From Pseudoduganella violacea (GTDB taxonomy: Bacteria > Pseudomonadota > Gammaproteobacteria > Burkholderiales > Burkholderiaceae_D): a stretch of 64,000 bases of DNA. A model generated the notes under the pieces. That model did not search any database. It was not told where the DNA came from and saw only the letters and a program-made list of their open reading frames with translations. A program made the position numbers and the translations under genes. Location of the stretch: assembly GCF_014191875.1 (NCBI RefSeq), contig NZ_JACHXD010000008.1, positions 1-64,000 of the forward strand, given 5' to 3'. Positions 1 to 64,000 of this stretch are shown here, piece after piece. Position 1 is the first letter of the stretch. Every line of letters begins with the position of its first letter.

Positions 1-67
1 CGCGTCAAATCGAACGGAAATATGCTTGATCGGCTCATAGTTCCACCTTTTTTGCGCACCAATCTCG

Positions 68-391
68 CTAAAAGGGTGAATTGATCAGCGCTTCCGTAGC
101 TTTCCATAATTGCGACGAGTCCGAATCGCTCAAGTCTTCCCACGCTCGGATAGCCAACACCATCCGAGTACCTGTACTGATCTGGTGACCCACATTGGCC
201 CGACCATATGGCGCCTCTTCAACACGTTGAATAAAAATCGATGCATTCTCGACAAGTAGGCACGTTATCGGAACCTTGGGAACGGGTTGATCCTTAGGAG
301 CGCCAGCAGCCACAGATGCCGGGTATAACATGACTAGCATGACCACGAGCATCACTTTGATTTTTAATACAACTGGGAATGGCGTAATCAT
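68..391 (-). CDS. Small exported hypothetical protein
   Basis: This encodes 107 residues. The N-terminus has a basic residue near the start followed by a long hydrophobic stretch rich in V, L and M (about residues 8-30) ending in ASVAAGA, which looks like a Sec signal peptide. The mature part is about 75 residues with one Cys and no motif I recognise. It lies last in a minus-strand run behind the RHS locus and a DUF4279 gene, so it may belong to the same accessory module, perhaps as an exported immunity or accessory protein; that is inference. Base composition is less GC-rich than the core genes further right, which fits an acquired region. Confidence 0.55.
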   Translation of the reverse strand: MITPFPVVLKIKVMLVVMLVMLYPASVAAGAPKDQPVPKVPITCLLVENASIFIQRVEEAPYGRANVGHQISTGTRMVLAIRAWEDLSDSDSSQLWKATEALINSPF

Positions 392-587
392 TATTTGTGC
401 CTAACCGTACATTCCCATACCATTGATAGCACGTTGGTCTCTCGAAATCCTCAAGATGAAGGTGCACCGCATTGCCTTCAAGTTCCAGGTGTAAATAGTC
501 AGCAGCCGTACCCGGATCCCGCGCGCGGAGCAGCGGGTGTGGGACGGCTTCTTTTACTTGACCAGGCAGATAGCCCGTAACGAGGGA
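294..587 (-). other. Coding-like open frame without a clear start
   Basis: Reading the minus strand between TAG at 590-588 and TAA at 296-294 gives 97 uninterrupted codons. The first two thirds look protein-like (for example HLELEGNAVHLHLEDFERP followed by CYQWYGNVRLGTN). No ATG starts it, and its last third overlaps the start of the small exported gene in another frame. It may be the remains of a small gene of the RHS accessory region with a shifted frame near its 3' end, or chance. Confidence 0.2.
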
Positions 588-594
588 CTATCTG
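567..594. repeat. Imperfect inverted repeat, possible terminator
   Basis: CAGATAGCCC and GGGACTATCTG pair around a 7-base loop with one bulged A. It lies 18 bases past the stop of the DUF4279 gene. There is no following T-run on the minus strand, so a terminator role is doubtful. Confidence 0.3.
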
Positions 595-611
595 CAACTG
601 CAGGAGCGGTG

Positions 612-992
612 TCACTGTAGGTGATCGATGTCGATCACTGCATTTACGAAGCCAGCAAATTCCGCCATTGACGAGGGAATGATTATCGAAGGTAGCCTGT
701 GTTGACTTTCGATTACAACGGTAAATTTTGCCGCCCCACTTTTTGCTATTTCTCTGATCGTGTCGCGCGCCCCATTCAGTACCGGCTTAAGCTTGTTCCA
801 ATGCTCGAGAACTTCATCAGACTCCAGGTCCGAATCTAATGCCCAGATATTTTGCCTAGGTAAATCCTTTGCTGCATTTCTTTCGCCGCGACGGAACTCT
901 CGACTTGGCGAAATTCCGGTTTTTTGAGAAATTTCTGCTGGCAACATTTCTGTTCCGATCAGAACGAAACAAACTTTAATTATATGGTCCAT
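612..992 (-). CDS. DUF4279-like protein, putative RHS-associated immunity protein
   Basis: This encodes 126 residues with the layout of the DUF4279 family: an N-terminal beta strand (HIIKVCFVLIGTEM), an LPAEISQKTGISPSREFRRGE segment, an aromatic strand ending in NIWALDSD, then a helical half with an LEHWNKLKPVL segment and a final strand pair. DUF4279 proteins are often found beside polymorphic toxins, where they are suspected to be immunity proteins; no activity is established. The start codon lies 2 bases past the TAA of the RHS fragment at 995-1369, so the two are probably translationally coupled. The toxin tip it would neutralise is missing from that fragment, so this may be an orphan immunity gene kept after loss of its toxin. 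Confidence 0.65.
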   Translation of the reverse strand: MDHIIKVCFVLIGTEMLPAEISQKTGISPSREFRRGERNAAKDLPRQNIWALDSDLESDEVLEHWNKLKPVLNGARDTIREIAKSGAAKFTVVIESQHRLPSIIIPSSMAEFAGFVNAVIDIDHLQ

Positions 993-994
993 AC

Positions 995-1369
995 TTACAA
1001 TCCCATTGTGTTCATAAAGTGCTGCTGATCGCCAGGCTGGAAAGCGGGCGTTAGCTGGCTTGCCGCGTCATATGAGAAGTCGGTAGAGAAGGCTGAATAT
1101 ATACCGTTTGCCAGGCTTTTCACGGTGTCGTCGGCGTAGTAGGCGAAGTCCAGCTTATGCGCGGTCGAGGCCGCCGTGCCGCCGGCCAACTGCGCAATAC
1201 GGCCGTCGTTGTCCAAGGTCAACAGGCGAGACAAACCATTGCCGAAGCGCCAAGCGTAGAGCTTGCCGCTGGCGGGCTGGTACAGGAAACTGTTGGCCAC
1301 CACCGCCGCACCCAGGCGAATATCGGCCAGTTTGCCGTTCGCATCGTAGACATTTTGTGCGACGCACAA
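995..1369 (-). pseudogene. Displaced RHS repeat fragment
   Basis: This is a 124-codon open frame. From [13 protein letters not shown] to about residue 110 it closely copies an internal part of the full RHS protein at 1821-6080 (shared [19 protein letters not shown] and HKLDFAYY segments). It lacks signal peptide, N-terminal RHS domain, the conserved core and any toxin tip, and it ends in an unrelated tail (GDQQHFMNTMGL). DNA similarity to the full gene stops abruptly at position 1349, beside a 19-base palindrome. It is best read as the relic of an RHS 3' cassette that recombined away from its gene, leaving the adjacent DUF4279 gene. The ATG may not be used. Confidence 0.7.
1075..1349. repeat. 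Direct repeat, copy 1 (copy 2 at 2981-3255)
   Basis: About 275 bp of the RHS fragment match the full RHS gene at an offset of 1906 bp. Right-hand ends are sharp (both copies end in GCATCGTAG) and divergence is moderate. Recombination between the copies would delete the RHS tip and the small membrane-protein gene and fuse the full RHS gene to the DUF4279 module. Confidence 0.7.
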
Positions 1370-1371
1370 AA
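1353..1371. repeat. Perfect 9-1-9 palindrome at the RHS fragment edge
   Basis: TTTTGTGCG A CGCACAAAA is a perfect inverted repeat with a 1-base centre, starting four bases outside the point where similarity to the full RHS gene stops. It could be an operator, a recombination hot spot or part of a lost element end. The 270 bp from here to 1640 hold no convincing gene, only a second GC-rich inverted repeat (1423-1430 with 1449-1456). Confidence 0.6.
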
Positions 1372-1640
1372 TACTTTTAAGATTTCCTTTGACCAGCCTC
1401 GCTGATCACGGCCACTTCATCGGCCGGGCCCGGCTCGTACGGCGCTCTGGCCCGGCTTATACTAGAAATTAACGTGCTTCAGCCATACATGCGAACTCCC
1501 CCCAAGATTAGGCCACCTAGGGAAAAGCTCGATTGCATGATCAGGTCTCGCGATTACGGAACCGCCATTGTGGCATCTTGTCATCGAGTTGCGGGAAAGA
1601 ACCGGTGATTAAATCAGCGCTTCTTTAGGATAATTACCTA

Positions 1641-1814
1641 TTACAAACCCCAAAATGCCTCAAAAAGATTGCGAATCCATTCTGAAAATGCCAGACGTTT
1701 AGATTCACCTTTTTTCAAACGATACATTAAAACCCATGTTGCATATACTATAATAAATAAAAATATAGTTATGCAGGCAAGAAAAAAAAGGATTTGAAAT
1801 ATAGTTACCATCAT
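1641..1814 (-). CDS. 57-residue single-pass membrane protein, candidate immunity protein of the RHS tip
   Basis: ATG at 1814-1812 opens 57 codons ending in TAA at 1643-1641. The protein has one strongly hydrophobic helix at about residues 4-32 (IFQILFFLACITIFLFIIVY and on to WVLM), then a basic stretch YRLKKGESKR and an amphipathic aromatic C-terminus (SEWIRNLFEAFWGL). The start lies 6 bases past the RHS stop codon, so it is almost certainly co-translated with the RHS gene. RHS genes are normally followed directly by the immunity gene for their tip. The tip upstream has a long hydrophobic Gly/Ala-rich segment, so a membrane-resident antidote would fit a membrane-active toxin. Function is inferred from position only; I recognise no family. 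Confidence 0.6.
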   Translation of the reverse strand: MMVTIFQILFFLACITIFLFIIVYATWVLMYRLKKGESKRLAFSEWIRNLFEAFWGL

Positions 1815-1820
1815 AAATAG

Positions 1821-4800
1821 TCAGAAATATCCAGATTCTTTGATGAACTGCCAAACTCCTCGGCTCTGAATATAGTCAATAGGCCCGTTGAACTCGTCAG
1901 GATCATCGTAGTGCGTTCCTCCAGGGAGCATTCCCATAAGGTTTTTCCAAGTTGCATCAGATTTTTTTTCGCACCCGGCCTCTTTCCACTGTTGACGAGC
2001 ACGCTTCCATGCAGCTGAAGATGACTTCAGATTCCATGTTCCCCAAGCAGCAAGGGTTACAGAAGGCAAGGCTCCCACACCAGTAGCCGCCGCCGGAGAA
2101 AGACCAATAGCAATTGCAAGCTTTACGCCACCTGATCCTGCAGAGACGCCAGCGATTACGGTGTTGCCCAGCGCCGACACTCCTTTGGCAGGATTAAACA
2201 ATCCTGTCGGGTCGGCATTGGTAACCGGATTTCCGTCAGCATAAAGATATGTGTTTACTCCGGCATTTAGACCTGCTGGATCAGATTGAATGTATCGCCC
2301 CAAGGATGCATCATAAAATCGATGCCAATTTTGCCACATCCCCGTTTCCTCGTCATAATACTGCCCTGGGAAGCCAATATTCATCCCACCCACGGCATCT
2401 GCAGCCAACGTCCGGTCAAAGGCCGTATTCACGGCACGCCAAGCCACCGTGCCATTCGGCGCCGTCAGTACTTCGGGTCGGCCCACTTGGTCGTTGTGGC
2501 TGGCATAGAAACTGCCCTGATGTAGTACACCCAGCAGCTCCCCGCTCAGCCAGGCAAAGTTCTTGTGCTGGCTAGTATCGGTTTCTGCAAGCAGTTCGCC
2601 TTGTGGGCCATAGATGAAGATTGTGGTTCTGCCCGAGGCTATCTTTAGCGCACGTTGGCCAAAAGCGTTGTAGCGGTAATCGCCAACCTGGCTGCCGTTG
2701 ATGCTGACAGTCGCTAGACGGTTAAAACCATCGTAGGTATAGCTACGGCTACCGTCGTTGCGGCTTTCCGAACTGAGGTTACCGACTGCATCATAGCCAA
2801 AGTTTCGATATTTTCCGCCGCCGTTCCAGCTGACCAACTGGTTGCTGTCATTGTCCGCCGTGAATACATAACCGACATTTTGCCGGTTGTGCCCAGTGCG
2901 GTTACCCACGGCATCCCAGGAAAACAGCTGTACATCGCCGGTTTGGCTGGCGGCTGTGAGGCGTCCCGTCGTGTCATAGCCGAAATTGGCTGTGAGCGCG
3001 GGATATACGCCGTTGCTCAGGTTTTTCACCGTGTCGTCGGTGTAGTAGGCGAAGTCCAGCTTGTGCACGGTTGTAGCCGACGAGGCGCCCGCCAACTGCG
3101 CAGTACGGCCGTCGTTGTCCAGAGTCAGCAGGCGTGACAGGCCGTTGCCGAAGCGCCAGGCATACATCTGGCCGCTCGCTGGCTGGTACAGGAAGCTGTT
3201 GGCTACTACGGCAGCGCCCAGGCGGATATCGGCCAGTTTGCCGTTCGCATCGTAGTTGTAGTCCAGGCGGTTGCCGTTCGGGTAGGTCAGCGAGCGCAGC
3301 AAGCCGCTATTGTCATAGTTCCACACGGTGGTAAAGACGTGGCCGTACACCGTGTTGACTTGCTTGATCAACTCACCAGCGGGGTTGTATTCGAAGCCGG
3401 TATTGCCGGTGGCATCGGCGATGTTGGTCAAACGTCCCTTCGCCCAGTTACCCTGGTCGTAAGTGAATACCTCCGCCATCCCGGAGCCGCTGCGAACAGT
3501 ACGGCGGCCGAGCTTATCCCAGGCATAGTTCAAGGACTTGCCATCCGCCCTGCTTTCGCGCGACAGCCAGCCCGCTGCATCGTACTCATAGCTGGTCAGG
3601 CCGGTATCGGGGCTGTTGATGCTGGTGACATCGCCAAAGCCGTTGTAGGTATAGGTGGTGCGCAGGCCACGCGGGTCGATCACGTATTGCAGATGGCCTT
3701 CGCTGTCGTACACGTTCTGTGTTATGCCATTGTCGGGCGCCGTCGTCTTGATGAGGCGGTTTTGCGCATCGTATTCAAAACTTGTGGTGTGACCCAACGC
3801 ATCGCTGCGCGAGACCAGATTGCCGTTATTGTCGTAACGGTACTGCACAGCCTGGCCGTTATTGCCCTGCTCCGTGTAGGGTCGGCCCAAGCTGTCGAGC
3901 TGCGTGGTACGGGTAAAGTCGCTGGCAGCGCTGGGGCTGGTCGGCGTGCCGCTGTTCGGAACGTGGCGGCCGGAACTTTGCGTTACCGAATTGCCGCCAA
4001 CATTGATATCGATACGTTCAAAGTTCGACTGTTTGTCACCCAGCATATACAGCCGTCCGCTGTCCTTGTAACGGAAGCGTTTGGCCGAGCCGTCGGCAAA
4101 GTTGATATCGCTCAGTTGACGATTGTGGTTGTAGCTGCGCGAAGTGACGCGCCAGCCGTTCGTCAAGGTCGTGCTGGTGGTCAGCAGATTGCCTTTCTCG
4201 TCATACGTCATATTGGTGTCGACACCGCTGGCATCCGTATATTTCTGCGGCAGACCCAGGCCGTTGAATTGCGCCCAGTTTTCCGTATGACCCAGCGCAT
4301 TGATACGCTGCACGATATTGCCGGCCGTGTCGTAATTGACTGTGCTGGTCGCAGCGCCCTGGGGCAATGCCTGCGTCACCGTTTTGGATCTGATCGTGCC
4401 GTTGCTGTAGTAGCTATAGCCGTAGCTGATCGATTTCTGCTTGCCGGTTTTCAGATCGTCCCAGGTTTCGCTGGTCAGATTGCCCGAATCCAGGCCGGTG
4501 ACAGGTGCATAGGTGTACTTCGCGCGCAGATACGTATTGTTGTAGGCATCGCGGTAATCGGTCTGAATAATCTGATTGCCGCTCCAGGCGTGGGCCGTGG
4601 TTAGCGCCGCCGGCGTACCGGCTGCCGTCGTCACTTGCTGCAGGCGGCCACCACCATCATAGCTATAGTCGGTGCGGTTGCCCTTCCAGTCTTGCGTGTA
4701 GTCAATATAGCCATTGCTGTCATAAGAGGTGAACGCGCTGGCGCCGGAACAGGTACTGGTGCCGGCACGCGAAATCGACGTGACCTTGAGCTCGCCCTGA

Positions 4801-6080
4801 ATTGGCGTGAAGTTGTAGGTCGTAGTCTGACCGCGCGCCACGTCCGTTACCGTGGTCTGGTTCGCGCCATAGCTGAAGGTTTCGTTCTCCTCCAGGCCCG
4901 CCAGCGCGCTTCTACTGACGCGACGGTCGCCGTAATACTCGTAAGTGCTGTAACGGACGCCGTTGATCGAAATACCCGTCAGTAATGTCGGGTCGCTGTT
5001 CTCGTAATGGTATTCGCGTATATCCTGATTTGCGCCACTACCGGGGGATGTAACCCGGTTCAGCATGCCGTTCGCGTTATAGCCATAAGTCCAGATATTG
5101 CCCGCTGGGTCTTTCGCCGTCGCTACCCGGTTGTTGGCGCCCCAGGTGAAAGCAATCGACTGCCCGTTGCTGTTGCTGATGCTCGCAACGCGGTCGGAGG
5201 TGCCAATGTAGCTGTACATCACCGAGGACCCGGAGGCACGCGAAATCGCCTCGATGTAGCCGTACTGGTCGAAGCTGTAGGTGACGCCTTCCAGTCCCAG
5301 AACCCAGCCACCGTTCGCCTCATGGACCAAATGGCCGGTCGATGCCGCGGCACCGGACAGGTAAAGGTAATCGAATGGTTCTCCGGCCGTAGCCGCAGGC
5401 GCCGACCGCCGCGTTCTTTTCGCGCTGGCGCGTTTGGCATCTTCGCTAAAACCTTCCGGCACCAGCGCTTTGCTGAAGGAATTCGTCAGGGTATAGACAT
5501 GCGCTTCGCCGCTGGGGTGCGTGATGGTTACCCCGCGCGGTATGCATTGGCCCGATGGGTTCATCGTGCAGGTCGGGTCGGTAATGCGAACGCGCGGCAT
5601 ATCGAGATTGGACAGCCAGTTAGGGCCGAAGAAACGGCCCGTCGCGTGTTTGCTGCGATATGTACGCTCCATACTGAGGCCATATTCACCGCGTCCGAAG
5701 AAATCCAGTTCGTCCTTGTATTTTTCGCCGGTAGCGATGATGACTGGATTTTTGGTCGAGCCGCCGCAGACGTCCTTATTGGAGTTGTCTTTCGTGGGAG
5801 GTGTCTCGGTATTCGCAGGAGCCGGACCACGATCTGGCGCCGGACTGGTGCCGCCGCCGCTGCCGCCGCCGCGGCTTCCACCGGATCCTTCTCCGCGCTC
5901 CTCGCGGGGTTGGCCTAAATCTCCCCAACCGCAACGAGCGGATAGTTTGCCGTAACAATCCGCTGTGCCGTGAATATACTCACGAGGCATTTCTGGGTAT
6001 TCAACCGCCTTCTGGGCAAAAGCCGAACTCGCCCCCAAAAAACCAAGTGCCAGCGCTATCTTGCGTTTGATTCTGCTCAT
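1821..6080 (-). CDS. Sec-exported RHS repeat protein with variable C-terminal tip
   Basis: This encodes 1419 residues. Residues 1-22 are a Sec signal peptide ending in SSAFA. A low-complexity Gly/Ser/Pro linker follows (about 55-95), then the RHS N-terminal region (DUF6531-like, near [18 protein letters not shown]). Many YD/RHS repeats follow, and the conserved terminal core ([44 protein letters not shown]) ends near residue 1294. The last 125 residues are the non-conserved tip: a Gly/Ala-rich hydrophobic stretch (about 1306-1346), then a basic helix and a segment rich in D, H and W. I recognise no toxin family in it. No PAAR domain or T6SS gene is nearby; the signal peptide indicates export to periplasm or surface. 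GGAG lies 5 bases before the ATG. Confidence 0.9.
2981..3255. repeat. Direct repeat, copy 2 (inside the RHS gene)
   Basis: This is the counterpart of 1075-1349. It lies in the RHS repeat region upstream of the conserved core, so recombination with copy 1 would remove both core and tip. Confidence 0.7.
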
Positions 6081-6257
6081 TTAAACTCCGCCATGTTGGC
6101 AATTCATTAAATATAAAATCATTGCAACAAGCGTAGCCCTGAATCATTTTATTTCATACCTGAGCATTTTTCCTTGTACCTAAAGGCGTTTCTTAGTATC
6201 AACAAAATAGTATGGTTGCCACACAGCACTTAGAACGGCGTTCCCTTGCCATAAAAT

Positions 6258-6303
6258 CGCCGCCGGACCCACACGCATAAAACAGTGCGGGAATCCGGCG
6301 GCG
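6258..6303 (-). terminator. Probable terminator of the cytochrome gene
   Basis: CGCCGCCGGA and TCCGGCGGCG form a perfect 10-bp stem around 26 bases. On the minus strand it follows the cytochrome stop codon by about 20 bases and is followed by ATTTTAT. The T-run is weak, so efficiency is uncertain. Confidence 0.5.
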
Positions 6304-6322
6304 TTGGCGCGGCACCTGATGA

Positions 6323-8482
6323 TTAGTAGCGCGCGTCTTTCGGCTTGCCGCCTTTCGGCCAGTCCTTCACTTTTTCAGGGAAGTCCGGGCGCGGCATGTG
6401 GCTGAAGTATTCCGCCACGTCGACCGCCTCCTGGTCGCTCAGATTGCCTTGGCCCAGCGGGAACTTCTGGCCGTGGCCCATCACCATATTGGCCTTGACG
6501 AAGCCGGCGGCCGTGTAAGTCCGGGCCATGCCGGCGCCGATATTGAACGAGCGGTCGCCCCACAGCGGCGGGAAGACGGGCGTTTTATTGGCATCGGCGA
6601 TGCCTTCGCCATTGGCGCCATGGCAAACCGCGCAATGCTCGCTATAGATCTTCTTGCCGTTTTCCGGATTCGGCACGATGCTGCGGTCGATCATCGCCAC
6701 GCCACGTCCTGGCACCTTGTCGCCCGGACGATATTCGCCCTTCATCCAGTCCATATAGGCCACCATCGCCTTCATCTCGACACCCTCCAGAGGCAGCGGC
6801 GAACCGTTCATCGAACGCTTGAAGCAGCCATTGATCCGCTCGGCCAAGTTGATGACCCGGCCCGCGCGCGGCGCTTCCGCCGGGAAGAAGGCCGAGACGC
6901 CGAGGAAAGGCGAACCTTTGGCCACCGTGCCACCGTTCAGGTGGCAGCTGCTGCAGTTGATATCGTTGCCGACGTGCTTGGGCAGCAATTGCCGGGTTTC
7001 GGTCATCAGGCGCATGCCCTGCACTAGTTGCGGCGCGTTCTGCTCCTTGAGCAGCGCGGCGAAGCGCGGGGTCTTGGTGTCGCTGCCGGCCAGTTGCTGC
7101 AATTTCAGCTCTTCACGCACCTTGGCGATCTGTTTGGGCGTCACCGGCTCGCCGCGATTGCCCCACTGGGTGCGGACGAAAGTCAGGATCTCGGACAGCT
7201 CATTGTCCGACAGCGTCGCATAGGAAGGCATGCCGAACGAGCGCGGCGAGGTCTGCGTCACCGCCGATTGCCAGCCGCTAAGCGCGATGTGGATCACCGT
7301 GGTCGGATCTTTGGACTGCACGGAATCATTGCCCGCCAACGTGGGGAATATCTCGCCGACGCCACGGCCGTCGCGCCGGTGGCAGGTGGCGCAGAACTGC
7401 ACGTAGCCAAGACCGCCACGGCTGTTGTACATGGCCTTGTCGGTGGCGGCGACCGGCGCGGGCGCCTGTTTGCGGGCCACGCGGTTTTTGTCGTCGGTCG
7501 GCAGCGCGTGCAGATATGCCGCCAGTGCCGCGAGGTCGCCGTCGGTAAAGTGCTGGGTGCTGTGGGTGATGACCTCGGTCATGCTGCCGGCGGCGGTGCC
7601 ATATTGGCTGCGCCCGGTTTTCAGCAGGCTGACGATATCGGCCGGCGTCCACAGGCTGCGCAGATTGACTGCATGCCAGGCGTCGAAGGTGAAGCCGGCC
7701 AGGTATTTATCGCCATTGCCGCCAAGGTGGCCCATGGTTTTTTCCTGGAAGGCCATGCCGCGCGGCGTATGGCAGGAACCGCAATGTCCCAGGCCTTGGG
7801 CGATGTAGGCGCCGCGGTTGAATTCGGCCGATTTCTTGGTATCGGGCTGGAACGGTTTGTCGTCGAGGAAGACCGCATTCCACAGGCCCAGACCCCAGCG
7901 CATATTGAAGGGGAATTTCATATCGCTGGCGCGGTTCGGCTGCACGACCGGGGCAACGCCAGCGTTCAGGTAGGCGAACAGCGCCTGCATATCGTCCTTC
8001 GTCATCTTGGCGTAGGACGGGTAAGGCATGGCCGGATACAGATTGTGGCCGTCGGCCGCCACGCCCTTGCGCATGGCGCGGTCGAACTGTTCGAAGCTGT
8101 ATTTGCCGATCCCGGTTTTCGGATCGGGCGTGATATTGGTACTGTAGATGGTGCCGAATGGCGTTTTCAGCTCCAGGCCGCCCGCCATGGGCGCGCCTTT
8201 CGGACTGGTATGGCAGGCAACGCAATCGCCAAGCCGGGCGACATATTCGCCACGCTTGACCAGGCTGGCTTTTGTGTCGGGAGAAACCACAGCCTGCGAT
8301 AATGATGGCGCCGCTGCCTGCGCGCTAGTGCCGAAGAACGTGGCACTTAAGACAACAGCGGTGGCCATCCACTGGATTGCGCCGCCTGATCGGTTCCGCT
8401 CGGGGATCGGTGCGCATAAGCGTTTAAGGAAGGGACGGAGGGAGCGGCGTAAACCGGTTTCAACTACAGATGCGATGTTCAT
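6323..8482 (-). CDS. Five-haem c-type cytochrome, dehydrogenase-subunit / TsdA-like fusion
   Basis: This encodes 719 residues with five CXXCH haem sites: CVACH, CGSCH, CATCH, CSSCH and CAVCH. The first three and their spacing resemble the tri-haem cytochrome subunit of periplasmic membrane-bound alcohol or gluconate dehydrogenases (early GEYVARLGDCVACHT motif, SYAKMTKDDMQALFAYL). The last about 250 residues resemble a TsdA-like di-haem unit (NCSSCHLNGG, INGCFKRSMNGSPL, CAVCHGANGEG). The protein is therefore probably a periplasmic electron-transfer fusion; the donor and any oxidase partner are not encoded beside it. A signal peptide is visible at MATAVVLSATFFGTSAQA, so translation may start at Met39 (8368-8366) rather than at 8482. 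Confidence 0.85.
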   Translation of the reverse strand: MNIASVVETGLRRSLRPFLKRLCAPIPERNRSGGAIQWMATAVVLSATFFGTSAQAAAPSLSQAVVSPDTKASLVKRGEYVARLGDCVACHTSPKGAPMAGGLELKTPFGTIYSTNITPDPKTGIGKYSFEQFDRAMRKGVAADGHNLYPAMPYPSYAKMTKDDMQALFAYLNAGVAPVVQPNRASDMKFPFNMRWGLGLWNAVFLDDKPFQPDTKKSAEFNRGAYIAQGLGHCGSCHTPRGMAFQEKTMGHLGGNGDKYLAGFTFDAWHAVNLRSLWTPADIVSLLKTGRSQYGTAAGSMTEVITHSTQHFTDGDLAALAAYLHALPTDDKNRVARKQAPAPVAATDKAMYNSRGGLGYVQFCATCHRRDGRGVGEIFPTLAGNDSVQSKDPTTVIHIALSGWQSAVTQTSPRSFGMPSYATLSDNELSEILTFVRTQWGNRGEPVTPKQIAKVREELKLQQLAGSDTKTPRFAALLKEQNAPQLVQGMRLMTETRQLLPKHVGNDINCSSCHLNGGTVAKGSPFLGVSAFFPAEAPRAGRVINLAERINGCFKRSMNGSPLPLEGVEMKAMVAYMDWMKGEYRPGDKVPGRGVAMIDRSIVPNPENGKKIYSEHCAVCHGANGEGIADANKTPVFPPLWGDRSFNIGAGMARTYTAAGFVKANMVMGHGQKFPLGQGNLSDQEAVDVAEYFSHMPRPDFPEKVKDWPKGGKPKDARY

Positions 8483-8567
8483 AATTACCCTTTGTGGATC
8501 CAGGGCAAGTTTACGCAGTCTGCTCCATCTCTGAAATCGGAAGAAATTGCAGGTGGTATAGGTAATT

Positions 8568-9437
8568 TTACCTATAGGAAATACCGGCGATGGCGTCGGC
8601 GTATTGTTTCACCAGCCCGTCATTTTGTCCGTTTATCAAGGAATCCAGCGTCCAGAGAAAGCCGCCGCCCACTGAAGGGTCTTGCCGGCAGCGGGCCATC
8701 AATTGGCCCACCTGTTGCGGACTGTCTTCCGTCCAGTCGCCCGTGATCAAAAAGCCATCCGTTGGAAACGATGGGCATGCCTGCTTGATTGCGGCGGCCC
8801 ATGGACCAGGCTGATTTTCCCCACCGCCGTCGTAGCACTGCAAGTTAAACCATTTCAGGGCGCCAGGATTCGACGCATTTAGGGCGGCGAGCGCCCCGGT
8901 CCAGAATGTCGCCTTGATGTAAGGACAAAAAGTGATGCCGAAGCCAATGCTGGCCAGCAGCTGGCAGAACGCAATAAATGAGGGCGAATCGTAGGTTTCC
9001 TCGCAATCGAGGTCGATGATGCTGATGGCAGGCAGATAGCGGCGCAGCGCAGCCAGATTGGCAGCCAGGTTGGTCTGCTCGAAGGAATTGCCGTTTGCCT
9101 CATAGATTTTTTTCAGCGTCTGGAAGTCCATGACGCCGCCACCACCGATGGAGGCGCATACCTTTGCAACGCTGCCGCTCGGCAGCGAGGCGATCAAACT
9201 GGGCCAGGCGGCGTCGCCCACATATTCTCCCTGCGAAAACACCAAGGTCGTGTTGAAATACAAATCACCCAGGCGTTGCAGCGGGGAGACGTCGTAGTCG
9301 CGTCCGATGTGGAACAGGCTGAGAATGACGGTGGTAAAACCTGACTGCTGAACGACGCCTATCGTTTCGCTCACTGGGTAAGTGGCGGATGGGTACATGC
9401 AGCCTTCAGCATAAATGGCGATGTTTAAGCCCTGCAT
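8568..9437 (-). CDS. GH18-like TIM-barrel protein
   Basis: This encodes 289 residues. The motif ISIIDLDCEE fits the DxxDxDxE active-site signature of family 18 glycosidases (chitinases and relatives), with the final Glu as catalytic acid. VCASIGGGGVMDF resembles the SxGG strand of that fold, and the closing GGGFLWTLDSL fits the last barrel strand. There is no signal peptide and no chitin-binding module, so it is either cytoplasmic or leaves by another route. GGGAGG lies 5 bases before the ATG. The gene starts 11 bases past the stop of the truncated solute-binding protein gene, so the two are probably transcribed together. The substrate is unknown. Confidence 0.65.
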   Translation of the reverse strand: MQGLNIAIYAEGCMYPSATYPVSETIGVVQQSGFTTVILSLFHIGRDYDVSPLQRLGDLYFNTTLVFSQGEYVGDAAWPSLIASLPSGSVAKVCASIGGGGVMDFQTLKKIYEANGNSFEQTNLAANLAALRRYLPAISIIDLDCEETYDSPSFIAFCQLLASIGFGITFCPYIKATFWTGALAALNASNPGALKWFNLQCYDGGGENQPGPWAAAIKQACPSFPTDGFLITGDWTEDSPQQVGQLMARCRQDPSVGGGFLWTLDSLINGQNDGLVKQYADAIAGISYR

Positions 9438-9448
9438 ACCTGCCTCCC

Positions 9449-9967
9449 TTATCGGTAGTTGCGCGCACGCGCGCAGCGCGGCGGCGGCCTTAAAGTATAG
9501 CCATCTTTACCGGTTGGCTGGAGGTGGCGGAGCGGATCTGCATGGGCGATTTCCACCGCTATGCCGCCGCGCATGGCGCCGACCGCCTTGTCGCGCACCG
9601 CGCCCAGGCTGTCGATGACTTCTTCGGGATGTTTTTGCGTGATCAGCACGAACTCGTCTTCCAGCAGCACCACCCGCCATTGCGCATTCTTTTCGCGCGC
9701 CTTGCTGCGCCCCAGCGGCATGATCACATTGCTGCCCAGACGCACGGTTTCCAGCGCCCGGATAAAGGGCATCAACTCGATCTTGTGCGGATAGTGCATG
9801 CGGCGCGCCATTTCCGCCACCAGGGCGCAACTGGCGCCGCCGACGCCCTCGCCTTTCGCTTCGCAGAAGCCGGGAATGGTGCCGGCGATCAGGCGTACTT
9901 CCGCCGCCGGGGCCGCCGGCAAGGCCAGGACGGCGGCAAGAACAAGCAGCAGGCGGCGAATTTTCAT
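9449..9967 (-). pseudogene. Truncated periplasmic solute-binding protein (SBP_bac_3 type)
   Basis: This encodes 172 residues with a signal peptide (LLLVLAAVLALPAAPAAE) and the first lobe of a family-3 amino-acid-type binding protein (GASCALVAEMARRMHYPHKIELMPFIRALETV, split here for reference at the end of lobe I, then LGRSKAREKN). These proteins usually have about 240-260 residues. This one stops after GKDGYTL with a basic tail from a GC-rich palindromic stretch, and the second lobe is missing. The intact gene at 34193-34972 shows the expected length. It is probably non-functional, and its 3' end seems replaced by the GH18-like gene that follows. Confidence 0.6.
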
Positions 9968-10017
9968 GGGCGGGATGCGCTAAGCGGGCAGAAACTAGCA
10001 TACCGCTACGACAGCAC

Positions 10018-11154
10018 TTAGTTCAACAACAGCGCGACCCGGTTGAGTACGGCACCCCCGCCGATCAGCCAGATAAACAACAGACCGGCCAGCAGCAGCG
10101 GACGCCAGCCCGCCTGGCGCACGGCGCTCAAATGCGTGCTCAGTCCCAGGGCGGCCATGGCGGCGGCCAGCAGCAGCGTATCGGCCGCCAACAGGGCTTG
10201 CACCAGGGCGGCGGGCAGGATGCCGGCCGAGTTCAGCGCCGTGGCCGCCACAAAGACGAAGGCAAACCAGGGCACGGTGATGACTGGCGTGTCCGCCCCT
10301 TGCGCGCCACGCGCCGCGCCGCGGCGGCCCAGCCAGAAAGACAGGGCCAGCAGGAAAGGCGCCAGCATCATCACGCGCACCATCTTGGCGATCACGGCCA
10401 GATCGGCGGTTTCCGGACTGATGGCGCGGGCGGCGGCCACCACCTGCGCCACTTCATGGATGGTCGACCCAGCGTACACGCCGAATCCGGCGGCGCTGGA
10501 CGGCAGCCAATGCAGCTGCTGCTGGTACAGCCAGGGATAGAGGAAGATGGTGACGGTGCCGAACAGCACCACGGTGGAGACGGCGACCGTGACCTGCTCC
10601 GCTTTCGCCTTCAGCACCGGCTGGGTGGCCAGCACGGCGGCCGCGCCGCAGATCGAACTGCCCGCGCCGATCAGCATGGCCGTGTTGCGTTCCAGGCCGA
10701 ACAGGCGGCGGCCCAGCAGCAGCGCCAGCGCGAAGGTCGAGCACAGCACCAGCGCATCGCTGAGCACGCCGGGCCAGCCGATCTGGGCGATATCCTGCAA
10801 GGTCAGGCGGAAACCATACAGCACGATGCCGGCCCGCAGCAGCATGCCCTTGCTGAAGACGATGCCAGGCTGGGCTTTGCCCTGCAGATGGCGGCCGGCG
10901 GTATTGCCGAGCACGATACCGAGGCAGATGGCCAGGGTCAGCGCCGAAAAACCATGCTGTGCCAACCAGTCCAACTGGCCCAGCCCCATCGCCAGCCCGC
11001 CCAGCGCCGCCGACAGCAGCACGCCGGGCAGCACAGCACCCACCCACGCCGTCCAGACTGTGCTGAGAGCCGGCCCCGCAGCGTCCGACTGGCGCGGTGC
11101 GGCCCGCTGGCCAAGAGGGGATGCTGCGGCTGGGGGCGAGTGTTGCGGCTTCAT
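10018..11154 (-). CDS. YeiH/YadS-type membrane transporter, putative sulfate exporter family
   Basis: This encodes 378 residues with about ten hydrophobic segments and a proline-rich cytosolic N-terminus of about 30 residues. Family signatures include LGIVLGN, LLRAGIVLYGFRLTLQDI, MLIGAGSSICGAAAVLA and GSTIHEVAQVV, all typical of the conserved family that contains E. coli YeiH. These are annotated as putative sulfate exporters, although the substrate is not settled. It is divergent from a LysR-type regulator gene across 96 bases, the same arrangement as yeiH/yeiE in enterobacteria. Its ATG has AAGGAAAG upstream. Confidence 0.85.
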   Translation of the reverse strand: MKPQHSPPAAASPLGQRAAPRQSDAAGPALSTVWTAWVGAVLPGVLLSAALGGLAMGLGQLDWLAQHGFSALTLAICLGIVLGNTAGRHLQGKAQPGIVFSKGMLLRAGIVLYGFRLTLQDIAQIGWPGVLSDALVLCSTFALALLLGRRLFGLERNTAMLIGAGSSICGAAAVLATQPVLKAKAEQVTVAVSTVVLFGTVTIFLYPWLYQQQLHWLPSSAAGFGVYAGSTIHEVAQVVAAARAISPETADLAVIAKMVRVMMLAPFLLALSFWLGRRGAARGAQGADTPVITVPWFAFVFVAATALNSAGILPAALVQALLAADTLLLAAAMAALGLSTHLSAVRQAGWRPLLLAGLLFIWLIGGGAVLNRVALLLN

Positions 11155-11170
11155 AATCTTTCCTTGGTGA

Positions 11171-11188
11171 ATCAGATACTGGAATGAT
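11171..11188. promoter_or_regulatory. Candidate LysR-box between yeiH-like and LysR genes
   Basis: ATCA-N10-TGAT is a short interrupted palindrome in the 96-bp divergent intergenic region, close in form to the T-N11-A sites used by LysR-type regulators. Confidence 0.3.
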
Positions 11189-11250
11189 AGGAAGCTTGCA
11201 TCAATCTGAGAAACGAATTATTTTTCTATTTTCAAGTTAAAAAACAGCTT

Positions 11251-12141
11251 ATGCGTCTCTCCCTCAAGCAATTGCAGGTCTTCGTGGCTGTGGCCGACAG
11301 CGGCAGCACGGCGGCCGGGGCCGATGCGGTCGCGCTGTCGCAATCGGCCGCCAGCGCGGCCTTGAACGAATTGGAACGCCAACTACGCGTGCAACTGTTC
11401 GACCGCGTCGGCAAGAAACTGCTGCTGAACGACAGCGGCCGCCAACTGCTGCCGCAGGCGCGCCAGATGCTCGACGCCGCCCTGCAGATCGAAGGCCAGT
11501 TCCAGCACGCCCATGGCGGCACGGTGCGCATCGCCGCCAGCACCACCATCGGCATTTATCTGCTGCCGCCCATCCTGGCGCGCATGCAGGCCGAGGGCGC
11601 CAGCGCCCTGCCCTCCGTGCGCATCGAAAACAGCATGGCGGCCGCCGCCGCCGTGGCAGCCTATCAGGCCGACTTCGGCCTGATCGAAGGCCCGTGCCGC
11701 GAGCCGGAGCTGCTGGTCGAACCGTGGCAGGAAGATGAATTGATCATCGTGTGCGCGCCGCGCCACCCGATCACGCGCCGTCTGCGCGACGGCAAGGCGC
11801 CGGTGGCGGCGCTGGAACAGGCGGGCTGGCTGCTGCGCGAAGCGGGCTCGGGCACGGCCGACGCCGTCGACAGCCTGCTGCTGCCGCACTTGCACCATCT
11901 GCGCGCGGCCGCGCAATTCGGCAACTCGGAAGCGATCAAGCATGCGGCGGCGGCCGGCCTGGGCCTGGCCTGCCTGCCGCGCCTGGTGGTCGCCGACCTG
12001 CTGGCCCTGGGCCGGCTGGTGGAATTGCATGCCGACCTGCCGCCGCTGCGGCGCCAGTTCTACCTGATACGCCAGCGCGGCAAGAGCCTCTCGCGCTCGC
12101 TCGAAGCGGTGCTGGACGCTTGCCGCGCACCACCGCTATGA
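11251..12141 (+). CDS. LysR-family transcriptional regulator (YeiE-like)
   Basis: This encodes 296 residues. The winged helix-turn-helix is at about residues 3-62 (LSLKQLQVFVAVADSG, ALSQSAASAALNELERQL, LFDRVGKKLLLNDSGRQL). It is followed by a linker helix and a two-lobed effector domain beginning near VRIAASTTIGIYLLPPIL. It is divergent from the YeiH-type transporter and probably controls it and itself. In enterobacteria the matching regulator is YeiE, linked to sulfite and iron responses; transfer of that role here is inference. The length is standard for the family. Confidence 0.85.
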   Translation: MRLSLKQLQVFVAVADSGSTAAGADAVALSQSAASAALNELERQLRVQLFDRVGKKLLLNDSGRQLLPQARQMLDAALQIEGQFQHAHGGTVRIAASTTIGIYLLPPILARMQAEGASALPSVRIENSMAAAAAVAAYQADFGLIEGPCREPELLVEPWQEDELIIVCAPRHPITRRLRDGKAPVAALEQAGWLLREAGSGTADAVDSLLLPHLHHLRAAAQFGNSEAIKHAAAAGLGLACLPRLVVADLLALGRLVELHADLPPLRRQFYLIRQRGKSLSRSLEAVLDACRAPPL

Positions 12142-12240
12142 GGGCGTCTGTTTTCGGCACAAACTGATAGTATTGGTGAGAATCTCGCGCATTCGCTTCG
12201 GCATAATCATGTAGGGAGTTCTACCTTGCAAGGAGATTGC

Positions 12241-13908
12241 ATGATACAACCCGGATTGCGTCCCCGTATTCTGATCGTCGACGATCAGACGGCGCACATG
12301 GGGGCACTGTGCGATATCCTGCGCGAACACGGCTACGACACCACCGGCTTCGCTTCCGGCGAAGCGGCCCTGACCCGCCTGCGCAGGGAAAGCTTCGACC
12401 TGCTGCTGTCGGACTTGATGATGCCCGGCATCGACGGCATCGCCCTGGTGGAAGCGGCGCGCCAACTCGACCCCGAACTCGCTTGCGTCATCATGACCGG
12501 CGAAGGCAGCATCGCATCGGCCGTGAAAGCGATGAAGGTCGGCGCCCTCGACTACATCATCAAGCCGTTCAAGGCGTCCGCCCTGCTGCCGGTGCTGGCG
12601 CGGGCGCTGGAAACGCGCGACCTGCGCCTGGCCAACGCGCATCTGGAGCACCAGCTGCGCCAGCATGCCGAGGAACTGGCGGCGGCCAACCGGCATCTCG
12701 ACCTGGCGCGGCGCGAAGCCGAACGCGCCAATCTGGAAAAGTCGGTCTTCCTGTCGAATATGAGCCACGAACTGCGCACGCCGCTCAATGGCATCCTCGG
12801 CTTCGCGCAAATCCTCGCCTCCGACGCGCTGCCCGCCACGCCGCAGGAAAAGCAGAAATTCGCCGGCCATATCGTGCAGTCGGGCCGTCATCTGCTGACC
12901 CTGATCAATGAAATCCTCGACCTGGCCAAGATCGAATCGGGCACCCTGAGCATGGCGCTGGAAGCGGTGCCGCTGGACCAAGTCTTCCTCGAATGCCACA
13001 CCATGGTGGCGCCGCTGGCGCAGCAGCGCGGCGTGCAGCTGAACTTCCCGGCGCCGGCCGGCCTGCAACTGCAGGCGGACCGCACGCGCGTCAAGCAAGT
13101 GCTGCTGAACCTGCTCTCCAACGCCATCAAATACAACCGCGAGCACGGCAGCGTCTTCGTCGAATGCACGCCGCGCGCCAAGGACCGGCTGCGCATCGCC
13201 GTCAGCGACACCGGCCCCGGCCTGTCGGAAGAACAGCTCGGCGCCATCTTCCAACCCTTCAACCGCCTGGGCCGCGCCGACAACAGCGAGGAAGGCACGG
13301 GCCTGGGCCTGGCCCTGAGCAAGCGCGTGGTGGAAGCCATGCAGGCGCAGATGGGCGTGGACAGCACGGTCGGCGTCGGCAGCACCTTCTGGATCGAGGT
13401 GGCGCTGCAGGGCGGCGAGGCGGACGTCGGCGCCGCGCCGCCGCCGAGTGCCGCCAGTGTTCCCGCCACGGCGCCGCCCGCGGCGCCGGCGCCAACGCTG
13501 CGCACCGTGCTGTATGTGGAAGACAATACCACCAACCTGAAACTGGTCACCGAATTGATCCGCATCCGCGGCGACCTCGAATTGCTGTTCGCCACCGATG
13601 GCCAGCGCGGCCTGGAACTGGCGCGCCACCACCGGCCGGCGGTGATCCTGATGGACTTGCACCTGCCCGGCATGGACGGCTACGAAGCGCTGGCCCGCCT
13701 GCGCGCCGATCCGCAGACGGCCGGCATCCGCGTCATCGCCGTCACCGCCAATGCGATGAGTACCGATATCGCGCGCAGCGAAGCGAGCGATTTCTTCCGC
13801 TATCTCACCAAGCCGCTCGATATCGACCTGTTCAACCGGGCGCTGGACGATGCACTCGCCCCGTCCGCCCTGCGCCGCCAGACAGAAGCCCTCGGCCAAC
13901 CGCATTAA
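12241..13908 (+). CDS. Hybrid histidine kinase with receiver domains at both ends
   Basis: This encodes 555 residues with no membrane segment. Order: receiver domain (residues 8-125, phospho-acceptor Asp58 in LLLSDLMMPG, DD at 14-15), coiled coil (about 130-165), HisKA with His176 in SNMSHELRTPLNGILGF, HATPase_c with NLLSNAIKYNR and GTGLGLALSK, a proline/alanine linker, and a second receiver with Asp472 in ILMDLHLPGMDGYEAL. I chose ATG at 12241 because AAGGAG lies 5 bases upstream; the frame extends back to a TTG at 12226 inside that site. A cytosolic kinase that begins with a receiver usually relays phosphate from another kinase; the candidate is the sensor kinase at 14986. Confidence 0.9.
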   Translation: MIQPGLRPRILIVDDQTAHMGALCDILREHGYDTTGFASGEAALTRLRRESFDLLLSDLMMPGIDGIALVEAARQLDPELACVIMTGEGSIASAVKAMKVGALDYIIKPFKASALLPVLARALETRDLRLANAHLEHQLRQHAEELAAANRHLDLARREAERANLEKSVFLSNMSHELRTPLNGILGFAQILASDALPATPQEKQKFAGHIVQSGRHLLTLINEILDLAKIESGTLSMALEAVPLDQVFLECHTMVAPLAQQRGVQLNFPAPAGLQLQADRTRVKQVLLNLLSNAIKYNREHGSVFVECTPRAKDRLRIAVSDTGPGLSEEQLGAIFQPFNRLGRADNSEEGTGLGLALSKRVVEAMQAQMGVDSTVGVGSTFWIEVALQGGEADVGAAPPPSAASVPATAPPAAPAPTLRTVLYVEDNTTNLKLVTELIRIRGDLELLFATDGQRGLELARHHRPAVILMDLHLPGMDGYEALARLRADPQTAGIRVIAVTANAMSTDIARSEASDFFRYLTKPLDIDLFNRALDDALAPSALRRQTEALGQPH

Positions 13909-13926
13909 GCCTTTCCCGGAGGATGA

Positions 13927-14973
13927 ATGAGCAGCACACCGTCGCAACGCCTGATTCGCCGCGAAACCCTGCTCGCCATCGGCCTGGCCTGCGTGCTCGG
14001 CCTGTTGTTGGCCGCCTATGTCTGGGGCAAGCGCAGCACGCCGGCCACGGCGCCGGCCGGGCCGCTGGAAAAGCTCATCATCGCCACCAATACCGAGTAC
14101 ATCGGCGCCTGCCCCGTGATTGCCGCGCGCGACCGCGGCTATTTCGCGGCCCAGGGCATCCAGGCCCAGGTGCAGTCCCACTCCAGCGGCAAGGCTTCGC
14201 TCAACGCCGTGCTGCAGGGCCGCGCCGACTTCGCCACCGTGGCCGATCTGGCGCTGGCCCTGGCCATTCTCAACGAGCAGCCGATTTCCATCGTCACCAC
14301 CATTTTCCGCACCGAGAAAGACCACGGCATCGTCGGCCGCAAGGACCACGCCGTGCTCAGTCCGGTCAGCCTGAAAGGCAAGCGCATCGGCGTCACCCTG
14401 GGCACCTCGGGCCATTTCACGCTCGACGTCTTCCTCAACCGCCAGCGCCTGCGTTCCAGTGAAGTGACCATGGTCAATTACCGGCCCGAGGAGCTCGGCG
14501 CGGCCCTGGACAAGGGCGAGGTCGACGCCATCGCCGGCTGGGAACCCTTCCTCAAGCAAAATGCCGCCAGCCAGGGCGGCAACGCCGTCACCTTCTACGG
14601 CGACGAGGTGTATGAGAGCATTTACAATATCGCCGGCATGCGCGCCTTCGTCACCGAGCATCCGCGCACGGTGACGCGGCTGCTGCGCGCGCTGGCCGAG
14701 GGCGCGCGCTTTTGCAGCGAACAGGTGGCCGAAGCGAGCCATCTGGTCGCGCCCTCGGTCAAGACCAGCGAGGCCGAGCTGCGCGCCGCCTGGCCGGCCT
14801 ACCGCTTCGGCATCGACCTCGACCAGGGTTTGATCCTGGCGCTGGAAGACGAGTCGCGCTGGGCCATCAAGAACAAATTCAGCAACCGCAGCGACATCCC
14901 CAATTACCTCGACCATATCTATCTGGACGGCATGGTGGAGGTAAAACCGGGCAACGTCTCCATCATCCACTAG
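13927..14973 (+). CDS. Membrane-anchored NMT1/NrtA-type solute-binding protein
   Basis: This encodes 348 residues. A hydrophobic segment (about 14-33, LLAIGLACVLGLLLAAYVWG) has no clear cleavage site and probably anchors the protein in the inner membrane. The rest is a periplasmic-binding fold of the nitrate/sulfonate/thiamine-precursor type: PVIAARDRGYFAAQGIQAQV, GKASLNAVLQGRADFATVAD, GKRIGVTLGTSGHFTLDVFL, GEVDAIAGWEP. No permease or ATPase gene is nearby; instead it lies 18 bases after one hybrid kinase and 12 bases before another. It may therefore act as a ligand receptor for the kinase at 14986 rather than in uptake. The ligand is unknown. Confidence 0.8.
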   Translation: MSSTPSQRLIRRETLLAIGLACVLGLLLAAYVWGKRSTPATAPAGPLEKLIIATNTEYIGACPVIAARDRGYFAAQGIQAQVQSHSSGKASLNAVLQGRADFATVADLALALAILNEQPISIVTTIFRTEKDHGIVGRKDHAVLSPVSLKGKRIGVTLGTSGHFTLDVFLNRQRLRSSEVTMVNYRPEELGAALDKGEVDAIAGWEPFLKQNAASQGGNAVTFYGDEVYESIYNIAGMRAFVTEHPRTVTRLLRALAEGARFCSEQVAEASHLVAPSVKTSEAELRAAWPAYRFGIDLDQGLILALEDESRWAIKNKFSNRSDIPNYLDHIYLDGMVEVKPGNVSIIH

Positions 14974-14985
14974 CGGACGGGCGCC

Positions 14986-17520
14986 GTGAAGATCACCACC
15001 CGACTCAAGCTGGCCGAACTGCTGTGCCTGGCCGTGGCCCTGATCATCGGCGCCATGCTGGTGGCCACCACCTTGCAGATGCGCCATGAGCTGCGCAAGA
15101 ACGAGGCGGCCGGCAGCGTCCTGCAGGCGGTGACGTCGCTGCGCTACCTGTCGCTGGAATATGCGCTGCGCCATGAAAGCCGCACCCATGCCCAATGGCG
15201 CTTGCGCAAGGAGTCGCTGCAGCAAGAGCTGGAGACCACCCATGTGTTCGACGACGGCGCCGAGCTGGCCATCCAGCGCGGCCTGGAAGGCCAGCTCGAG
15301 GGCGTGGCCCACCATTTCGACGAGCTGCTCAGCATCCAGCGCGAGCTGCAGGGCGCGCCCGAGCGGCGCGACGTGCTGGGCGAGCTGGAGTCGCGCGTGC
15401 ACGGCCAGATCGCCAACAAGACCCAGAATATGATCGCCGACGCCGAGGAACTGGCCGAGCGCAGCCGCCAGGGCGTGCTGGCGGCGCAGCAGGCGGCCAA
15501 TATCGTCACCCTGGCCTTTGGCGGCCTGCTCTCGGCCATCGTGGTCGGCAGCATCGTGATGACCATCCGCAGCGTGGCCAAGCCGCTCGAGCGGCTACGC
15601 CAGGGCACCATCGTGGTCGGCGCCGGCCAGCTCGACTTCACGCTGGGCGTGACCACCGACGACGAAATCGGCGACCTGGCGCGCGCCTTCGACGGCATGA
15701 CGGAAAAGCTGCGCCAGACCACGGTCTCGCGCGACGACCTGGCCCAGGCCAATGCCGCCCTGCAGGCCGAGGCCGGCGTGCGGCGCCAGGCCGAGCAAAA
15801 GGTCACGGCCCAGCTGGTGCGCCTCAACCTGCTGCACCAGATCACGCGCTCGATCGGCGAGCGGCAGGATTTGCGCAGCATCTTCCAGGTGCTGGTGCGC
15901 AGCCTGGAAGACCAGTTGCCGGCCGACTTCGGCTGCGTCTGCCTGTACGACAAGGAAAAGCGCGAGCTGATCGTCAGCAGCGTCGGCTTGCGCAGCGAGG
16001 CGCTGTCCCTGAGCCTGGCGATGACCGAAACCAGCCACGTGCCCATCGATGAAAACGGCTTGTCGCGCTGTCTGCGCGGCGAACTGGTGTACGAACCCGA
16101 CATCACCAACGCCACCTTCCCCTTCCCCAAACGCCTGGCGCAGGGCGCGCTGTCCTCGCTGGTGCTGGCCCCGCTGCTGGTCGACAATACCGTGTTCGGC
16201 GTGCTGATCGTGGCGCGCCACGCGGTGCACAGCTTCAGCAGCGGCGAATGCGAATTCCTGCGCCAGCTCAGCGAACACGTCGGGCTGGCCGCCAAGCAGG
16301 CCCAGCTCTATAGCGATCTGCAAAAAACCTATGACGATTTGCGCCGGACCCAGCAATCGGTCACGCAGCAGGAAAGGCTGCGCGCCCTGGGCCAGATGGC
16401 CAGCGGCATCGCCCACGACATCAACAACGCCATCTCGCCGGTGGCGCTGTACACCGAATCGCTGCTGGAAACCGAGCGCAACCTCTCGCCCAATGGCCGC
16501 AACTGCCTGCAGATCATCGAACGCGCCATCGACGACGTGGCCGCCACCGTGGCGCGCATGCGCGAGTTCTACCGCCAGCGCGAGCCGCAACTGAGCCTGA
16601 GCACGGTCAATGTCAACACCCTGGTCCCGCATGTGGTGGACCTGACGCGCGCGCGCTGGAGCGATATGCCGCAGCAACGCGGCGTGGTGATCGAGATGCG
16701 CAAGGAGCTGGAAACGGACTTGCCCGCCATTCTCGGCGTGGACGGCGAAATCCGCGAAGCGCTGACCAATCTGATCTTCAACGCCGTCGACGCCATGCCC
16801 GAAGGCGGCACCCTGACCCTGCGCACGCGCAGCGTGGCCGCGGCGCCCGGCCAGGACAGCGGCCAGGTGCTGCTCGAAGTCAGCGACACCGGCATCGGCA
16901 TGGACGAAGCGACGCAGCGGCGCTGCCTGGAACCCTTCTTCACCACCAAGGGCGACCGCGGCACCGGCCTGGGTCTGGCCGGCGTCTACGGCATGGTCGA
17001 GCGCCACGGCGGCAAGATCACCATAGAATCGGCGCCGCAGCGCGGCACCACGGTGCGCATCAGCTTCCGCAGTCCCGCCGTTGCGCCGCCGGCGCCGGTG
17101 GTGGCCGATCCCGACAGCGTGCCGCCGCGCTTCCGCATCCTCGTGGTTGACGACGACCCCACCGTGCTGGCCTCGGTGCGCGACATCCTGCTGCGCGACG
17201 GCCACGACGTGGTGGCGGCCGACGGCGGCCAGAAAGGCATCGAGCTGTTTACCGCGGCGCAAGGCAGCGAGGCCCCCTTCGCCCTCGTGATCACCGACCT
17301 CGGCATGCCCTATGTCGACGGCCGCCGCGTCGCCGAAGCCATCAAGACCCTGGCGCCCGCCACCCCGGTCCTGCTGCTGACCGGCTGGGGCCAGCGCCTG
17401 ATTCCCGACAGCGACGCCAACCCCGTCAACGTCGACTACGTGCTCAGCAAGCCCCCCAAACTGCGCGAACTGCGCGAAGTCCTCAGCAAGATCAGCGCCA
17501 CCCACCCCAGCACCGCCTGA
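14986..17520 (+). CDS. Membrane sensor hybrid kinase (HAMP-GAF-HisKA-HATPase-REC)
   Basis: This encodes 844 residues from a GTG start 12 bases past the binding-protein gene. A first membrane helix (about 8-30), a periplasmic helical region of about 145 residues and a second helix (about 175-195) are followed by HAMP (VAKPLERLRQG onward), a GAF domain (about 290-445), HisKA with His477 in MASGIAHDINNAISPVALY, HATPase_c (NLIFNAVDAMPEGG, GTGLGLAGVYGMV) and a C-terminal receiver with Asp771 in LVITDLGMPYVDG. The all-helical periplasmic part is of the kind that docks to a binding protein, which fits the upstream gene. Output probably passes to the receiver of the kinase at 12241 or to an unlinked regulator. 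Confidence 0.9.
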   Translation: MKITTRLKLAELLCLAVALIIGAMLVATTLQMRHELRKNEAAGSVLQAVTSLRYLSLEYALRHESRTHAQWRLRKESLQQELETTHVFDDGAELAIQRGLEGQLEGVAHHFDELLSIQRELQGAPERRDVLGELESRVHGQIANKTQNMIADAEELAERSRQGVLAAQQAANIVTLAFGGLLSAIVVGSIVMTIRSVAKPLERLRQGTIVVGAGQLDFTLGVTTDDEIGDLARAFDGMTEKLRQTTVSRDDLAQANAALQAEAGVRRQAEQKVTAQLVRLNLLHQITRSIGERQDLRSIFQVLVRSLEDQLPADFGCVCLYDKEKRELIVSSVGLRSEALSLSLAMTETSHVPIDENGLSRCLRGELVYEPDITNATFPFPKRLAQGALSSLVLAPLLVDNTVFGVLIVARHAVHSFSSGECEFLRQLSEHVGLAAKQAQLYSDLQKTYDDLRRTQQSVTQQERLRALGQMASGIAHDINNAISPVALYTESLLETERNLSPNGRNCLQIIERAIDDVAATVARMREFYRQREPQLSLSTVNVNTLVPHVVDLTRARWSDMPQQRGVVIEMRKELETDLPAILGVDGEIREALTNLIFNAVDAMPEGGTLTLRTRSVAAAPGQDSGQVLLEVSDTGIGMDEATQRRCLEPFFTTKGDRGTGLGLAGVYGMVERHGGKITIESAPQRGTTVRISFRSPAVAPPAPVVADPDSVPPRFRILVVDDDPTVLASVRDILLRDGHDVVAADGGQKGIELFTAAQGSEAPFALVITDLGMPYVDGRRVAEAIKTLAPATPVLLLTGWGQRLIPDSDANPVNVDYVLSKPPKLRELREVLSKISATHPSTA

Positions 17521-17546
17521 ACCGCCCCCAGGCTTTGCGTTAAATC

Positions 17547-17661
17547 AAACAATGTCCACCCTGGTGTCAGGCACGGGAACCGGACATTCTTTGATCCAGC
17601 GCAAACAATGTCCGACCGTGGTGCCTGACACCAGGGTGGACATTGTTTGCGCTGGATCAAA
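17547..17661. repeat. Nested pair of perfect inverted repeats sharing one arm
   Basis: A 28-bp arm (17547-17574) is the exact reverse complement of 17621-17648. A 24-bp arm (17590-17613) is the exact reverse complement of 17638-17661. The right arms overlap at 17638-17648, so the two hairpins exclude each other. The shared core reads AACAATGTCC / GGACATTGTT, and a partial further copy (GGACATT) lies at 17582. It sits between convergent genes and looks like an intergenic repeat family, not an insertion sequence: no gene, no flanking target duplication. Confidence 0.85.
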
Positions 17662-17665
17662 GGAA

Positions 17666-17691
17666 AACGGCGGCCCCGAAGGGCCGCCGTT
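17666..17691 (-). terminator. Rho-independent terminator of the metalloprotease gene
   Basis: AACGGCGGCCC and GGGCCGCCGTT form an 11-bp stem. On the minus strand the loop is TTCG (a stable UUCG tetraloop) and TTTTCC follows, 20 bases past the protease stop. Confidence 0.85.
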
Positions 17692-17710
17692 GGGGCTGCT
17701 TGAGCCGGGA

Positions 17711-19843
17711 TTACCAGGTCGTGACCAGGGTGTATTTGCCGCTGGTGGCGCCGGTGCCGCCGCTGTAGTAGACCACTTTGGCGTAGAAGGTGACGGCCGC
17801 GCTGGTGCTGTTGGCGCGGGTCACGGTGTCCACCGCACCCGTGCCGGCGGTGCTCGAAGTCAGCTTGGTGCCGGCCGCGTTGTACAGCTCCAGGTCGTAG
17901 TCGGACGTGGCGTTCGGCGTCAGCACGGCTTTCAGGGTCTTGCCGGCCGGGACCGTGATGGCGAAGTAGTCGGCGTCGGTGTTGCTGCCGATATTGCCGT
18001 TCACGGTGGTGTTGGTTTGCGTGACCGGGTTGGCGGTGGCAATGGTGTTATTGCTTTCCGTTTCGCTGATCACCGGACCCGGCGGCACCACCACGCTCAG
18101 GATGTTCTGCGCTTCGAACTTGGCCTGGAAGGTGCTGGCGTAGCTCAGGTCGGCCGGGTACAGGGCCTTGGCGGCGTTGACGATGGCCGTCGCCATGGCC
18201 GGCATTTTCACGCCGGAGCCGAGACCGAAGTGGGCTTCCAGGATGATCTTGTCGATGTTGGCGCGCGGTTTGCCGGCGGCCAGCAGGGCTTGGGCAGCGG
18301 CGTACAGCGGCGAGGACCACAGTTCGTCGGATTGGAAGGTGACGCCGGCTTCGGTGACCGAGCTGTGGGCGCCATAGGTGCGCGAGGCGTTGTACTTGGC
18401 GTCGGTGCGGTTCAGCGCGCGGCCGCCCCAGCAAGCGTTGTGGCCGTCCCAGCTGAAGGCCCACTCCGGATGGTAGGTCTGGCCGTTGGCGGTGCTCAGC
18501 GAATAGGAACCGGCCCAGTAGTCGCCGAAGCCTTCACCCATGGCGCCGGTGTCGCCGCCGCTCCAGTTGTTGTTGATGTTGCGGTGGATGGCGTGGCCGT
18601 ATTCGTGCAGGATGACGTCGGCGTCTTCGCTGTCGTTGACGCAGCCGTGGCCGAAGGCCAGGTAATCGCTGCCGCCGCCGTAGCTGTAGTGGGAATTATC
18701 GTCGCCGTTCAAGCCGTCGGTGTCGACGTCGAGCGGACGGTTGATGATGGACTTGGTGCCGGTGAAGCCGAGCGACTGGATGTAGCGCTGGTTCTGGTCC
18801 AGGTGGAAGTAGACGTTGGTGTCGTCGAAAGCATTGTTGCCGCGCTTGGCCGTCCACACGCCATTGGTGGTGGTGCTGGGGCCGGTGGCCGGCGCTTCAA
18901 TATCCTTCAGGTTGACGTACGGGCCGCTCAGCTTGTAGACGCCGCCGGTCACGGTCAGGTCTTTCAGTGGCTTGGTGACATAGGCCGGATCGAAGGCGGT
19001 GGCCGGCGAGCTGTCGCTCAGCGTATCGTTATTGAGCGCGGTGCGCGGGTCCGGATCGAAGACCAGGCCGCTGCCATCGATGCCCGAGGCGGCCACGGTC
19101 GCATTGGCGGTGACGGCGCGCGCGGTGGCGCGGTTTTGCTGGGCGGCCTTGAAGGCTTGGGTGGCGGCGCCGCGGTCCAGGGTGGCACCGCTGACTTCGC
19201 CGCGCGCGGCCAGCGTGCGTTCACCGCCCTTGCGTGGCAGCGAGGTGGTGTAGGAATCGATCAGGCTGCCGTCATGGGCGTTCAGGTATTGCACGAAGCC
19301 GCCGGTCGGCATCTGCGCTTCGATGGTCACTTTGCGCGCCAGTTGCACGCCGCCCTTGGTGGCCACCCACACCAGCTCGCTCGTTGGCAGCGCCACCAGC
19401 GGATGTTGCACTTTCAGGTTGGCCCAGCCTTTGTCGAGCGCCTGTTCGTCGCTGATCTGGCGCTGATTGTGCAGCTGGTTGACGGCGGCCGCGTCCACGG
19501 TCGACGAGATGTGGCGGGTTTCATTGAAAATCTTCAGCAGCTCGCCGCGCTTGCCGATCGAGACGACGATCTCGGCGCGGTCCACCGGCAGGCCGCGCAG
19601 GGTCTGCTGGTAGTAATAGTGGGTGCCGGTCAGCGATTCCTGGGTGCGTACCAGCACCAGGTTGTCCAGATTGGCGGGCAGGCCGAAACGCTCGGCGTTT
19701 TCGCGCAGGGTTTCCTGTGCCGATGCGGCCTTGGTACTGGTGAAGAAGGTCAGATTATCGACCCGGTTGGCGGCGGCATGGGCCACGCCAGAGTAGGCAA
19801 GGACGATAAGGGAGGCAAGGATGGTACGCGAGGTGTGCTTCAT
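17711..19843 (-). CDS. Secreted fungalysin-like (M36-type) zinc metalloprotease with PPC domain
   Basis: This encodes 710 residues starting at MKHTSRTILASLIVLAYSG, a signal peptide ending near VAHAA, with AGGAGA 8 bases upstream; the frame is open further 5' but without coding character. An FTP-type propeptide region follows (TGTHYYYQQTLRGLPVDRAE). The zinc site is H413-E-Y-G-H417 with Glu437 in MGEGFGDYW, 24 residues after the first His as in gluzincins. The C-terminal about 110 residues are a pre-peptidase C-terminal domain (ETESNNTIATANPV, DADYFAITVPAGKTL, DYDLELYNAAG), usually removed after export. It is probably a major extracellular protease. It is convergent with the kinase gene cluster and has its own terminator. 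Confidence 0.88.
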   Translation of the reverse strand: MKHTSRTILASLIVLAYSGVAHAAANRVDNLTFFTSTKAASAQETLRENAERFGLPANLDNLVLVRTQESLTGTHYYYQQTLRGLPVDRAEIVVSIGKRGELLKIFNETRHISSTVDAAAVNQLHNQRQISDEQALDKGWANLKVQHPLVALPTSELVWVATKGGVQLARKVTIEAQMPTGGFVQYLNAHDGSLIDSYTTSLPRKGGERTLAARGEVSGATLDRGAATQAFKAAQQNRATARAVTANATVAASGIDGSGLVFDPDPRTALNNDTLSDSSPATAFDPAYVTKPLKDLTVTGGVYKLSGPYVNLKDIEAPATGPSTTTNGVWTAKRGNNAFDDTNVYFHLDQNQRYIQSLGFTGTKSIINRPLDVDTDGLNGDDNSHYSYGGGSDYLAFGHGCVNDSEDADVILHEYGHAIHRNINNNWSGGDTGAMGEGFGDYWAGSYSLSTANGQTYHPEWAFSWDGHNACWGGRALNRTDAKYNASRTYGAHSSVTEAGVTFQSDELWSSPLYAAAQALLAAGKPRANIDKIILEAHFGLGSGVKMPAMATAIVNAAKALYPADLSYASTFQAKFEAQNILSVVVPPGPVISETESNNTIATANPVTQTNTTVNGNIGSNTDADYFAITVPAGKTLKAVLTPNATSDYDLELYNAAGTKLTSSTAGTGAVDTVTRANSTSAAVTFYAKVVYYSGGTGATSGKYTLVTTW

Positions 19844-19972
19844 GCTTTTATCTCTCCTGAAAGTGGGATGCGTATAAAAATGGTGCGAAGCATCGGTCCC
19901 AGCTGGCCCCACTCCGGGGATGAGGCCAATGGCAAATCGACGTGAATCGAGTATAGCCAGAAAAGCAAACGT

Positions 19973-20023
19973 TGCAAAATAGTTCATTTTTTTAACAATA
20001 TAAACTTTTTGTCTCATTTTGCA
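19973..20023. repeat. AT-rich inverted repeat in the divergent intergenic region
   Basis: TGCAAAAT (19973-19980) and ATTTTGCA (20016-20023) flank 35 AT-rich bases between the metalloprotease and the lipoprotein gene. This is the most AT-rich stretch nearby and probably contains the protease promoter and a regulator site. Confidence 0.35.
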
Positions 20024-20089
20024 CTTTCCGCGACTTCGCCATGACAAAGCGCTAATATGATTGGTTATGCCAGTTCTTTGGAGGTTAGG

Positions 20090-20548
20090 ATGAGATCGCC
20101 TATTTCCCGTCGCCTGTCCCCACTGGCCGCCGCCGTTTTGCTGGCCGCCACCCTGCCCGCCTGCGGCATGGCGCGCGAGCCGGCCACGGCCGTGCAAGCC
20201 GCGCCAGCACTGGCTTCCGCCGCTCCCGCCAAACCCATTCCGGACGAGGAACCGGCCGTCACGCAGGAGGTCGCGGCGCTGCTCGGCGAACTCGCCGCAG
20301 GCCGTCCGCAAGGCCACCGTTTCACCGAGAAAGCCGCTACCACGGTGCTGGCTGATGTGGATCAAAATCTGGCGCCGCGCCTGCGCGAATGTGGTATTCC
20401 GGTCACATTGGAGCTGTTGGCGCGCACCGTCGATGGGGAGGACCGGCAATACCGTTACCGCCTGCGCTGCCGCGCGCAGCCGCTGCTGCTCGACATCGTC
20501 TACAACAAGGCGGCCCGCGTTAACCGCTTACAACTCCTAGCGGAATAA
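20090..20548 (+). CDS. Small hypothetical lipoprotein
   Basis: This encodes 152 residues. I placed the start at ATG 20090 because GGAGG lies 5 bases upstream; an ATG at 20057 gives a non-signal extension. The N-terminus is a lipoprotein signal (LAAAVLLAATLPAC, lipobox LPAC, lipidated Cys about residue 25). An alanine/proline-rich linker and a small C-terminal domain with two Cys (LRECGIPV and YRLRCRAQP) that could form a disulfide follow. I recognise no family. It is divergent from the metalloprotease, so it could be an envelope or inhibitor partner; nothing in the sequence proves that. Confidence 0.6.
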   Translation: MRSPISRRLSPLAAAVLLAATLPACGMAREPATAVQAAPALASAAPAKPIPDEEPAVTQEVAALLGELAAGRPQGHRFTEKAATTVLADVDQNLAPRLRECGIPVTLELLARTVDGEDRQYRYRLRCRAQPLLLDIVYNKAARVNRLQLLAE

Positions 20549-20588
20549 ACGGCTGGCGCGGCCCGTAGCGAATTGCGATAATGCAACG

Positions 20589-21368
20589 ATGACTGCCGAT
20601 TTCGCAATATCCGTGCTTAGCCATGTGGTGCTGCTGCCGCCGATGAGCCTGTTCCTGCTGATGGCCATGGGCTGGCTGCTGGCGCGGCGCTGGCCGCGTC
20701 TGGGCCGGGGCGTGAGCGGCCTCGCCCTCGGCGTGCTGGTGCTGCTGTGCACCGACGCCGGCGCGCGGCTGCTGGCGGCGCCGCTGGAAAGCCGCACGCG
20801 CGCCCTGCCACCCGGCGCGGCCCAGCGCAGCGGCGCCCAGGCCATCGTGATCCTGGCCGCCGGCCGCATCGAGCGCGCGCCCGAATACGGCGGCGACATC
20901 CCCGACCGCATCGCCCTGGCCCGCCTGCGCTATGGCGCCCACCTGCAGCACGAAACCGGCTTGCCGCTGCTGGTCAGCGGCAGCAACGCCACGGTCGGCG
21001 GCAAGGTCGAAGCCAAGGCGTTCAGCATGGCGCGCGCGCTGCGCGAAGACTTCCGCACCCCGGTGCGCTGGATCGAGGCCGATTCGGCCACCACGGCGCA
21101 AAACGCCCAGTTCTCGGCGCCGCTGCTGCGCGCCGCCCACGTGCGCCGCGTCCTGCTGGTGACGGATGCCATGCACATGCCGCGCGCCCAAGCCTGTTTC
21201 GAGGCGGCCGGTTTCGAGGTGGTGGCCGCGCCCACCATGTTCGAAACGCTGGGCCAGCTCACGCCGCTGCAATTCCTGCCCAGCGCCAATGCGCTGCAGC
21301 GCTCTTATTACGCCACTTATGAATGGATGGGATTAGCATGGTATTGGCTTCGCGCCGCGCGCGCGTGA
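20589..21368 (+). CDS. YdcF/ElyC-like DUF218 protein
   Basis: This encodes 259 residues with two N-terminal membrane helices (about 8-28 and 40-60) and a DUF218 domain: QAIVILAAGRIERAPEYGG, LPLLVSGSNA, FRTPVRWIEADSATTAQNA, VRRVLLVTDAMHMPRA. DUF218 proteins such as ElyC and YdcF are inner-membrane proteins linked to envelope polysaccharide metabolism; the biochemical role is unsettled. Its 3' end overlaps the next gene by about 30 bases in another frame, so the two are likely co-translated. Confidence 0.8.
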   Translation: MTADFAISVLSHVVLLPPMSLFLLMAMGWLLARRWPRLGRGVSGLALGVLVLLCTDAGARLLAAPLESRTRALPPGAAQRSGAQAIVILAAGRIERAPEYGGDIPDRIALARLRYGAHLQHETGLPLLVSGSNATVGGKVEAKAFSMARALREDFRTPVRWIEADSATTAQNAQFSAPLLRAAHVRRVLLVTDAMHMPRAQACFEAAGFEVVAAPTMFETLGQLTPLQFLPSANALQRSYYATYEWMGLAWYWLRAARA

Positions 21369-22893
21369 AAACCCGCGCTTACGCGCCCTGGCTGGCGGGC
21401 TTGCTGGCCGCCATGGCGGCGCTGGCCGCGCTGGCCAGCTATGGGCTGGAACGCAGCGGCATTCCGCCGCGCCGTCTGGCGCCCTATCTGGAACAGCGCG
21501 CCGACGGCCACAATCCGCTGATCGTCGGCATGGGTCGCGCCATGGCTGCCACTCTGCATACCCTCGACCGCGGCGACCCGCCGCTGCCCGACGCGCTGCG
21601 CCTGCGCATCGGCGCGCAGGTCGAGGACGCGCACAACGCGGGGCCATCTACAGCGCGCGATGTCGCCGCCAGCGCGGCTGTCGAGACGGCCGGCCGGGGC
21701 GCCAAGGCCAACGGCGCGCCGCCTGCCGCTGGCGCTCGTGACGTGACGGTCGCCTCGGCCGACGCGCTGCGCGCGGCCATCGCCCAAGCCATGCCGGGCG
21801 ACCGCATCACCGTGCTGCCGGGCCGCTACCGCTTCCTGGCCAGTTCGTATATCGCCGTCGACCGGCCCGGCACGCGCGCGCAACCCATCGTGCTGCGCGC
21901 CGCGCGCGCCGGCAGCGTACTGCTGGAACTGGCGATGGCCGAAGGCTTCCTGGTCTCGGCGCCGTGGTGGACCTTCGAGAACCTGCAAATACAAGGCGTC
22001 TGCCCGGCGCAGGGGAATTGCGAGCACGCCTTCCACATCACCGGCGCGGCCCAGCATTTCACGGCGCGCAATAACACCATCCTCGACTTCAACTCGCATA
22101 TCAAGATCAATGGCCAGCACGGCGTCCAGCCCGACCACGGCCTGCTCGAACACAATACCCTGAGCAATACGGCGGTGCGCCAGACCGGCACCCCGGTCAC
22201 GCCGGTCGACCTGGTGGCGGCCAGCCACTGGACCATCCGCGCCAATCTGATCAGCGACTTCATCAAGGGTGGCGGCGACCAGATCAGTTACGGCGGCTTC
22301 GCCAAGGGCGCCGGCAGCGGCAATGTGTTCGAGCGCAATGTGGTGATCTGCGAGCAGCGCCTGCGCGGCCAGCCGGGCCAGCGCGTCGGCCTGTCGCTCG
22401 GCGGCGGCGGCACGGCCGCGCCGTATTGCCGCGACCAGCGCTGCATCACCGAGCAGGATGGCGGCGTGCTGCAAGCGAATCTGATCGCTGCGTGTTCCGA
22501 CGAAGGCATTTACCTGAACCGCGCCGCCACCAGCCAGCTGCGCCACAACACCCTGATCGACACGGGCGGCATCGCGCTGCGCTTTCCCGAAACCAGCGCC
22601 GACGTCGAAGGCAATCTGGTCGATGGCCGCATCGCCGTGCGCGGCGGCGCCCTCTTGCGCGCGCAGGATAATCTGGACAGCGGCGTGACCCGCCTCTATC
22701 TGGGCTCGCATCCGCTGCGCGCCCTGTTCCGGGCGCCGCTCGCATTCGACCTGCGCTGGCGCGGCCCGGCGCCGCGCCGCGCAGCGGTCAGCGAAGATGC
22801 GCGTAGCGGCCCGGTGGCCGAGCTGTGCGGCGCGCCGCGTCCCAGCCAGCCAGCCTATGGCGCGTTCGAGGATTTCGCCGCCTGCCTGCGGCC

Positions 22894-22897
<4 letters not shown>
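21338..22897 (+). CDS. Right-handed parallel beta-helix protein
   Basis: This encodes 519 residues from ATG 21338, which has GGGATTAG upstream; ATG 21323 is an alternative. A hydrophobic N-terminus (LAGLLAAMAALAALASYG) acts as signal or anchor. From about residue 140 the protein has beta-helix repeats: ASADALRAAIAQAMPGDRIT, NLQIQGVCPA, NNTILDFNSHIKING, HNTLSNTAV, ANLISDFIKGGGDQISYGG, HNTLIDTGG. Such folds are shared by polysaccharide lyases, epimerases and some structural proteins, and no catalytic set is clear to me. Overlap with the DUF218 gene suggests a joint role in an envelope polysaccharide. The stop TAG shares the tetranucleotide CTAG with the stop of the convergent kinase gene. Confidence 0.7.
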
Positions 22898-25188
<2,291 letters not shown>

Positions 25189-25434
25189 ATGGTCTCCCCA
25201 GCAGCCCGGCCGGCGCCCTGCGTTATAGGCGGCTTGCGAGAAGGAAGCGGACGCTGCGGCACGGGTTCCGACGAGTATGAGCCATTGCCTGGGCTTAGAC
25301 AAGCGGCGCCGCGCCCGGGCCGCCGCCGTCGCCCGTATGCCGTCGCCCGTATGCCGCACTGCATGCAATCATGCTGGACTTGCCACATTTACTGTGGTCA
25401 GATATGCATTACCGCAGCTCCTAGAGAGGTTGGA

Positions 25435-26703
25435 ATGGACATCATCACCAGCGCCCTCACCGCAGCGATTGAAGACGGCGCCAGCAGCCCCGCCTACCAG
25501 ATGCTCAAAGCCCGCCTCGCGGCCCAGGCGCCGGCGGTGGAGGACGCCGTCGCCACCCTGGAAGAAGACGCCGGCTCGAAGTCGCGCCAGTTCGCCCTGT
25601 CCGATGCGCTGGCCGCGGCCGGCCTGGCCGGCGACCGCTACCTGCGCGCCGCCGCGCGAAACCTGCTCGACGAGATCGACCGGCGCCGCCCGCCACCGGC
25701 CGCCGGCGGCGCTTCCGCCAACGCGGCCGTGCTCAAGGTCTGGTTCGGCACCGACCGCCAGCAAAGCGGCGACCGCCATCCGGCGCGCCAGTTCGGCAGC
25801 CAGCGCGCGCCGCTGAGCTACGGTTATTGCGAGGTCAGCGTGCCGCGCGGTCCGCGCGATCCCGATTCGCCGGCCCTGCTGCGGCTGGAACTGCGCGACG
25901 ATCCCAACCACCATGTGCGCCTGCTGCAAACCGAGCTGGCCGGCCATGACCAGTTCTTCACCGCGCTGGCGGCCCAGATCGCCGCCGCGCCCGAGTCCAG
26001 CGCCCTGCTCTTCGTGCATGGCTATAAGGTCTCGTTCGAGGACGCGGCGCGGCGCAGCGCCCAACTGGCCTATGGGCTGGGCTTTCGCGGCGCGCCGCTC
26101 TTCTATAGCTGGCCCTCGCAGGGCAAGCCGGCCGGCTATCCGGCCGACGAGGCCAGCGTCGAATGGAGCCAGGCCAATCTGCAGCGCTTCCTGCTCGACT
26201 TGCTGGAGAGCTGCCAGGTCGAGCGCATCTACCTGATCGGCCATGGCCTGGGCGGACGCGCGCTGGCCGGCGCCTGCGCCGCCCTGCTGCGCGGGCGGCC
26301 CGAGCTGGCCGCGCGCCTGCACCAGATCCTGCTGGCCGCACCCGATATCGACGCCGGCCTGTTCCAGCGCGAACTGGCGCCGGCCTTCGCCGCCAGCGCC
26401 CGGCCGCTGACCCTGTACGCCTCGAGCGCCGACGCGGCCCTGGCCGCCGGCCACAAAGCGCACGCGGCGGCGCGCGCCGGCGACGCCGGTCCCGGTCTGC
26501 TGGTGCTGCCCGGCGTGGAAACCATCGACGCCAGCGGCGCCGATATCGGCTTTCTCGGCCACGCCGCCGCCGTGCCGGCGCCGGTCTTGTCCGATATGCA
26601 GGAATTGATCGGCCAGGACCGCGGCGCCGCCCAGCGCCAGGGCTTGCGGCCGGCGCAGCAGGCCGGCGGACGCTACTGGATCATGGCGGCGGAGGGCGTA
26701 TGA
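25435..26703 (+). CDS. DUF900-like alpha/beta hydrolase lacking the nucleophile serine
   Basis: This encodes 422 residues. I chose ATG 25435, with GAGAGG about 5 bases upstream; the frame is open upstream into the divergent kinase gene. Residues 1-90 are a helical leader and 100-330 an alpha/beta hydrolase of the DUF900 kind: VLKVWFGTDRQ, SYGYCEVSVPRGPRDPD, LLFVHGYKVSFEDAARRSAQ, PLFYSWPSQG. The nucleophile elbow reads IGHGLGG, so Gly271 stands where DUF900 and most lipases have Ser (GHSMG). It may be a non-catalytic binding protein or use another residue. The stop overlaps the next start as ATGA, so both products are probably made together and may form a complex. Confidence 0.75.
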   Translation: MDIITSALTAAIEDGASSPAYQMLKARLAAQAPAVEDAVATLEEDAGSKSRQFALSDALAAAGLAGDRYLRAAARNLLDEIDRRRPPPAAGGASANAAVLKVWFGTDRQQSGDRHPARQFGSQRAPLSYGYCEVSVPRGPRDPDSPALLRLELRDDPNHHVRLLQTELAGHDQFFTALAAQIAAAPESSALLFVHGYKVSFEDAARRSAQLAYGLGFRGAPLFYSWPSQGKPAGYPADEASVEWSQANLQRFLLDLLESCQVERIYLIGHGLGGRALAGACAALLRGRPELAARLHQILLAAPDIDAGLFQRELAPAFAASARPLTLYASSADAALAAGHKAHAAARAGDAGPGLLVLPGVETIDASGADIGFLGHAAAVPAPVLSDMQELIGQDRGAAQRQGLRPAQQAGGRYWIMAAEGV

Positions 26704-27101
26704 GCAATTACGGCTCGGCATCGGACGAAGCCATCTTCTGCGTGGACAAGCTGCTGGCGCTGATGGGCGCGGACGAGCATGGCGTGGAAGGCGTGAGCAA
26801 GATCGTGCGCCGCAGCATCGGCCCGGGCGTCGATCCGCTCAACCTGGCCGGCGAGGCGATCCGCGATGCGCGCCTGACCGAGGCGTGCCGCATCCTGCAT
26901 AACCAGCGCAGCGCCCTGGCGGGCCTGGGCGCCAAGCGCTTCGTGGCCGCTAGCCTGGCGCTGGAATTGGCGCTCAATGAAAGCCGTCTGATGGAAGTGC
27001 CGGTGCTGTTCGCGGCCGTCGAGGGCGAATTGAAGCTGGTGCTGGAACACGCCGGCGCGTGGCTGGACCGCCACAACGGCCGCAATGCCAGCCGTTTCTA
27101 A
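26700..27101 (+). CDS. Conserved-looking hypothetical protein coupled to the DUF900-like gene
   Basis: This encodes 133 residues, starting in the ATGA that overlaps the stop of the upstream gene. It is predicted all-helical, soluble and acidic at the start (SDEAIFCVDKLLALMGADEH), with a middle helix pair (DARLTEACRILHNQRSALAG) and a C-terminal helix (LELALNESRLMEVPVLFAAV). It resembles neither an Hpt domain (no phosphorylatable His motif) nor any family I know. Translational coupling suggests it is the partner of the pseudo-hydrolase. Confidence 0.6.
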   Translation: MSNYGSASDEAIFCVDKLLALMGADEHGVEGVSKIVRRSIGPGVDPLNLAGEAIRDARLTEACRILHNQRSALAGLGAKRFVAASLALELALNESRLMEVPVLFAAVEGELKLVLEHAGAWLDRHNGRNASRF

Positions 27102-27179
27102 CGAATGGTTACAATTGTTGCGACTTTCACGATTTTGTACCAAACCCAACATGCTAAGATCGCCAACACTGTTTGACTA

Positions 27180-27219
27180 GCATTGCCGTCACCGATCGGG
27201 ACAGAGCACCCGGCAATGC
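27180..27219. repeat. Inverted repeat after the hypothetical gene
   Basis: GCATTGCCG (27180-27188) and CGGCAATGC (27211-27219) are a perfect 9-bp stem with a 22-base loop. No T-run follows; it could be a weak terminator or a regulator site in the 266-bp gap. Confidence 0.35.
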
Positions 27220-27285
27220 CGAAGCATTTCTATTGCTGACGCCAAACTACCTGGGCAGTTCTTGACTGGAAATCACAGGTCTTTA

Positions 27286-27313
27286 TTGATTTTTGGCAAC
27301 GAACTGGTATATT
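27286..27313 (+). promoter_or_regulatory. Sigma-70-type promoter of the Sel1 lipoprotein gene
   Basis: TTGATT and TATATT are 16 bases apart. The start of transcription would be near 27320, giving a leader of about 50 bases. Confidence 0.5.
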
Positions 27314-27316
27314 GGC

Positions 27317-27341
27317 GCCCCCGCCCGGAACCCGCGGGGGC
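27317..27341 (+). promoter_or_regulatory. GC-rich hairpin at the 5' end of the leader
   Basis: GCCCCCGC and GCGGGGGC form an 8-bp stem with a 9-base loop, right at the predicted transcript start. It could stabilise the mRNA. There is no T-run, so it is not a terminator. Confidence 0.4.
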
Positions 27342-27367
27342 CGAATAAAAATAAGGTAAAAGCGGAA

Positions 27368-27916
27368 ATGGAATTATTTAACAAGTCCGGCGCGCTCTTG
27401 GCGTCGGTACTGGTGATGGTGGGCGCCCTGATCGCCTGCCAGGCGAAAGAAGATAGCGTGCCGCCGGCCCAGGTGATCGAGGCGGCGGCGCAGGCGCTGA
27501 GCGTGCATGGCGGCGCCGCCGCCGAACGCCGCCTGCGCGAATGGGCCGAGCAAGGCTCGGCCGTGGCCCGGCGCGAACTGGGCCTGTTCTACCAGACCAA
27601 GCAGGCGCGCCGCGCCGAAGCCGTCACACTGCTGGAGCAGGCCGCCCTGGCCGGCGACTCCGAAGCGGCTTTCCAACTGGCGGAAATCTACCGCGCCGGC
27701 CAGCCCTTCAACGCCAAAGCGGCCGAGAAAGCCCATCCCTGGTATTTGCAGGCGGCGCGCCACAACCATCCCAAAGCCGCCCTGACCCTGGCGTCCCTGG
27801 CCAGCAGCGGCAAAGGCGTGGCCCGCGACGAAGAAGAGGCCGCCAAGTGGGCCGACATCGCCGCCAGCCTGAAAGCCGGCAGCACGAGCGCCGCCCATGG
27901 CTGGAGCGGCTACTGA
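27368..27916 (+). CDS. Sel1-repeat lipoprotein
   Basis: This encodes 182 residues from ATG 27368; an earlier ATG at 27293 overlaps the promoter. The N-terminus is a lipoprotein signal (ALLASVLVMVGALIAC, Cys about residue 24). Helical Sel1/TPR-like repeats follow: VARRELGLFYQTKQARRAEA, AALAGDSEAAFQLAEIYRAG, KAHPWYLQAARHNHPKAALT, LASSGKGVARDEEEAAKWAD. Such proteins scaffold envelope complexes. It has its own promoter and leads the group that includes the degenerate receiver and prsT, though gaps of 112 and 67 bases leave operon membership open. Confidence 0.75.
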   Translation: MELFNKSGALLASVLVMVGALIACQAKEDSVPPAQVIEAAAQALSVHGGAAAERRLREWAEQGSAVARRELGLFYQTKQARRAEAVTLLEQAALAGDSEAAFQLAEIYRAGQPFNAKAAEKAHPWYLQAARHNHPKAALTLASLASSGKGVARDEEEAAKWADIAASLKAGSTSAAHGWSGY

Positions 27917-28028
27917 GCCGCCACCCGCCGCGTATTGCCGGCACCATCTTGCCATAAGAGCATTGCCAGTTCATCATGGCAGCAGCGCCGCCGGGATGCC
28001 CGTCCCGGCCGCTTCCGGAGAAGCGTCC

Positions 28029-28433
28029 ATGCCGCTGCGCCAGATCAGCTTCCACATCCTGCATGCCGAGCCGGTGCTGGCCGCCGGCCTGCACGCCCTG
28101 CTGGACGGCCAGAGCGGCCTGCGGCCGGGGCCGCTGGCCGGGGCCAATGTCCTGCTCACCGACTACGACCATGCGCTGCGCCAGGCCGGCCACGTGGCCG
28201 CGCGCATCCTGCTGCTGACCCAGCGCGACAGCGAATGCGCGCTGCGCCGCGCCCTCGACGGCGGCGTGCACGGCTATCTGCTGCAAAGCTGCAGCGCCGA
28301 TGTGAAAGGCGTGCTGAGCAAGCTCGACGCCACGGCGCGCACCCACGCGGTCGTGGTGGCGGCGCAACGCGGCCTGATTGCGGTGTGCCCGCCGGACAGC
28401 CGGCCGGCGCTGGGCGGCAGCGCCGGAGCTTGA
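28029..28433 (+). CDS. Degenerate receiver-domain protein
   Basis: This encodes 134 residues, with GGAG 8 bases before ATG 28029. It resembles the receiver half of NarL/LuxR-type regulators: FHILHAEPVLAAGLHALLDG at the start, then ARILLLTQRDSECALRRALD and GGVHGYLLQSCSADVKGVLSKL, which match the usual GARGYLLK region. The acidic pair at the end of the first strand is replaced by HAEP, the conserved Lys after GYLL is Gln, and there is no helix-turn-helix. Asp in VLLTDYD is at about the acceptor position. It is probably a phosphorylation-independent or decoy receiver; this is inference from residue loss. Confidence 0.55.
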   Translation: MPLRQISFHILHAEPVLAAGLHALLDGQSGLRPGPLAGANVLLTDYDHALRQAGHVAARILLLTQRDSECALRRALDGGVHGYLLQSCSADVKGVLSKLDATARTHAVVVAAQRGLIAVCPPDSRPALGGSAGA

Positions 28434-28500
28434 GCCGGCGCAAGGGGAGCGGGCGCGCTTGTTCTTACTCTGGGCCTAAGTCCGCTCCGGAGATTGCGCC

Positions 28501-31266
28501 ATGTCCCGCCTTGCCCTCCCCCTTCCGCCCCGCCTGCGGCCGCTGCTGCTGGCCACCCTGCTCAGCGCGCTGACGCTCGGCGCCTGCGAGCGCCATCCCG
28601 GCAGCGCCCAGCAACTGGCGGCCGCGCGCCAAGCCCGCCAGCAAGGCGACCACCGTAGTGCCATGATCGAGCTCAAGGACTTGCTGCAGCAAAACCCGCG
28701 CCAAGCCAGCGCCCGCCTGCTGCTGGGCGAAGTCTATCTCGACACCGGCGACGCCGCGTCGGCCGAAAAAGAGCTGCGCCGCGCCCGGCAGCTGGGCCTC
28801 GCGGCAGCCGAGGTTCTGCCCGCGCTCGGCCGCGCTCTGCTGATGCAAGGCCAGTACGACCAGCTGCTGGCCGAAATCGCGCTCGATCCGGCCCAGCCCT
28901 TGAGCGCCGTGCTGCGCGGCCATGCCTTGCTGGCGCAAAAACAGCCGGAGCAGGCGGCCGCCCTGTACGCCCAGGCCTTGCGGCGCCAGCCGGATTTGCC
29001 GGAAGCCTTGCTGGGCCAGGCCCGCCTGGCGCTCTGGCGCCAGGATGCCGAGGCCGCGCTGCGTCTGGTCGAACAAGCCCTGCGCCACCATCCCGAACAC
29101 CTCGAGAGCCTGCGCTTCCAGGGCGACCTGCTGCGCGACGCCGGGCGGCTGGCGGCGGCGCGCCGCAGCCATGAGCGCATTCTGGCGCTGCGCCCGCGCG
29201 ACGCCCAGGCGCGCATCGATATCGCCCACCTGCAATTGCAGGCCGGCCAGCTGGAGGCGGCGCGCGCCAGCATCGCCGCCGCGCGCACCATCGCGCCCAA
29301 CAGCCTGCTGGTCTTGTACGCGCAAGCCTTGCTTGACTACCGCAACGGCCAGCACAAGGCCGCGCTGGAACGCTTGCAGCAAATCCTGCGCGCCGCGCCC
29401 GAGCACCCGCCCAGCCTGCTGCTATGCGGCGCGGTGCAGGCGGCGCTGGGCGCGCCGGTGCTGGCCGAACAGCACTTGCGCAAATTCCTCGACGCCGCGC
29501 CCGGCCAGCCTTACGCGAGCAAGCTGCTGGCCAGCGTGCTGCTGATGCAGGACAAGCCGGCCGCCGTCGTCGCGCTGCTGCAGCCGCTGCAGGCCGCCAC
29601 GGCGCCCGATGCTGAACTGCTGGCCCTGCTGGGCGAGGCGCGCATGCGTCTGCGCCAGTTCCGCCAGGCGGCCGAGGATTTCCGCCAGGCCAGCGAGCTG
29701 GCGCCCGCCACCCCGGCGCTGCACCTGGCGCTGGGCATCAGCCGCCTGGGCAGCGGCGACCACGCCCGCGCCATCGGCGAGCTGGAGCGGGCCGCCGCCG
29801 CGCGTCTGCCGCGCGCCGGCGTGCTGCTCGTAATGAGCCATCTGCGCGCGCGCGATTTCGATGCCGCCCTGGCCGCCGTGCAGGCGCTGGAACGCCAGGG
29901 CGCCAATCCGCTGGTGCACAATCTGCGCGGCGGGGTGCAGGTGGCCAGCCAGGACCTGGCCGGCGCGCGCCGCAGCTTCGACCAGGCGCTGGCCATGGAT
30001 GCGCTGTACCAGCCGGCCCTCGACAACCTGGCCCAGCTCGACCTGCTCGAAGGCAAGCCGGCTCAGGCGCGCCAGCGCTATCTGGCCGCGCTGGCGCGCC
30101 AGCGCAACAGCCTGGCACTGCAGCTGGCGCTGGCCCAGCTCGCCGTCCGGCGCGGGCAGCGCGCCGAGGCCCTCGACTGGGCCGCGCAAGCCTATCGCGA
30201 CCATCCCGAAACGCCGGCGCCGGCCCTGTTGCTGGCCCGCCTGCGCCTGGCCGGCGGCGAAGTCGAGAAAGCGCTCAACCTGGCGCAAAAGCTGCAGGCG
30301 GCCCAGGGCGGCAATGCCGATGCCTTGAGCCTGCTGGCCGAGGCGCAGAATGCCGCCCGGCAGCCGGCGGCCGCACTGGAGAGCCTGAGCCAGCTGGCCC
30401 GGTTACAGCCGGCCTCGGCCCTGGTGCAGGTGCAAGTGGCGCGCCAGCACCTGCTGCTGCGCCAGCTCGACGCGGCCTTGCTGGCCGTGCGCAAGGCCCT
30501 GAGCCTGCAGGCGCAGCAGCCCGAGGCGCTGACCCTGGCCGTGGCCCTGCTGCTGGACAAACAAGCCTATGCCGAGGCGCTCAAGCTGGCGCGCCAGGCA
30601 CAGCAGGCCGAGCCGGCGCAACCCATCGGCTACAAGCTCGAGGGCGATATCCTGCTGAGCCAGCAGCAGGCCGGCGCCGCCCTGCCCCTGTATGGCAAGG
30701 CCCACGCCCTGGCCCCGTCCGGTCCGCTGGCCATTGCCCTGCACCGCGCGCGGCTGGCCGCCGGCCGGCGCGCCGAAGCGGCGCAGCAGATGCAAGCCTG
30801 GTTGCGCCAGCACGAGCGCGACGCGCCCACCCGCTTGTATTACGCCAGCAGCCTGATGCAGGAACAGGATTACCGCGCCGCCGCCGCCCAGCTGGAGCGG
30901 CTGGCGGCCGCCGACGGCCACAATGTGATCGTCCTCAACGACCTGGCCTGGGCGTACCAGCAACTCGGCGATGCGCGCGCGCTGGACCTGGCCGAGCGCG
31001 CCTACCGGCTGACGCCGGACAATCCGGCCGTGGCCGATACGCTGGGCTGGATTTTGCAACAGCGCGGCCAGACCGCGCGCGCGCTCGCCCTGCTCAAGCG
31101 GGCCGTCGAGCAGGCGCCGACCTCGACCGACATCCGTTACCACCTGGTGCAAAGCCTGGCCCAGGCCGGCGACCGCGCGGCGCTGCGCCGCCATGCCGAA
31201 CAATTGCTGGCCAGCCGCGACTTCCCCCAGCGCGAGCAAGTGCGCGCCTTGCTGGCCCAGCCCTGA
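28501..31266 (+). CDS. prsT: PEP-CTERM system TPR-repeat lipoprotein PrsT
   Basis: This encodes 921 residues. A lipoprotein signal (LLLATLLSALTLGAC, lipidated Cys about residue 29) is followed by some 20 TPR units across almost the whole length, starting at QARQQGDHRSAMIELKDLLQ and ending at NNDLAWAYQQLGDARALDL-type units (here VLNDLAWAYQQLGD) and ADTLGWILQQRGQTARALAL. Length, lipobox and repeat pattern match PrsT, the TPR lipoprotein encoded beside exosortase XrtA in exopolysaccharide loci. Here XrtA and the other EPS genes are not beside it. Downstream are only the broken PEP-CTERM-like and epsB-like genes, so the locus is probably incomplete or scattered. Confidence 0.85.
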   Translation: MSRLALPLPPRLRPLLLATLLSALTLGACERHPGSAQQLAAARQARQQGDHRSAMIELKDLLQQNPRQASARLLLGEVYLDTGDAASAEKELRRARQLGLAAAEVLPALGRALLMQGQYDQLLAEIALDPAQPLSAVLRGHALLAQKQPEQAAALYAQALRRQPDLPEALLGQARLALWRQDAEAALRLVEQALRHHPEHLESLRFQGDLLRDAGRLAAARRSHERILALRPRDAQARIDIAHLQLQAGQLEAARASIAAARTIAPNSLLVLYAQALLDYRNGQHKAALERLQQILRAAPEHPPSLLLCGAVQAALGAPVLAEQHLRKFLDAAPGQPYASKLLASVLLMQDKPAAVVALLQPLQAATAPDAELLALLGEARMRLRQFRQAAEDFRQASELAPATPALHLALGISRLGSGDHARAIGELERAAAARLPRAGVLLVMSHLRARDFDAALAAVQALERQGANPLVHNLRGGVQVASQDLAGARRSFDQALAMDALYQPALDNLAQLDLLEGKPAQARQRYLAALARQRNSLALQLALAQLAVRRGQRAEALDWAAQAYRDHPETPAPALLLARLRLAGGEVEKALNLAQKLQAAQGGNADALSLLAEAQNAARQPAAALESLSQLARLQPASALVQVQVARQHLLLRQLDAALLAVRKALSLQAQQPEALTLAVALLLDKQAYAEALKLARQAQQAEPAQPIGYKLEGDILLSQQQAGAALPLYGKAHALAPSGPLAIALHRARLAAGRRAEAAQQMQAWLRQHERDAPTRLYYASSLMQEQDYRAAAAQLERLAAADGHNVIVLNDLAWAYQQLGDARALDLAERAYRLTPDNPAVADTLGWILQQRGQTARALALLKRAVEQAPTSTDIRYHLVQSLAQAGDRAALRRHAEQLLASRDFPQREQVRALLAQP

Positions 31267-31393
31267 GCGCGGCGTCGGCAGCCCTTACAGTCGCCGCGCC
31301 CGGCAGGATGGCCGCGCCGGCGCCTCCAGGCACAGCGCCCCCTGGCACGGGATTTGCTCACCGCTAGCAGGAGACATCGACCGGGAGCCCGAC

Positions 31394-31594
31394 ATGAATA
31401 CGCAAGCCCAACTCTGCACCCTGCTGCTGGCCCTGCCCTGCTGGGCGCCACTGCCCGCTGCCGCCCAGCCGCTGGCGCCCTTCCTGCTCCACCATAGCGG
31501 GCCGGCCGAATTGAAATACACCGGTTACCTGGCGCGCAGCAGTGACCGCAGCGCGCCGGACCAGATGCAGGAAGCGTTTTTCGGCGCCGGCTAA
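31394..31594 (+). pseudogene. 3'-truncated PEP-CTERM-like exported protein
   Basis: This encodes 66 residues: a signal peptide (LCTLLLALPCWAPLPAAAQ) and about 40 residues (HHSGPAELKYTGYLARSSD, QMQEAFFGAG) that resemble the start of the PEP-CTERM proteins found in these loci. The rest, including any C-terminal sorting signal, is missing. Its TAA (31592-31594) overlaps the TAG of the convergent truncated epsB-like gene, which shows that both were cut at the same point. Confidence 0.45.
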
Positions 31595-32370
31595 CTGGGT
31601 TGCAGGGAGTCGACGCGGATCTGGCTGGCTTCGCGCTCGAAGAACTGGGCCGCATCCGTCACCTGCACGCCGCCCAGGGCGCATTCCAGCAATTCGCGCA
31701 CCGGATAGGCGCCGTTGCGGCGGTCGATAACGGAAACAATCACCTCATCGGCCTCGTACGCCCGCGCCAGCGTCAGCAGGGGCTGGCCGCTGGGCAGCAC
31801 GCTGCCGGCCGGCACGCAGGAATTTTCGCCCGGCACCGGCACGCAGCCGATCACATGAAACTGGCGCAAGCCTTGGGGAGCGGCCGCCAGTTGCAGGCAT
31901 TCCAGCGCCAGCATGCCGTCGCCCACCAGGATCACGCGCGACGACAACAGGCGCGACTGGCGCGAGCCGAACAGCAGCATACGCGTCAGCAGCACGCCGC
32001 CGGCGCCCAACAGGAAGGCCAGCCAGGCCGCGTCGCCCGCCGCCCCTTTCAGACCGGAACGCAGGGCGGCGGCCGGCGACAGCAGCACCAGCCAGCGATG
32101 CAGCAGATAGGCCAGCACCAGCGCCGGCAGCAGGCGCGCCAGCAGCGCTTTCGCATCCTCGCAGCGCTGCTGGCCATACATGCCCAGCGCCGCCATGCAG
32201 GCCGCCACCGGCGCCACAAAGAGCGCCGCCGCCAGATACATCTGGCCCGGCCGCCGCTCCGGCAGCCAGACCAGGGACACCAGCACCGCCGCCGTCAGTA
32301 GCGCCAGCACCTCCAGCAACAGCAGGATGATGCCCGCGCGGGACACATAATGATTGAAGATCCTGACCAT
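31591..32370 (-). pseudogene. Truncated EpsB-type sugar transferase of the XrtA/PEP-CTERM system
   Basis: This encodes 259 residues: four to five N-terminal membrane helices (about 10-35, 42-65, 78-98, 110-132) and a nucleotide-binding-like domain (SSRVILVGDGMLALECLQLA, ADEVIVSVIDRRNGAYPVREL, FFEREASQIRVDSLQPS). This is the first half of the TIGR03013-type initiating glycosyltransferase, normally about 460 residues. It stops exactly where the catalytic bacterial sugar-transferase domain should begin, so it cannot load the lipid carrier. The gene is on the opposite strand to prsT and tail to tail with another truncated gene. Confidence 0.7.
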
Positions 32371-32569
32371 GGCCCGACTCCTTTGCCGCCGGATGACGGC
32401 TCAGCCATGATGCCGGACGCCCCGCCGAGCAGCCTTGCGCCGCCACAAGCAAACACCAGAGCCAGATCAAAGCCGCCGCGAAAAGCCGAGCGGCCAGCAG
32501 GGCCAAATATGACGCGGGCATGACAAATGGTCTATAGTCATGCTTCTTGACAGAAAAATTCGAATCGCC

Positions 32570-34183
32570 ATGAAATTTGATGTAGCCATCGTGGGCAGCG
32601 GCCTGGCCGGCCTGTCGGTCGCCCTGCACCTCGCCGAAACACGTAAAGTCGCCATCATTTCCAAACGCGCCCTGCTGGACGGCGCCAGCAACTGGGCCCA
32701 GGGCGGCATCGCCGCCGTGCTCGACTCAGGCGACAGCCATGACCAGCATATCGCCGATACCCTGGTGGCCGGCGGCGGCCTATGCGACGAAGGCGCCACC
32801 CGCTTCATCGTCGAAAACGGCCGCAGCGCCATCGAGTGGCTGATCGCCCAAGGCGTCCCTTTCACCCGCGACGACAGTGCGGAGCTGGGTTTCCACCTGA
32901 CGCGCGAGGGCGGCCATAGCCAGCGCCGCATCATCCACGCCGCCGACGCCACCGGCCACGCGGTCCAGGTGACGCTGGAAGAAAAAGTGCGCGCCCACCC
33001 GAATATCAGCCTGTTCGAGCACCACTGCGCGATCGACCTGATCACCTCGGACAAGCTGGGGCCGCGTCCCGGCCACTCCCAGCCCAAATGCCATGGCCTG
33101 TACGTGCAGGATACGAAGACCGGCCAGGTGCTGACCTTCGCCGCCGAACACACGGTGATGGCCACCGGCGGCGCCGGCAAGGTCTATCTGTACACCACCA
33201 ATCCCGACACCGCCAGCGGCGACGGCATCGCCATGGCCTGGCGCGCCGGCTGCCGCGTGTCGAATATGGAATTCATCCAGTTCCATCCAACCTGCCTGTA
33301 CCACCCCTATGCCAAGTCCTTCCTGATCACGGAAGCGATCCGCGGCGAAGGCGGCCTGCTCAAGCTGCCGCCGGAAGCCGGCGCCGCCGCCGGCCAGCGC
33401 TTCATGCTGGCCCACGACGAGCGCGCCGAACTGGCCCCGCGCGACGTGGTGGCGCGCGCCATCGACTTCGAGATCAAAAAGCGCGGCCTGGATTACGTCC
33501 ACCTGGATATCAGCCACAAGCCCGCCGCATTCCTGATCGAGCATTTCCCGACGATTTATGCGCGCTGCCTGGAACTGGGCATCGACATCACCAAGGAACC
33601 GATCCCCATCGTGCCGGCCGCGCATTACACCTGCGGCGGCGTGGTGACCGACCTGCTTGGCCGCACCGACCTGCACGGCCTGTATGCCGTGGGCGAAACC
33701 GCCTGCACCGGCCTGCACGGCGCGAACCGCCTGGCCAGCAATTCCCTGCTCGAATGCGTGGTGGTCGGCCGCGCCTGCGCCGACGACATCCTGTCCAAGG
33801 AAAAAGTCGACGCGCCCTATCTGCCGGATTGGGACGAAAGCCGGGTCAGCGACGCCGACGAGGAAGTGGTCATCGCCCACAACTGGGACGAGCTGCGCCG
33901 CTTCATGTGGAATTACGTGGGCATCGTGCGCACCACCAAGCGCCTGGAGCGCGCCCAGCACCGCATCGCGCTGCTGAAAGAGGAAATCGACGAGTACTAC
34001 CGCAACTTCCGCATCACGCATGATTTGCTGGAGTTGCGCAACCTGGTCGATGTAGCCTCGATGATCGTCAACAGCGCCTTGCAGCGCCGCGAAAGCCGGG
34101 GCCTGCACTTCAGCCGCGACTATCCGGACACCCTGCCCAAGGCTCTGCCTAGTGTCCTGACGCCTTCGCGCCGCCGCAACTAA
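32570..34183 (+). CDS. nadB: L-aspartate oxidase
   Basis: This encodes 537 residues, the standard length. It oxidises L-aspartate to iminoaspartate with FAD, the first step of bacterial NAD synthesis, in the cytosol. The FAD fingerprint [19 protein letters not shown] is at the N-terminus, followed by [11 protein letters not shown], the substrate-region motifs [12 protein letters not shown] and [30 protein letters not shown], and the fumarate-reductase-like C-terminal helical domain (about 430-530). I chose ATG 32570, where homology with the family starts; ATG 32540 adds ten unrelated residues. nadA and nadC are not adjacent. Confidence 0.95.
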
Positions 34184-34192
34184 GGCGCGTCA

Positions 34193-34972
34193 TCAAGGCA
34201 CGCTGACGTCGAAGCGCTGTCCCAGGCGCTTCAACTCCCCGCTTTCGACCAGGCCCGTAAAAGCCTGGTCGAACTCGCGCCGCAAAGCCTCATGCAGCTG
34301 GCGCTTGGGGAAGGCGAAATAGCCGTCCTGCACCTGGATCACATGGGCCAGTGGCGCCATCTGCCCCGTCAAACCCAGTTTCGCCAATACCGGCTCGGTA
34401 TTGCGCCGGTTGCTGGCAAACAGGGCCACATGCTGCGCTTCCACCATTTTCACCCCGCTTTCCACGCTGTTCGCCACGCTCACCTTGAGCATGGGGCGGG
34501 CCTGCTCGAACTGCTCGCCATAGGCCCAGCCATTCATGATGACGATGCGGTGGTCGGCCAAGGTGGCAAAATCGCCATGCCAGACGATGCCGGAAGTATT
34601 CAGCGCATAGAACACCATCTGGTCCTGATAGAAGGGGCGGCGCGAAAACGCCATGCGTTGCACGCGCTCGAAGGATTTGTAGGGGCCGACCAGGATGTCG
34701 GCCTTGCCTTGGGACAGGATGGCCTGGGCGCGCGCCCAGGGATAGATTTCGAAGCGCACCGTGTGGCCCAGCTGAGTGGCCAGGATACGCACGATTTCGG
34801 GACCGAGGCCGGTAAAACCGCCTTCCGGCGTGCGCTCGAAGACGCGTTCGAAATGCGCGCCGACCACCAGCAGCTCGCGCGCCCCGGCCGGGCCGCTAAG
34901 CAGCAGCAAGACCAGCGCCAGCAGCAGCACAGCTGCGATATGGAAGAGATGACGAAACCGCTTGCCGCGCAT
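34193..34972 (-). CDS. Periplasmic solute-binding protein (SBP_bac_3 type)
   Basis: This encodes 259 residues. I chose the ATG at 34972 because GGAGG lies 5 bases upstream; the ATG at 34999 adds nine residues. Signal peptide about 1-32 (AAVLLLALVLLLLSGPAGA). The two lobes are complete: LLVVGAHFERVFERTPEGG, GLGPEIVRILATQLG, YPWARAQAILSQGKADILVG, then VIMNGWAYGEQFEQARPMLK and YFAFPKRQLHEALRREFDQA. No ABC permease is adjacent, so it is one of the many orphan binding proteins of such genomes. It gives a full-length comparison for the truncated copy at 9449-9967. The gene is convergent with nadB, 9 bases apart. Confidence 0.8.
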   Translation of the reverse strand: MRGKRFRHLFHIAAVLLLALVLLLLSGPAGARELLVVGAHFERVFERTPEGGFTGLGPEIVRILATQLGHTVRFEIYPWARAQAILSQGKADILVGPYKSFERVQRMAFSRRPFYQDQMVFYALNTSGIVWHGDFATLADHRIVIMNGWAYGEQFEQARPMLKVSVANSVESGVKMVEAQHVALFASNRRNTEPVLAKLGLTGQMAPLAHVIQVQDGYFAFPKRQLHEALRREFDQAFTGLVESGELKRLGQRFDVSVP

Positions 34973-35013
34973 GGTGCCCTCCACCGTTATGCGCCTCATG
35001 ATACCATTTTCGC

Positions 35014-35577
35014 ATGAGCCAATCGCCCCCCGCCCCAGCCCCGCGCAGCGTGCTGCGCACCGCCACCGAAGCCGATATCCCGCGCATGGAGGCGCTGATT
35101 ACCCGCTCCGGCATAGGCTTGAGCAAGGGTTTTTACAGCGACGAGCAGGCGGCGGCCGTCACCCACCATGTCTTCGGCGTGGACAGCCAGCTGGTGGCCG
35201 ATGGCACTTACTTTATTATTGAACGCGAGGGCGAGGCGGTGGCCTGCGGCGGCTGGAGCAAGCGCGCCACCCTGTTCGGCGGCGACCGCACCAAGAGCGG
35301 CCCCGATCCCCTGCTCGATCCGGCCACGCAGCCGGGACGCATCCGCGCCTTCTTTGTCGATCCGGCGGTGCCGCGCCAAGGCCTGGGCAGCATGCTGATG
35401 CGCCATTGCGAAGCCGAGGCGGTGGCGCAGGGTTTCCAGGCGCTGGAACTGGCCGCCACCATGCCGGGCGTGCCGCTGTACCTGGCCAGCGGCTTCGAAG
35501 TGACGGAAGATTTCGAACTGAGCCTGCCGGGCGGGATTCAGCTGCCGCTCTCGCGCATGCGCAAGCGGATCGCCTGA
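35014..35577 (+). CDS. GNAT-family N-acetyltransferase
   Basis: This encodes 187 residues with the GNAT fold: VLRTATEADIPRMEALI at the start, the central strand YFIIEREGEAVACGGW, and the acetyl-CoA-binding motif A region IRAFFVDPAVPRQGLGSMLM (Q/RxxGxG/A as QGLGS). The C-terminal PLYLASGFEV follows. It transfers an acetyl group from acetyl-CoA to an unknown amine. It is divergent from the binding-protein gene at 34193-34972 with only about 40 bases between starts. Confidence 0.85.
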   Translation: MSQSPPAPAPRSVLRTATEADIPRMEALITRSGIGLSKGFYSDEQAAAVTHHVFGVDSQLVADGTYFIIEREGEAVACGGWSKRATLFGGDRTKSGPDPLLDPATQPGRIRAFFVDPAVPRQGLGSMLMRHCEAEAVAQGFQALELAATMPGVPLYLASGFEVTEDFELSLPGGIQLPLSRMRKRIA

Positions 35578-35604
35578 ACCCCTCCGGACGGCTTAAGGAG
35601 GCGC

Positions 35605-37695
<2,091 letters not shown>

Positions 37696-37756
37696 GTCTC
37701 TTCCTTATTGTGGTGTGAACTGGTGAATTCCGGAAGCCTACTATACCCCACAAAAG

Positions 37757-37766
37757 AACGATCGTT
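37757..37766. promoter_or_regulatory. Palindromic candidate operator upstream of the beta-oxidation gene
   Basis: AACGATCGTT is a perfect 10-bp palindrome flanked by A/T-rich sequence, about 60 bases upstream of the FadB/FadJ-like start codon. TetR-family fatty-acid-degradation regulators bind sites of this type; the regulator here is unknown. Confidence 0.4.
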
Positions 37767-37857
37767 TTCTTTTTTTGGCGTGCGTAGAATAGCTACCGAA
37801 AGTATGACTTTTCATAGAGAAGCCATGGATTTAGTTTAATGAATTTTCAATGAAAGA

Positions 37858-37876
37858 TGATTATCTCAGATAATCA
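37858..37876. repeat. Perfect 9-1-9 palindrome in an AT-rich gap
   Basis: TGATTATCT C AGATAATCA is a perfect inverted repeat. The region 37700-38078 holds no gene I can support; it is far more AT-rich than its surroundings and carries this site, the direct repeats at 38003/38038 and the riboswitch promoter. Confidence 0.55.
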
Positions 37877-38002
37877 GTTTTCAACACTTCCATGTATTAA
37901 TTTTTGTTTCTCAAATGGAATATCACTTTCAAATTGATATCCAATCTAAGTCTTTGATTGTGCTGAATTTTTTAAACATTTCTATTCCATCTAGATTATT
38001 TT

Positions 38003-38047
38003 CACACGGCATCAAAAAATATTCAGAAAATACTTGCCACACGGCAT
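38003..38047. repeat. Direct repeat CACACGGCAT, two copies 35 bp apart
   Basis: Copies are at 38003-38012 and 38038-38047. The second overlaps the predicted -35 region, so the pair may be a regulator site. Confidence 0.4.
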
Positions 38048-38062
38048 TTCATGACATAAGAT
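38035..38062 (+). promoter_or_regulatory. Predicted promoter of riboswitch 1
   Basis: TTGCCA (38035-38040) and TAAGAT (38057-38062) are 16 bases apart. The transcript would start near 38069, ten bases before the aptamer. Confidence 0.45.
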
Positions 38063-38078
38063 TCCATCCAGCAACTAA

Positions 38079-38164
38079 CTGACAAGGGCAAACCAGGCGA
38101 AAGCCTGGGACGCAAAGTCATCGGTCTAAGGGGCTTCGGCTCTATGACGGCAGGACTGCCAGAC
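38079..38164 (+). promoter_or_regulatory. Cyclic di-GMP-I (GEMM) riboswitch 1
   Basis: The sequence has the GEMM-I consensus in order: GGGCAAACC, a P1b hairpin closed by a GAAA tetraloop (CCAGGC-GAAA-GCCTGG), GGGACGCAAAG, GGTCTAAGG, a variable stem with a TTCG loop, and ATGACGGCAGG ACTGCC. These elements bind c-di-GMP in known aptamers. It lies in the long leader of a secreted subtilase gene and is followed by a competing terminator stem. The same arrangement recurs at 40251-40339. Confidence 0.93.
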
Positions 38165-38254
38165 TTAGTACATCGTACACACGATAGGTGTTGGTATACC
38201 TGCGTGGCGTCTCCAATCTGTCCCTCATCGGGCAGGCGGCAGTCCTTACTTTTT
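38152..38254 (+). terminator. Expression platform of riboswitch 1
   Basis: AGGACTGCC (38152-38160), the 3' strand of the aptamer, is exactly complementary to GGCAGTCCT (38238-38246), which runs into TTACTTTTT. Pairing would form a terminator with a long structured loop. Since ligand binding should hold the first strand in the aptamer, the predicted output is ON with c-di-GMP; this is inference. Confidence 0.6.
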
Positions 38255-38284
38255 CAGAACTTTGGAAATATAGGACTCGCTACC

Positions 38285-40057
38285 ATGAAATTCATCACCA
38301 CCTCGGCCTTCTCCGCAGCAATCGCAACCGCCCTGGCAACCCTGGCCGCACCCGCCTTCGCAGCTAACGATAACGCGGAATTTGCCCGTGGCCGCCTCCT
38401 GGTAGAAGCCCGCGCCGGCCTGACCGCCACCGAATTCGAAACCATGCTCAAGCCGCACGGCGGCAAGCGCCGCAAGCTGGGCCAGAGCAATCTGCACGTC
38501 GTCGAACTGCCAGCCAACGCCAATGAACAAGCCGTGCTGGCCCAGCTGAAAAAGCACCCCGGCGTGAAATTCGCTGAGCTGGACAAGCGCGTCAAAGTCA
38601 GCATGGCCGTCAATGACCCCTACATGGGCAGCGAATGGCACCAGGCCAAGATCAACGCCCCGGCCGCCTGGGACGCTTCGCAGGGCGCCGGCGTGGTCAT
38701 CGCCATCCTGGACTCCGGCGTGAACGGCGCCCACCCCGACCTGGCCCCGAATCTGGTCGCCGGCTACAACATCTACGGCAGCAACACCGACACCTCCGAC
38801 GTCTGCGGCCACGGCACCCCGGTGGCGGGCAGCGCCGCCGCCGCCACCAACAACGGCGCCGGTGTGGCTGGCGTGGCCGGCCAGGCCAAGATCATGCCGG
38901 TACGTATCGCCTACCTCGATACCGCCACCAACAGCTGCTACGCCTACTACAGCACCATCGCCAGCGGCATCACCTGGGCCGCCGACCACGGCGCCCGCAT
39001 CGCTAACGTCAGCTTCGACGGCGCGGCAGGCAGCTCGGCCATCCAGAGCGCATCGCAGTATATGAAGAACAAGGGCGGCCTGGTCTTCATCGCCGCCGGC
39101 AACAACAACCGCGACGAGGGCTTCGCCGCCAGCACCAGCCTGATCGCCGTGTCGGCCACCGACAGCAGCGACGCGCGCTCCAGCTTCTCCAGCTACGGCA
39201 ACTTCGTTTCGCTGGCCGCGCCTGGCTCCTATATCTACACCACCAACAACAGCCTCGGCTACAGCGCCTGGAATGGCACCTCCTTTGCCAGTCCGATCGC
39301 CGCCGGCGTGGCCGCCCTGATGATGGCCGCCAACCCGGCCCTCGACAGCGGCAAGATCGAAAGCCTGCTGTTCTCCACCGCCGCCGACCTGGGCGCCGCC
39401 GGCCGCGACCCGATCTTCGGCTACGGCCGCGTGGACGCCGGCGCCGCCGTGCAAGCCGCCAAGAACTATGCGCCGCCAGCCGATACCGTGGCGCCAACCG
39501 TTGCCCTGGCCGCGCCGCTGGCCAACAGCACCGTCTCCGGCACCGTGACCGTCACCACCAGCAGCAGCGACAACGTCGGCGTCACCCGCGTCGACCTGAA
39601 AGTGAACGGCACCGTGGTTGCCACCGATACCGCCGGCCCCTTCTCCTTCGCCTGGGATTCCAACGGCGTCGTGAACGGCATGGCGCAACTGGTTGCCGTA
39701 GCATATGACGCGGCCGGCAATGCCGCCTCCTCCACCCCGATTTCGGTCAACGTGGCCAACGGCGTGCCCGCTCCGGCGATAGACACCACGCCACCGACCG
39801 TCGCCATCACCAACCCGACTTCCGGCGCGGTCAGCGGCACCGTCAACGTGGGCATCAGCGCGGCCGACAACAATGGTGCGGCCGGCATCTCGCTGACCCT
39901 GTACATCGATGGCGCAAAGAAAGCTTCCGGCACCGGCAGCAGCCTGGGTTACAGCTGGAACACCCGCAAGGAAAGCAGTGGCGCGCATACCATCCAGATC
40001 GTGGCCAAGGATGCGGCCGGCAACACGACCAGCACCAGCGTGCAAGTTACCCGCTGA
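38285..40057 (+). CDS. Secreted subtilase (S8 peptidase) with Ig-like domains, copy 1
   Basis: This encodes 590 residues. Signal peptide 1-26 (ATALATLAAPAFA), then an I9-like propeptide (GRLLVEARAGLTATEFETML, LAQLKKHPGVKFAELDK). The peptidase S8 domain has the triad Asp143 (ILDSGVNGAHPDL), His176 (CGHGTPVAG) and Ser333 (NGTSFASPIAAG) and the oxyanion Asn in FIAAGNNNRDEG. Two C-terminal Ig-like domains follow (about 395-490 and 495-590; VTRVDLKVNGTVVATDTAGP, ISLTLYIDGAKKASG). It is an extracellular protease. The frame is open upstream, but the aptamer occupies that DNA and the signal peptide fixes the start at 38285. Paralogue at 40435. Confidence 0.93.
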   Translation: MKFITTSAFSAAIATALATLAAPAFAANDNAEFARGRLLVEARAGLTATEFETMLKPHGGKRRKLGQSNLHVVELPANANEQAVLAQLKKHPGVKFAELDKRVKVSMAVNDPYMGSEWHQAKINAPAAWDASQGAGVVIAILDSGVNGAHPDLAPNLVAGYNIYGSNTDTSDVCGHGTPVAGSAAAATNNGAGVAGVAGQAKIMPVRIAYLDTATNSCYAYYSTIASGITWAADHGARIANVSFDGAAGSSAIQSASQYMKNKGGLVFIAAGNNNRDEGFAASTSLIAVSATDSSDARSSFSSYGNFVSLAAPGSYIYTTNNSLGYSAWNGTSFASPIAAGVAALMMAANPALDSGKIESLLFSTAADLGAAGRDPIFGYGRVDAGAAVQAAKNYAPPADTVAPTVALAAPLANSTVSGTVTVTTSSSDNVGVTRVDLKVNGTVVATDTAGPFSFAWDSNGVVNGMAQLVAVAYDAAGNAASSTPISVNVANGVPAPAIDTTPPTVAITNPTSGAVSGTVNVGISAADNNGAAGISLTLYIDGAKKASGTGSSLGYSWNTRKESSGAHTIQIVAKDAAGNTTSTSVQVTR

Positions 40058-40071
40058 TCACCGCCCACTCT

Positions 40072-40098
40072 AAAAACCGGGCAATTGCCCGGTTTTTT
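40072..40098 (+). terminator. Rho-independent terminator of subtilase 1
   Basis: AAAAACCGGGC and GCCCGGTTTTT form a near-perfect hairpin (loop AATT) ending in a T-run, 15 bases after the stop codon. Confidence 0.92.
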
Positions 40099-40207
40099 AT
40101 TTGTTCCGGATTAATGCTGCTTAATACTATTAAATTCAACTATTACATTGATAGTTGCTGCGCATAATTGACGTAAGTCATTGATTTAGCTCAGCCTTAT
40201 GCTTTGC

Positions 40208-40213
40208 TAGAAT
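40208..40213 (+). promoter_or_regulatory. Possible -10 element of riboswitch 2
   Basis: TAGAAT matches the -10 consensus in five of six bases, about 37 bases before the aptamer. No good -35 is seen, and an interrupted palindrome TGACGTAAGTCA (40169-40180) lies upstream, so an activator may be needed. Confidence 0.3.
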
Positions 40214-40250
40214 GCACCCACCAACTTTGCATACTCAGCAGTTCAACAAG

Positions 40251-40339
40251 CTGATAAAGGCAAACCGCGCGAAAGCGCGGGACGCAAAGTCAACGGTCTA
40301 AGGGGCGAACACTCCCCCATGACGGCAGGACTGCCAGAC
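40251..40339 (+). promoter_or_regulatory. Cyclic di-GMP-I (GEMM) riboswitch 2
   Basis: The elements of the first aptamer recur in the same order: AAGGCAAACC, a GCGC-GAAA-GCGC hairpin, GGGACGCAAAG, GGTCTAAGG, a variable stem and ATGACGGCAGG ACTGCC. The conserved positions are kept while the stem sequences differ with compensation (CCAGGC/GCCTGG in copy 1, CCGCGC/GCGCGG here), which supports the structure. It precedes the second subtilase gene. Confidence 0.93.
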
Positions 40340-40407
40340 TCTGAGCGCCAGCGATGGTGCGTGTCTTCAATCGCTCATGCAGATGGGCGGCCGGCAGTCC
40401 TCTTTTC
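40327..40407 (+). terminator. Expression platform of riboswitch 2
   Basis: AGGACTGCC (40327-40335) pairs exactly with GGCAGTCCT (40393-40401), followed by CTTTTC. An inner TGAGCG/CGCTCA stem closes part of the loop. The same competing-strand design as in copy 1 is retained although the loop sequence has diverged. Confidence 0.6.
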
Positions 40408-40434
40408 GGTATTTTTTGAAAACTGGACTACTCC

Positions 40435-42264
40435 ATGAAGAAGCGCACGACTATTTTTCTGCAAGACAAAACCTTCCTGTCCGCCTCCCTCCTCGTGGCG
40501 GCAGCCGCCCTGGCAGCCGTCACGCCGCCCGCGCACGGCGCCAAACCGCAGCATGTCCAGCAGGACGACGATCTGGCCGACAGCGAATACGCCCATGGCC
40601 GCATCCTGGTCGAGCCGCGCGAAGGCGTGAGCGAGGCCGGGTTCGACGAGGCCATCCGTCCACACAAGGGCAAGCGCCGCAAGATGGGGCAAAGCAATAT
40701 CCACATGATCGACCTGCCGCCTGGTTCGGAAAAGGCCGCGCTCGCCAAGCTGCGCAAGGATCCGCAATTCAAATACGTGGAGCTGGACCGTCGCGTCAAG
40801 CTCAGCGCCACCACGAACGACCCTTACCTGGGCAGCGAATGGCATATCGGCAAGATCGGCGCGCCTGCCGCCTGGGATCTGGCCCAAGGCGCCGGCGTGA
40901 CCATCGCCATCCTCGACAGCGGCATTTACAGCGCCCATCCGGATCTGGCGCCGCGCCTGGTGGCCGGCTGGAATGTCGACGGCAATAATGCCGACACCAG
41001 CGATGTCTGCGGCCACGGTACGGCCGTGGCCGGCGTCGCCGCCGCGGCCATGGACAATGGCGCCGGCGTGGCTGGTGTGGCGGGCAACGCCAAAATCATG
41101 CCGGTGCGCATTGCCTTCAAGGATGCCTCCGGCTCCTGCTACGCTTACTACTCGACCATGGCCAGTGGCGTGACTTACGCCGCCGACCACGGCGCGCGCG
41201 TGGTGAACCTGAGCTACGACAGCGCTCCCGCCAGCGCGGCCGTCCAGAGCGCGGCCAATTACCTGAAGAGCAAGGGCGGCCTGCTGTTCGTCGCGGCCGG
41301 CAATAACAACCGCGATGAGGGCTACGCGCCGACCAGCAGCATGATCGCGGTGTCGGCCACCGACAGCGCCGACGCCCGCTCCAGCTTCTCCAGCTATGGC
41401 AGCTTCGTTTCGCTGTCGGCGCCCGGCTCCTATATTTACACCACCAATATGAGCGGCGGCTACAGCGCCTGGAACGGCACCTCCTTCGCCAGCCCGGTCG
41501 CGGCCGGCGTGGCGGCGCTGATGATGTCCGCCAATCCCGCCCTGGACGGCGCCAAGATCGAAAGCCTGCTGTACTCGACCGCCGTCGACCTCGGCACGCC
41601 GGGCCGCGATATCTATTTCGGCAACGGCCGCGTGAACGCCGCCGCCGCCGTGGCCGCCGCCCGCAACGCCAGCGCCACCGTGAGCAAGGACACCAGCGCG
41701 CCCACCGTCGCCATCGCCTCGCCCTCGGCCAGCAGCTCGGTCACGGGCACAGTGAGCGTGGGTGTCAATGCCGCCGATAACGTCGGCGTGGCGCGGGTCG
41801 ACCTGAAGGTCAACAATACTGTGGTGGCCAGCGACAGCAGCGCCCCTTACGCCTTCTCCTGGGATTCGAAAGGCGTGGCGAACGGCATGGCCGCCCTGGT
41901 CGCCGTGGCTTACGATGCGGCGGGCAATGTGGCTTCTTCCACCCCTGTGTCGGTCAACGTCGCCAACAGCACCACGGTCGTGAGCGCCGACACGCAAGCG
42001 CCGACAGTGAAGATCACCAATCCGGTATCGGGCAGGGTCAGCGGCAACGTCAATGTGAAGGTGAGCGCTGCCGACAATAGTGGCGCCGCCGGCATTGCGC
42101 TGGCGCTGTATATCGACGGCCAGCTCAAAGCCACCGGCAGCGGCAGCAGCCTGTCCTATGCCTGGAAAACGGGCGGCCTGAGCGCCGGCCAGCACACGCT
42201 CCAGAGCATCGCAACGGATAAGGCCGGCAACCGTTCCAGCAGTTCCGTGCAAGTGACGAAGTAA
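40435..42264 (+). CDS. Secreted subtilase (S8 peptidase) with Ig-like domains, copy 2
   Basis: This encodes 609 residues and is a paralogue of the preceding gene over its full length. Signal peptide about 1-36 (SASLLVAAAALAAVTPPAHG), propeptide (GRILVEPREGVSEAGFDEAI, ALAKLRKDPQFKYVELDRRV), catalytic Asp161 (ILDSGIYSAHPDL), His194 (CGHGTAVAG) and Ser350 (NGTSFASPVAAG), then two Ig-like domains (VARVDLKVNNTVVASDSSAP, IALALYIDGQLKATG). The largest differences lie in the signal peptide and the spacer after it. The two proteases probably arose by duplication of a whole unit (riboswitch, terminator platform and gene), so both respond to the same second messenger. Confidence 0.93.
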   Translation: MKKRTTIFLQDKTFLSASLLVAAAALAAVTPPAHGAKPQHVQQDDDLADSEYAHGRILVEPREGVSEAGFDEAIRPHKGKRRKMGQSNIHMIDLPPGSEKAALAKLRKDPQFKYVELDRRVKLSATTNDPYLGSEWHIGKIGAPAAWDLAQGAGVTIAILDSGIYSAHPDLAPRLVAGWNVDGNNADTSDVCGHGTAVAGVAAAAMDNGAGVAGVAGNAKIMPVRIAFKDASGSCYAYYSTMASGVTYAADHGARVVNLSYDSAPASAAVQSAANYLKSKGGLLFVAAGNNNRDEGYAPTSSMIAVSATDSADARSSFSSYGSFVSLSAPGSYIYTTNMSGGYSAWNGTSFASPVAAGVAALMMSANPALDGAKIESLLYSTAVDLGTPGRDIYFGNGRVNAAAAVAAARNASATVSKDTSAPTVAIASPSASSSVTGTVSVGVNAADNVGVARVDLKVNNTVVASDSSAPYAFSWDSKGVANGMAALVAVAYDAAGNVASSTPVSVNVANSTTVVSADTQAPTVKITNPVSGRVSGNVNVKVSAADNSGAAGIALALYIDGQLKATGSGSSLSYAWKTGGLSAGQHTLQSIATDKAGNRSSSSVQVTK

Positions 42265-42279
42265 TCTGCCTGCAAAAAA

Positions 42280-42307
42280 AATCAGCCCCGCATGTGCGGG
42301 GCTGATT
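42280..42307. terminator. Bidirectional terminator
   Basis: AATCAGCCCCGCA and TGCGGGGCTGATT are perfect arms, with A-run before and TTCTTTT after. It serves subtilase 2 and the convergent PEP-CTERM gene. Confidence 0.92.
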
Positions 42308-42330
42308 CTTTTGAGAAGAGGGAGCGGCCT

Positions 42331-43089
42331 TCACTCCGTCTTCGAACCTAGGTGCAGCTTGCGGCCCAGACCGAGGGACAGCAGGCCAAGGCCGACCAGC
42401 AGCAAGCTGCCCGGTTCCGGCACCTCGCCCCCCGAACCGCCGCCGCCTCCACCGCCACCACCACCGGTGCTGCCGCTGCCGGCGACCCAGACGCTGCTCG
42501 AATAGCCCTGCACATGCACGGCGCTAATATAACTGCCGTCATCGGAATTCTGCGGCACGGACAGGAAATTGAAGGAATTGGCAGTCAAACCGGTGCCGGT
42601 AATGGTGTACTTCGAAGTGTTGCCGCGCGCTAGCTCACCGGGGTTGGCTTGGGGGAAGGCGAACCAGATATCATAGTCGCCACCGGTACCGTCCGCCTTG
42701 CAGCAGTTCGGGAAGCCATTCGGGTTTTTGTCGAGTGTGATCGAGTCGGCCGCCACGAAGCCCGCCACCGGCGTAAAAGTCGGCGCGTCGGCCAGATTCA
42801 TGATGGTCGGATCAAGATTGAAATACCAGTCGCTGACATAGGCGCCAACAAGCAGGTTGGTCAACACGTTCATGGTGAGCGTGACGCTCCCCGTACCGCC
42901 GCCATCGTCGAAAACGGCGCGGGCGAAAACGGCGTTCGGATCTACCGGGTCGCTAGGTGGCGTACCAGAGAATGCGCCTTTCATGGCGAAATCTATGGTC
43001 AGCACGGTCGCTTGCGATACTGGGGTGATGCCTGCCAATAGGGCCAGCGCCAAGCCGCTTGCCAAGACAGTCTTTTTCAGGTTTTTCAT
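42331..43089 (-). CDS. PEP-CTERM sorting-domain protein
   Basis: This encodes 252 residues. Signal peptide 1-27 (LALALLAGITPVSQA). The exported domain of about 180 residues is of no family I recognise and contains a Cys-Cys pair (GFPNCCKADGTGG). A linker of ten glycines and a C-terminal sorting signal follow: VPEPGSLLLVGLGLLSLGLG and then RKL. The VPEP motif, hydrophobic helix and basic end are the substrate signal of exosortases, which anchor or release such proteins together with exopolysaccharide. The product is therefore probably a surface or matrix protein. Its Shine-Dalgarno is inside an 11-bp hairpin (43092-43150). Confidence 0.9.
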   Translation of the reverse strand: MKNLKKTVLASGLALALLAGITPVSQATVLTIDFAMKGAFSGTPPSDPVDPNAVFARAVFDDGGGTGSVTLTMNVLTNLLVGAYVSDWYFNLDPTIMNLADAPTFTPVAGFVAADSITLDKNPNGFPNCCKADGTGGDYDIWFAFPQANPGELARGNTSKYTITGTGLTANSFNFLSVPQNSDDGSYISAVHVQGYSSSVWVAGSGSTGGGGGGGGGGSGGEVPEPGSLLLVGLGLLSLGLGRKLHLGSKTE

Positions 43090-43091
43090 AT

Positions 43092-43150
43092 TTCCCTCCG
43101 CTCGTGAATTGCAGGCTGGAAGTGTGCATATCCCATGCCAGCGGAGGGAA
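43092..43150 (-). promoter_or_regulatory. Hairpin that covers the Shine-Dalgarno of the PEP-CTERM gene
   Basis: On the mRNA, TTCCCTCCGCT (43150-43140) is exactly complementary to AGCGGAGGGAA (43102-43092), whose GGAGGG is the Shine-Dalgarno 4 bases before the ATG at 43089. The loop is 37 bases. In the paired state ribosome binding should be blocked. Confidence 0.65.
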
Positions 43151-43228
43151 TGTGAGAAAAATCAATAACTTGCATTGAGCAAGCTTAAATAATGGCTTGC
43201 GGATGTAAAGTTTCCCGACAGGATGCGC

Positions 43229-44896
43229 TTATGTTGTCGGGGTTTCTGACGTTGCCAGCTGGTAATTGCGGAATTGCTCGCGCAGCTTGTTCTTCTGGAT
43301 CTTGCCCGTGCCGCCCACCGGCAGCGCCTCGGCAAAGACCACGTCGTCCGGCAACCACCATTTGGCGACCTTGCCGTCGTAAAACTGCAGCAAGTCCTCG
43401 CGGCTCACGCTTTGCCCTGGTTTACAGACCACGACCAGCAAGGGACGTTCATCCCATTTCGGATGGCGCACGCCGATGCAGGCCGCCTGCGACACCGCCG
43501 GATGCGACATCGCAATATTTTCCAGGTCGATGGTGCCGATCCACTCGCCGCCGGACTTGATCACATCCTTGCTGCGGTCGGTGATCTGCATATAGCCGTC
43601 GGCGTCGATGGTGGCCACGTCGCCGGTGGGGAACCAGCCATCCTCCAACACCTGGCCGCCCTCGTCCTTGAAATAGGAATGGATGATCCACGGCCCGCGC
43701 ACCTGCAAATGGCCGTAGCTGCTGCCATCCCAAGGCAAGAGCTTGCCCTCGTCGTCGACGATGCGCATATCGACGCCGAAGATGGCATGGCCCTGTTTCA
43801 GCAGCACCTTGCGCTGCTCGGCGCGCGGCAGTTCCAAATGGCGCGCCAGCAGGCCGCCCGCCGTGCCCAGCGGCGACATCTCGGTCATGCCCCACGCATG
43901 GATCACCTCCACGTCCAGCTCGTCGATCAGGGTATTCATCAGCGTCGGCGAACAGGCCGCGCCGCCGATCACGGTGCGGCGGAAGGTCGAGAACTTCAAG
44001 CCATGCTGCAGCACATAGTTGACCAGGCCCAGCCAGACCGTCGGCACGCCCGCCGAGAAGCTGACTTTTTCGCTTTCGAACAATTCGTACAGCGATTTGC
44101 CGTCCAGCGCGCAGCCGGGAAAGACCAGCTTGGCGCCCGACAGCGGCACCGAGTACGGCAAGCCCCAGGCGTTCACATGGAACATCGGCACCACCGGCAG
44201 CACGGTGTCGCGCGAGGACACGTTGAGCGCGTTCGGCACGGCCGAACCGTAGGCGTGCAGCACGGTCGAGCGGTGCGAATACAGCGCGCCTTTCGGATTA
44301 CCGGTGGTGCCCGAGGTGTAGCACAGCGAGGCGGCCGCGTTCTCATCGAATTTGGGCCAGGCGAAATCGTCGGAATGGGTGGCGATCAGCGCCTCGTAGC
44401 TCATCAGCTCTGGAATCTTCGTCTCGGCCGGCAGGTGCTCCGGGCCGGCCAGCAGGATATAGCCTTTGACGCCCTTGCAATGCGGCGCCACCGCTTCCAC
44501 CAGGGGCAGCAGGTTGAGGTCGAACAGCAGGTACTGGTCTTCGGCGTGGTTGATGATGTAGGCCAGCTGGTCCGGATGCAGGCGCGGATTGATCGTGTGC
44601 AGCACGGCGCCCGAGCCGGACACGGCGTAATACGCTTCCAGGTGGCGGTAACCGTTCCAGGCCAGGGTCGCCACCCGCTCGCCCATGCGCACGCCCAGCC
44701 AGTGCAGGGCATTGGCCAGGCGGCAGGCGCGCTGGCGGCACTCGCGGTATGTGTAGCGGTGAAGATCGCCCTCAACCCGGCGCGAAACGATTTCGCTGGC
44801 GCCGTAATGGCGGGCGGCGAATTCGATAATGCTGGAGATGAGCAGCGGCTCATCCATCATTTGCCCCATCAGGGGGCTGGAAGGCAAGGCTGGCAT
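43229..44896 (-). CDS. Acyl-CoA ligase, DmdB-like (AMP-forming)
   Basis: This encodes 555 residues of the ANL superfamily. The ATP-binding motif is [20 protein letters not shown] (about 185-204), followed by [32 protein letters not shown] (A5 region), [20 protein letters not shown] (A7/A8) and [16 protein letters not shown] with the catalytic Lys near the end. It activates a carboxylic acid to its CoA thioester. The sequence is closest in my reading to the medium/long-chain group annotated as 3-(methylthio)propionyl-CoA ligase (DmdB); the true substrate could be a fatty acid. It stands alone between the PEP-CTERM gene and selO. Confidence 0.88.
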
Positions 44897-45173
44897 GCGG
44901 GCTCCTGTGTGCTGGATTTGTTTTTTTCATAACGAGTGTCGGTTGCGGCGCGGGCCGCCGTCAACCGATTTCCATGCTGCAATGCAGTATAGAAAGGGCG
45001 GCTTTTGTCAGCAGATGTAAAGCCCCTCTTGCAATCCGGGGCGGCCGCAATAAAATCGCTTCTATGCGTTAAAATCCGCGCTTTACCAGCCCTTACCGAT
45101 CGGAACTGCCATTTTCTCCCTGCCTCTGGACAATTCCTTCGCCAGCCTGCCGCCGGCCTTCTACACGCGTCTG

Positions 45174-46568
45174 ATGCCGACGCCGCTGCCGGCGCCCTAT
45201 CTGGTGGCGCTCAGTCCGGCCGCCGCCCAGCTGGCCGGCCTCGATGCCCAGGCGCTGGCCGGCGCCGATGGCTTGGACCTGCTGATCGGCAACCGCGTGC
45301 CCGACCGCTCCCAGCCGCTCGCCGCCGTGTATTCCGGCCACCAGTTCGGCGTCTGGGCCGGCCAGCTCGGCGACGGCCGCGCCATCTTGCTGGGCGATGT
45401 CGCCAGCGCCGAGGGGCCGCTGGAGCTGCAATGGAAAGGCAGCGGCCTGACGCCCTACTCGCGCATGGGCGACGGCCGCGCCGTGCTGCGCTCCTCGATC
45501 CGCGAATTCCTGTGCTCGGAAGCCATGCACGCACTCGGCATCCCGACTTCGCGCGCCCTCTCGGTGGCCGGTTCGGACCAGGGCGTGGTGCGCGAAAGCA
45601 TCGAAACGGCGGCCGTGGTGATCCGCATGGCACCCAGCTTCGTGCGCTTCGGCTCCTTCGAGCATTGGTTCTACAAGAACAAGCCGGATGAGCTGAAAAT
45701 CCTGGCCGACTATGTGATCGGCCGCTTCTATCCAGACTTGCTGGCGGCGGCCAATCCCTATGCCGCCCTGCTGGAGGAAGTGGCGCGGCGCACGGCGCGC
45801 CTGATCGCCCAGTGGCAGGCGGTCGGCTTCATGCACGGCGTGATGAACACCGACAATATGTCCATCCTCGGCCAGACCCTCGACTACGGTCCCTTCGGCT
45901 TCATGGAAGCCTTCGACCCGCAGCACATCTGTAACCACAGCGACCAGCAGGGCCGCTATTCCTACGCCATGCAGCCGCAGATCGGCCACTGGAATTGCTA
46001 TGCGCTGGCGCAAGCCCTGCTGCCGCTGATCGGCGAAGTCGACACCGCCCAGGCCGCGCTCGACGTCTACCAACCCGAGTTCGCCGCCGCCATCGACCGC
46101 CTGCTGCACGCCAAGCTGGGTCTGAAAGAAGAACGCGCGGAAGACCGCGCCCTGTTCGACGCCATGTTCGAGCTGTTGCAGGCCAATCATGCCGATTTCA
46201 CCCTGTTCTTCCGCCGCCTGGGCGGCTTGCAGGCGGCTTCGGCCGCGGGCGACGAGCCGCTGCGCGACCTGTTCATCGACCGGCCCGCCTTCGACGCCTG
46301 GGCCGAGCAGTACCGCGCCCGTCTGCGCGCAGAGAACAGCGAGGACGGCGCGCGCCGCGCGGCGATGAATCTGGTCAACCCCAAGTATGTCTTACGCAAC
46401 TATCTGGCGCAGCAAGCCATTGAAAAGGCGCAGAATAAGGACTTTACTGAAGTGGCGCGCCTGCTCGCGGTGTTGCAGCGCCCCTATGAGGAACAGCCGG
46501 AAAACGAACACTACGCCGCCTTGCCGCCCGACTGGGCAAGCCATCTGGAAGTCAGCTGCTCATCCTGA
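45174..46568 (+). CDS. selO: Protein adenylyltransferase SelO (YdiU family)
   Basis: This encodes 464 residues from ATG 45174. SelO transfers AMP from ATP to Ser/Thr/Tyr of target proteins and responds to oxidative stress. Signatures: [69 protein letters not shown] (metal/active site), [15 protein letters not shown] and [15 protein letters not shown]. The reading frame continues upstream as [18 protein letters not shown], which reads like the true SelO N-terminus, but contains no ATG, GTG or TTG; an ATT at 45111 is the best candidate, so the annotated start is probably about 21 residues short. msrB follows 8 bases downstream, a pairing that fits redox defence. Confidence 0.93.
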
Positions 46569-46576
46569 AAGCAACC

Positions 46577-46975
46577 ATGAACGACAAAGTACAAAAAAGC
46601 GATGCCGAGTGGCGCGCCCAGCTCGATCCGCTGGAATACCAGGTGACGCGCCATGCCGCCACCGAACGCGCCTTCACCGGCAAATACTGGGACCATCACG
46701 CGCACGGCATTTACACCTGCGTCTGCTGTGACACGCCGCTATTCGCCTCGGACGCCAAATTCGACTCAGGCTGCGGCTGGCCCAGCTATTTCCAGGCGCT
46801 GGACCCGGCCAAGGTAATCGAGAAAGTTGACCGCTCGCATGGTATGCTGCGCACCGAAATTATTTGCGCAGTCTGCGACGCCCATCTGGGCCATGTCTTC
46901 CCGGACGGGCCGCCGCCGACCGGATTGCGTTATTGCATCAATTCGGCGTCCCTGCGTTTTGCCCCTCAAGACTGA
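46577..46975 (+). CDS. msrB: Peptide-methionine (R)-S-oxide reductase
   Basis: This encodes 132 residues, the full single-domain MsrB. It reduces methionine-R-sulfoxide in proteins. Visible are the two zinc CxxC pairs (CVCCDTPLF and [10 protein letters not shown]), SGCGWPSYF, and the catalytic Cys in [13 protein letters not shown]. It follows selO by 8 bases and precedes yciB by 7, so it is probably in one operon with both. It is likely cytosolic, as there is no signal peptide. Confidence 0.96.
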
Positions 46976-46982
46976 ATACAAT

Positions 46983-47612
46983 ATGAAATTCCTGTTTGAT
47001 TTATTCCCGCTGCTGGTGTTTTTCGGCAGTTATAAATGGGCCGGTTCGAATGAAGCCGTGGCCCAGGCTTTTATCAACGACCATTTCAGCGCCATCATTT
47101 CCGGTGGCGTCGTCACGGCCAGCCAGGCGCCGATTATCATTGCCAGCCTGTCCGGCATCGTGGCCACCGCGATTCAAATTGCCTCGCTGCTGCTGCGCCG
47201 GCTCAAGGTCGACGGCATTCTCTGGCTCTCCCTGCTGATTTTCGTGATGTTCGGCGGCCTGACGATTTATTTCCATGATGATAACTTCATCAAATGGAAG
47301 CCGACCATTATCTACTGGTGCTTTGCCGTCGGCATGATGGTGGCCCATTGGGGTTTCCGCAAAAACCTGATGCGCGCCGCAATGGAAAAACAATTCGCCC
47401 TGCCCGAGGAAATCTGGCACCGCCTGAACCTGGCCTGGATGACGTTCTGGGTGATCCTGGGCTTCCTGAACCTGTTCGTGGCCTTTGTGTTGTTCCGCAC
47501 CGACACCGGCGCCTGGGTCAGTTTCAAGGTCTTTGGCGTGACCGGCATCATGTTTGTGTTCATTATTGCGCAGACGATTTATCTGACTAAACATATCAAG
47601 GACGAGGCATGA
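46983..47612 (+). CDS. yciB: Inner-membrane septation / intracellular septation protein A
   Basis: This encodes 209 residues with five to six membrane helices, beginning MKFLFDLFPLLVFFGSYKW, the family's hallmark, and including KPTIIYWCFAVGMMVAHWGF and WHRLNLAWMTFWVILGFLNL. YciB (IspA) is an inner-membrane protein needed for normal cell division and envelope synthesis in several bacteria; the mechanism is unclear. The ATG at 46983 gives the conserved start. The stop overlaps the bolA start (ATGA-type, 4 bases). Confidence 0.94.
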   Translation: MKFLFDLFPLLVFFGSYKWAGSNEAVAQAFINDHFSAIISGGVVTASQAPIIIASLSGIVATAIQIASLLLRRLKVDGILWLSLLIFVMFGGLTIYFHDDNFIKWKPTIIYWCFAVGMMVAHWGFRKNLMRAAMEKQFALPEEIWHRLNLAWMTFWVILGFLNLFVAFVLFRTDTGAWVSFKVFGVTGIMFVFIIAQTIYLTKHIKDEA

Positions 47613-47881
47613 ACGACGCGCGCATCGCAGAAATCCGGGCGCGCCTGCAAGCCGCCTTCAGCCCGCTGGAAATGGTGCTGGACGATGAATCGGCCCTGCA
47701 TGCCGGCCATGCCGGCGCCGCCTCCGGCGGGGGCCATTACCGCCTGAAAATCGTTTCGGCGCAATTCGAAGGTCATAAACTCGTCACAAGGCATCGTCTG
47801 GTGTATGATTCCGTGCACGATATGATGCATAAAGAAATTCATGCATTGGCCATTACCGCATTGGCACCATCGGAAGTATGA
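47609..47881 (+). CDS. BolA-family protein
   Basis: This encodes 90 residues with the BolA fold: RIAEIRARLQAAFSPLEMVL, a long loop with GHYRLKIVSAQFEGHKLVTR, then RLVYDSVHDMMHKEIHALAI. The invariant C-terminal His in KEIHAL is the Fe-S or glutaredoxin-binding ligand in relatives. Such proteins act with monothiol glutaredoxins in iron-sulfur handling and cell-shape control. It overlaps yciB by 4 bases, so it is co-translated. Confidence 0.92.
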   Translation: MNDARIAEIRARLQAAFSPLEMVLDDESALHAGHAGAASGGGHYRLKIVSAQFEGHKLVTRHRLVYDSVHDMMHKEIHALAITALAPSEV

Positions 47882-48015
47882 TATGCGCGGCAATTTGGGA
47901 CTAACATCAAAGAAGCTCATCACATAGACTATTCAAGTTGAAGCGCTGAGTCTGCTCCGCGATCCAAATCCCGTTTTACCGCGATTTTCAAGAACTTTTC
48001 CCCTAGGAATTAATA

Positions 48016-48795
48016 ATGACTTTCAAGCCAGCTCGTCTGCTGCTCGCACTTCTCGCCGTAGCGTCGGCACCTGTATTTGCACAGAACATTGCTGTGGTTA
48101 ACGGCAAAGCGATTCCTACCTCGCGCGTGGAAGCAGCAGTCAAACAACTGGTGGCCCAAGGCCAGCAGACCGACTCCCCACAACTGCGCGAGGCGATCAA
48201 GCGTGAACTGATCGGCCGCGAAGTGCTGATGCAAGAAGCGGTGAAGCAGAACTTCGACAAGGATGCCGCCGTCAAACAGCAACTGGAAAATGCCCGTCAA
48301 GCCATCATCATCAACGCCTTCATCACCGAGTACCTGAAGAAGAACCCGGTCAAGGACACCGAGATCAAGGCTGAATACGACCGCTTCGTAGCCCAGACCG
48401 GCGACAAGGAATACCACGTACGCCACATCCTGCTGGAAACCGAAGCCCAGGCCAATGAAGTCATCGCCAAACTGAAGGGCGGCGCCAAGTTCGAAGACCT
48501 GGCCAAGACCTCGAAAGACACCGGCACCGCCAGCAGCGGCGGCGACCTGGACTGGGCAGTGCCATCGGCCTTCCCGAAAGTCTTCTCGGACGCCTTCGTC
48601 GGCCTGCAAAAAGGCCAGATCACCGAGAAAGCCGTGCAAACCCCGAACGGTTTCCACGTGATCAAGGTCGATGATGTGCGCGCCGCCAAGCTGCCGACCC
48701 TGGACGAGCTGAAGCCGCAAATCGGCGAAGCCCTGACCCAGAAGAAAGTACAGGCGTATCAGGAAGAGCTGACCAAGAAAGCCAAAGTACAGTAA
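48016..48795 (+). CDS. Periplasmic parvulin-type peptidyl-prolyl isomerase, copy 1
   Basis: This encodes 259 residues. Signal peptide 1-22 (LLLALLAVASAPVFA). A SurA/PrsA-like N-terminal helical domain (about 23-130) leads into the PpiC rotamase domain (about 135-228): YHVRHILLETEAQANEVIAK, GGDLDWAVPSAFPKVFSDAF, KAVQTPNGFHVIKVDDV. It catalyses cis-trans isomerisation of prolyl bonds and assists folding of exported proteins. It is the first of two tandem paralogues and ends with its own hairpin terminator. Confidence 0.93.
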   Translation: MTFKPARLLLALLAVASAPVFAQNIAVVNGKAIPTSRVEAAVKQLVAQGQQTDSPQLREAIKRELIGREVLMQEAVKQNFDKDAAVKQQLENARQAIIINAFITEYLKKNPVKDTEIKAEYDRFVAQTGDKEYHVRHILLETEAQANEVIAKLKGGAKFEDLAKTSKDTGTASSGGDLDWAVPSAFPKVFSDAFVGLQKGQITEKAVQTPNGFHVIKVDDVRAAKLPTLDELKPQIGEALTQKKVQAYQEELTKKAKVQ

Positions 48796-48809
48796 TTAGC
48801 AAAACGATG

Positions 48810-48836
48810 CCGGCGCCCCAGAGGCGCCGGTCTTCT
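48810..48836 (+). terminator. Terminator or attenuator between the two parvulin genes
   Basis: CCGGCGCC and GGCGCCGG with a CCAGA loop are followed by TCTTCTTT. It would set different levels for the two paralogues. Confidence 0.75.
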
Positions 48837-48865
48837 TTCCACCCTACCCTTCATAGGAATAGACA

Positions 48866-49642
48866 ATGATTTTGAAGCCCGCCCGTCTGTTGATCGCCCT
48901 GACCGCTATCGCCGCCGCGCCCGTCATGGCGCAAACCCTGGCGACCGTCAATGGCAAAGCGATTCCCCAAGCGCGCCTGGACGCCGCGGTCAAGCAAGTG
49001 GTAGCCCAGAGCCGCCAGCCCGATTCGCCGCAGCTGCGCGAGATGATCAAGAAAGACTTGATCGCCCGCGAAGTGCTGATCCAGGAAGCGGACAAGCAAG
49101 GCTTCGGCACCAAGCCTGAAGTGAAGGCAGCCCTGGACAATGCGCGCCAGAGCATCATCATCAACGCCATGTGGCAGGAATACCTGAAAAAGAATCCGGT
49201 CAAGGAAGCCGACGTGAAAGCCGAGTACGAGAAGTTCAAGGCTTCGCGCAACGAGAAGGAATACCACGCCCGCCACATCCTGGTCGGCACCGAGAAAGAA
49301 GCCACCGACATCATCGCCAAACTGAAAGCCGGCGGCAAGTTCGAAGAACTGGCCAAGGTGTCGAAAGACGGTTCCGCCAACAACGGCGGCGACCTGGGCT
49401 GGGCGACGCCTTCGACCTATGTGCAGCCTTTCTCCGAGGCCATGGTGGCCCTGAAAGACGGCCAGGTCACCGACAAGCCGGTGCAGTCGCAGTTCGGCTT
49501 CCACGTGATCAAGCTGGAAGGCAGCCGCGCCGGCAAAGTGCCGTCCTACGAGGAACTGAAGGAGCGCGTGGAAGAAGCCCTGACCCAGCGCAAGATCGCG
49601 ACCTACCGCGAAGAGCTGATGAAGAAAGCCAAGATTCAATAA
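48866..49642 (+). CDS. Periplasmic parvulin-type peptidyl-prolyl isomerase, copy 2
   Basis: This encodes 258 residues, paralogous to the upstream gene from end to end (shared SPQLREMIKKDLIAREVLIQ-type helix, KEYHARHILVGTEKEATDII, NNGGDLGWATPSTYVQPFSE, QSQFGFHVIKLEGSRAG). Signal peptide 1-22 (LIALTAIAAAPVMA). The charge pattern of the middle domain differs, which suggests different clients. It has a strong terminator and no further gene in the operon. Confidence 0.93.
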   Translation: MILKPARLLIALTAIAAAPVMAQTLATVNGKAIPQARLDAAVKQVVAQSRQPDSPQLREMIKKDLIAREVLIQEADKQGFGTKPEVKAALDNARQSIIINAMWQEYLKKNPVKEADVKAEYEKFKASRNEKEYHARHILVGTEKEATDIIAKLKAGGKFEELAKVSKDGSANNGGDLGWATPSTYVQPFSEAMVALKDGQVTDKPVQSQFGFHVIKLEGSRAGKVPSYEELKERVEEALTQRKIATYREELMKKAKIQ

Positions 49643-49666
49643 GGCTTTCCACCCCGTTCTGGCCCG

Positions 49667-49692
49667 CAAAAGCACTCCACGGAGTGCTTTTG
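49667..49692. terminator. Terminator of parvulin 2
   Basis: CAAAAGCACTCC and GGAGTGCTTTTG form a 12-bp hairpin with T-run on the plus strand; the A-run side gives T-run on the minus strand, so it can also end the convergent beta-barrel gene. Confidence 0.9.
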
Positions 49693-49705
49693 TCGTTTAC
49701 GGGCC

Positions 49706-50392
49706 TCAGAACAGGTAGCGGTAGCCGAGGCTGGCGGCGTTGAAATGCTGGGCGCGGTAGCTGGCGGAAGGCGTGCCGTCGGCATGCGGGCCGGGCAAGC
49801 GCAAGCGGGTCCAGGCCAGGAACACGGCGTGTTGCGGCGCCAGCCGGTACTCGGCACCCAGGCGCCATTGCCAGGCGCTGCCGCGCTTGCGTGCCGGCCC
49901 AAAACAGTGGCAGCCATTGCTGAAGCTGGCCTCTGGCAGCGTTACCGAGGCCCAGCCCACGCCCAGGCCGGCGAAGGCCGACAACTCGCCCGTCAGTCTG
50001 GGCTGCCAGTAGGCGTTCAACATCGCCGTCGCGTAATGGCTGCTGGCCGAACTGGTTTCGCTGATGGCGGCCAGGGTGATCCGCTCCAGTTTGATCCGGC
50101 CGCGCTGGTATTCCAGTTCCAGCCGCGTGGACTCGCCCTGGCGTCCCAGTATCGCGCCGCCATGGCCGGCGCGCGCCAGCTCCAGCGCGCCATCCGCGCG
50201 CGCGCCGCCGAAATCGACGCTGGCCGGCCAGGTTTCGCGGCTGTGCTGGCCCAGATGCAGGCCGGTGTAATACTGCGCACCCGGCGTTTGCCCCCGCGCC
50301 GGCGGCGCCGTCAATGCGGCCCCGGCCGTGAGCGCGGCCAGGATGGCGAGCGCGCCGGAAATCTGCCTTGTCTGCCGCGTCCTTGCCCTCAT
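49706..50392 (-). CDS. Outer-membrane beta-barrel protein
   Basis: This encodes 228 residues. Signal peptide about 1-33 (ALAILAALTAGAALTAPPARG). The rest alternates polar and hydrophobic residues as in an eight-stranded barrel (YYTGLHLGQHSRE, TRLELEYQRGRIKLERITLA, GELSAFAGLGVGWASVTL, WQWRLGAEYRLAPQHAVFLA), and the protein ends in Phe (LGYRYLF), the outer-membrane insertion signal. Two Cys sit close together (GCHCFG). It starts 14 bases after the stop of the Calx-beta repeat protein with AAGGGGG as ribosome site, so both are made from one mRNA. It may be the surface partner of that protein; I see no enzymatic motif. Confidence 0.8.
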   Translation of the reverse strand: MRARTRQTRQISGALAILAALTAGAALTAPPARGQTPGAQYYTGLHLGQHSRETWPASVDFGGARADGALELARAGHGGAILGRQGESTRLELEYQRGRIKLERITLAAISETSSASSHYATAMLNAYWQPRLTGELSAFAGLGVGWASVTLPEASFSNGCHCFGPARKRGSAWQWRLGAEYRLAPQHAVFLAWTRLRLPGPHADGTPSASYRAQHFNAASLGYRYLF

Positions 50393-50406
50393 TCGTCCCC
50401 CTTTGC

Positions 50407-53400
50407 TTACGCGTTGAAATGGGTGCCGAAGGCGGCATTCAATTCCGCCGCCCCGGCCGCTCCGCCATGCGGCAAACCGACCAATTGCACCTGGCCGAGA
50501 TAATGCTGCTCCACCGCCTCGATGAAGCCCGCCGCCGAACTCGATGAAAAACGCTGGGCCAGGCTGCCGACCAGGGCCACGATGCCCGCATTTTCCCGGT
50601 TCGCCACCAGATACCCTTCGGCGTCGAAAGCGAAGGCGCTGGCCGTGCCGCTGCTGAACTGCGCACCGCGGTCCCCATAACCTTGGGCGGCCAGGCCCAA
50701 GCTGGCGGCCTGGGCCGCCGAGAGCAGCTGGGTCTGGCCAAGCTGGTTCTGGTACAGATGGAAGTCGGTCAAGCCCGCCGCGCCGGCCGCAGCCGCCAGG
50801 AAGCCCGCTCCCGGCTGCGCGATATAGCAGGCATAGGGCAGGCTTTGGCCGGCCGCCGCGAAATACCAGTCGCTGGTGAAGGGCTGGAAGCTGGGCAGCA
50901 TGGCGCGGCCACCGGCTTCAATACTCAGCGAATCGAAGTAAGCGCCTTCCAGGCGCGCGCTCTCGCCCTGTGCCATGCGCGCCGCCTCGGCCGCGTCGGC
51001 GCTGTAGTAGCGGTCGCCGTTCGCCAGCAGGACGGCGAACACCGGCTTGGCGGCCGGCGGTTCGGGCGGCTTGGGTGCGCTCTGGAAGGCCAGCATGCCG
51101 GGGTCCACGATAACCCCATTCGCCACGCCATCCTCGTCGCCGGCACCACCATCGGTCAGCGTCAGCACGACGCGGTCGGCCTTGCCGTCGCCGTTCAGGT
51201 CGAGCAAGGTGGCGCCGTCATCGAAGGTGTCGAGACGCTGGTCGTCGACGAAATTAAACCAGCTCTGGCTCTGCGCATTCCATTTCAGATAGGCGTTCGC
51301 CTGCACGCCGCCCGGCGCCAGGTCCAGCACCACCCGGGTCTGCAGGCCGGGACGGCTGCTGTCCAGATCCGGCAACGGTCCGCTGTCCGGGCGCGCCCGC
51401 ACCGAGAAATTGAACATGGCGCTGGCGGCCTGGGTATTCGTGGGCAGGGGCGCCGGCGCCGCGCTCATGCTGAGATCGGCCAACTGCGCGTTGCCGGTCA
51501 GTTGCACCGCCCCGGCCGCGTTGGCCGCGCCCACCGAGCCGGCCAGAATCGCGCCAAAGCTGCTGGCCGCTGCGGCGCGCCCGGCCTCGAATTCGGCCAG
51601 CGAAGCCAGCGGCAGTTGCGCCACATTATGCTGCTGCCAGTCGGCGATGCCGTCGCGGTTGAAGTCGCCGCCATTGGCCGCCAGCTCGACCGAGGGTGCG
51701 ATGCCGTCGACGTCCGTCACCACCGTCACCTTCACCGGCGCGCTGCCCAGCAGCTTGCCGCTGGCATCATAGATTTCGGCGCGGAAGGTATAGACGCCGT
51801 CATCGAGCTGGCCGGTCTGCACATTGATCGTGCCGGCACTGGCGTCGGCCGCGCTGATGGCATTGCTGCCCACCTGCTTGCCGGACGGGTCCACCAGGCG
51901 GATACTGCCGCCCTGCTGCAAATAGCCTTCCGCGCGCACCGTGAACTCCGGCGTGATGACGCTGGTGACGGTATCGTTACTGCTGGAGCCATTGTCCGAG
52001 GTCGGGTCCAGACCGGCGTCGATGGGGCCGGTCGGCGGTTTGGGCGGCGTCGTCGGCACCTGGTCATTGTCTTCGATGGCGCCCGCCGCGCTGACGCCAC
52101 CCACGGTCAGAATCAGGCTTTCCGCGCTTTCCACGACGCTGTCGTCCACGGTCGGCACCGTGATGGTAAAGCCGCTGACATTGGCCGGCACCACCAGGAT
52201 GCCGCTGCTCGGATTGCCGCCCTGCCAGGCTACGCCATTGCTGAAACTGAAGCTGCCATAATCGGCCGTCGCCGCCGCGGTCCCATGCACGCTGACCGTA
52301 TGCGTGGTGGCTGCCGGGCTGGCGCTGTTCAGCAATACCGTGTAGAGCAGCGCGCCGCCCTCTTCTACCGTATTGTCGTTGGCGCCCAGGTGGCCGGCAT
52401 CCTGCACCGTCACCGAACTGACGCTCTGGCTATCGTTGTCGGTAATGGTGGCGCTGGCGTCCACACCGCCCACGGCCAAGGTCAAGCTCTCCGCCAATTC
52501 GATGGCGCTGTCGTCCACGGTCGGGACGGTCACGGTAAAGCTGAGCACATTGGCCGGCACCACCAGGATGCCGCTGGCCGGGCTGCCGTTTTTCCAGCCC
52601 ACGCCATTGCTGAAACTGAAGCTGCCGTAATCGGCGGCAGCGGCCGTGCCGCTGACGCTCACGGCATACTCCGTGGCCACCGGACTGGCCTGGGTCAAGG
52701 CTACGCTGTAGCGCAGGCTGGCGCCTTCCACCACGCTATTGTCGGGCGGGTTGGCGCCCGTATTGGCGGCGTCTTCGGCCAGCACACTGGCCACGTTCTG
52801 ACTATCGTTATCGGTCAACGTGCCGCTGGCCGACAAACCACCCACATTCAGCACCAGGCTTTCCGCCACCTCGATCTGGCTGTCGTCGGTGCTCGGCACC
52901 GTAATGGTGAAGCTGCCAACATTGGCCGGCACCACGATCACGCCGCTCAGCGGATCCCCGTTCTTCCACGCCACACCATTGCTGAAGCTAAAACTGCCAT
53001 AGTCGGCCGCCGCTGCGGTGCCGCTCACGGCCAGACTGAACTCCACGGCCTGCGCGCTGCTGCCGTTGAGCACCACGGAGTACAGCAGGCTGGCGCCTTC
53101 CACCACGCTGTCGTCGACAGGAATGGCGCCGACATGCGCCGCGTCCTCGGCCACTACGCTGCTCACGCTCAGGCTGTCGTTATCGGTAATGGTGCCGGTG
53201 GCGGCCACGCCGCCTACCGTCAAGGTCAAGCTTTCCGCCACCTCGATCGCGGCGTCGTCGGCCGTCGTCACCGTGATGGCAAAGCCGCCCACGCCGGCCG
53301 GCACCACAATGATGCCGCTGGCGGGATTGCCATTCTTCCAGGCCACCCCATCGCTAAAGCTGATGTTGCTGTAATCGGCGGCGGAAGCCGTGCCTCCTAT

Positions 53401-55839
53401 GCCCAAGGTGTACTCGGTGGCCGATGGCGCAGCCGCGTTCAACGCCACCGTATAGCGCAGACTGCCGCCTTCGATTACGCTGCTGTCGACTGGATTGCCG
53501 CCGGTATTGGCGGCATCTTCCGCCACCACGCCGCTCACGCTCTGGCTGTCGTTATCGGTGATGGTGCCGGTGGCCGCCACGCCGCCCACCGTCAAGCTCA
53601 GGCTTTCTGTGCTTTCGATCAGCGCATCGTCGCTGGTGACGACGGTGATGCCAAAACTGGCCACGCCAGCCGGTACAACGATGATGCCACTGGCGGGATT
53701 GCCGTTCTTCCAGGCCACGCCATCGCTGAAACTGATGCCGGCGTAATCTGCGGCGGAGGCCGTGCCGCCCAGGCTCAGAGTATATTCGGTTGCGCTAACA
53801 CCGGCCGCGTTCAGTGTTACCGCATAACGTAGGCTGCCGCCTTCGACCACGCTGCTATCGACCGGGTTGGCGCCGGCATTGGCCGCATCCTCGGCCAGCA
53901 CGCTGCTCACGCTCTGGCTATCGTTATCCGTAATGGTGCCGCTCGCCGCCACACCGCCCACGGTCAGGGTCAGGGTCAGGCTCTCCGCACTTTCGATTGC
54001 CGCGTCGTCGGTGGTGGCGACCGTGATGCGGAAGCTGCCGACACCGGCCGGAACGACAATGATGCCGCTCAGCGGATCACCGTTCTTCCACGCCACGCCA
54101 TCGCTGAAACTGATGCTGCCGTAGTCGGCCACCGCTGCCGTGCCGCCGATGGCCAAGCTGTATTCGCTGGCGGCAATGCCCACAGCACTGAGCGCGACCG
54201 TGTATGCCAGGCTGCCGCCTTCGACCACGCTGCTGTCGACCGGGTTGGCGCCGGTATTGGCCGCATCCTCGGCCAGCACGCTGCTCACGCTTTGGCTATC
54301 GTTGTCCGTGATGGTACCCGTCGCCGCGACGCCGCCCACGGTCAAGGTCAGGCTCTCGGCGCTTTCGATTGCCGCGTCGTCGGCGGTAGCGACCGTGATG
54401 CGGAAGCTGCCGACACCGGCCGGAACGACAATAATGCCGGTCAGCGGATCACCATTCTTCCACGCCACGCCATCGCTGAAACTGAAGCTGACGTAGTCGG
54501 CCGCCGCTGCCGTGCCGCCGACGGCCAGGCTGTATTCGCTGGCGGCAATCCCCACAGCGCTGAGCACGACCGTGTACGCCAGGCTGCCGCCTTCGACCAC
54601 GCTGCTGTCGACCGGGTTGGCGCCCGTATTGGCAGCATCCTCGGCCAGCACGCCGCTCACGCTCTGGCTATCGTTATCAATGATGCTGCCGGTCGCGGCC
54701 ACGCCGCCCACGGTCAGCGTCAGACTCTCCGTATTTTCGATAAGCGCGTCGTCGCTGGTCGGCACCGTGATGGTGAAGCTGGCGACTCCGGCCGGCACCA
54801 CGATCACGCCTGTGGCTGGATTCCCATTCTTCCAGGCCACGCCATTGCTGAAGCTGAAAGCGCCGTAGTCGCCGGCGCCGCTGCTGCCGCCGATGGCCAG
54901 GCTGAACTCCGTGGCACTACCGCCCGCCGCGCTCAGACCCACGGTGTACCGCAGGCTCGCGCCTTCCGTCACGGTGCTGTCGGTAGGCGTCGCGCCGGTA
55001 TTAGCCGCATCCTCAGCCAGCACACTGCTGACCGTGACCGCCACCGCGTCGTTATCTGTGATCTGCACAGTGGCGCTGTTGTCGGTGATGGCGGCAAAGC
55101 GGCTGTCGCTCAGCGTGATGCCGAAGTTTTCGGCCGACTCGAGCGCCGTATCGTTCAGGATGCTGATCTGGATGGTCTTGCTGGTTTCGCCGGGATTGAA
55201 GGTCAGCGTGCCGTTGACGCCGGTGTAATCAGAGCCGGCGCTGGCGCTACCGTCGGCACTCGCATACTTCACCGTCACCGTATCGCTGCTGACCTTGCTC
55301 ATGGTGACGGTCACCGTGGCAATGCCCGCGCCTTCGTCCACCACCACATCGCCGACGGTCAACTGGGGCTGAGCTCCCAGATACGTATTCAGCGAGGACA
55401 ACAGGCCGGAAGTGGCGGCATTGCCGTTGACCTGGCCGCCGCTGATATTCAGCGTCTGCCCATTGAAAGTCAGGCCGATGAACGTACGCGGGTCGCCATT
55501 GGCGCCACTGAAAGGATCGATCAGATACGTGCCGCTATTGGTGGCCAGGGTCTGGCTGGCGCCCGTGGCGTAGAACACGATCGTGCTGACGGTGCCGCTC
55601 GGCGCGCGCCAGTTGATCACGCCGTCGATGGCATGCTGCACGCCGTTCGAGTCCGTAATCAGGATCGTGCCGGAATAATCATTGCCCTGGCTGCCGCCGA
55701 ACTGGCCGTTGTCCGTGCTCTGGCGGAACTGGAAATTCGACCAGCCGTAGGTGGTCAGGTAGTTGGCATTGATCGCTTCGTTATTCTTGGAGTAGTCCCC
55801 AACAAAACCGTTGCCGAATGAGACAGTAATTATCGCCAT
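50407..55839 (-). CDS. Giant Calx-beta repeat surface protein
   Basis: This encodes 1810 residues from ATG 55839 (AAGGGG upstream). An N-terminal domain of about 175 residues without Sec signal (MAIITVSFGNGFVGDYSKNN) is followed by one canonical Calx-beta domain (VVVDEGAGIATVTVTMSKVS, ESAENFGITLSD) and eight variant Calx-beta-like repeats of about 119 residues, each with SVSSVLAEDAANTG, SYTV-type strands, DGVAWKNGDP, GIIVVPAGV, IESAESLTLTVGGV and ITDNDSQ. An Ig-like domain (FTVRAEGYLQQGGSIRLVDP), a choice-of-anchor-U-like domain (ARPDSGPLPDLDSSRPGLQT, LDLNGDGKADRVVLTL) and an Ala/Gly-rich C-terminal domain complete it. Acidic DND ends suggest calcium binding. Without Sec signal, type I secretion is plausible but unproven. 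Confidence 0.88.
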   Translation of the reverse strand: MAIITVSFGNGFVGDYSKNNEAINANYLTTYGWSNFQFRQSTDNGQFGGSQGNDYSGTILITDSNGVQHAIDGVINWRAPSGTVSTIVFYATGASQTLATNSGTYLIDPFSGANGDPRTFIGLTFNGQTLNISGGQVNGNAATSGLLSSLNTYLGAQPQLTVGDVVVDEGAGIATVTVTMSKVSSDTVTVKYASADGSASAGSDYTGVNGTLTFNPGETSKTIQISILNDTALESAENFGITLSDSRFAAITDNSATVQITDNDAVAVTVSSVLAEDAANTGATPTDSTVTEGASLRYTVGLSAAGGSATEFSLAIGGSSGAGDYGAFSFSNGVAWKNGNPATGVIVVPAGVASFTITVPTSDDALIENTESLTLTVGGVAATGSIIDNDSQSVSGVLAEDAANTGANPVDSSVVEGGSLAYTVVLSAVGIAASEYSLAVGGTAAAADYVSFSFSDGVAWKNGDPLTGIIVVPAGVGSFRITVATADDAAIESAESLTLTVGGVAATGTITDNDSQSVSSVLAEDAANTGANPVDSSVVEGGSLAYTVALSAVGIAASEYSLAIGGTAAVADYGSISFSDGVAWKNGDPLSGIIVVPAGVGSFRITVATTDDAAIESAESLTLTLTVGGVAASGTITDNDSQSVSSVLAEDAANAGANPVDSSVVEGGSLRYAVTLNAAGVSATEYTLSLGGTASAADYAGISFSDGVAWKNGNPASGIIVVPAGVASFGITVVTSDDALIESTESLSLTVGGVAATGTITDNDSQSVSGVVAEDAANTGGNPVDSSVIEGGSLRYTVALNAAAPSATEYTLGIGGTASAADYSNISFSDGVAWKNGNPASGIIVVPAGVGGFAITVTTADDAAIEVAESLTLTVGGVAATGTITDNDSLSVSSVVAEDAAHVGAIPVDDSVVEGASLLYSVVLNGSSAQAVEFSLAVSGTAAAADYGSFSFSNGVAWKNGDPLSGVIVVPANVGSFTITVPSTDDSQIEVAESLVLNVGGLSASGTLTDNDSQNVASVLAEDAANTGANPPDNSVVEGASLRYSVALTQASPVATEYAVSVSGTAAAADYGSFSFSNGVGWKNGSPASGILVVPANVLSFTVTVPTVDDSAIELAESLTLAVGGVDASATITDNDSQSVSSVTVQDAGHLGANDNTVEEGGALLYTVLLNSASPAATTHTVSVHGTAAATADYGSFSFSNGVAWQGGNPSSGILVVPANVSGFTITVPTVDDSVVESAESLILTVGGVSAAGAIEDNDQVPTTPPKPPTGPIDAGLDPTSDNGSSSNDTVTSVITPEFTVRAEGYLQQGGSIRLVDPSGKQVGSNAISAADASAGTINVQTGQLDDGVYTFRAEIYDASGKLLGSAPVKVTVVTDVDGIAPSVELAANGGDFNRDGIADWQQHNVAQLPLASLAEFEAGRAAAASSFGAILAGSVGAANAAGAVQLTGNAQLADLSMSAAPAPLPTNTQAASAMFNFSVRARPDSGPLPDLDSSRPGLQTRVVLDLAPGGVQANAYLKWNAQSQSWFNFVDDQRLDTFDDGATLLDLNGDGKADRVVLTLTDGGAGDEDGVANGVIVDPGMLAFQSAPKPPEPPAAKPVFAVLLANGDRYYSADAAEAARMAQGESARLEGAYFDSLSIEAGGRAMLPSFQPFTSDWYFAAAGQSLPYACYIAQPGAGFLAAAAGAAGLTDFHLYQNQLGQTQLLSAAQAASLGLAAQGYGDRGAQFSSGTASAFAFDAEGYLVANRENAGIVALVGSLAQRFSSSSAAGFIEAVEQHYLGQVQLVGLPHGGAAGAAELNAAFGTHFNA
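52060..55040. repeat. Tandem array of eight units of about 357 bp in the Calx-beta gene
   Basis: Each unit encodes one variant Calx-beta repeat. Units between about 53860 and 54640 are close to identical in long stretches of DNA (for example GGTTGGCGCC...TTGGCCGCATCCTCGGCCAG segments 360 bp apart), while outer units have diverged. This is the pattern expected for recent expansion at the array centre. Confidence 0.85.
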
Positions 55840-56104
55840 CGCCGCCCCTTGCAGAATATGGTCACAACCATGCGCATACAAGCAAACCGTGCGATTGATC
55901 TTATCCCAGCTAAAAGCAGCGCGGTGCACTAAACCGCTGTCACGCAAAGCGAGCGGCGTCTTGCATCAAAATCCTTGTGCGCACAAAAACTTCCAAGATA
56001 AAAGTTGTTGCATTTTCCGCCTTCAAACGGCTGAAACATGCTTCATTCCTGCTAGTCGAAAGGCACTGCTATAGTCGCCATCTACCTTGTTTTGGGGAGT
56101 TGCC

Positions 56105-56767
56105 ATGAACACTGCCGCGCTGGAGCCTTTATATGCCGCCTTGCGTGCCGCCGCCCGGCACGACAAGGCGCCGGCAATGCGCGCCTATATGCGCAACCAG
56201 TTCGACTTCCTGGGTCTGCCCACGCCTTTGCGCCGCGCCACCGCCAAGCCCTGGTTGAAAGCACAGAAAGGCGCGGGCGCCGCCGCCTTGCTGCACCTGG
56301 CCCACACGCTGTGGCAGCTGCCGCAGCGCGAGTACCAATACCTCGCCATCGACCTGCTGGCCATGCACTGGAAAGAGCTGCCGCTCCAGGAACTGCCCGC
56401 ACTGCTGGCACTGGCAAGGCAGAAAGCCTGGTGGGACACGGTCGACGGCCTTGCCAGCCTGGTCGGCCAGGTGCTGCGCGGCAGCCATGAGGGCATGGAT
56501 GAAGCGCTGGCCCACGAAGACTTCTGGCTGCGCCGCATCGCGCTGCTGCACCAGCTCGGCTGGCGCGACGCGGTCGACGAAGCGCGCCTGTTCCGCTATT
56601 GTCTGAGCCAGGCCCATGAAGAGGAGTTTTTCATCCGCAAAGCCATCGGCTGGGCCTTGCGCGACTATGCCCACCACCGGCCGCAAGCCGTGCGCGCCTT
56701 CCTCGACACGGCCGGCGCGCAACTCTCGCCGCTCAGCTACCGCGAAGCGGCACGCCATCTGGGCTGA
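56105..56767 (+). CDS. AlkD-like DNA alkylation repair protein
   Basis: This encodes 220 residues; ATG 56105 has GGGGAG 7 bases upstream. The protein is an all-helical HEAT-like repeat fold: MRAYMRNQFDFLGLPTPLRR at the start, REYQYLAIDLLAMHWKELP, WWDTVDGLASLVGQVLR, FWLRRIALLHQLGWRDAV and FFIRKAIGWALRDYAHHRPQ, the last being the most conserved AlkD segment. AlkD removes N3- and N7-alkylated bases from DNA. The Trp and Asp residues of the base-excision site (WWDTVD, FIRKAIGW) are present. It is divergent from the Calx-beta gene across 265 bases that hold no other gene. Confidence 0.88.
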   Translation: MNTAALEPLYAALRAAARHDKAPAMRAYMRNQFDFLGLPTPLRRATAKPWLKAQKGAGAAALLHLAHTLWQLPQREYQYLAIDLLAMHWKELPLQELPALLALARQKAWWDTVDGLASLVGQVLRGSHEGMDEALAHEDFWLRRIALLHQLGWRDAVDEARLFRYCLSQAHEEEFFIRKAIGWALRDYAHHRPQAVRAFLDTAGAQLSPLSYREAARHLG

Positions 56768-56859
56768 AACGGCAGCGCACGGTAGGGCAACGGTTTTTTG
56801 CTAAAGAATCAAGCTCTTTGATAAAATCGCTGCCGATTCCGACTTTCATCTCCATCCCC

Positions 56860-58116
56860 ATGAGCAATTCCGCTGGCGCCGCCGCGCGACGCCTGAAACT
56901 CCTGCAACTGGTTCCCGAACCCCTGCCCACCTTCCGCGCCGATGTCGCCACCCTGTTCGGCAAATATCTGCCGCGTTATGGCATTGACTGCCATGTGGTG
57001 GGGTCGGCCTCCGCCGCGCCGCTAGGCGAGCACAGCTTTGCCTCGGCGCGCCGGCCGGCGCATGGCGGTGGCCGCTTGCAGCGCGAACTGAATTTCCTGC
57101 GCTTGTGCGCGCGCAGCCTGTTCCAGGCCCGCCGCGGCGAATACGATGTGATCCAGGTGCGCGATATGGTGTCGATCGGCCTGCTCGGCTGCCTGGCGGC
57201 CCGCCTGAAGGGCAGCCGCTTCGCCTATTGGATGTCCTATCCCATGTGCGAAGGCCGCATTGAGAGGGCGCGCCGCGAACTGAGGGCGGGCGGCGGTCTG
57301 CGCTTCCGCTTCGTGCTGCTCAAAGGCCTGGCCGAACAGTTCCTGCTGAACCGTATCGTCCTGCCAAACGCCGACCATATCTTTGTGCAAAGCGACGCCA
57401 TGCTGGCCAAGCTGGCGTCCGAAGGCGTGCCCGCGCATAAGATGACCCCGGTGCCCATGGGCGTCGACGGCGACGCCGTGGCCGCCAAGCCTCAAGCGCG
57501 CCGTCCGGAAGGCTGGGAAAACCGTCCTTTGCTGGCCTATCTGGGCACGCTCGATCATTCGCGCGATATGAACCGGGTCTTGGATGCCCTGCATCTGGTG
57601 CGCCAAACGGTGCCCGATGCCGTTCTGCTGCTGATCGGGGATTCGCCGGCGCCGCGCGATGTGCCACGCCTGCTGGAACATGCCGCCTCGCTGGGCTTGA
57701 GCGATGTGGTGCGGATCACCGGCTGGCTGCCCAGCGCGGAAGCGTGGTCCCTGCTCACCAGCGCCGATGCCGCCATTTCCTATATTCCGCGCGGCACCTT
57801 GTACGATGTGAGCTCGCCGACCAAGCTGCTGGAATACCTGGCCCTGCAAGTGCCGTGCGTGGGCAACGACAATCCTGACCAGCAAAAAGTCCTGAGCGAG
57901 TCCGGCGCCGGCTGGCTGACGGAGAGTTCCCCTGCCGCCATGGCGAAGGCCATCTGCGAGATTTTTGGCGACAAGGCGGCGGCACGCCTCCGCGCCCAGG
58001 CTGGACCGGCATATATCGACGCCCACCGCAGCTACCGCGTCATCGCCGAGCGGACGGCACAAAGCTATTTCGCCTTCGGCGCGCCAAACCAGCTTGTCTC
58101 AAGCGCGCACGCTTGA
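56860..58116 (+). CDS. Glycosyltransferase family 4-like protein
   Basis: This encodes 418 residues of GT-B fold. The N-terminal half starts LKLLQLVPEPLPTFRADVAT and includes YDVIQVRDMVSIGLLGCLAA. The C-terminal half has the GT4 donor-binding region: LLAYLGTLDHSRDMNRVLDA, PDAVLLLIGDSPAPRDV, VVRITGWLPSAEAW, AAISYIPRGTLYDVSSPTKL (EX7E-like site as SSPTKLLEYLALQVPCVGND in two parts). It transfers a sugar, probably to an exopolysaccharide or lipid-linked acceptor. The start is uncertain (56860 or 56818), since neither has a good ribosome site. No other polysaccharide gene is adjacent. Confidence 0.8.
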   Translation: MSNSAGAAARRLKLLQLVPEPLPTFRADVATLFGKYLPRYGIDCHVVGSASAAPLGEHSFASARRPAHGGGRLQRELNFLRLCARSLFQARRGEYDVIQVRDMVSIGLLGCLAARLKGSRFAYWMSYPMCEGRIERARRELRAGGGLRFRFVLLKGLAEQFLLNRIVLPNADHIFVQSDAMLAKLASEGVPAHKMTPVPMGVDGDAVAAKPQARRPEGWENRPLLAYLGTLDHSRDMNRVLDALHLVRQTVPDAVLLLIGDSPAPRDVPRLLEHAASLGLSDVVRITGWLPSAEAWSLLTSADAAISYIPRGTLYDVSSPTKLLEYLALQVPCVGNDNPDQQKVLSESGAGWLTESSPAAMAKAICEIFGDKAAARLRAQAGPAYIDAHRSYRVIAERTAQSYFAFGAPNQLVSSAHA

Positions 58117-58184
58117 ATTCGCCAGTTTGAAACGTCGGGCGATCTGTGCCAGCATGGCTTCTTTCTTCGTGAAGGGGAACGGCC

Positions 58185-58685
58185 ATGCCCAGTATTTCTC
58201 ACAAGATTCAACCCTGTCTGTGGTTCGACAGCCAGGCGGAACAGGCGGCGCGCTATTACACTGGCATTTTCCCCGGCTCCAGTATTTCCAGCGTCAGCCT
58301 GTACACGGAAGCCGGCCAGGAAATCCATGGCCGGCCGCCCGGTTCGGTCATGGTGGTGGCCTTCGAACTCGCCGGCTGCCGTTTCACCGCGCTGAATGGC
58401 GGCCCCATCTTCAAATTCACTGAAGCCGTCTCGCTCATCATCAATTGCGACAACCAGGATGAAATCGATTACTACTGGCATCATCTGGGGGAAGGCGGCG
58501 ATCCGGCGGCCCAGCAATGCGGCTGGCTCAAAGACAAATACGGCCTGTCGTGGCAGATCGTGCCTGCCGTCATCAGCGATATGATGCGCGATACCGAGTC
58601 CGGCAAAGCCCAGCGCGTCATGACGGCCTTGCTGAGAATGCGCAAGATCGATTTCGCCGAGCTGCAGCGGGCATACCGGGGTTAA
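58185..58685 (+). CDS. VOC/PhnB-like family protein
   Basis: This encodes 166 residues. Family signatures are IQPCLWFDSQAEQAARYYTG, FELAGCRFTALNGGPIFKFT, SLIINCDNQDEIDYYWHHLG and CGWLKDKYGLSWQIVP, typical of the PhnB / '3-demethylubiquinone-9 3-methyltransferase' group of the vicinal-oxygen-chelate superfamily. Despite the family name these are not shown to be methyltransferases; the biochemical role is unknown. It stands between the glycosyltransferase and the YciH gene with short gaps. Confidence 0.85.
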   Translation: MPSISHKIQPCLWFDSQAEQAARYYTGIFPGSSISSVSLYTEAGQEIHGRPPGSVMVVAFELAGCRFTALNGGPIFKFTEAVSLIINCDNQDEIDYYWHHLGEGGDPAAQQCGWLKDKYGLSWQIVPAVISDMMRDTESGKAQRVMTALLRMRKIDFAELQRAYRG

Positions 58686-58766
58686 GCGGCAAAGCCGGCG
58701 AACAACAGCGGCCACGGTATGCGGGCTGCCTGTTATGCTTGCGTTTTTTGCCGAAGACATCCAACC

Positions 58767-59123
58767 ATGAGAAGTCAGTCCAGCGGCGGTCTCGTCTATT
58801 CGACCGAAGTCGGCCGCACCTGCCCCAGCTGCCGCCAGGCCATTGCCGCCTGCACCTGCCAAGCCCAGACCACTATTCTTGGCGACGGCCAGGTACGCGT
58901 TTCGCGCCAGACCAAGGGCCGCGGCGGCAAGACCGTCACGCTGGTCAAAGGCCTGGCTCTCGATACGCTCTCACTCGCACAGCTCGGCAAGCAATTGCGC
59001 AGCGCCTGCGGCTCGGGCGGCACGGTCAAGGACGGCGTCATCGAAATTCAAGGCGATCATTGCGATCTTGTGGTGGCAGCATTGGCCAAGCTAGGTCACA
59101 GCCCGAAACGCAGCGGCAATTGA
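58767..59123 (+). CDS. YciH/SUI1-family translation factor-like protein
   Basis: This encodes 118 residues; ATG 58767 gives the usual MRSQSSGGLVYSTEVGRTCP start. A small Cys-rich segment (CPSCRQAIAACTC) is followed by the SUI1 domain: VRVSRQTKGRGGKTVTLVKG, LAQLGKQLRSACGSGGTVKD, IEIQGDHCDLVVAALAKLG. It is related to eukaryotic eIF1 and affects start-codon selection in vitro in the E. coli homologue. A strong terminator follows, shared with the convergent purL. Confidence 0.92.
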   Translation: MRSQSSGGLVYSTEVGRTCPSCRQAIAACTCQAQTTILGDGQVRVSRQTKGRGGKTVTLVKGLALDTLSLAQLGKQLRSACGSGGTVKDGVIEIQGDHCDLVVAALAKLGHSPKRSGN

Positions 59124-59159
59124 GAACCTGTCCGAGCGATCCGCTCGCGGGCGGACATG

Positions 59160-59187
59160 AAAAAAGCCGGGATAACCCGGCTTTTTT
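59160..59187. terminator. Bidirectional terminator of yciH and purL
   Basis: AAAAAGCCGGG and CCCGGCTTTTT with an ATAA loop and runs of A and T on the two sides. Confidence 0.95.
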
Positions 59188-59217
59188 CTTGACGCCCTGG
59201 CGGGCTGGCGGCGCTGC

Positions 59218-62200
59218 TTAGCCCACGAACTTGCGGGCGTTGCGGAACATGCGCATCCATGGGGAATGCTCGCCCCAGCTGTCGGGATGCCAGGATTGCT
59301 GCACCGTGCGGAAGACGCGCTCGGCGTGCGGCATCATCACGGTGAAGCGGCCGTCGGCCGTGGTCACCGACGTCAGGCCTTGCGGCGAGCCGTTCGGATT
59401 GTACGGATAGGCTTCGGTCGCCGCGCCCTTGTTGTCGATGAAGCGCAGCGCGCCGATGGCCTCGCCGATATTGCCGGTCTGGCTGAAGTCCGCATAGCCT
59501 TCGCCGTGGGCGATGGCGATGGCGCTCTGGGTGCCGGCCATGCCCTGGAAGAAGATGGACGGCGAGTCCAGCACTTCGACCATCGAGAAGCGCGCCTCGA
59601 ATTTCTCCGACTTGTTGGTGGTGAACTTCGGCCAGGCATGGGCGCCGGGGATGATGGACTTCAGATTGCTCATCATCTGGCAACCGTTGCAGACGCCGAG
59701 ACCGAAGCTGTCGGGACGCTGGAAGAAACGCGCGAACTGCTCGGCCAGGGCCGGGTTGAACAGGATGGACTTGGCCCAGCCTTCGCCCGCACCGAGCACG
59801 TCGCCGTAGGAGAAGCCGCCGACGGCGATGATGCCCTGGAAGTCGTCCAGCTTGACGCGGTCGGCAATCAGGTCGCTCATGTGCACGTCCACCGCCGCGA
59901 AGCCTGCCTGGTGCATGACCCAGGCGGTTTCGATATGCGAGTTGACGCCCTGCTCGCGCAGGATGGCGACGCGCGGACGCACGCCGGTGGCGAGGAAGGG
60001 CGCGGCCACGTCTTCGTTCAGGTCGAACGTGATCTTCGGCGTGATGCCTGGATCGGTTTCGTCCAACAGGCGGTCGTATTCCTGGTCGGCGCAAGCCGGG
60101 TTCTCGCGCAGGCGCGAGATGCGCCAGCTGGTTTCGCTCCACAGGCGGTGCAGCGCGGCACGCGGCTGGCTGTAGATGATCTTGGCGTCGCGCGTGAATT
60201 CGATCACGCCACGTTCGTTCGGCTTGCCGATGATATGGCTGCAGGCGCCCAGGTTGAAGCTGCGCAGCACGTCCATCACTTGCGACTTCTCTTCGGCGCG
60301 CACCTGGATCACGGCGCCCAGCTCTTCGCTGAACAGCGCGCGCAAGGTCAGCTCGTTGCGGCGCTCGGCCACCTGGCCGGCCCAGTTCTTGGCGTCGCCC
60401 CAGTCGGCGGCGTGTTCGCCTTCCAGCGTCAGCATGTCCAGATTGATGGACAGGCCGGCACGGCCGGCGAAGGCCATTTCCGTCAGCGTGGCATACAGGC
60501 CGCCGTCCGAACGGTCGTGGTAGGCCAGCAGCTTGCCGTCCTTGTTCAGTTGCTGGATGGCGTGGAAGAATGCTTTCAGGTCTTCCGCGCTGTCCACGTC
60601 CGGCACGTCGTTGCCGAGCTGGCCGATAACCTGGGCCAGGGCCGATGCGCCCATGCGGTTCTTGCCGCGTCCCAGGTCGATCAGGATGATCGAGGTTTCG
60701 CCCAGGTCGGTGCGGATTTGCGGGGTCAGCGACTTGCGCACATCGTACACCGGCGAGAAGCCGGAGACGATCAGCGACACCGGCGACACCACGGCCTTGT
60801 CCTCGCCCTCATCCTTCCAGGTGGTGCGCATGGACAGCGAGTCCTTGCCGACCGGGATGCTGATGCCCAGGGCCGGGCACAGGTCCATGCCGACCGCTTT
60901 CACGGTGTCGAACAGGGCCGCGTCCTGGCCAGGCTGGCCGCAAGCGGCCATCCAGTTGGCGGACAGTTTGATGCAGGAGATGTCTTCAATCGGCGCGGCG
61001 GCCAGATTGGTAATTGTCTCGCCCACGGCCATGCGGCCGGAAGCCGGCGCGTCGATCACGGCCAGCGGCGTGCGTTCGCCCATGGCCATCGCCTCGCCCA
61101 GATAGCCTTCATAGCTCATGGCGGTGACGGCGCAATCGGCCACCGGCACCTGCCATGGGCCGACCATCTGGTCGCGCACCGACATGGCGCCCACGCTGCG
61201 GTCGCCGATGGTGATCAGGAAGGACTTGTCGCCCACGGTCGGCAACAGCAGCACGCGCTTGGCCGCTTCTTCCAGTTCCAGGCCGGTCAGGTCGATGGCC
61301 GGGAAGTCGTTCTTCACATGGTGCACATCGCGCTGCATCTTCGGCGGTTTGCCGAGCAGGACGTCCATCGGCATATCGACCGGGGAATTGCCCAGCTCAT
61401 TGTCCACCAGCTTCAGCTGGCGCTCTTCGGTCGCCACGCCAACCACGGCAAACGGGCAGCGTTCGCGTTCGCACAGCGCCTGGAACTGCGGCAGGTCTTG
61501 CGGCGCGATCGCCAGCACATAGCGTTCCTGCGATTCGTTACTCCAGATTTCCTTCGGCGCCATGCCGCTTTCTTCCAGCGGCACTTTGCGCAGATCGAAG
61601 ATCGCGCCACGCTTGGCGTCGTTGGTGATTTCCGGGAAGGCGTTGGACAAGCCGCCCGCACCCACGTCGTGGATCGAGATGATCGGATTGGCTTCAGCCA
61701 TCTGCCAGCAGCCGTTGATCACTTCCTGGGCGCGGCGTTCCATTTCCGGATTGCCGCGCTGGACCGAGTCGAAATCCAGATCGGCGGTATTGGTGCCGGT
61801 CGCCATCGAGGAGGCAGCCGAGCCACCCATGCCGATGCGCATGCCGGGACCGCCCAGCTGCACCAGCAGGCTGCCGACCGGGATGTCGTTCTTGTGCGTG
61901 TGCTTGGCCGAGATATTGCCGATGCCGCCGGCGATCATGATCGGTTTGTGGTAGCCGAACACGGTGTCGTGCGCGCCGGCGAACTGCTTGCCGATATTCT
62001 GTTCGTAAGTACGGAAGTAACCGCCCAGCACCGGACGGCCGAACTCATTCGAGAACGCGGCGCCGCCTAGCGGGCCTTCGATCATGATCTGCAGTGGCGA
62101 GGCGATGCGGTCAGGCTTGCCGTAGACCGTGGATTCGTTGCGCTTGCCGACCGGCGCGGTGACGTTGGCCGCGTTCTCCCAGGCCTGCACCGCTTCCGGC

Positions 62201-63264
62201 AGCATCAGGTTGGACACGGTGAAACCGGTCAGGCCGGCTTTCGGCTTGGCGCCACGGCCGGTCGCGCCCTCGTCGCGGATCTCGCCGCCGGCGCCGGTGG
62301 AGGCGCCAGGGAATGGGGAAATCGCGGTCGGGTGGTTGTGGGTTTCCACCTTCATCAGCGTGTGGGTCAGCTCGGTGGAAGCGCCATATTCATGATCGGC
62401 GCCGCGCGGATAGAAGCGCGTCACTTCCGCGCCTTCCATGATGGAGGAGTTGTCCGAGTACGCCACCACGGTGCCTTTCGGCTGCAGCTGGTGGGTGTTC
62501 TTGATCATCTTGAACAGGGACAGATCCTGCGCCACGCCGTCGATGGTCCAGTCGGCGTTGAAGATCTTGTGGCGGCAATGTTCGCTATTCGCCTGGGCGA
62601 ACATCATCAGTTCGACGTCGGTCGGATTGCGCTTGGCCGCGGTGAAGGCGTCCAGCAGATAATCGATTTCGTCTTCCGACATGGCCAGGCCCAGGTCCGT
62701 ATTGGCCTTTTCCAGCGCCATGCGGCCCGCGCCCAGCACATCGATCGACTCCAGCGGCTTGGCTTCCAGACTGCGGAACAGATCGGCCGCCTGGTCGGGG
62801 TGGCGCAGCACCGATTCAGTCATGCGGTCATGCAGCAGGGCCGCCACGGCTTGCGCCTCTTCCGGCGTCAGCTTCTTGGCGGCGCCAATGCTGCTGCCCA
62901 GGATGCCGGCCTTCAGGTTCACGCGATAAGCCACGCCGCGCTCGACGCGGTGGATGTGGGCCATGCCGCAGTTGTGAACGATGTCGGTGGCCTTGGAAGC
63001 CCAGGGCGAGATGGTGCCGAAGCGGGGAATGACGAAGAACTCTTCGACGTGTCCTTCGGCATGTTCCGGCAAGGCCGGTTCGCCGTAGGTCAGCAGGCCG
63101 TTGAGGCGATTGGTATCGTCAGTGGTGAGCGGGTTCGCGGCATCCACAAAGTGGACATAGCGGGCCTGCACCGACGAAATCGCGGGCAATACTGCTTGGA
63201 GTTGGGTTAAAAGACGTTGGCTACGAAATGCGGACAGGGCGTTGGAGCCCGGCAGAATCAACAT
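59218..63264 (-). CDS. purL: Phosphoribosylformylglycinamidine synthase
   Basis: This encodes 1348 residues, the large single-chain PurL of proteobacteria. It converts FGAR, glutamine and ATP to FGAM in purine synthesis. Order: PurS-like N-terminal domain (1-150), linker ([20 protein letters not shown]), two AIR-synthase-like halves (about 200-620 and 640-1010; [56 protein letters not shown]) and the glutaminase domain (about 1060-1348) with the nucleophile Cys in [15 protein letters not shown] and [20 protein letters not shown]. It stands alone and ends at a shared terminator. Confidence 0.97.
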
Positions 63265-63549
63265 GGTTGGGAGATGGTTGATGCAGCTTGGCTGCGGATT
63301 AAAAGAAGAATTGGCACGAGATTGCTGGTCTTGCTAGATTTCCTTTTGCCGGCATTATACTCTTTTACCCCCCCTATTCCCAGCCCTGAGTCAGCTTGGT
63401 CCAACCCCAAAAGCTGGCGTCAAAGCAACATTTAGGGGCATAAATCCGGGCTTTGCGCCCGTTCCGGGGCAAAAACCGCTGGTTTTGTGACATGTATTAC
63501 TCAAGCTTGGAGTATGCTCACTGCTATATAAGCGATCCGTGCGAACACA

Positions 63550-64000
63550 ATGCCAGACTATAGCGACTTGTCGGTGCTGATCGTCGACCCCAATCCCGGG
63601 ATGCGGGCCAATCTGCACAATATGCTGAGCCAATGCTCGATCACCCGCATCGAATATGCGGTCAGCGCCGGCACGGCCATCCGCCACCTGGGCGCGCGCA
63701 GCTTCGATGTCATCCTGTGCGAATACGATCTGGGCAGCGGCAGCGGCGACAGCGGCCAGGATGGCCAGCAGTTGCTGGAAGACCTGCGCCACCATAAGCT
63801 GATCAGCGACTGGACCATCTTCATCATCCTCACCTCCGAGGGCGTGTACAGTAAGGTGATGAGCGCGGCCGAGCTGACGCCCACCGACTACGTGCTGAAG
63901 CCCTTCACCACCGATGTGCTGATGCAGCGCATCGTCAAGGCTATCGAAAAACGCGCCATATTCGCCCCGATCCATCTGCTGATCGCCCAGGGCAAGCTGC
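63550..64000 (+). CDS. Response regulator, N-terminal part (runs off the window)
   Basis: ATG 63550 opens 150 codons with no stop before the window end. It is a receiver domain: LSVLIVDPNPGMRANLHNML at the start (the acidic pair reduced to Asp-Pro), phospho-acceptor region FDVILCEYDLGSGSGDSG, IFIILTSEGVYSKVMSAAEL (conserved Thr/Ser) and DYVLKPFTTDVLMQRIVKAI (conserved Lys). The phospho-acceptor motif reads CEYD, so the acceptor Asp follows Glu-Tyr. A helical region begins at the end (PIHLLIAQGKL), which suggests a receiver with TPR domain as seen in Oxalobacteraceae. The rest lies outside. Confidence 0.85.
   Translation, partial: MPDYSDLSVLIVDPNPGMRANLHNMLSQCSITRIEYAVSAGTAIRHLGARSFDVILCEYDLGSGSGDSGQDGQQLLEDLRHHKLISDWTIFIILTSEGVYSKVMSAAELTPTDYVLKPFTTDVLMQRIVKAIEKRAIFAPIHLLIAQGKL

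Follow-up and report, generated by a model that had tools for sequence, protein, structure and literature searches.

Two tandem subtilase genes of Pseudoduganella violacea are preceded by c-di-GMP-I riboswitches that probably act as translational OFF-switches

Results and Discussion

A window of 64,000 nucleotides from the genome of Pseudoduganella violacea was analyzed. It carries two consecutive genes for predicted secreted subtilases, each preceded by its own c-di-GMP-I aptamer. Computational analysis revealed complementary strands in both leaders whose alternative pairings exclude each other, and the arrangement recurs in related bacteria. On the basis of strand mapping and folding, we consider both riboswitches to be probable translational OFF-switches, that is, both proteases would be off when c-di-GMP is high.

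The proposed expression platform on each subtilase mRNA consists of three strands, namely the 3' strand of the aptamer (A), a linker strand (H) and the Shine-Dalgarno sequence (SD). Bound c-di-GMP would keep A in the aptamer, leaving H free to fold onto the SD and to switch translation off. Without c-di-GMP the emerging H would capture A during transcription, the SD would stay open and protease would be made. Pairing of A with H would exclude ligand binding. The expected outcome is that the proteases are on in the low-c-di-GMP state and off in the high one. Such a control would tie c-di-GMP directly, via RNA, to secreted proteolysis.

Aptamers and Subtilase Genes of the Tandem Unit

Both aptamers were identified with the Rfam covariance model RF01051 (E 6.4e-14 for copy 1 and 8.4e-12 for copy 2), and their scores (Table 1) lie far above the gathering cut-off of 35 bits. 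No further c-di-GMP-I aptamer was found with this model in the 6.25 Mb genome. An earlier reading made from the sequence alone (the sequence-only reading) had likewise assigned one GEMM-I aptamer to each subtilase. The distance from the aptamer 3' end to the gene is 121 nt in copy 1 and 96 nt in copy 2. In the Rfam alignments the GNRA-capped stem and the second stem of the family are present in both copies. In copy 1 the strands of the GAAA-capped stem are CCAGGC and GCCTGG, in copy 2 CCGCGC and GCGCGG; these double-sided changes, seen in the sequence and in the Rfam alignment, are the compensatory ones that had been noticed before.

Positions 11, 38 and 83 of copy 1 align with the ligand contact residues G20, A47 and C92 of Vc2. 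Position 83, by alignment the counterpart of C92, lies within A strand 1. The specificity position is occupied by G, the c-di-GMP type, in both copies by alignment. An A at the position of G20 marks the cGAMP riboswitches (GEMM-Ib variant); specificity for cGAMP was thus ruled out for both copies. Positions 11 and 38 are 27 nt apart, the same spacing as that from G12 to A39 in Vc1. Both of these Vc1 residues were mutated in PMC4744006, where a mutation of C104 was without effect. Signalling by c-di-GMP is plausible here since the genome contains 60 GGDEF matches.

Both proteins matched Peptidase_S8 (PF00082) with 156.1 bits (E 1.6e-45) for subtilase 1 and 161.5 bits (E 3.7e-47) for subtilase 2 at a Pfam cut-off of 21.8 bits, and each contains a fervidolysin-type prodomain. 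The closest solved structure for subtilase 1 is thermitase (1tec, E 1.4e-51), with an alignment that spans the D, H and S motifs; by eye these motifs are also found in subtilase 2. The signal peptides, predicted by eye only, agree with the secretion proposed in the sequence-only reading.

The two units are indeed a tandem duplication with diverged leaders, as had been suggested. The proteins are 67.5% identical over 563 amino acids. At the DNA level 74 of 85 aligned bases are identical in the aptamers and 1356 of 1730 in the coding sequences. The linkers could not be aligned without many gaps (76 identical among 89 aligned bases, within 128 columns). In a protein tree genes 1 and 2 of the window pair with genes 1 and 2 of two related genomes (G050 and G021). 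Several copies from other species cluster mutually and not by position; a simple duplication history was rejected.

A sigma-70-like promoter was located upstream of unit 1 by a consensus scan, which detected 2 promoter-like sites in the region versus 1.1 expected from shuffles. A similar motif was seen by eye at the same place in several relatives. The likely -10 element of unit 2 was missed by the scan; it is also present in G050 and G021. The corresponding terminator scan gave 6 sites versus 5.0 expected by chance, and the hairpin following unit 2 was not among them.

Table 1. Features of the two riboswitch-subtilase units in the window.
Feature	Position	Strand	Basis
Sigma-70-like promoter of unit 1, TTGCCA-17-TAAGAT	38034..38062	+	consensus scan
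c-di-GMP-I aptamer 1	38077..38163	+	Rfam RF01051, 79.2 bits
A strand 1 (AGGACTGCC), aptamer 3' strand	38152..38160	+	covariance-model alignment, strand mapping
H strand 1 (GGCAGTCCT), complementary to A strand 1; AGTCCT pairs with SD AGGACT	38238..38246	+	complementarity and folding
T-run 1 (TACTTTTT)	38247..38254	+	folding
Shine-Dalgarno 1, AGGACT, complementary to H strand 1	38272..38277	+	sequence and folding
S8 subtilase 1, predicted secreted, 590 aa, prodomain and two Ig-like Big_7 stretches	38285..40057	+	Pfam
Intrinsic terminator of unit 1, stem abuts T-run	40072..40097	+	consensus scan; d'Aubenton-Carafa score +58
Likely -10 element of unit 2, TAGAAT	40208..40213	+	by eye
c-di-GMP-I aptamer 2	40249..40338	+	Rfam RF01051, 70.5 bits
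A strand 2 (AGGACTGCC), aptamer 3' strand	40327..40335	+	strand mapping
H strand 2 (GGCAGTCCT), complementary to A strand 2; AGTCC pairs with GGACT of SD	40393..40401	+	complementarity and folding
T-rich stretch 2, interrupted (TTTTCGGTATTTTTT)	40403..40417	+	folding
Shine-Dalgarno 2, TGGACT	40424..40429	+	sequence and folding
S8 subtilase 2, predicted secreted, 609 aa, same domains as subtilase 1	40435..42264	+	Pfam
Terminator-like hairpin of unit 2, then CTTTT	42280..42307	+	read from sequence; d'Aubenton-Carafa score +18

Expression Platform of the Two Leaders

The competing strands AGGACTGCC and GGCAGTCCT that the sequence-only reading had pointed out are present in both leaders, 57–77 nt apart, and a bound aptamer is incompatible with their pairing. 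The core of H is conserved in linkers that otherwise diverge. The T-run attributed to this platform is weaker than the earlier reading implied. Copy 1 contains TTTTT, separated from H by TAC; in copy 2 H is followed by C, only TTTT and then CGG. In the predicted H:SD hairpins T-run 1 lies across a bulge and the adjoining 5' arm of the inner helix, and T-rich stretch 2 forms the 5' arm and the loop of an inner U/A helix. The GC-rich A:H helix with a T-run after 1–3 nt resembles a terminator, a feature that speaks against an OFF-switch.

Recurrence in Related Bacteria

A survey of riboswitch-subtilase pairs in relatives, as had been proposed, showed that 19 of the 26 aptamers detected in the genus stand before an S8 subtilase and 3 before a sedolisin-like protein. 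This recurrence upholds control of extracellular proteolysis by c-di-GMP as a theme. It suggests a recurrent regulon in many Burkholderiales, with c-di-GMP-I aptamers in front of genes for S8 subtilases and for sedolisin-like (S53) proteins.

From 135 aptamer matches 8 were removed as duplicates. Removal of L045 from the 53 aligned aptamers (contig ends) and of 3 of the 52 leaders (longer than 170 nt) gave 49 leaders. In 24 of them the linker contained a segment with complementarity to A as well as to the SD at p ≤ 0.05 versus dinucleotide shuffles; p was 0.04 for copy 1 and 0.10 for copy 2. S53-like leaders (3/31 at p ≤ 0.05) and other non-subtilase leaders (5/33) did not show the three-strand pattern significantly. 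For the following analyses 34 leaders were picked by hand: all 15 of the T-run type, each with the T-run 1–3 nt after H, and 19 others showing pairing (p ≤ 0.05 in 23 of the 34). The other 15, mostly from other genera, were omitted from the forced-fold and covariation sets because no clear pattern was seen; one of these (L068, Nitrosospira) had a p value of 0.01 nonetheless. Massilia sp. Root418 and Root351, which belong to the same genus, are examples of the A/H/SD design in leaders that lack a T-run. An initial terminator search, which required 5 T in 6 after the stem, matched 15/51 subtilase leaders and 8/73 others, and missed copy 2.

Covariation was found between H and SD. One column contained 18 G:C and 9 A:U pairs, with 28/34 leaders paired (permutation p 0.0005), and two more columns covaried at the same p value; these values overstate independence because the leaders are related. 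No significant covariation was seen in 7 of the 12 H:SD columns, two of which are invariant. For A:H such support is absent since A hardly varies.

Folding and Direction of the Switch

When the aptamer fold was forced, H paired with the SD with a probability of 0.96 in copy 1 and 0.99 in copy 2 (0.58–1.00 over the 34 leaders). The SD was unpaired with a probability of 0.64 given A:H versus 0.01 given the aptamer in copy 1, and of 0.44 versus 0.01 in copy 2. For this comparison and that of energies 10 of the 34 leaders were omitted by hand; in all 24 leaders thus chosen the SD was unpaired with 0.27–0.64 given A:H versus 0.00–0.16 given the aptamer. With the SD located by its likeness to AGGAGG, the aptamer fold made the SD less accessible by more than 0.03 in 18 of the 49 leaders and more accessible in 3; for shuffled linkers 30% were lowered and 20% raised. 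With the aptamer formed, the SD was open to a mean of 0.22 versus 0.40 in shuffled linkers. In the window this test gave an SD open to 0.01 in both states for copy 1 and a decrease from 0.21 to 0.17 for copy 2.

Equilibrium folding as the sole judge of the switch was rejected, since it leaves the SD of copy 1 closed in either state (H:SD at 0.96 even without ligand). In 11 of 14 full-length, ligand-free T-run leaders H:SD was favoured over A:H at equilibrium by more than 1 kcal/mol; in the remaining 3, copy 2 among them, both lay within 0.2 kcal/mol. Forcing the full aptamer cost 17.1 kcal/mol in copy 1 and 11.0 kcal/mol in copy 2 at full length and, relative to A:H, about 21 kcal/mol for a transcript reaching the end of the T-run. 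The closing pairs of the ligand-free aptamer reached a probability of at most 0.23 at any length tried. Ligand and tertiary contacts, which are outside the model, would therefore have to pay for aptamer folding. Since equilibrium favours H:SD without ligand and the aptamer fold is costly, the choice of fold would have to be kinetic.

The sequence-only reading had predicted activation by c-di-GMP. In such a transcriptional ON-switch the ligand-free A:H stem and the T-run would terminate transcription, and c-di-GMP would allow read-through by keeping A in the aptamer. We consider this unlikely. A:H is indeed the predicted fold of a transcript ending at the T-run end (P 0.98 for copy 1 and 0.97 for copy 2), the T-run follows H closely in every T-run-type leader, and the topology is like that of the Geobacter pilM cGAMP riboswitch, described as an ON-switch in PMC9262584. 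Vc1 likewise responds positively to c-di-GMP according to PMC4744006. However, in the read-through mRNA the SD would be paired with H, stem and T-run are separated by a gap, copy 2 offers TTTT only, and A, H and SD persist in relatives that lack a T-run. No local intrinsic terminator was found by the consensus scan on this strand of either leader. The d'Aubenton-Carafa score was negative in all 24 leaders scored versus +58 and +18 after the genes. A strong terminator combined with an SD-sequestering hairpin would leave no fold that makes protease. The same H strand would cover the SD when the aptamer keeps A; the prediction of activation from the design is not supported, and activation through a terminator is probably wrong as the polarity. 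The sign of a riboswitch can thus be misread from a stem and a T-run when the same strand covers the Shine-Dalgarno sequence.

The presence of the same A/H/SD platform with and without a T-run in one genus raises a further idea, which we regard as distinctly unlikely: the leader may stand between two opposite outputs, and in a translational OFF-switch a gained T-run would turn A:H into a terminator and flip the sign. If true, one aptamer would confer opposite regulation on orthologous or paralogous proteases of sister species; even the two copies in the window could differ in sign.

We give little credence to a two-level platform, in which partial termination or pausing at the T-run is combined with translational control by H:SD, with a net sign that is kinetic and may differ between the copies. 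One H strand does encode both alternatives, A:H and H:SD, whose state energies lie 4.6 kcal/mol apart in copy 1 and 0.2 kcal/mol in copy 2, and "dual regulation" is reported for the c-di-GMP-I riboswitch Bc1 with its long platform (PMC11218506). Full ligand-free termination and full ligand-bound sequestration would, however, keep the gene always off; therefore at most one arm can be strong. It is highly improbable that the aptamers are mere relics of a duplicated leader: gene 2 in G050 and G021 stands without aptamer and platform, so that in these genomes the gene can do without the riboswitch, but both window aptamers score far above the cut-off and the H core is conserved despite divergent linkers.

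Comparison with Known Systems

In the literature searched, no report of a pairing of c-di-GMP riboswitch and subtilase was recognised; a study on MogR in B. thuringiensis came up for these two terms, and nothing was found there for c-di-GMP with extracellular protease and Massilia or for c-di-GMP riboswitch and Nitrosomonas. The OFF-switch favoured here has a parallel in zmpI (PPEP-1) of C. difficile, the mRNA of a secreted protease with a class-I riboswitch, which is negatively regulated by c-di-GMP according to PMC6366702. In contrast to the subtilases, zmpI encodes an unrelated zinc metalloprotease of a distant bacterium; the likeness noted here concerns the riboswitch class, its place on the mRNA of a secreted protease and the reported sign.

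With other RF01051 riboswitches the window copies share aptamer fold, contact residues and the place in the 5' leader. The aptamer is no different; of the 49 S8 leaders examined, 34 showed the A/H/SD platform, which was not significant in S53 leaders. In the Geobacter pilM riboswitch, too, a downstream strand competes for the aptamer 3' strand including the ligand-contacting C. That system is a cGAMP-responsive ON-switch with a terminator (PMC9262584), whereas in the window copies the specificity position is G and the alternative fold is predicted to close the SD. Vc1 of V. cholerae belongs to the same aptamer class and also precedes a gene for a secreted protein. Expression of its translational fusion drops when c-di-GMP is lowered, opposite to the OFF-switch proposed here, and, as stated in PMC4744006, Vc1 has no apparent terminator or anti-SD sequence. 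Several c-di-GMP-I riboswitches close together are found in the tandem Bc3-5 (PMC4759541) and in Bacillota, where one group stands before COG1305 "putative cysteine proteases" (PMC12452182). Those leaders contain several aptamers each, unlike the window with one aptamer per gene in a tandem gene array.

Two aptamer and subtilase units

Two c-di-GMP-I aptamers were identified in the window (see the table), and a search of the whole genome (6.25 Mb, 49 contigs) found no further aptamers of this class. Both belong to the c-di-GMP-I class by every feature tested, and binding of c-di-GMP is predicted from their sequences. The genome holds 60 GGDEF matches. Each aptamer is followed by a gene for a secreted S8 subtilase with a prodomain and two Ig-like stretches. 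The promoter and the terminator of unit 1 indicate that units 1 and 2 are probably transcribed separately. A PEP-CTERM protein gene directly follows subtilase 2.

Features of the two units and their surroundings
Feature	Position	Strand	Basis
c-di-GMP-I aptamer 1	38077-38163	+	Rfam, far above cut-off
c-di-GMP-I aptamer 2	40249-40338	+	Rfam, far above cut-off
Sigma-70-like promoter, unit 1	38034-38062	+	Consensus scan; 2 such sites in region, 1.1 expected
Terminator, unit 1	40072-40097	+	Consensus scan
PEP-CTERM protein gene	42331-43089	-	Pfam PF07589, 25.2 bits (cut-off 20.7)

Three complementary strands in the leaders

The aptamer 3' strand, AGGACTGCC (A), includes aptamer position 83, which by alignment we take to be the ligand-contacting residue C92 of Vc2. 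This assignment is supported by the 27-nt spacing of the G and A contact residues of the window aptamer, which equals that of G12 and A39 in Vc1 (PMC4744006). The linker strand GGCAGTCCT (H) is the exact complement of A. A:H pairing is therefore mutually exclusive with ligand-bound aptamer, a topology shared with the Geobacter pilM riboswitch (PMC9262584). H also complements the Shine-Dalgarno (SD) sequence (AGTCCT/AGGACT in copy 1, AGTCC/GGACT in copy 2). Relatives lacking the T stretch behind H (T-run) have the H/SD complementarity in other letters, for example TCCTGT/ACAGGA in Root418 and Root351, AGCAATCCTGTT/GACAGGATTGTT at locus L166 and GTTCTGTTTAA/TTAAACAGAAC at locus L169.

Compared with dinucleotide shuffles, a linker segment complementary to both A and SD was found at p<=0.05 in 24 of 49 S8 leaders and at p<=0.01 in nine; the window leaders gave 0.04 (copy 1) and 0.10 (copy 2). 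Fisher's combined p of 5e-18 is overstated because the leaders are related. H/SD covariation was analyzed in 34 related, hand-picked leaders. The core set the register, and its selection for the best helix biases the result towards pairing. Here one of 12 columns contained 18 G:C and 9 A:U pairs (28/34 paired, permutation p 0.0005); two more columns reached p 0.0005 and another two <0.05, while seven, two of them invariant, showed no significant covariation. In a different gene group, the leaders of L140, L142, L139, L141 and L172 carry a 9-bp complementarity, CCCTTTGTT/AACAAAGGG, over the SD. The SD-covering segment adjoins one complementary to aptamer GGGGTT (p 0.01-0.29), and these leaders possibly represent the three-strand design in other letters.

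Folding and proposed direction of the switch

The sequence-only reading had taken the A:H stem and the T-run for a terminator and predicted activation by c-di-GMP. The stem is probably not a terminator. Its d'Aubenton-Carafa score, a measure devised for short hairpins, was below 0 in all 24 leaders scored (best -0.3), while the terminators behind genes 1 and 2 reached +58 and +18, respectively. In the 15 T-run leaders the T-run begins 1-3 nt past the A:H stem, and in all 15 the predicted H:SD hairpin has it in its inner U/A helix. Moreover, efficient termination at A:H would leave the gene off both without ligand, by termination, and with ligand, by SD sequestration. T-run leaders also retain the H:SD complementarity, with local hairpin energies between -5.8 and -12.7 kcal/mol. 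It is thus simpler to read A:H as the ON state, in which the SD would be open and protease made. c-di-GMP would then switch the proteases off. By elimination and computation, the platform is most likely a translational OFF-switch.

Forced folds are in line with such a switch. With the aptamer forced, the H:SD probability was 0.58-1.00 in 34/34 hand-picked leaders. In 24 leaders picked from these, the SD stretch was unpaired at 0.27-0.64 with A:H forced versus 0.00-0.16 with the aptamer forced (24/24). When SDs were picked solely by likeness to AGGAGG in the 49 leaders, the aptamer fold lowered SD accessibility by >0.03 in 18 and raised it in three (shuffled linkers 30% and 20%). Mean SD openness with the aptamer formed was 0.22 versus 0.40 in shuffles, and lower in 40/49 leaders. 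The window leaders were nearly unchanged in this test (copy 1 0.01 to 0.01, copy 2 0.21 to 0.17), which counts against the proposed OFF-switch.

At full length without ligand, H:SD was favoured over A:H by >1 kcal/mol in 11/14 T-run leaders (by 4.6 kcal/mol in copy 1; in copy 2 the two folds lay within 0.2), whereas A:H was favoured in 8/10 leaders without a T-run. Forcing the whole aptamer at full length cost 17.1 (copy 1) and 11.0 kcal/mol (copy 2); for transcripts ending at the T-run, the cost relative to A:H was about 21 kcal/mol in both copies. Without ligand the aptamer closing pairs stayed at <=0.23 at all transcript lengths tried. This burdens the models of activation and of repression by c-di-GMP alike, because in either one the ligand has to prevent A from pairing with H. 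In simulated folding of growing transcripts A:H reached 0.96-0.99 shortly after H synthesis. It was replaced by H:SD once the SD emerged in copy 1; in copy 2 it remained at 0.93 up to the start codon and was then mixed (0.14-0.73). According to these predictions, the choice between folds in the window leaders must be kinetic, and a pause at the U-run might aid it.

A class-I riboswitch on a c-di-GMP-repressed secreted protease mRNA is already known from C. difficile zmpI (PMC6366702). The class-I riboswitch Vc1 responds in the opposite direction, and its authors saw no terminator or anti-SD sequence (PMC4744006); its platform differs from the three-strand platform of the window. Two things are new within the literature searched, the putative protease regulon of betaproteobacteria and the three-strand platform.

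Distribution and evolution

c-di-GMP-I aptamers were found in at least 18/74 genomes of the genus, 32/100 relatives and 152/392 family genomes, all lower bounds because the search filters miss weak matches. The genus probably includes Massilia sp. BJB1822, Root418, Root351 and Duganella sp. CF458. Its 26 aptamers found precede an S8 subtilase in 19 cases, an S53-like protein in three and another gene or contig end in four. Sixteen of the 19 subtilases are about 49% or more identical to those of the window; three belong to another S8 lineage (about 30%). Outside the genus, 80 places were hand-picked among the matches listed to span genera, giving 79 distinct aptamers: 28 before S53-like proteins, 13 before S8 subtilases (two more S8 cases, L154 and L168, duplicate the named loci L087 and L059, under which they were tallied) and 38 before other genes or none. 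S53-like denotes phmmer similarity at E 1e-10 to the L102 protein, and Ig-like domains may account for part of this similarity. Solved structures were compared with the L102 protein only, which weakly matched sedolisin and tripeptidyl-peptidase 1 (E 3e-9 to 3e-8). The c-di-GMP-I aptamers often stand before such S53-like products (L102, L104, L098 and others), which are secreted, lipoprotein-like and mostly about 800-900 aa long. Among 64 non-subtilase proteins scanned were 10 SLT transglycosylases, 12 PKD-domain proteins and a small number bearing PAS, GGDEF or EAL domains.

Relatives of subtilase 1 occupy 41 loci in named genomes; an aptamer lies directly upstream of the match in 24, before a neighbouring subtilase gene in two (L078, L079) and is missing in 15. 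Hosts combining aptamer and subtilase include Massilia, Herminiimonas, Nitrosospira, Nitrosomonas, Rhodoferax, Aromatoleum, Thauera, Accumulibacter and the gammaproteobacterium Seongchinamella.

Genome G050 and Massilia sp. BJB1822 possess the subtilase pair, with the region before gene 2 shorter by 178 and 176 nt, respectively; aptamer and H are missing, promoter region and SD are kept. Their gene 2 (in loci L041 and L042, respectively) is a natural riboswitch-less version of window gene 2, and a stretch resembling the PEP-CTERM gene region of the window also follows it. The window is 93-94% identical to both in the upstream flanks and 83-88% from gene 2 onwards, and the two are 92% identical to each other over the whole stretch. 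Either the aptamer was lost in these genomes or recombination brought unit 2 into the window lineage. Duganella sp. CF458 and genome G110 contain three-gene arrays with aptamers before genes 2 and 3 only. In L039 of the former, genus-like leaders precede subtilases (6575-4827, 4384-2639) only about 50-55% identical to those of the window. In the protein tree these CF458 subtilases cluster with sequences from Aromatoleum, Thauera, Dechloromonas and Accumulibacter. Judged from this mismatch, leader and coding region may differ in history.

The aptamer at L025:1501-1589 (-) in genome G082 has an A at the G20 position of c-di-GMP-type aptamers and is a possible cGAMP-type variant. A weak c-di-GMP-I match (46.9 bits) at L034:2865-2941 (-) in genome G005 lacks the usual GCAAA motifs, lies ahead of the gene for a long Ig-repeat protein and possibly represents a further GEMM variant.
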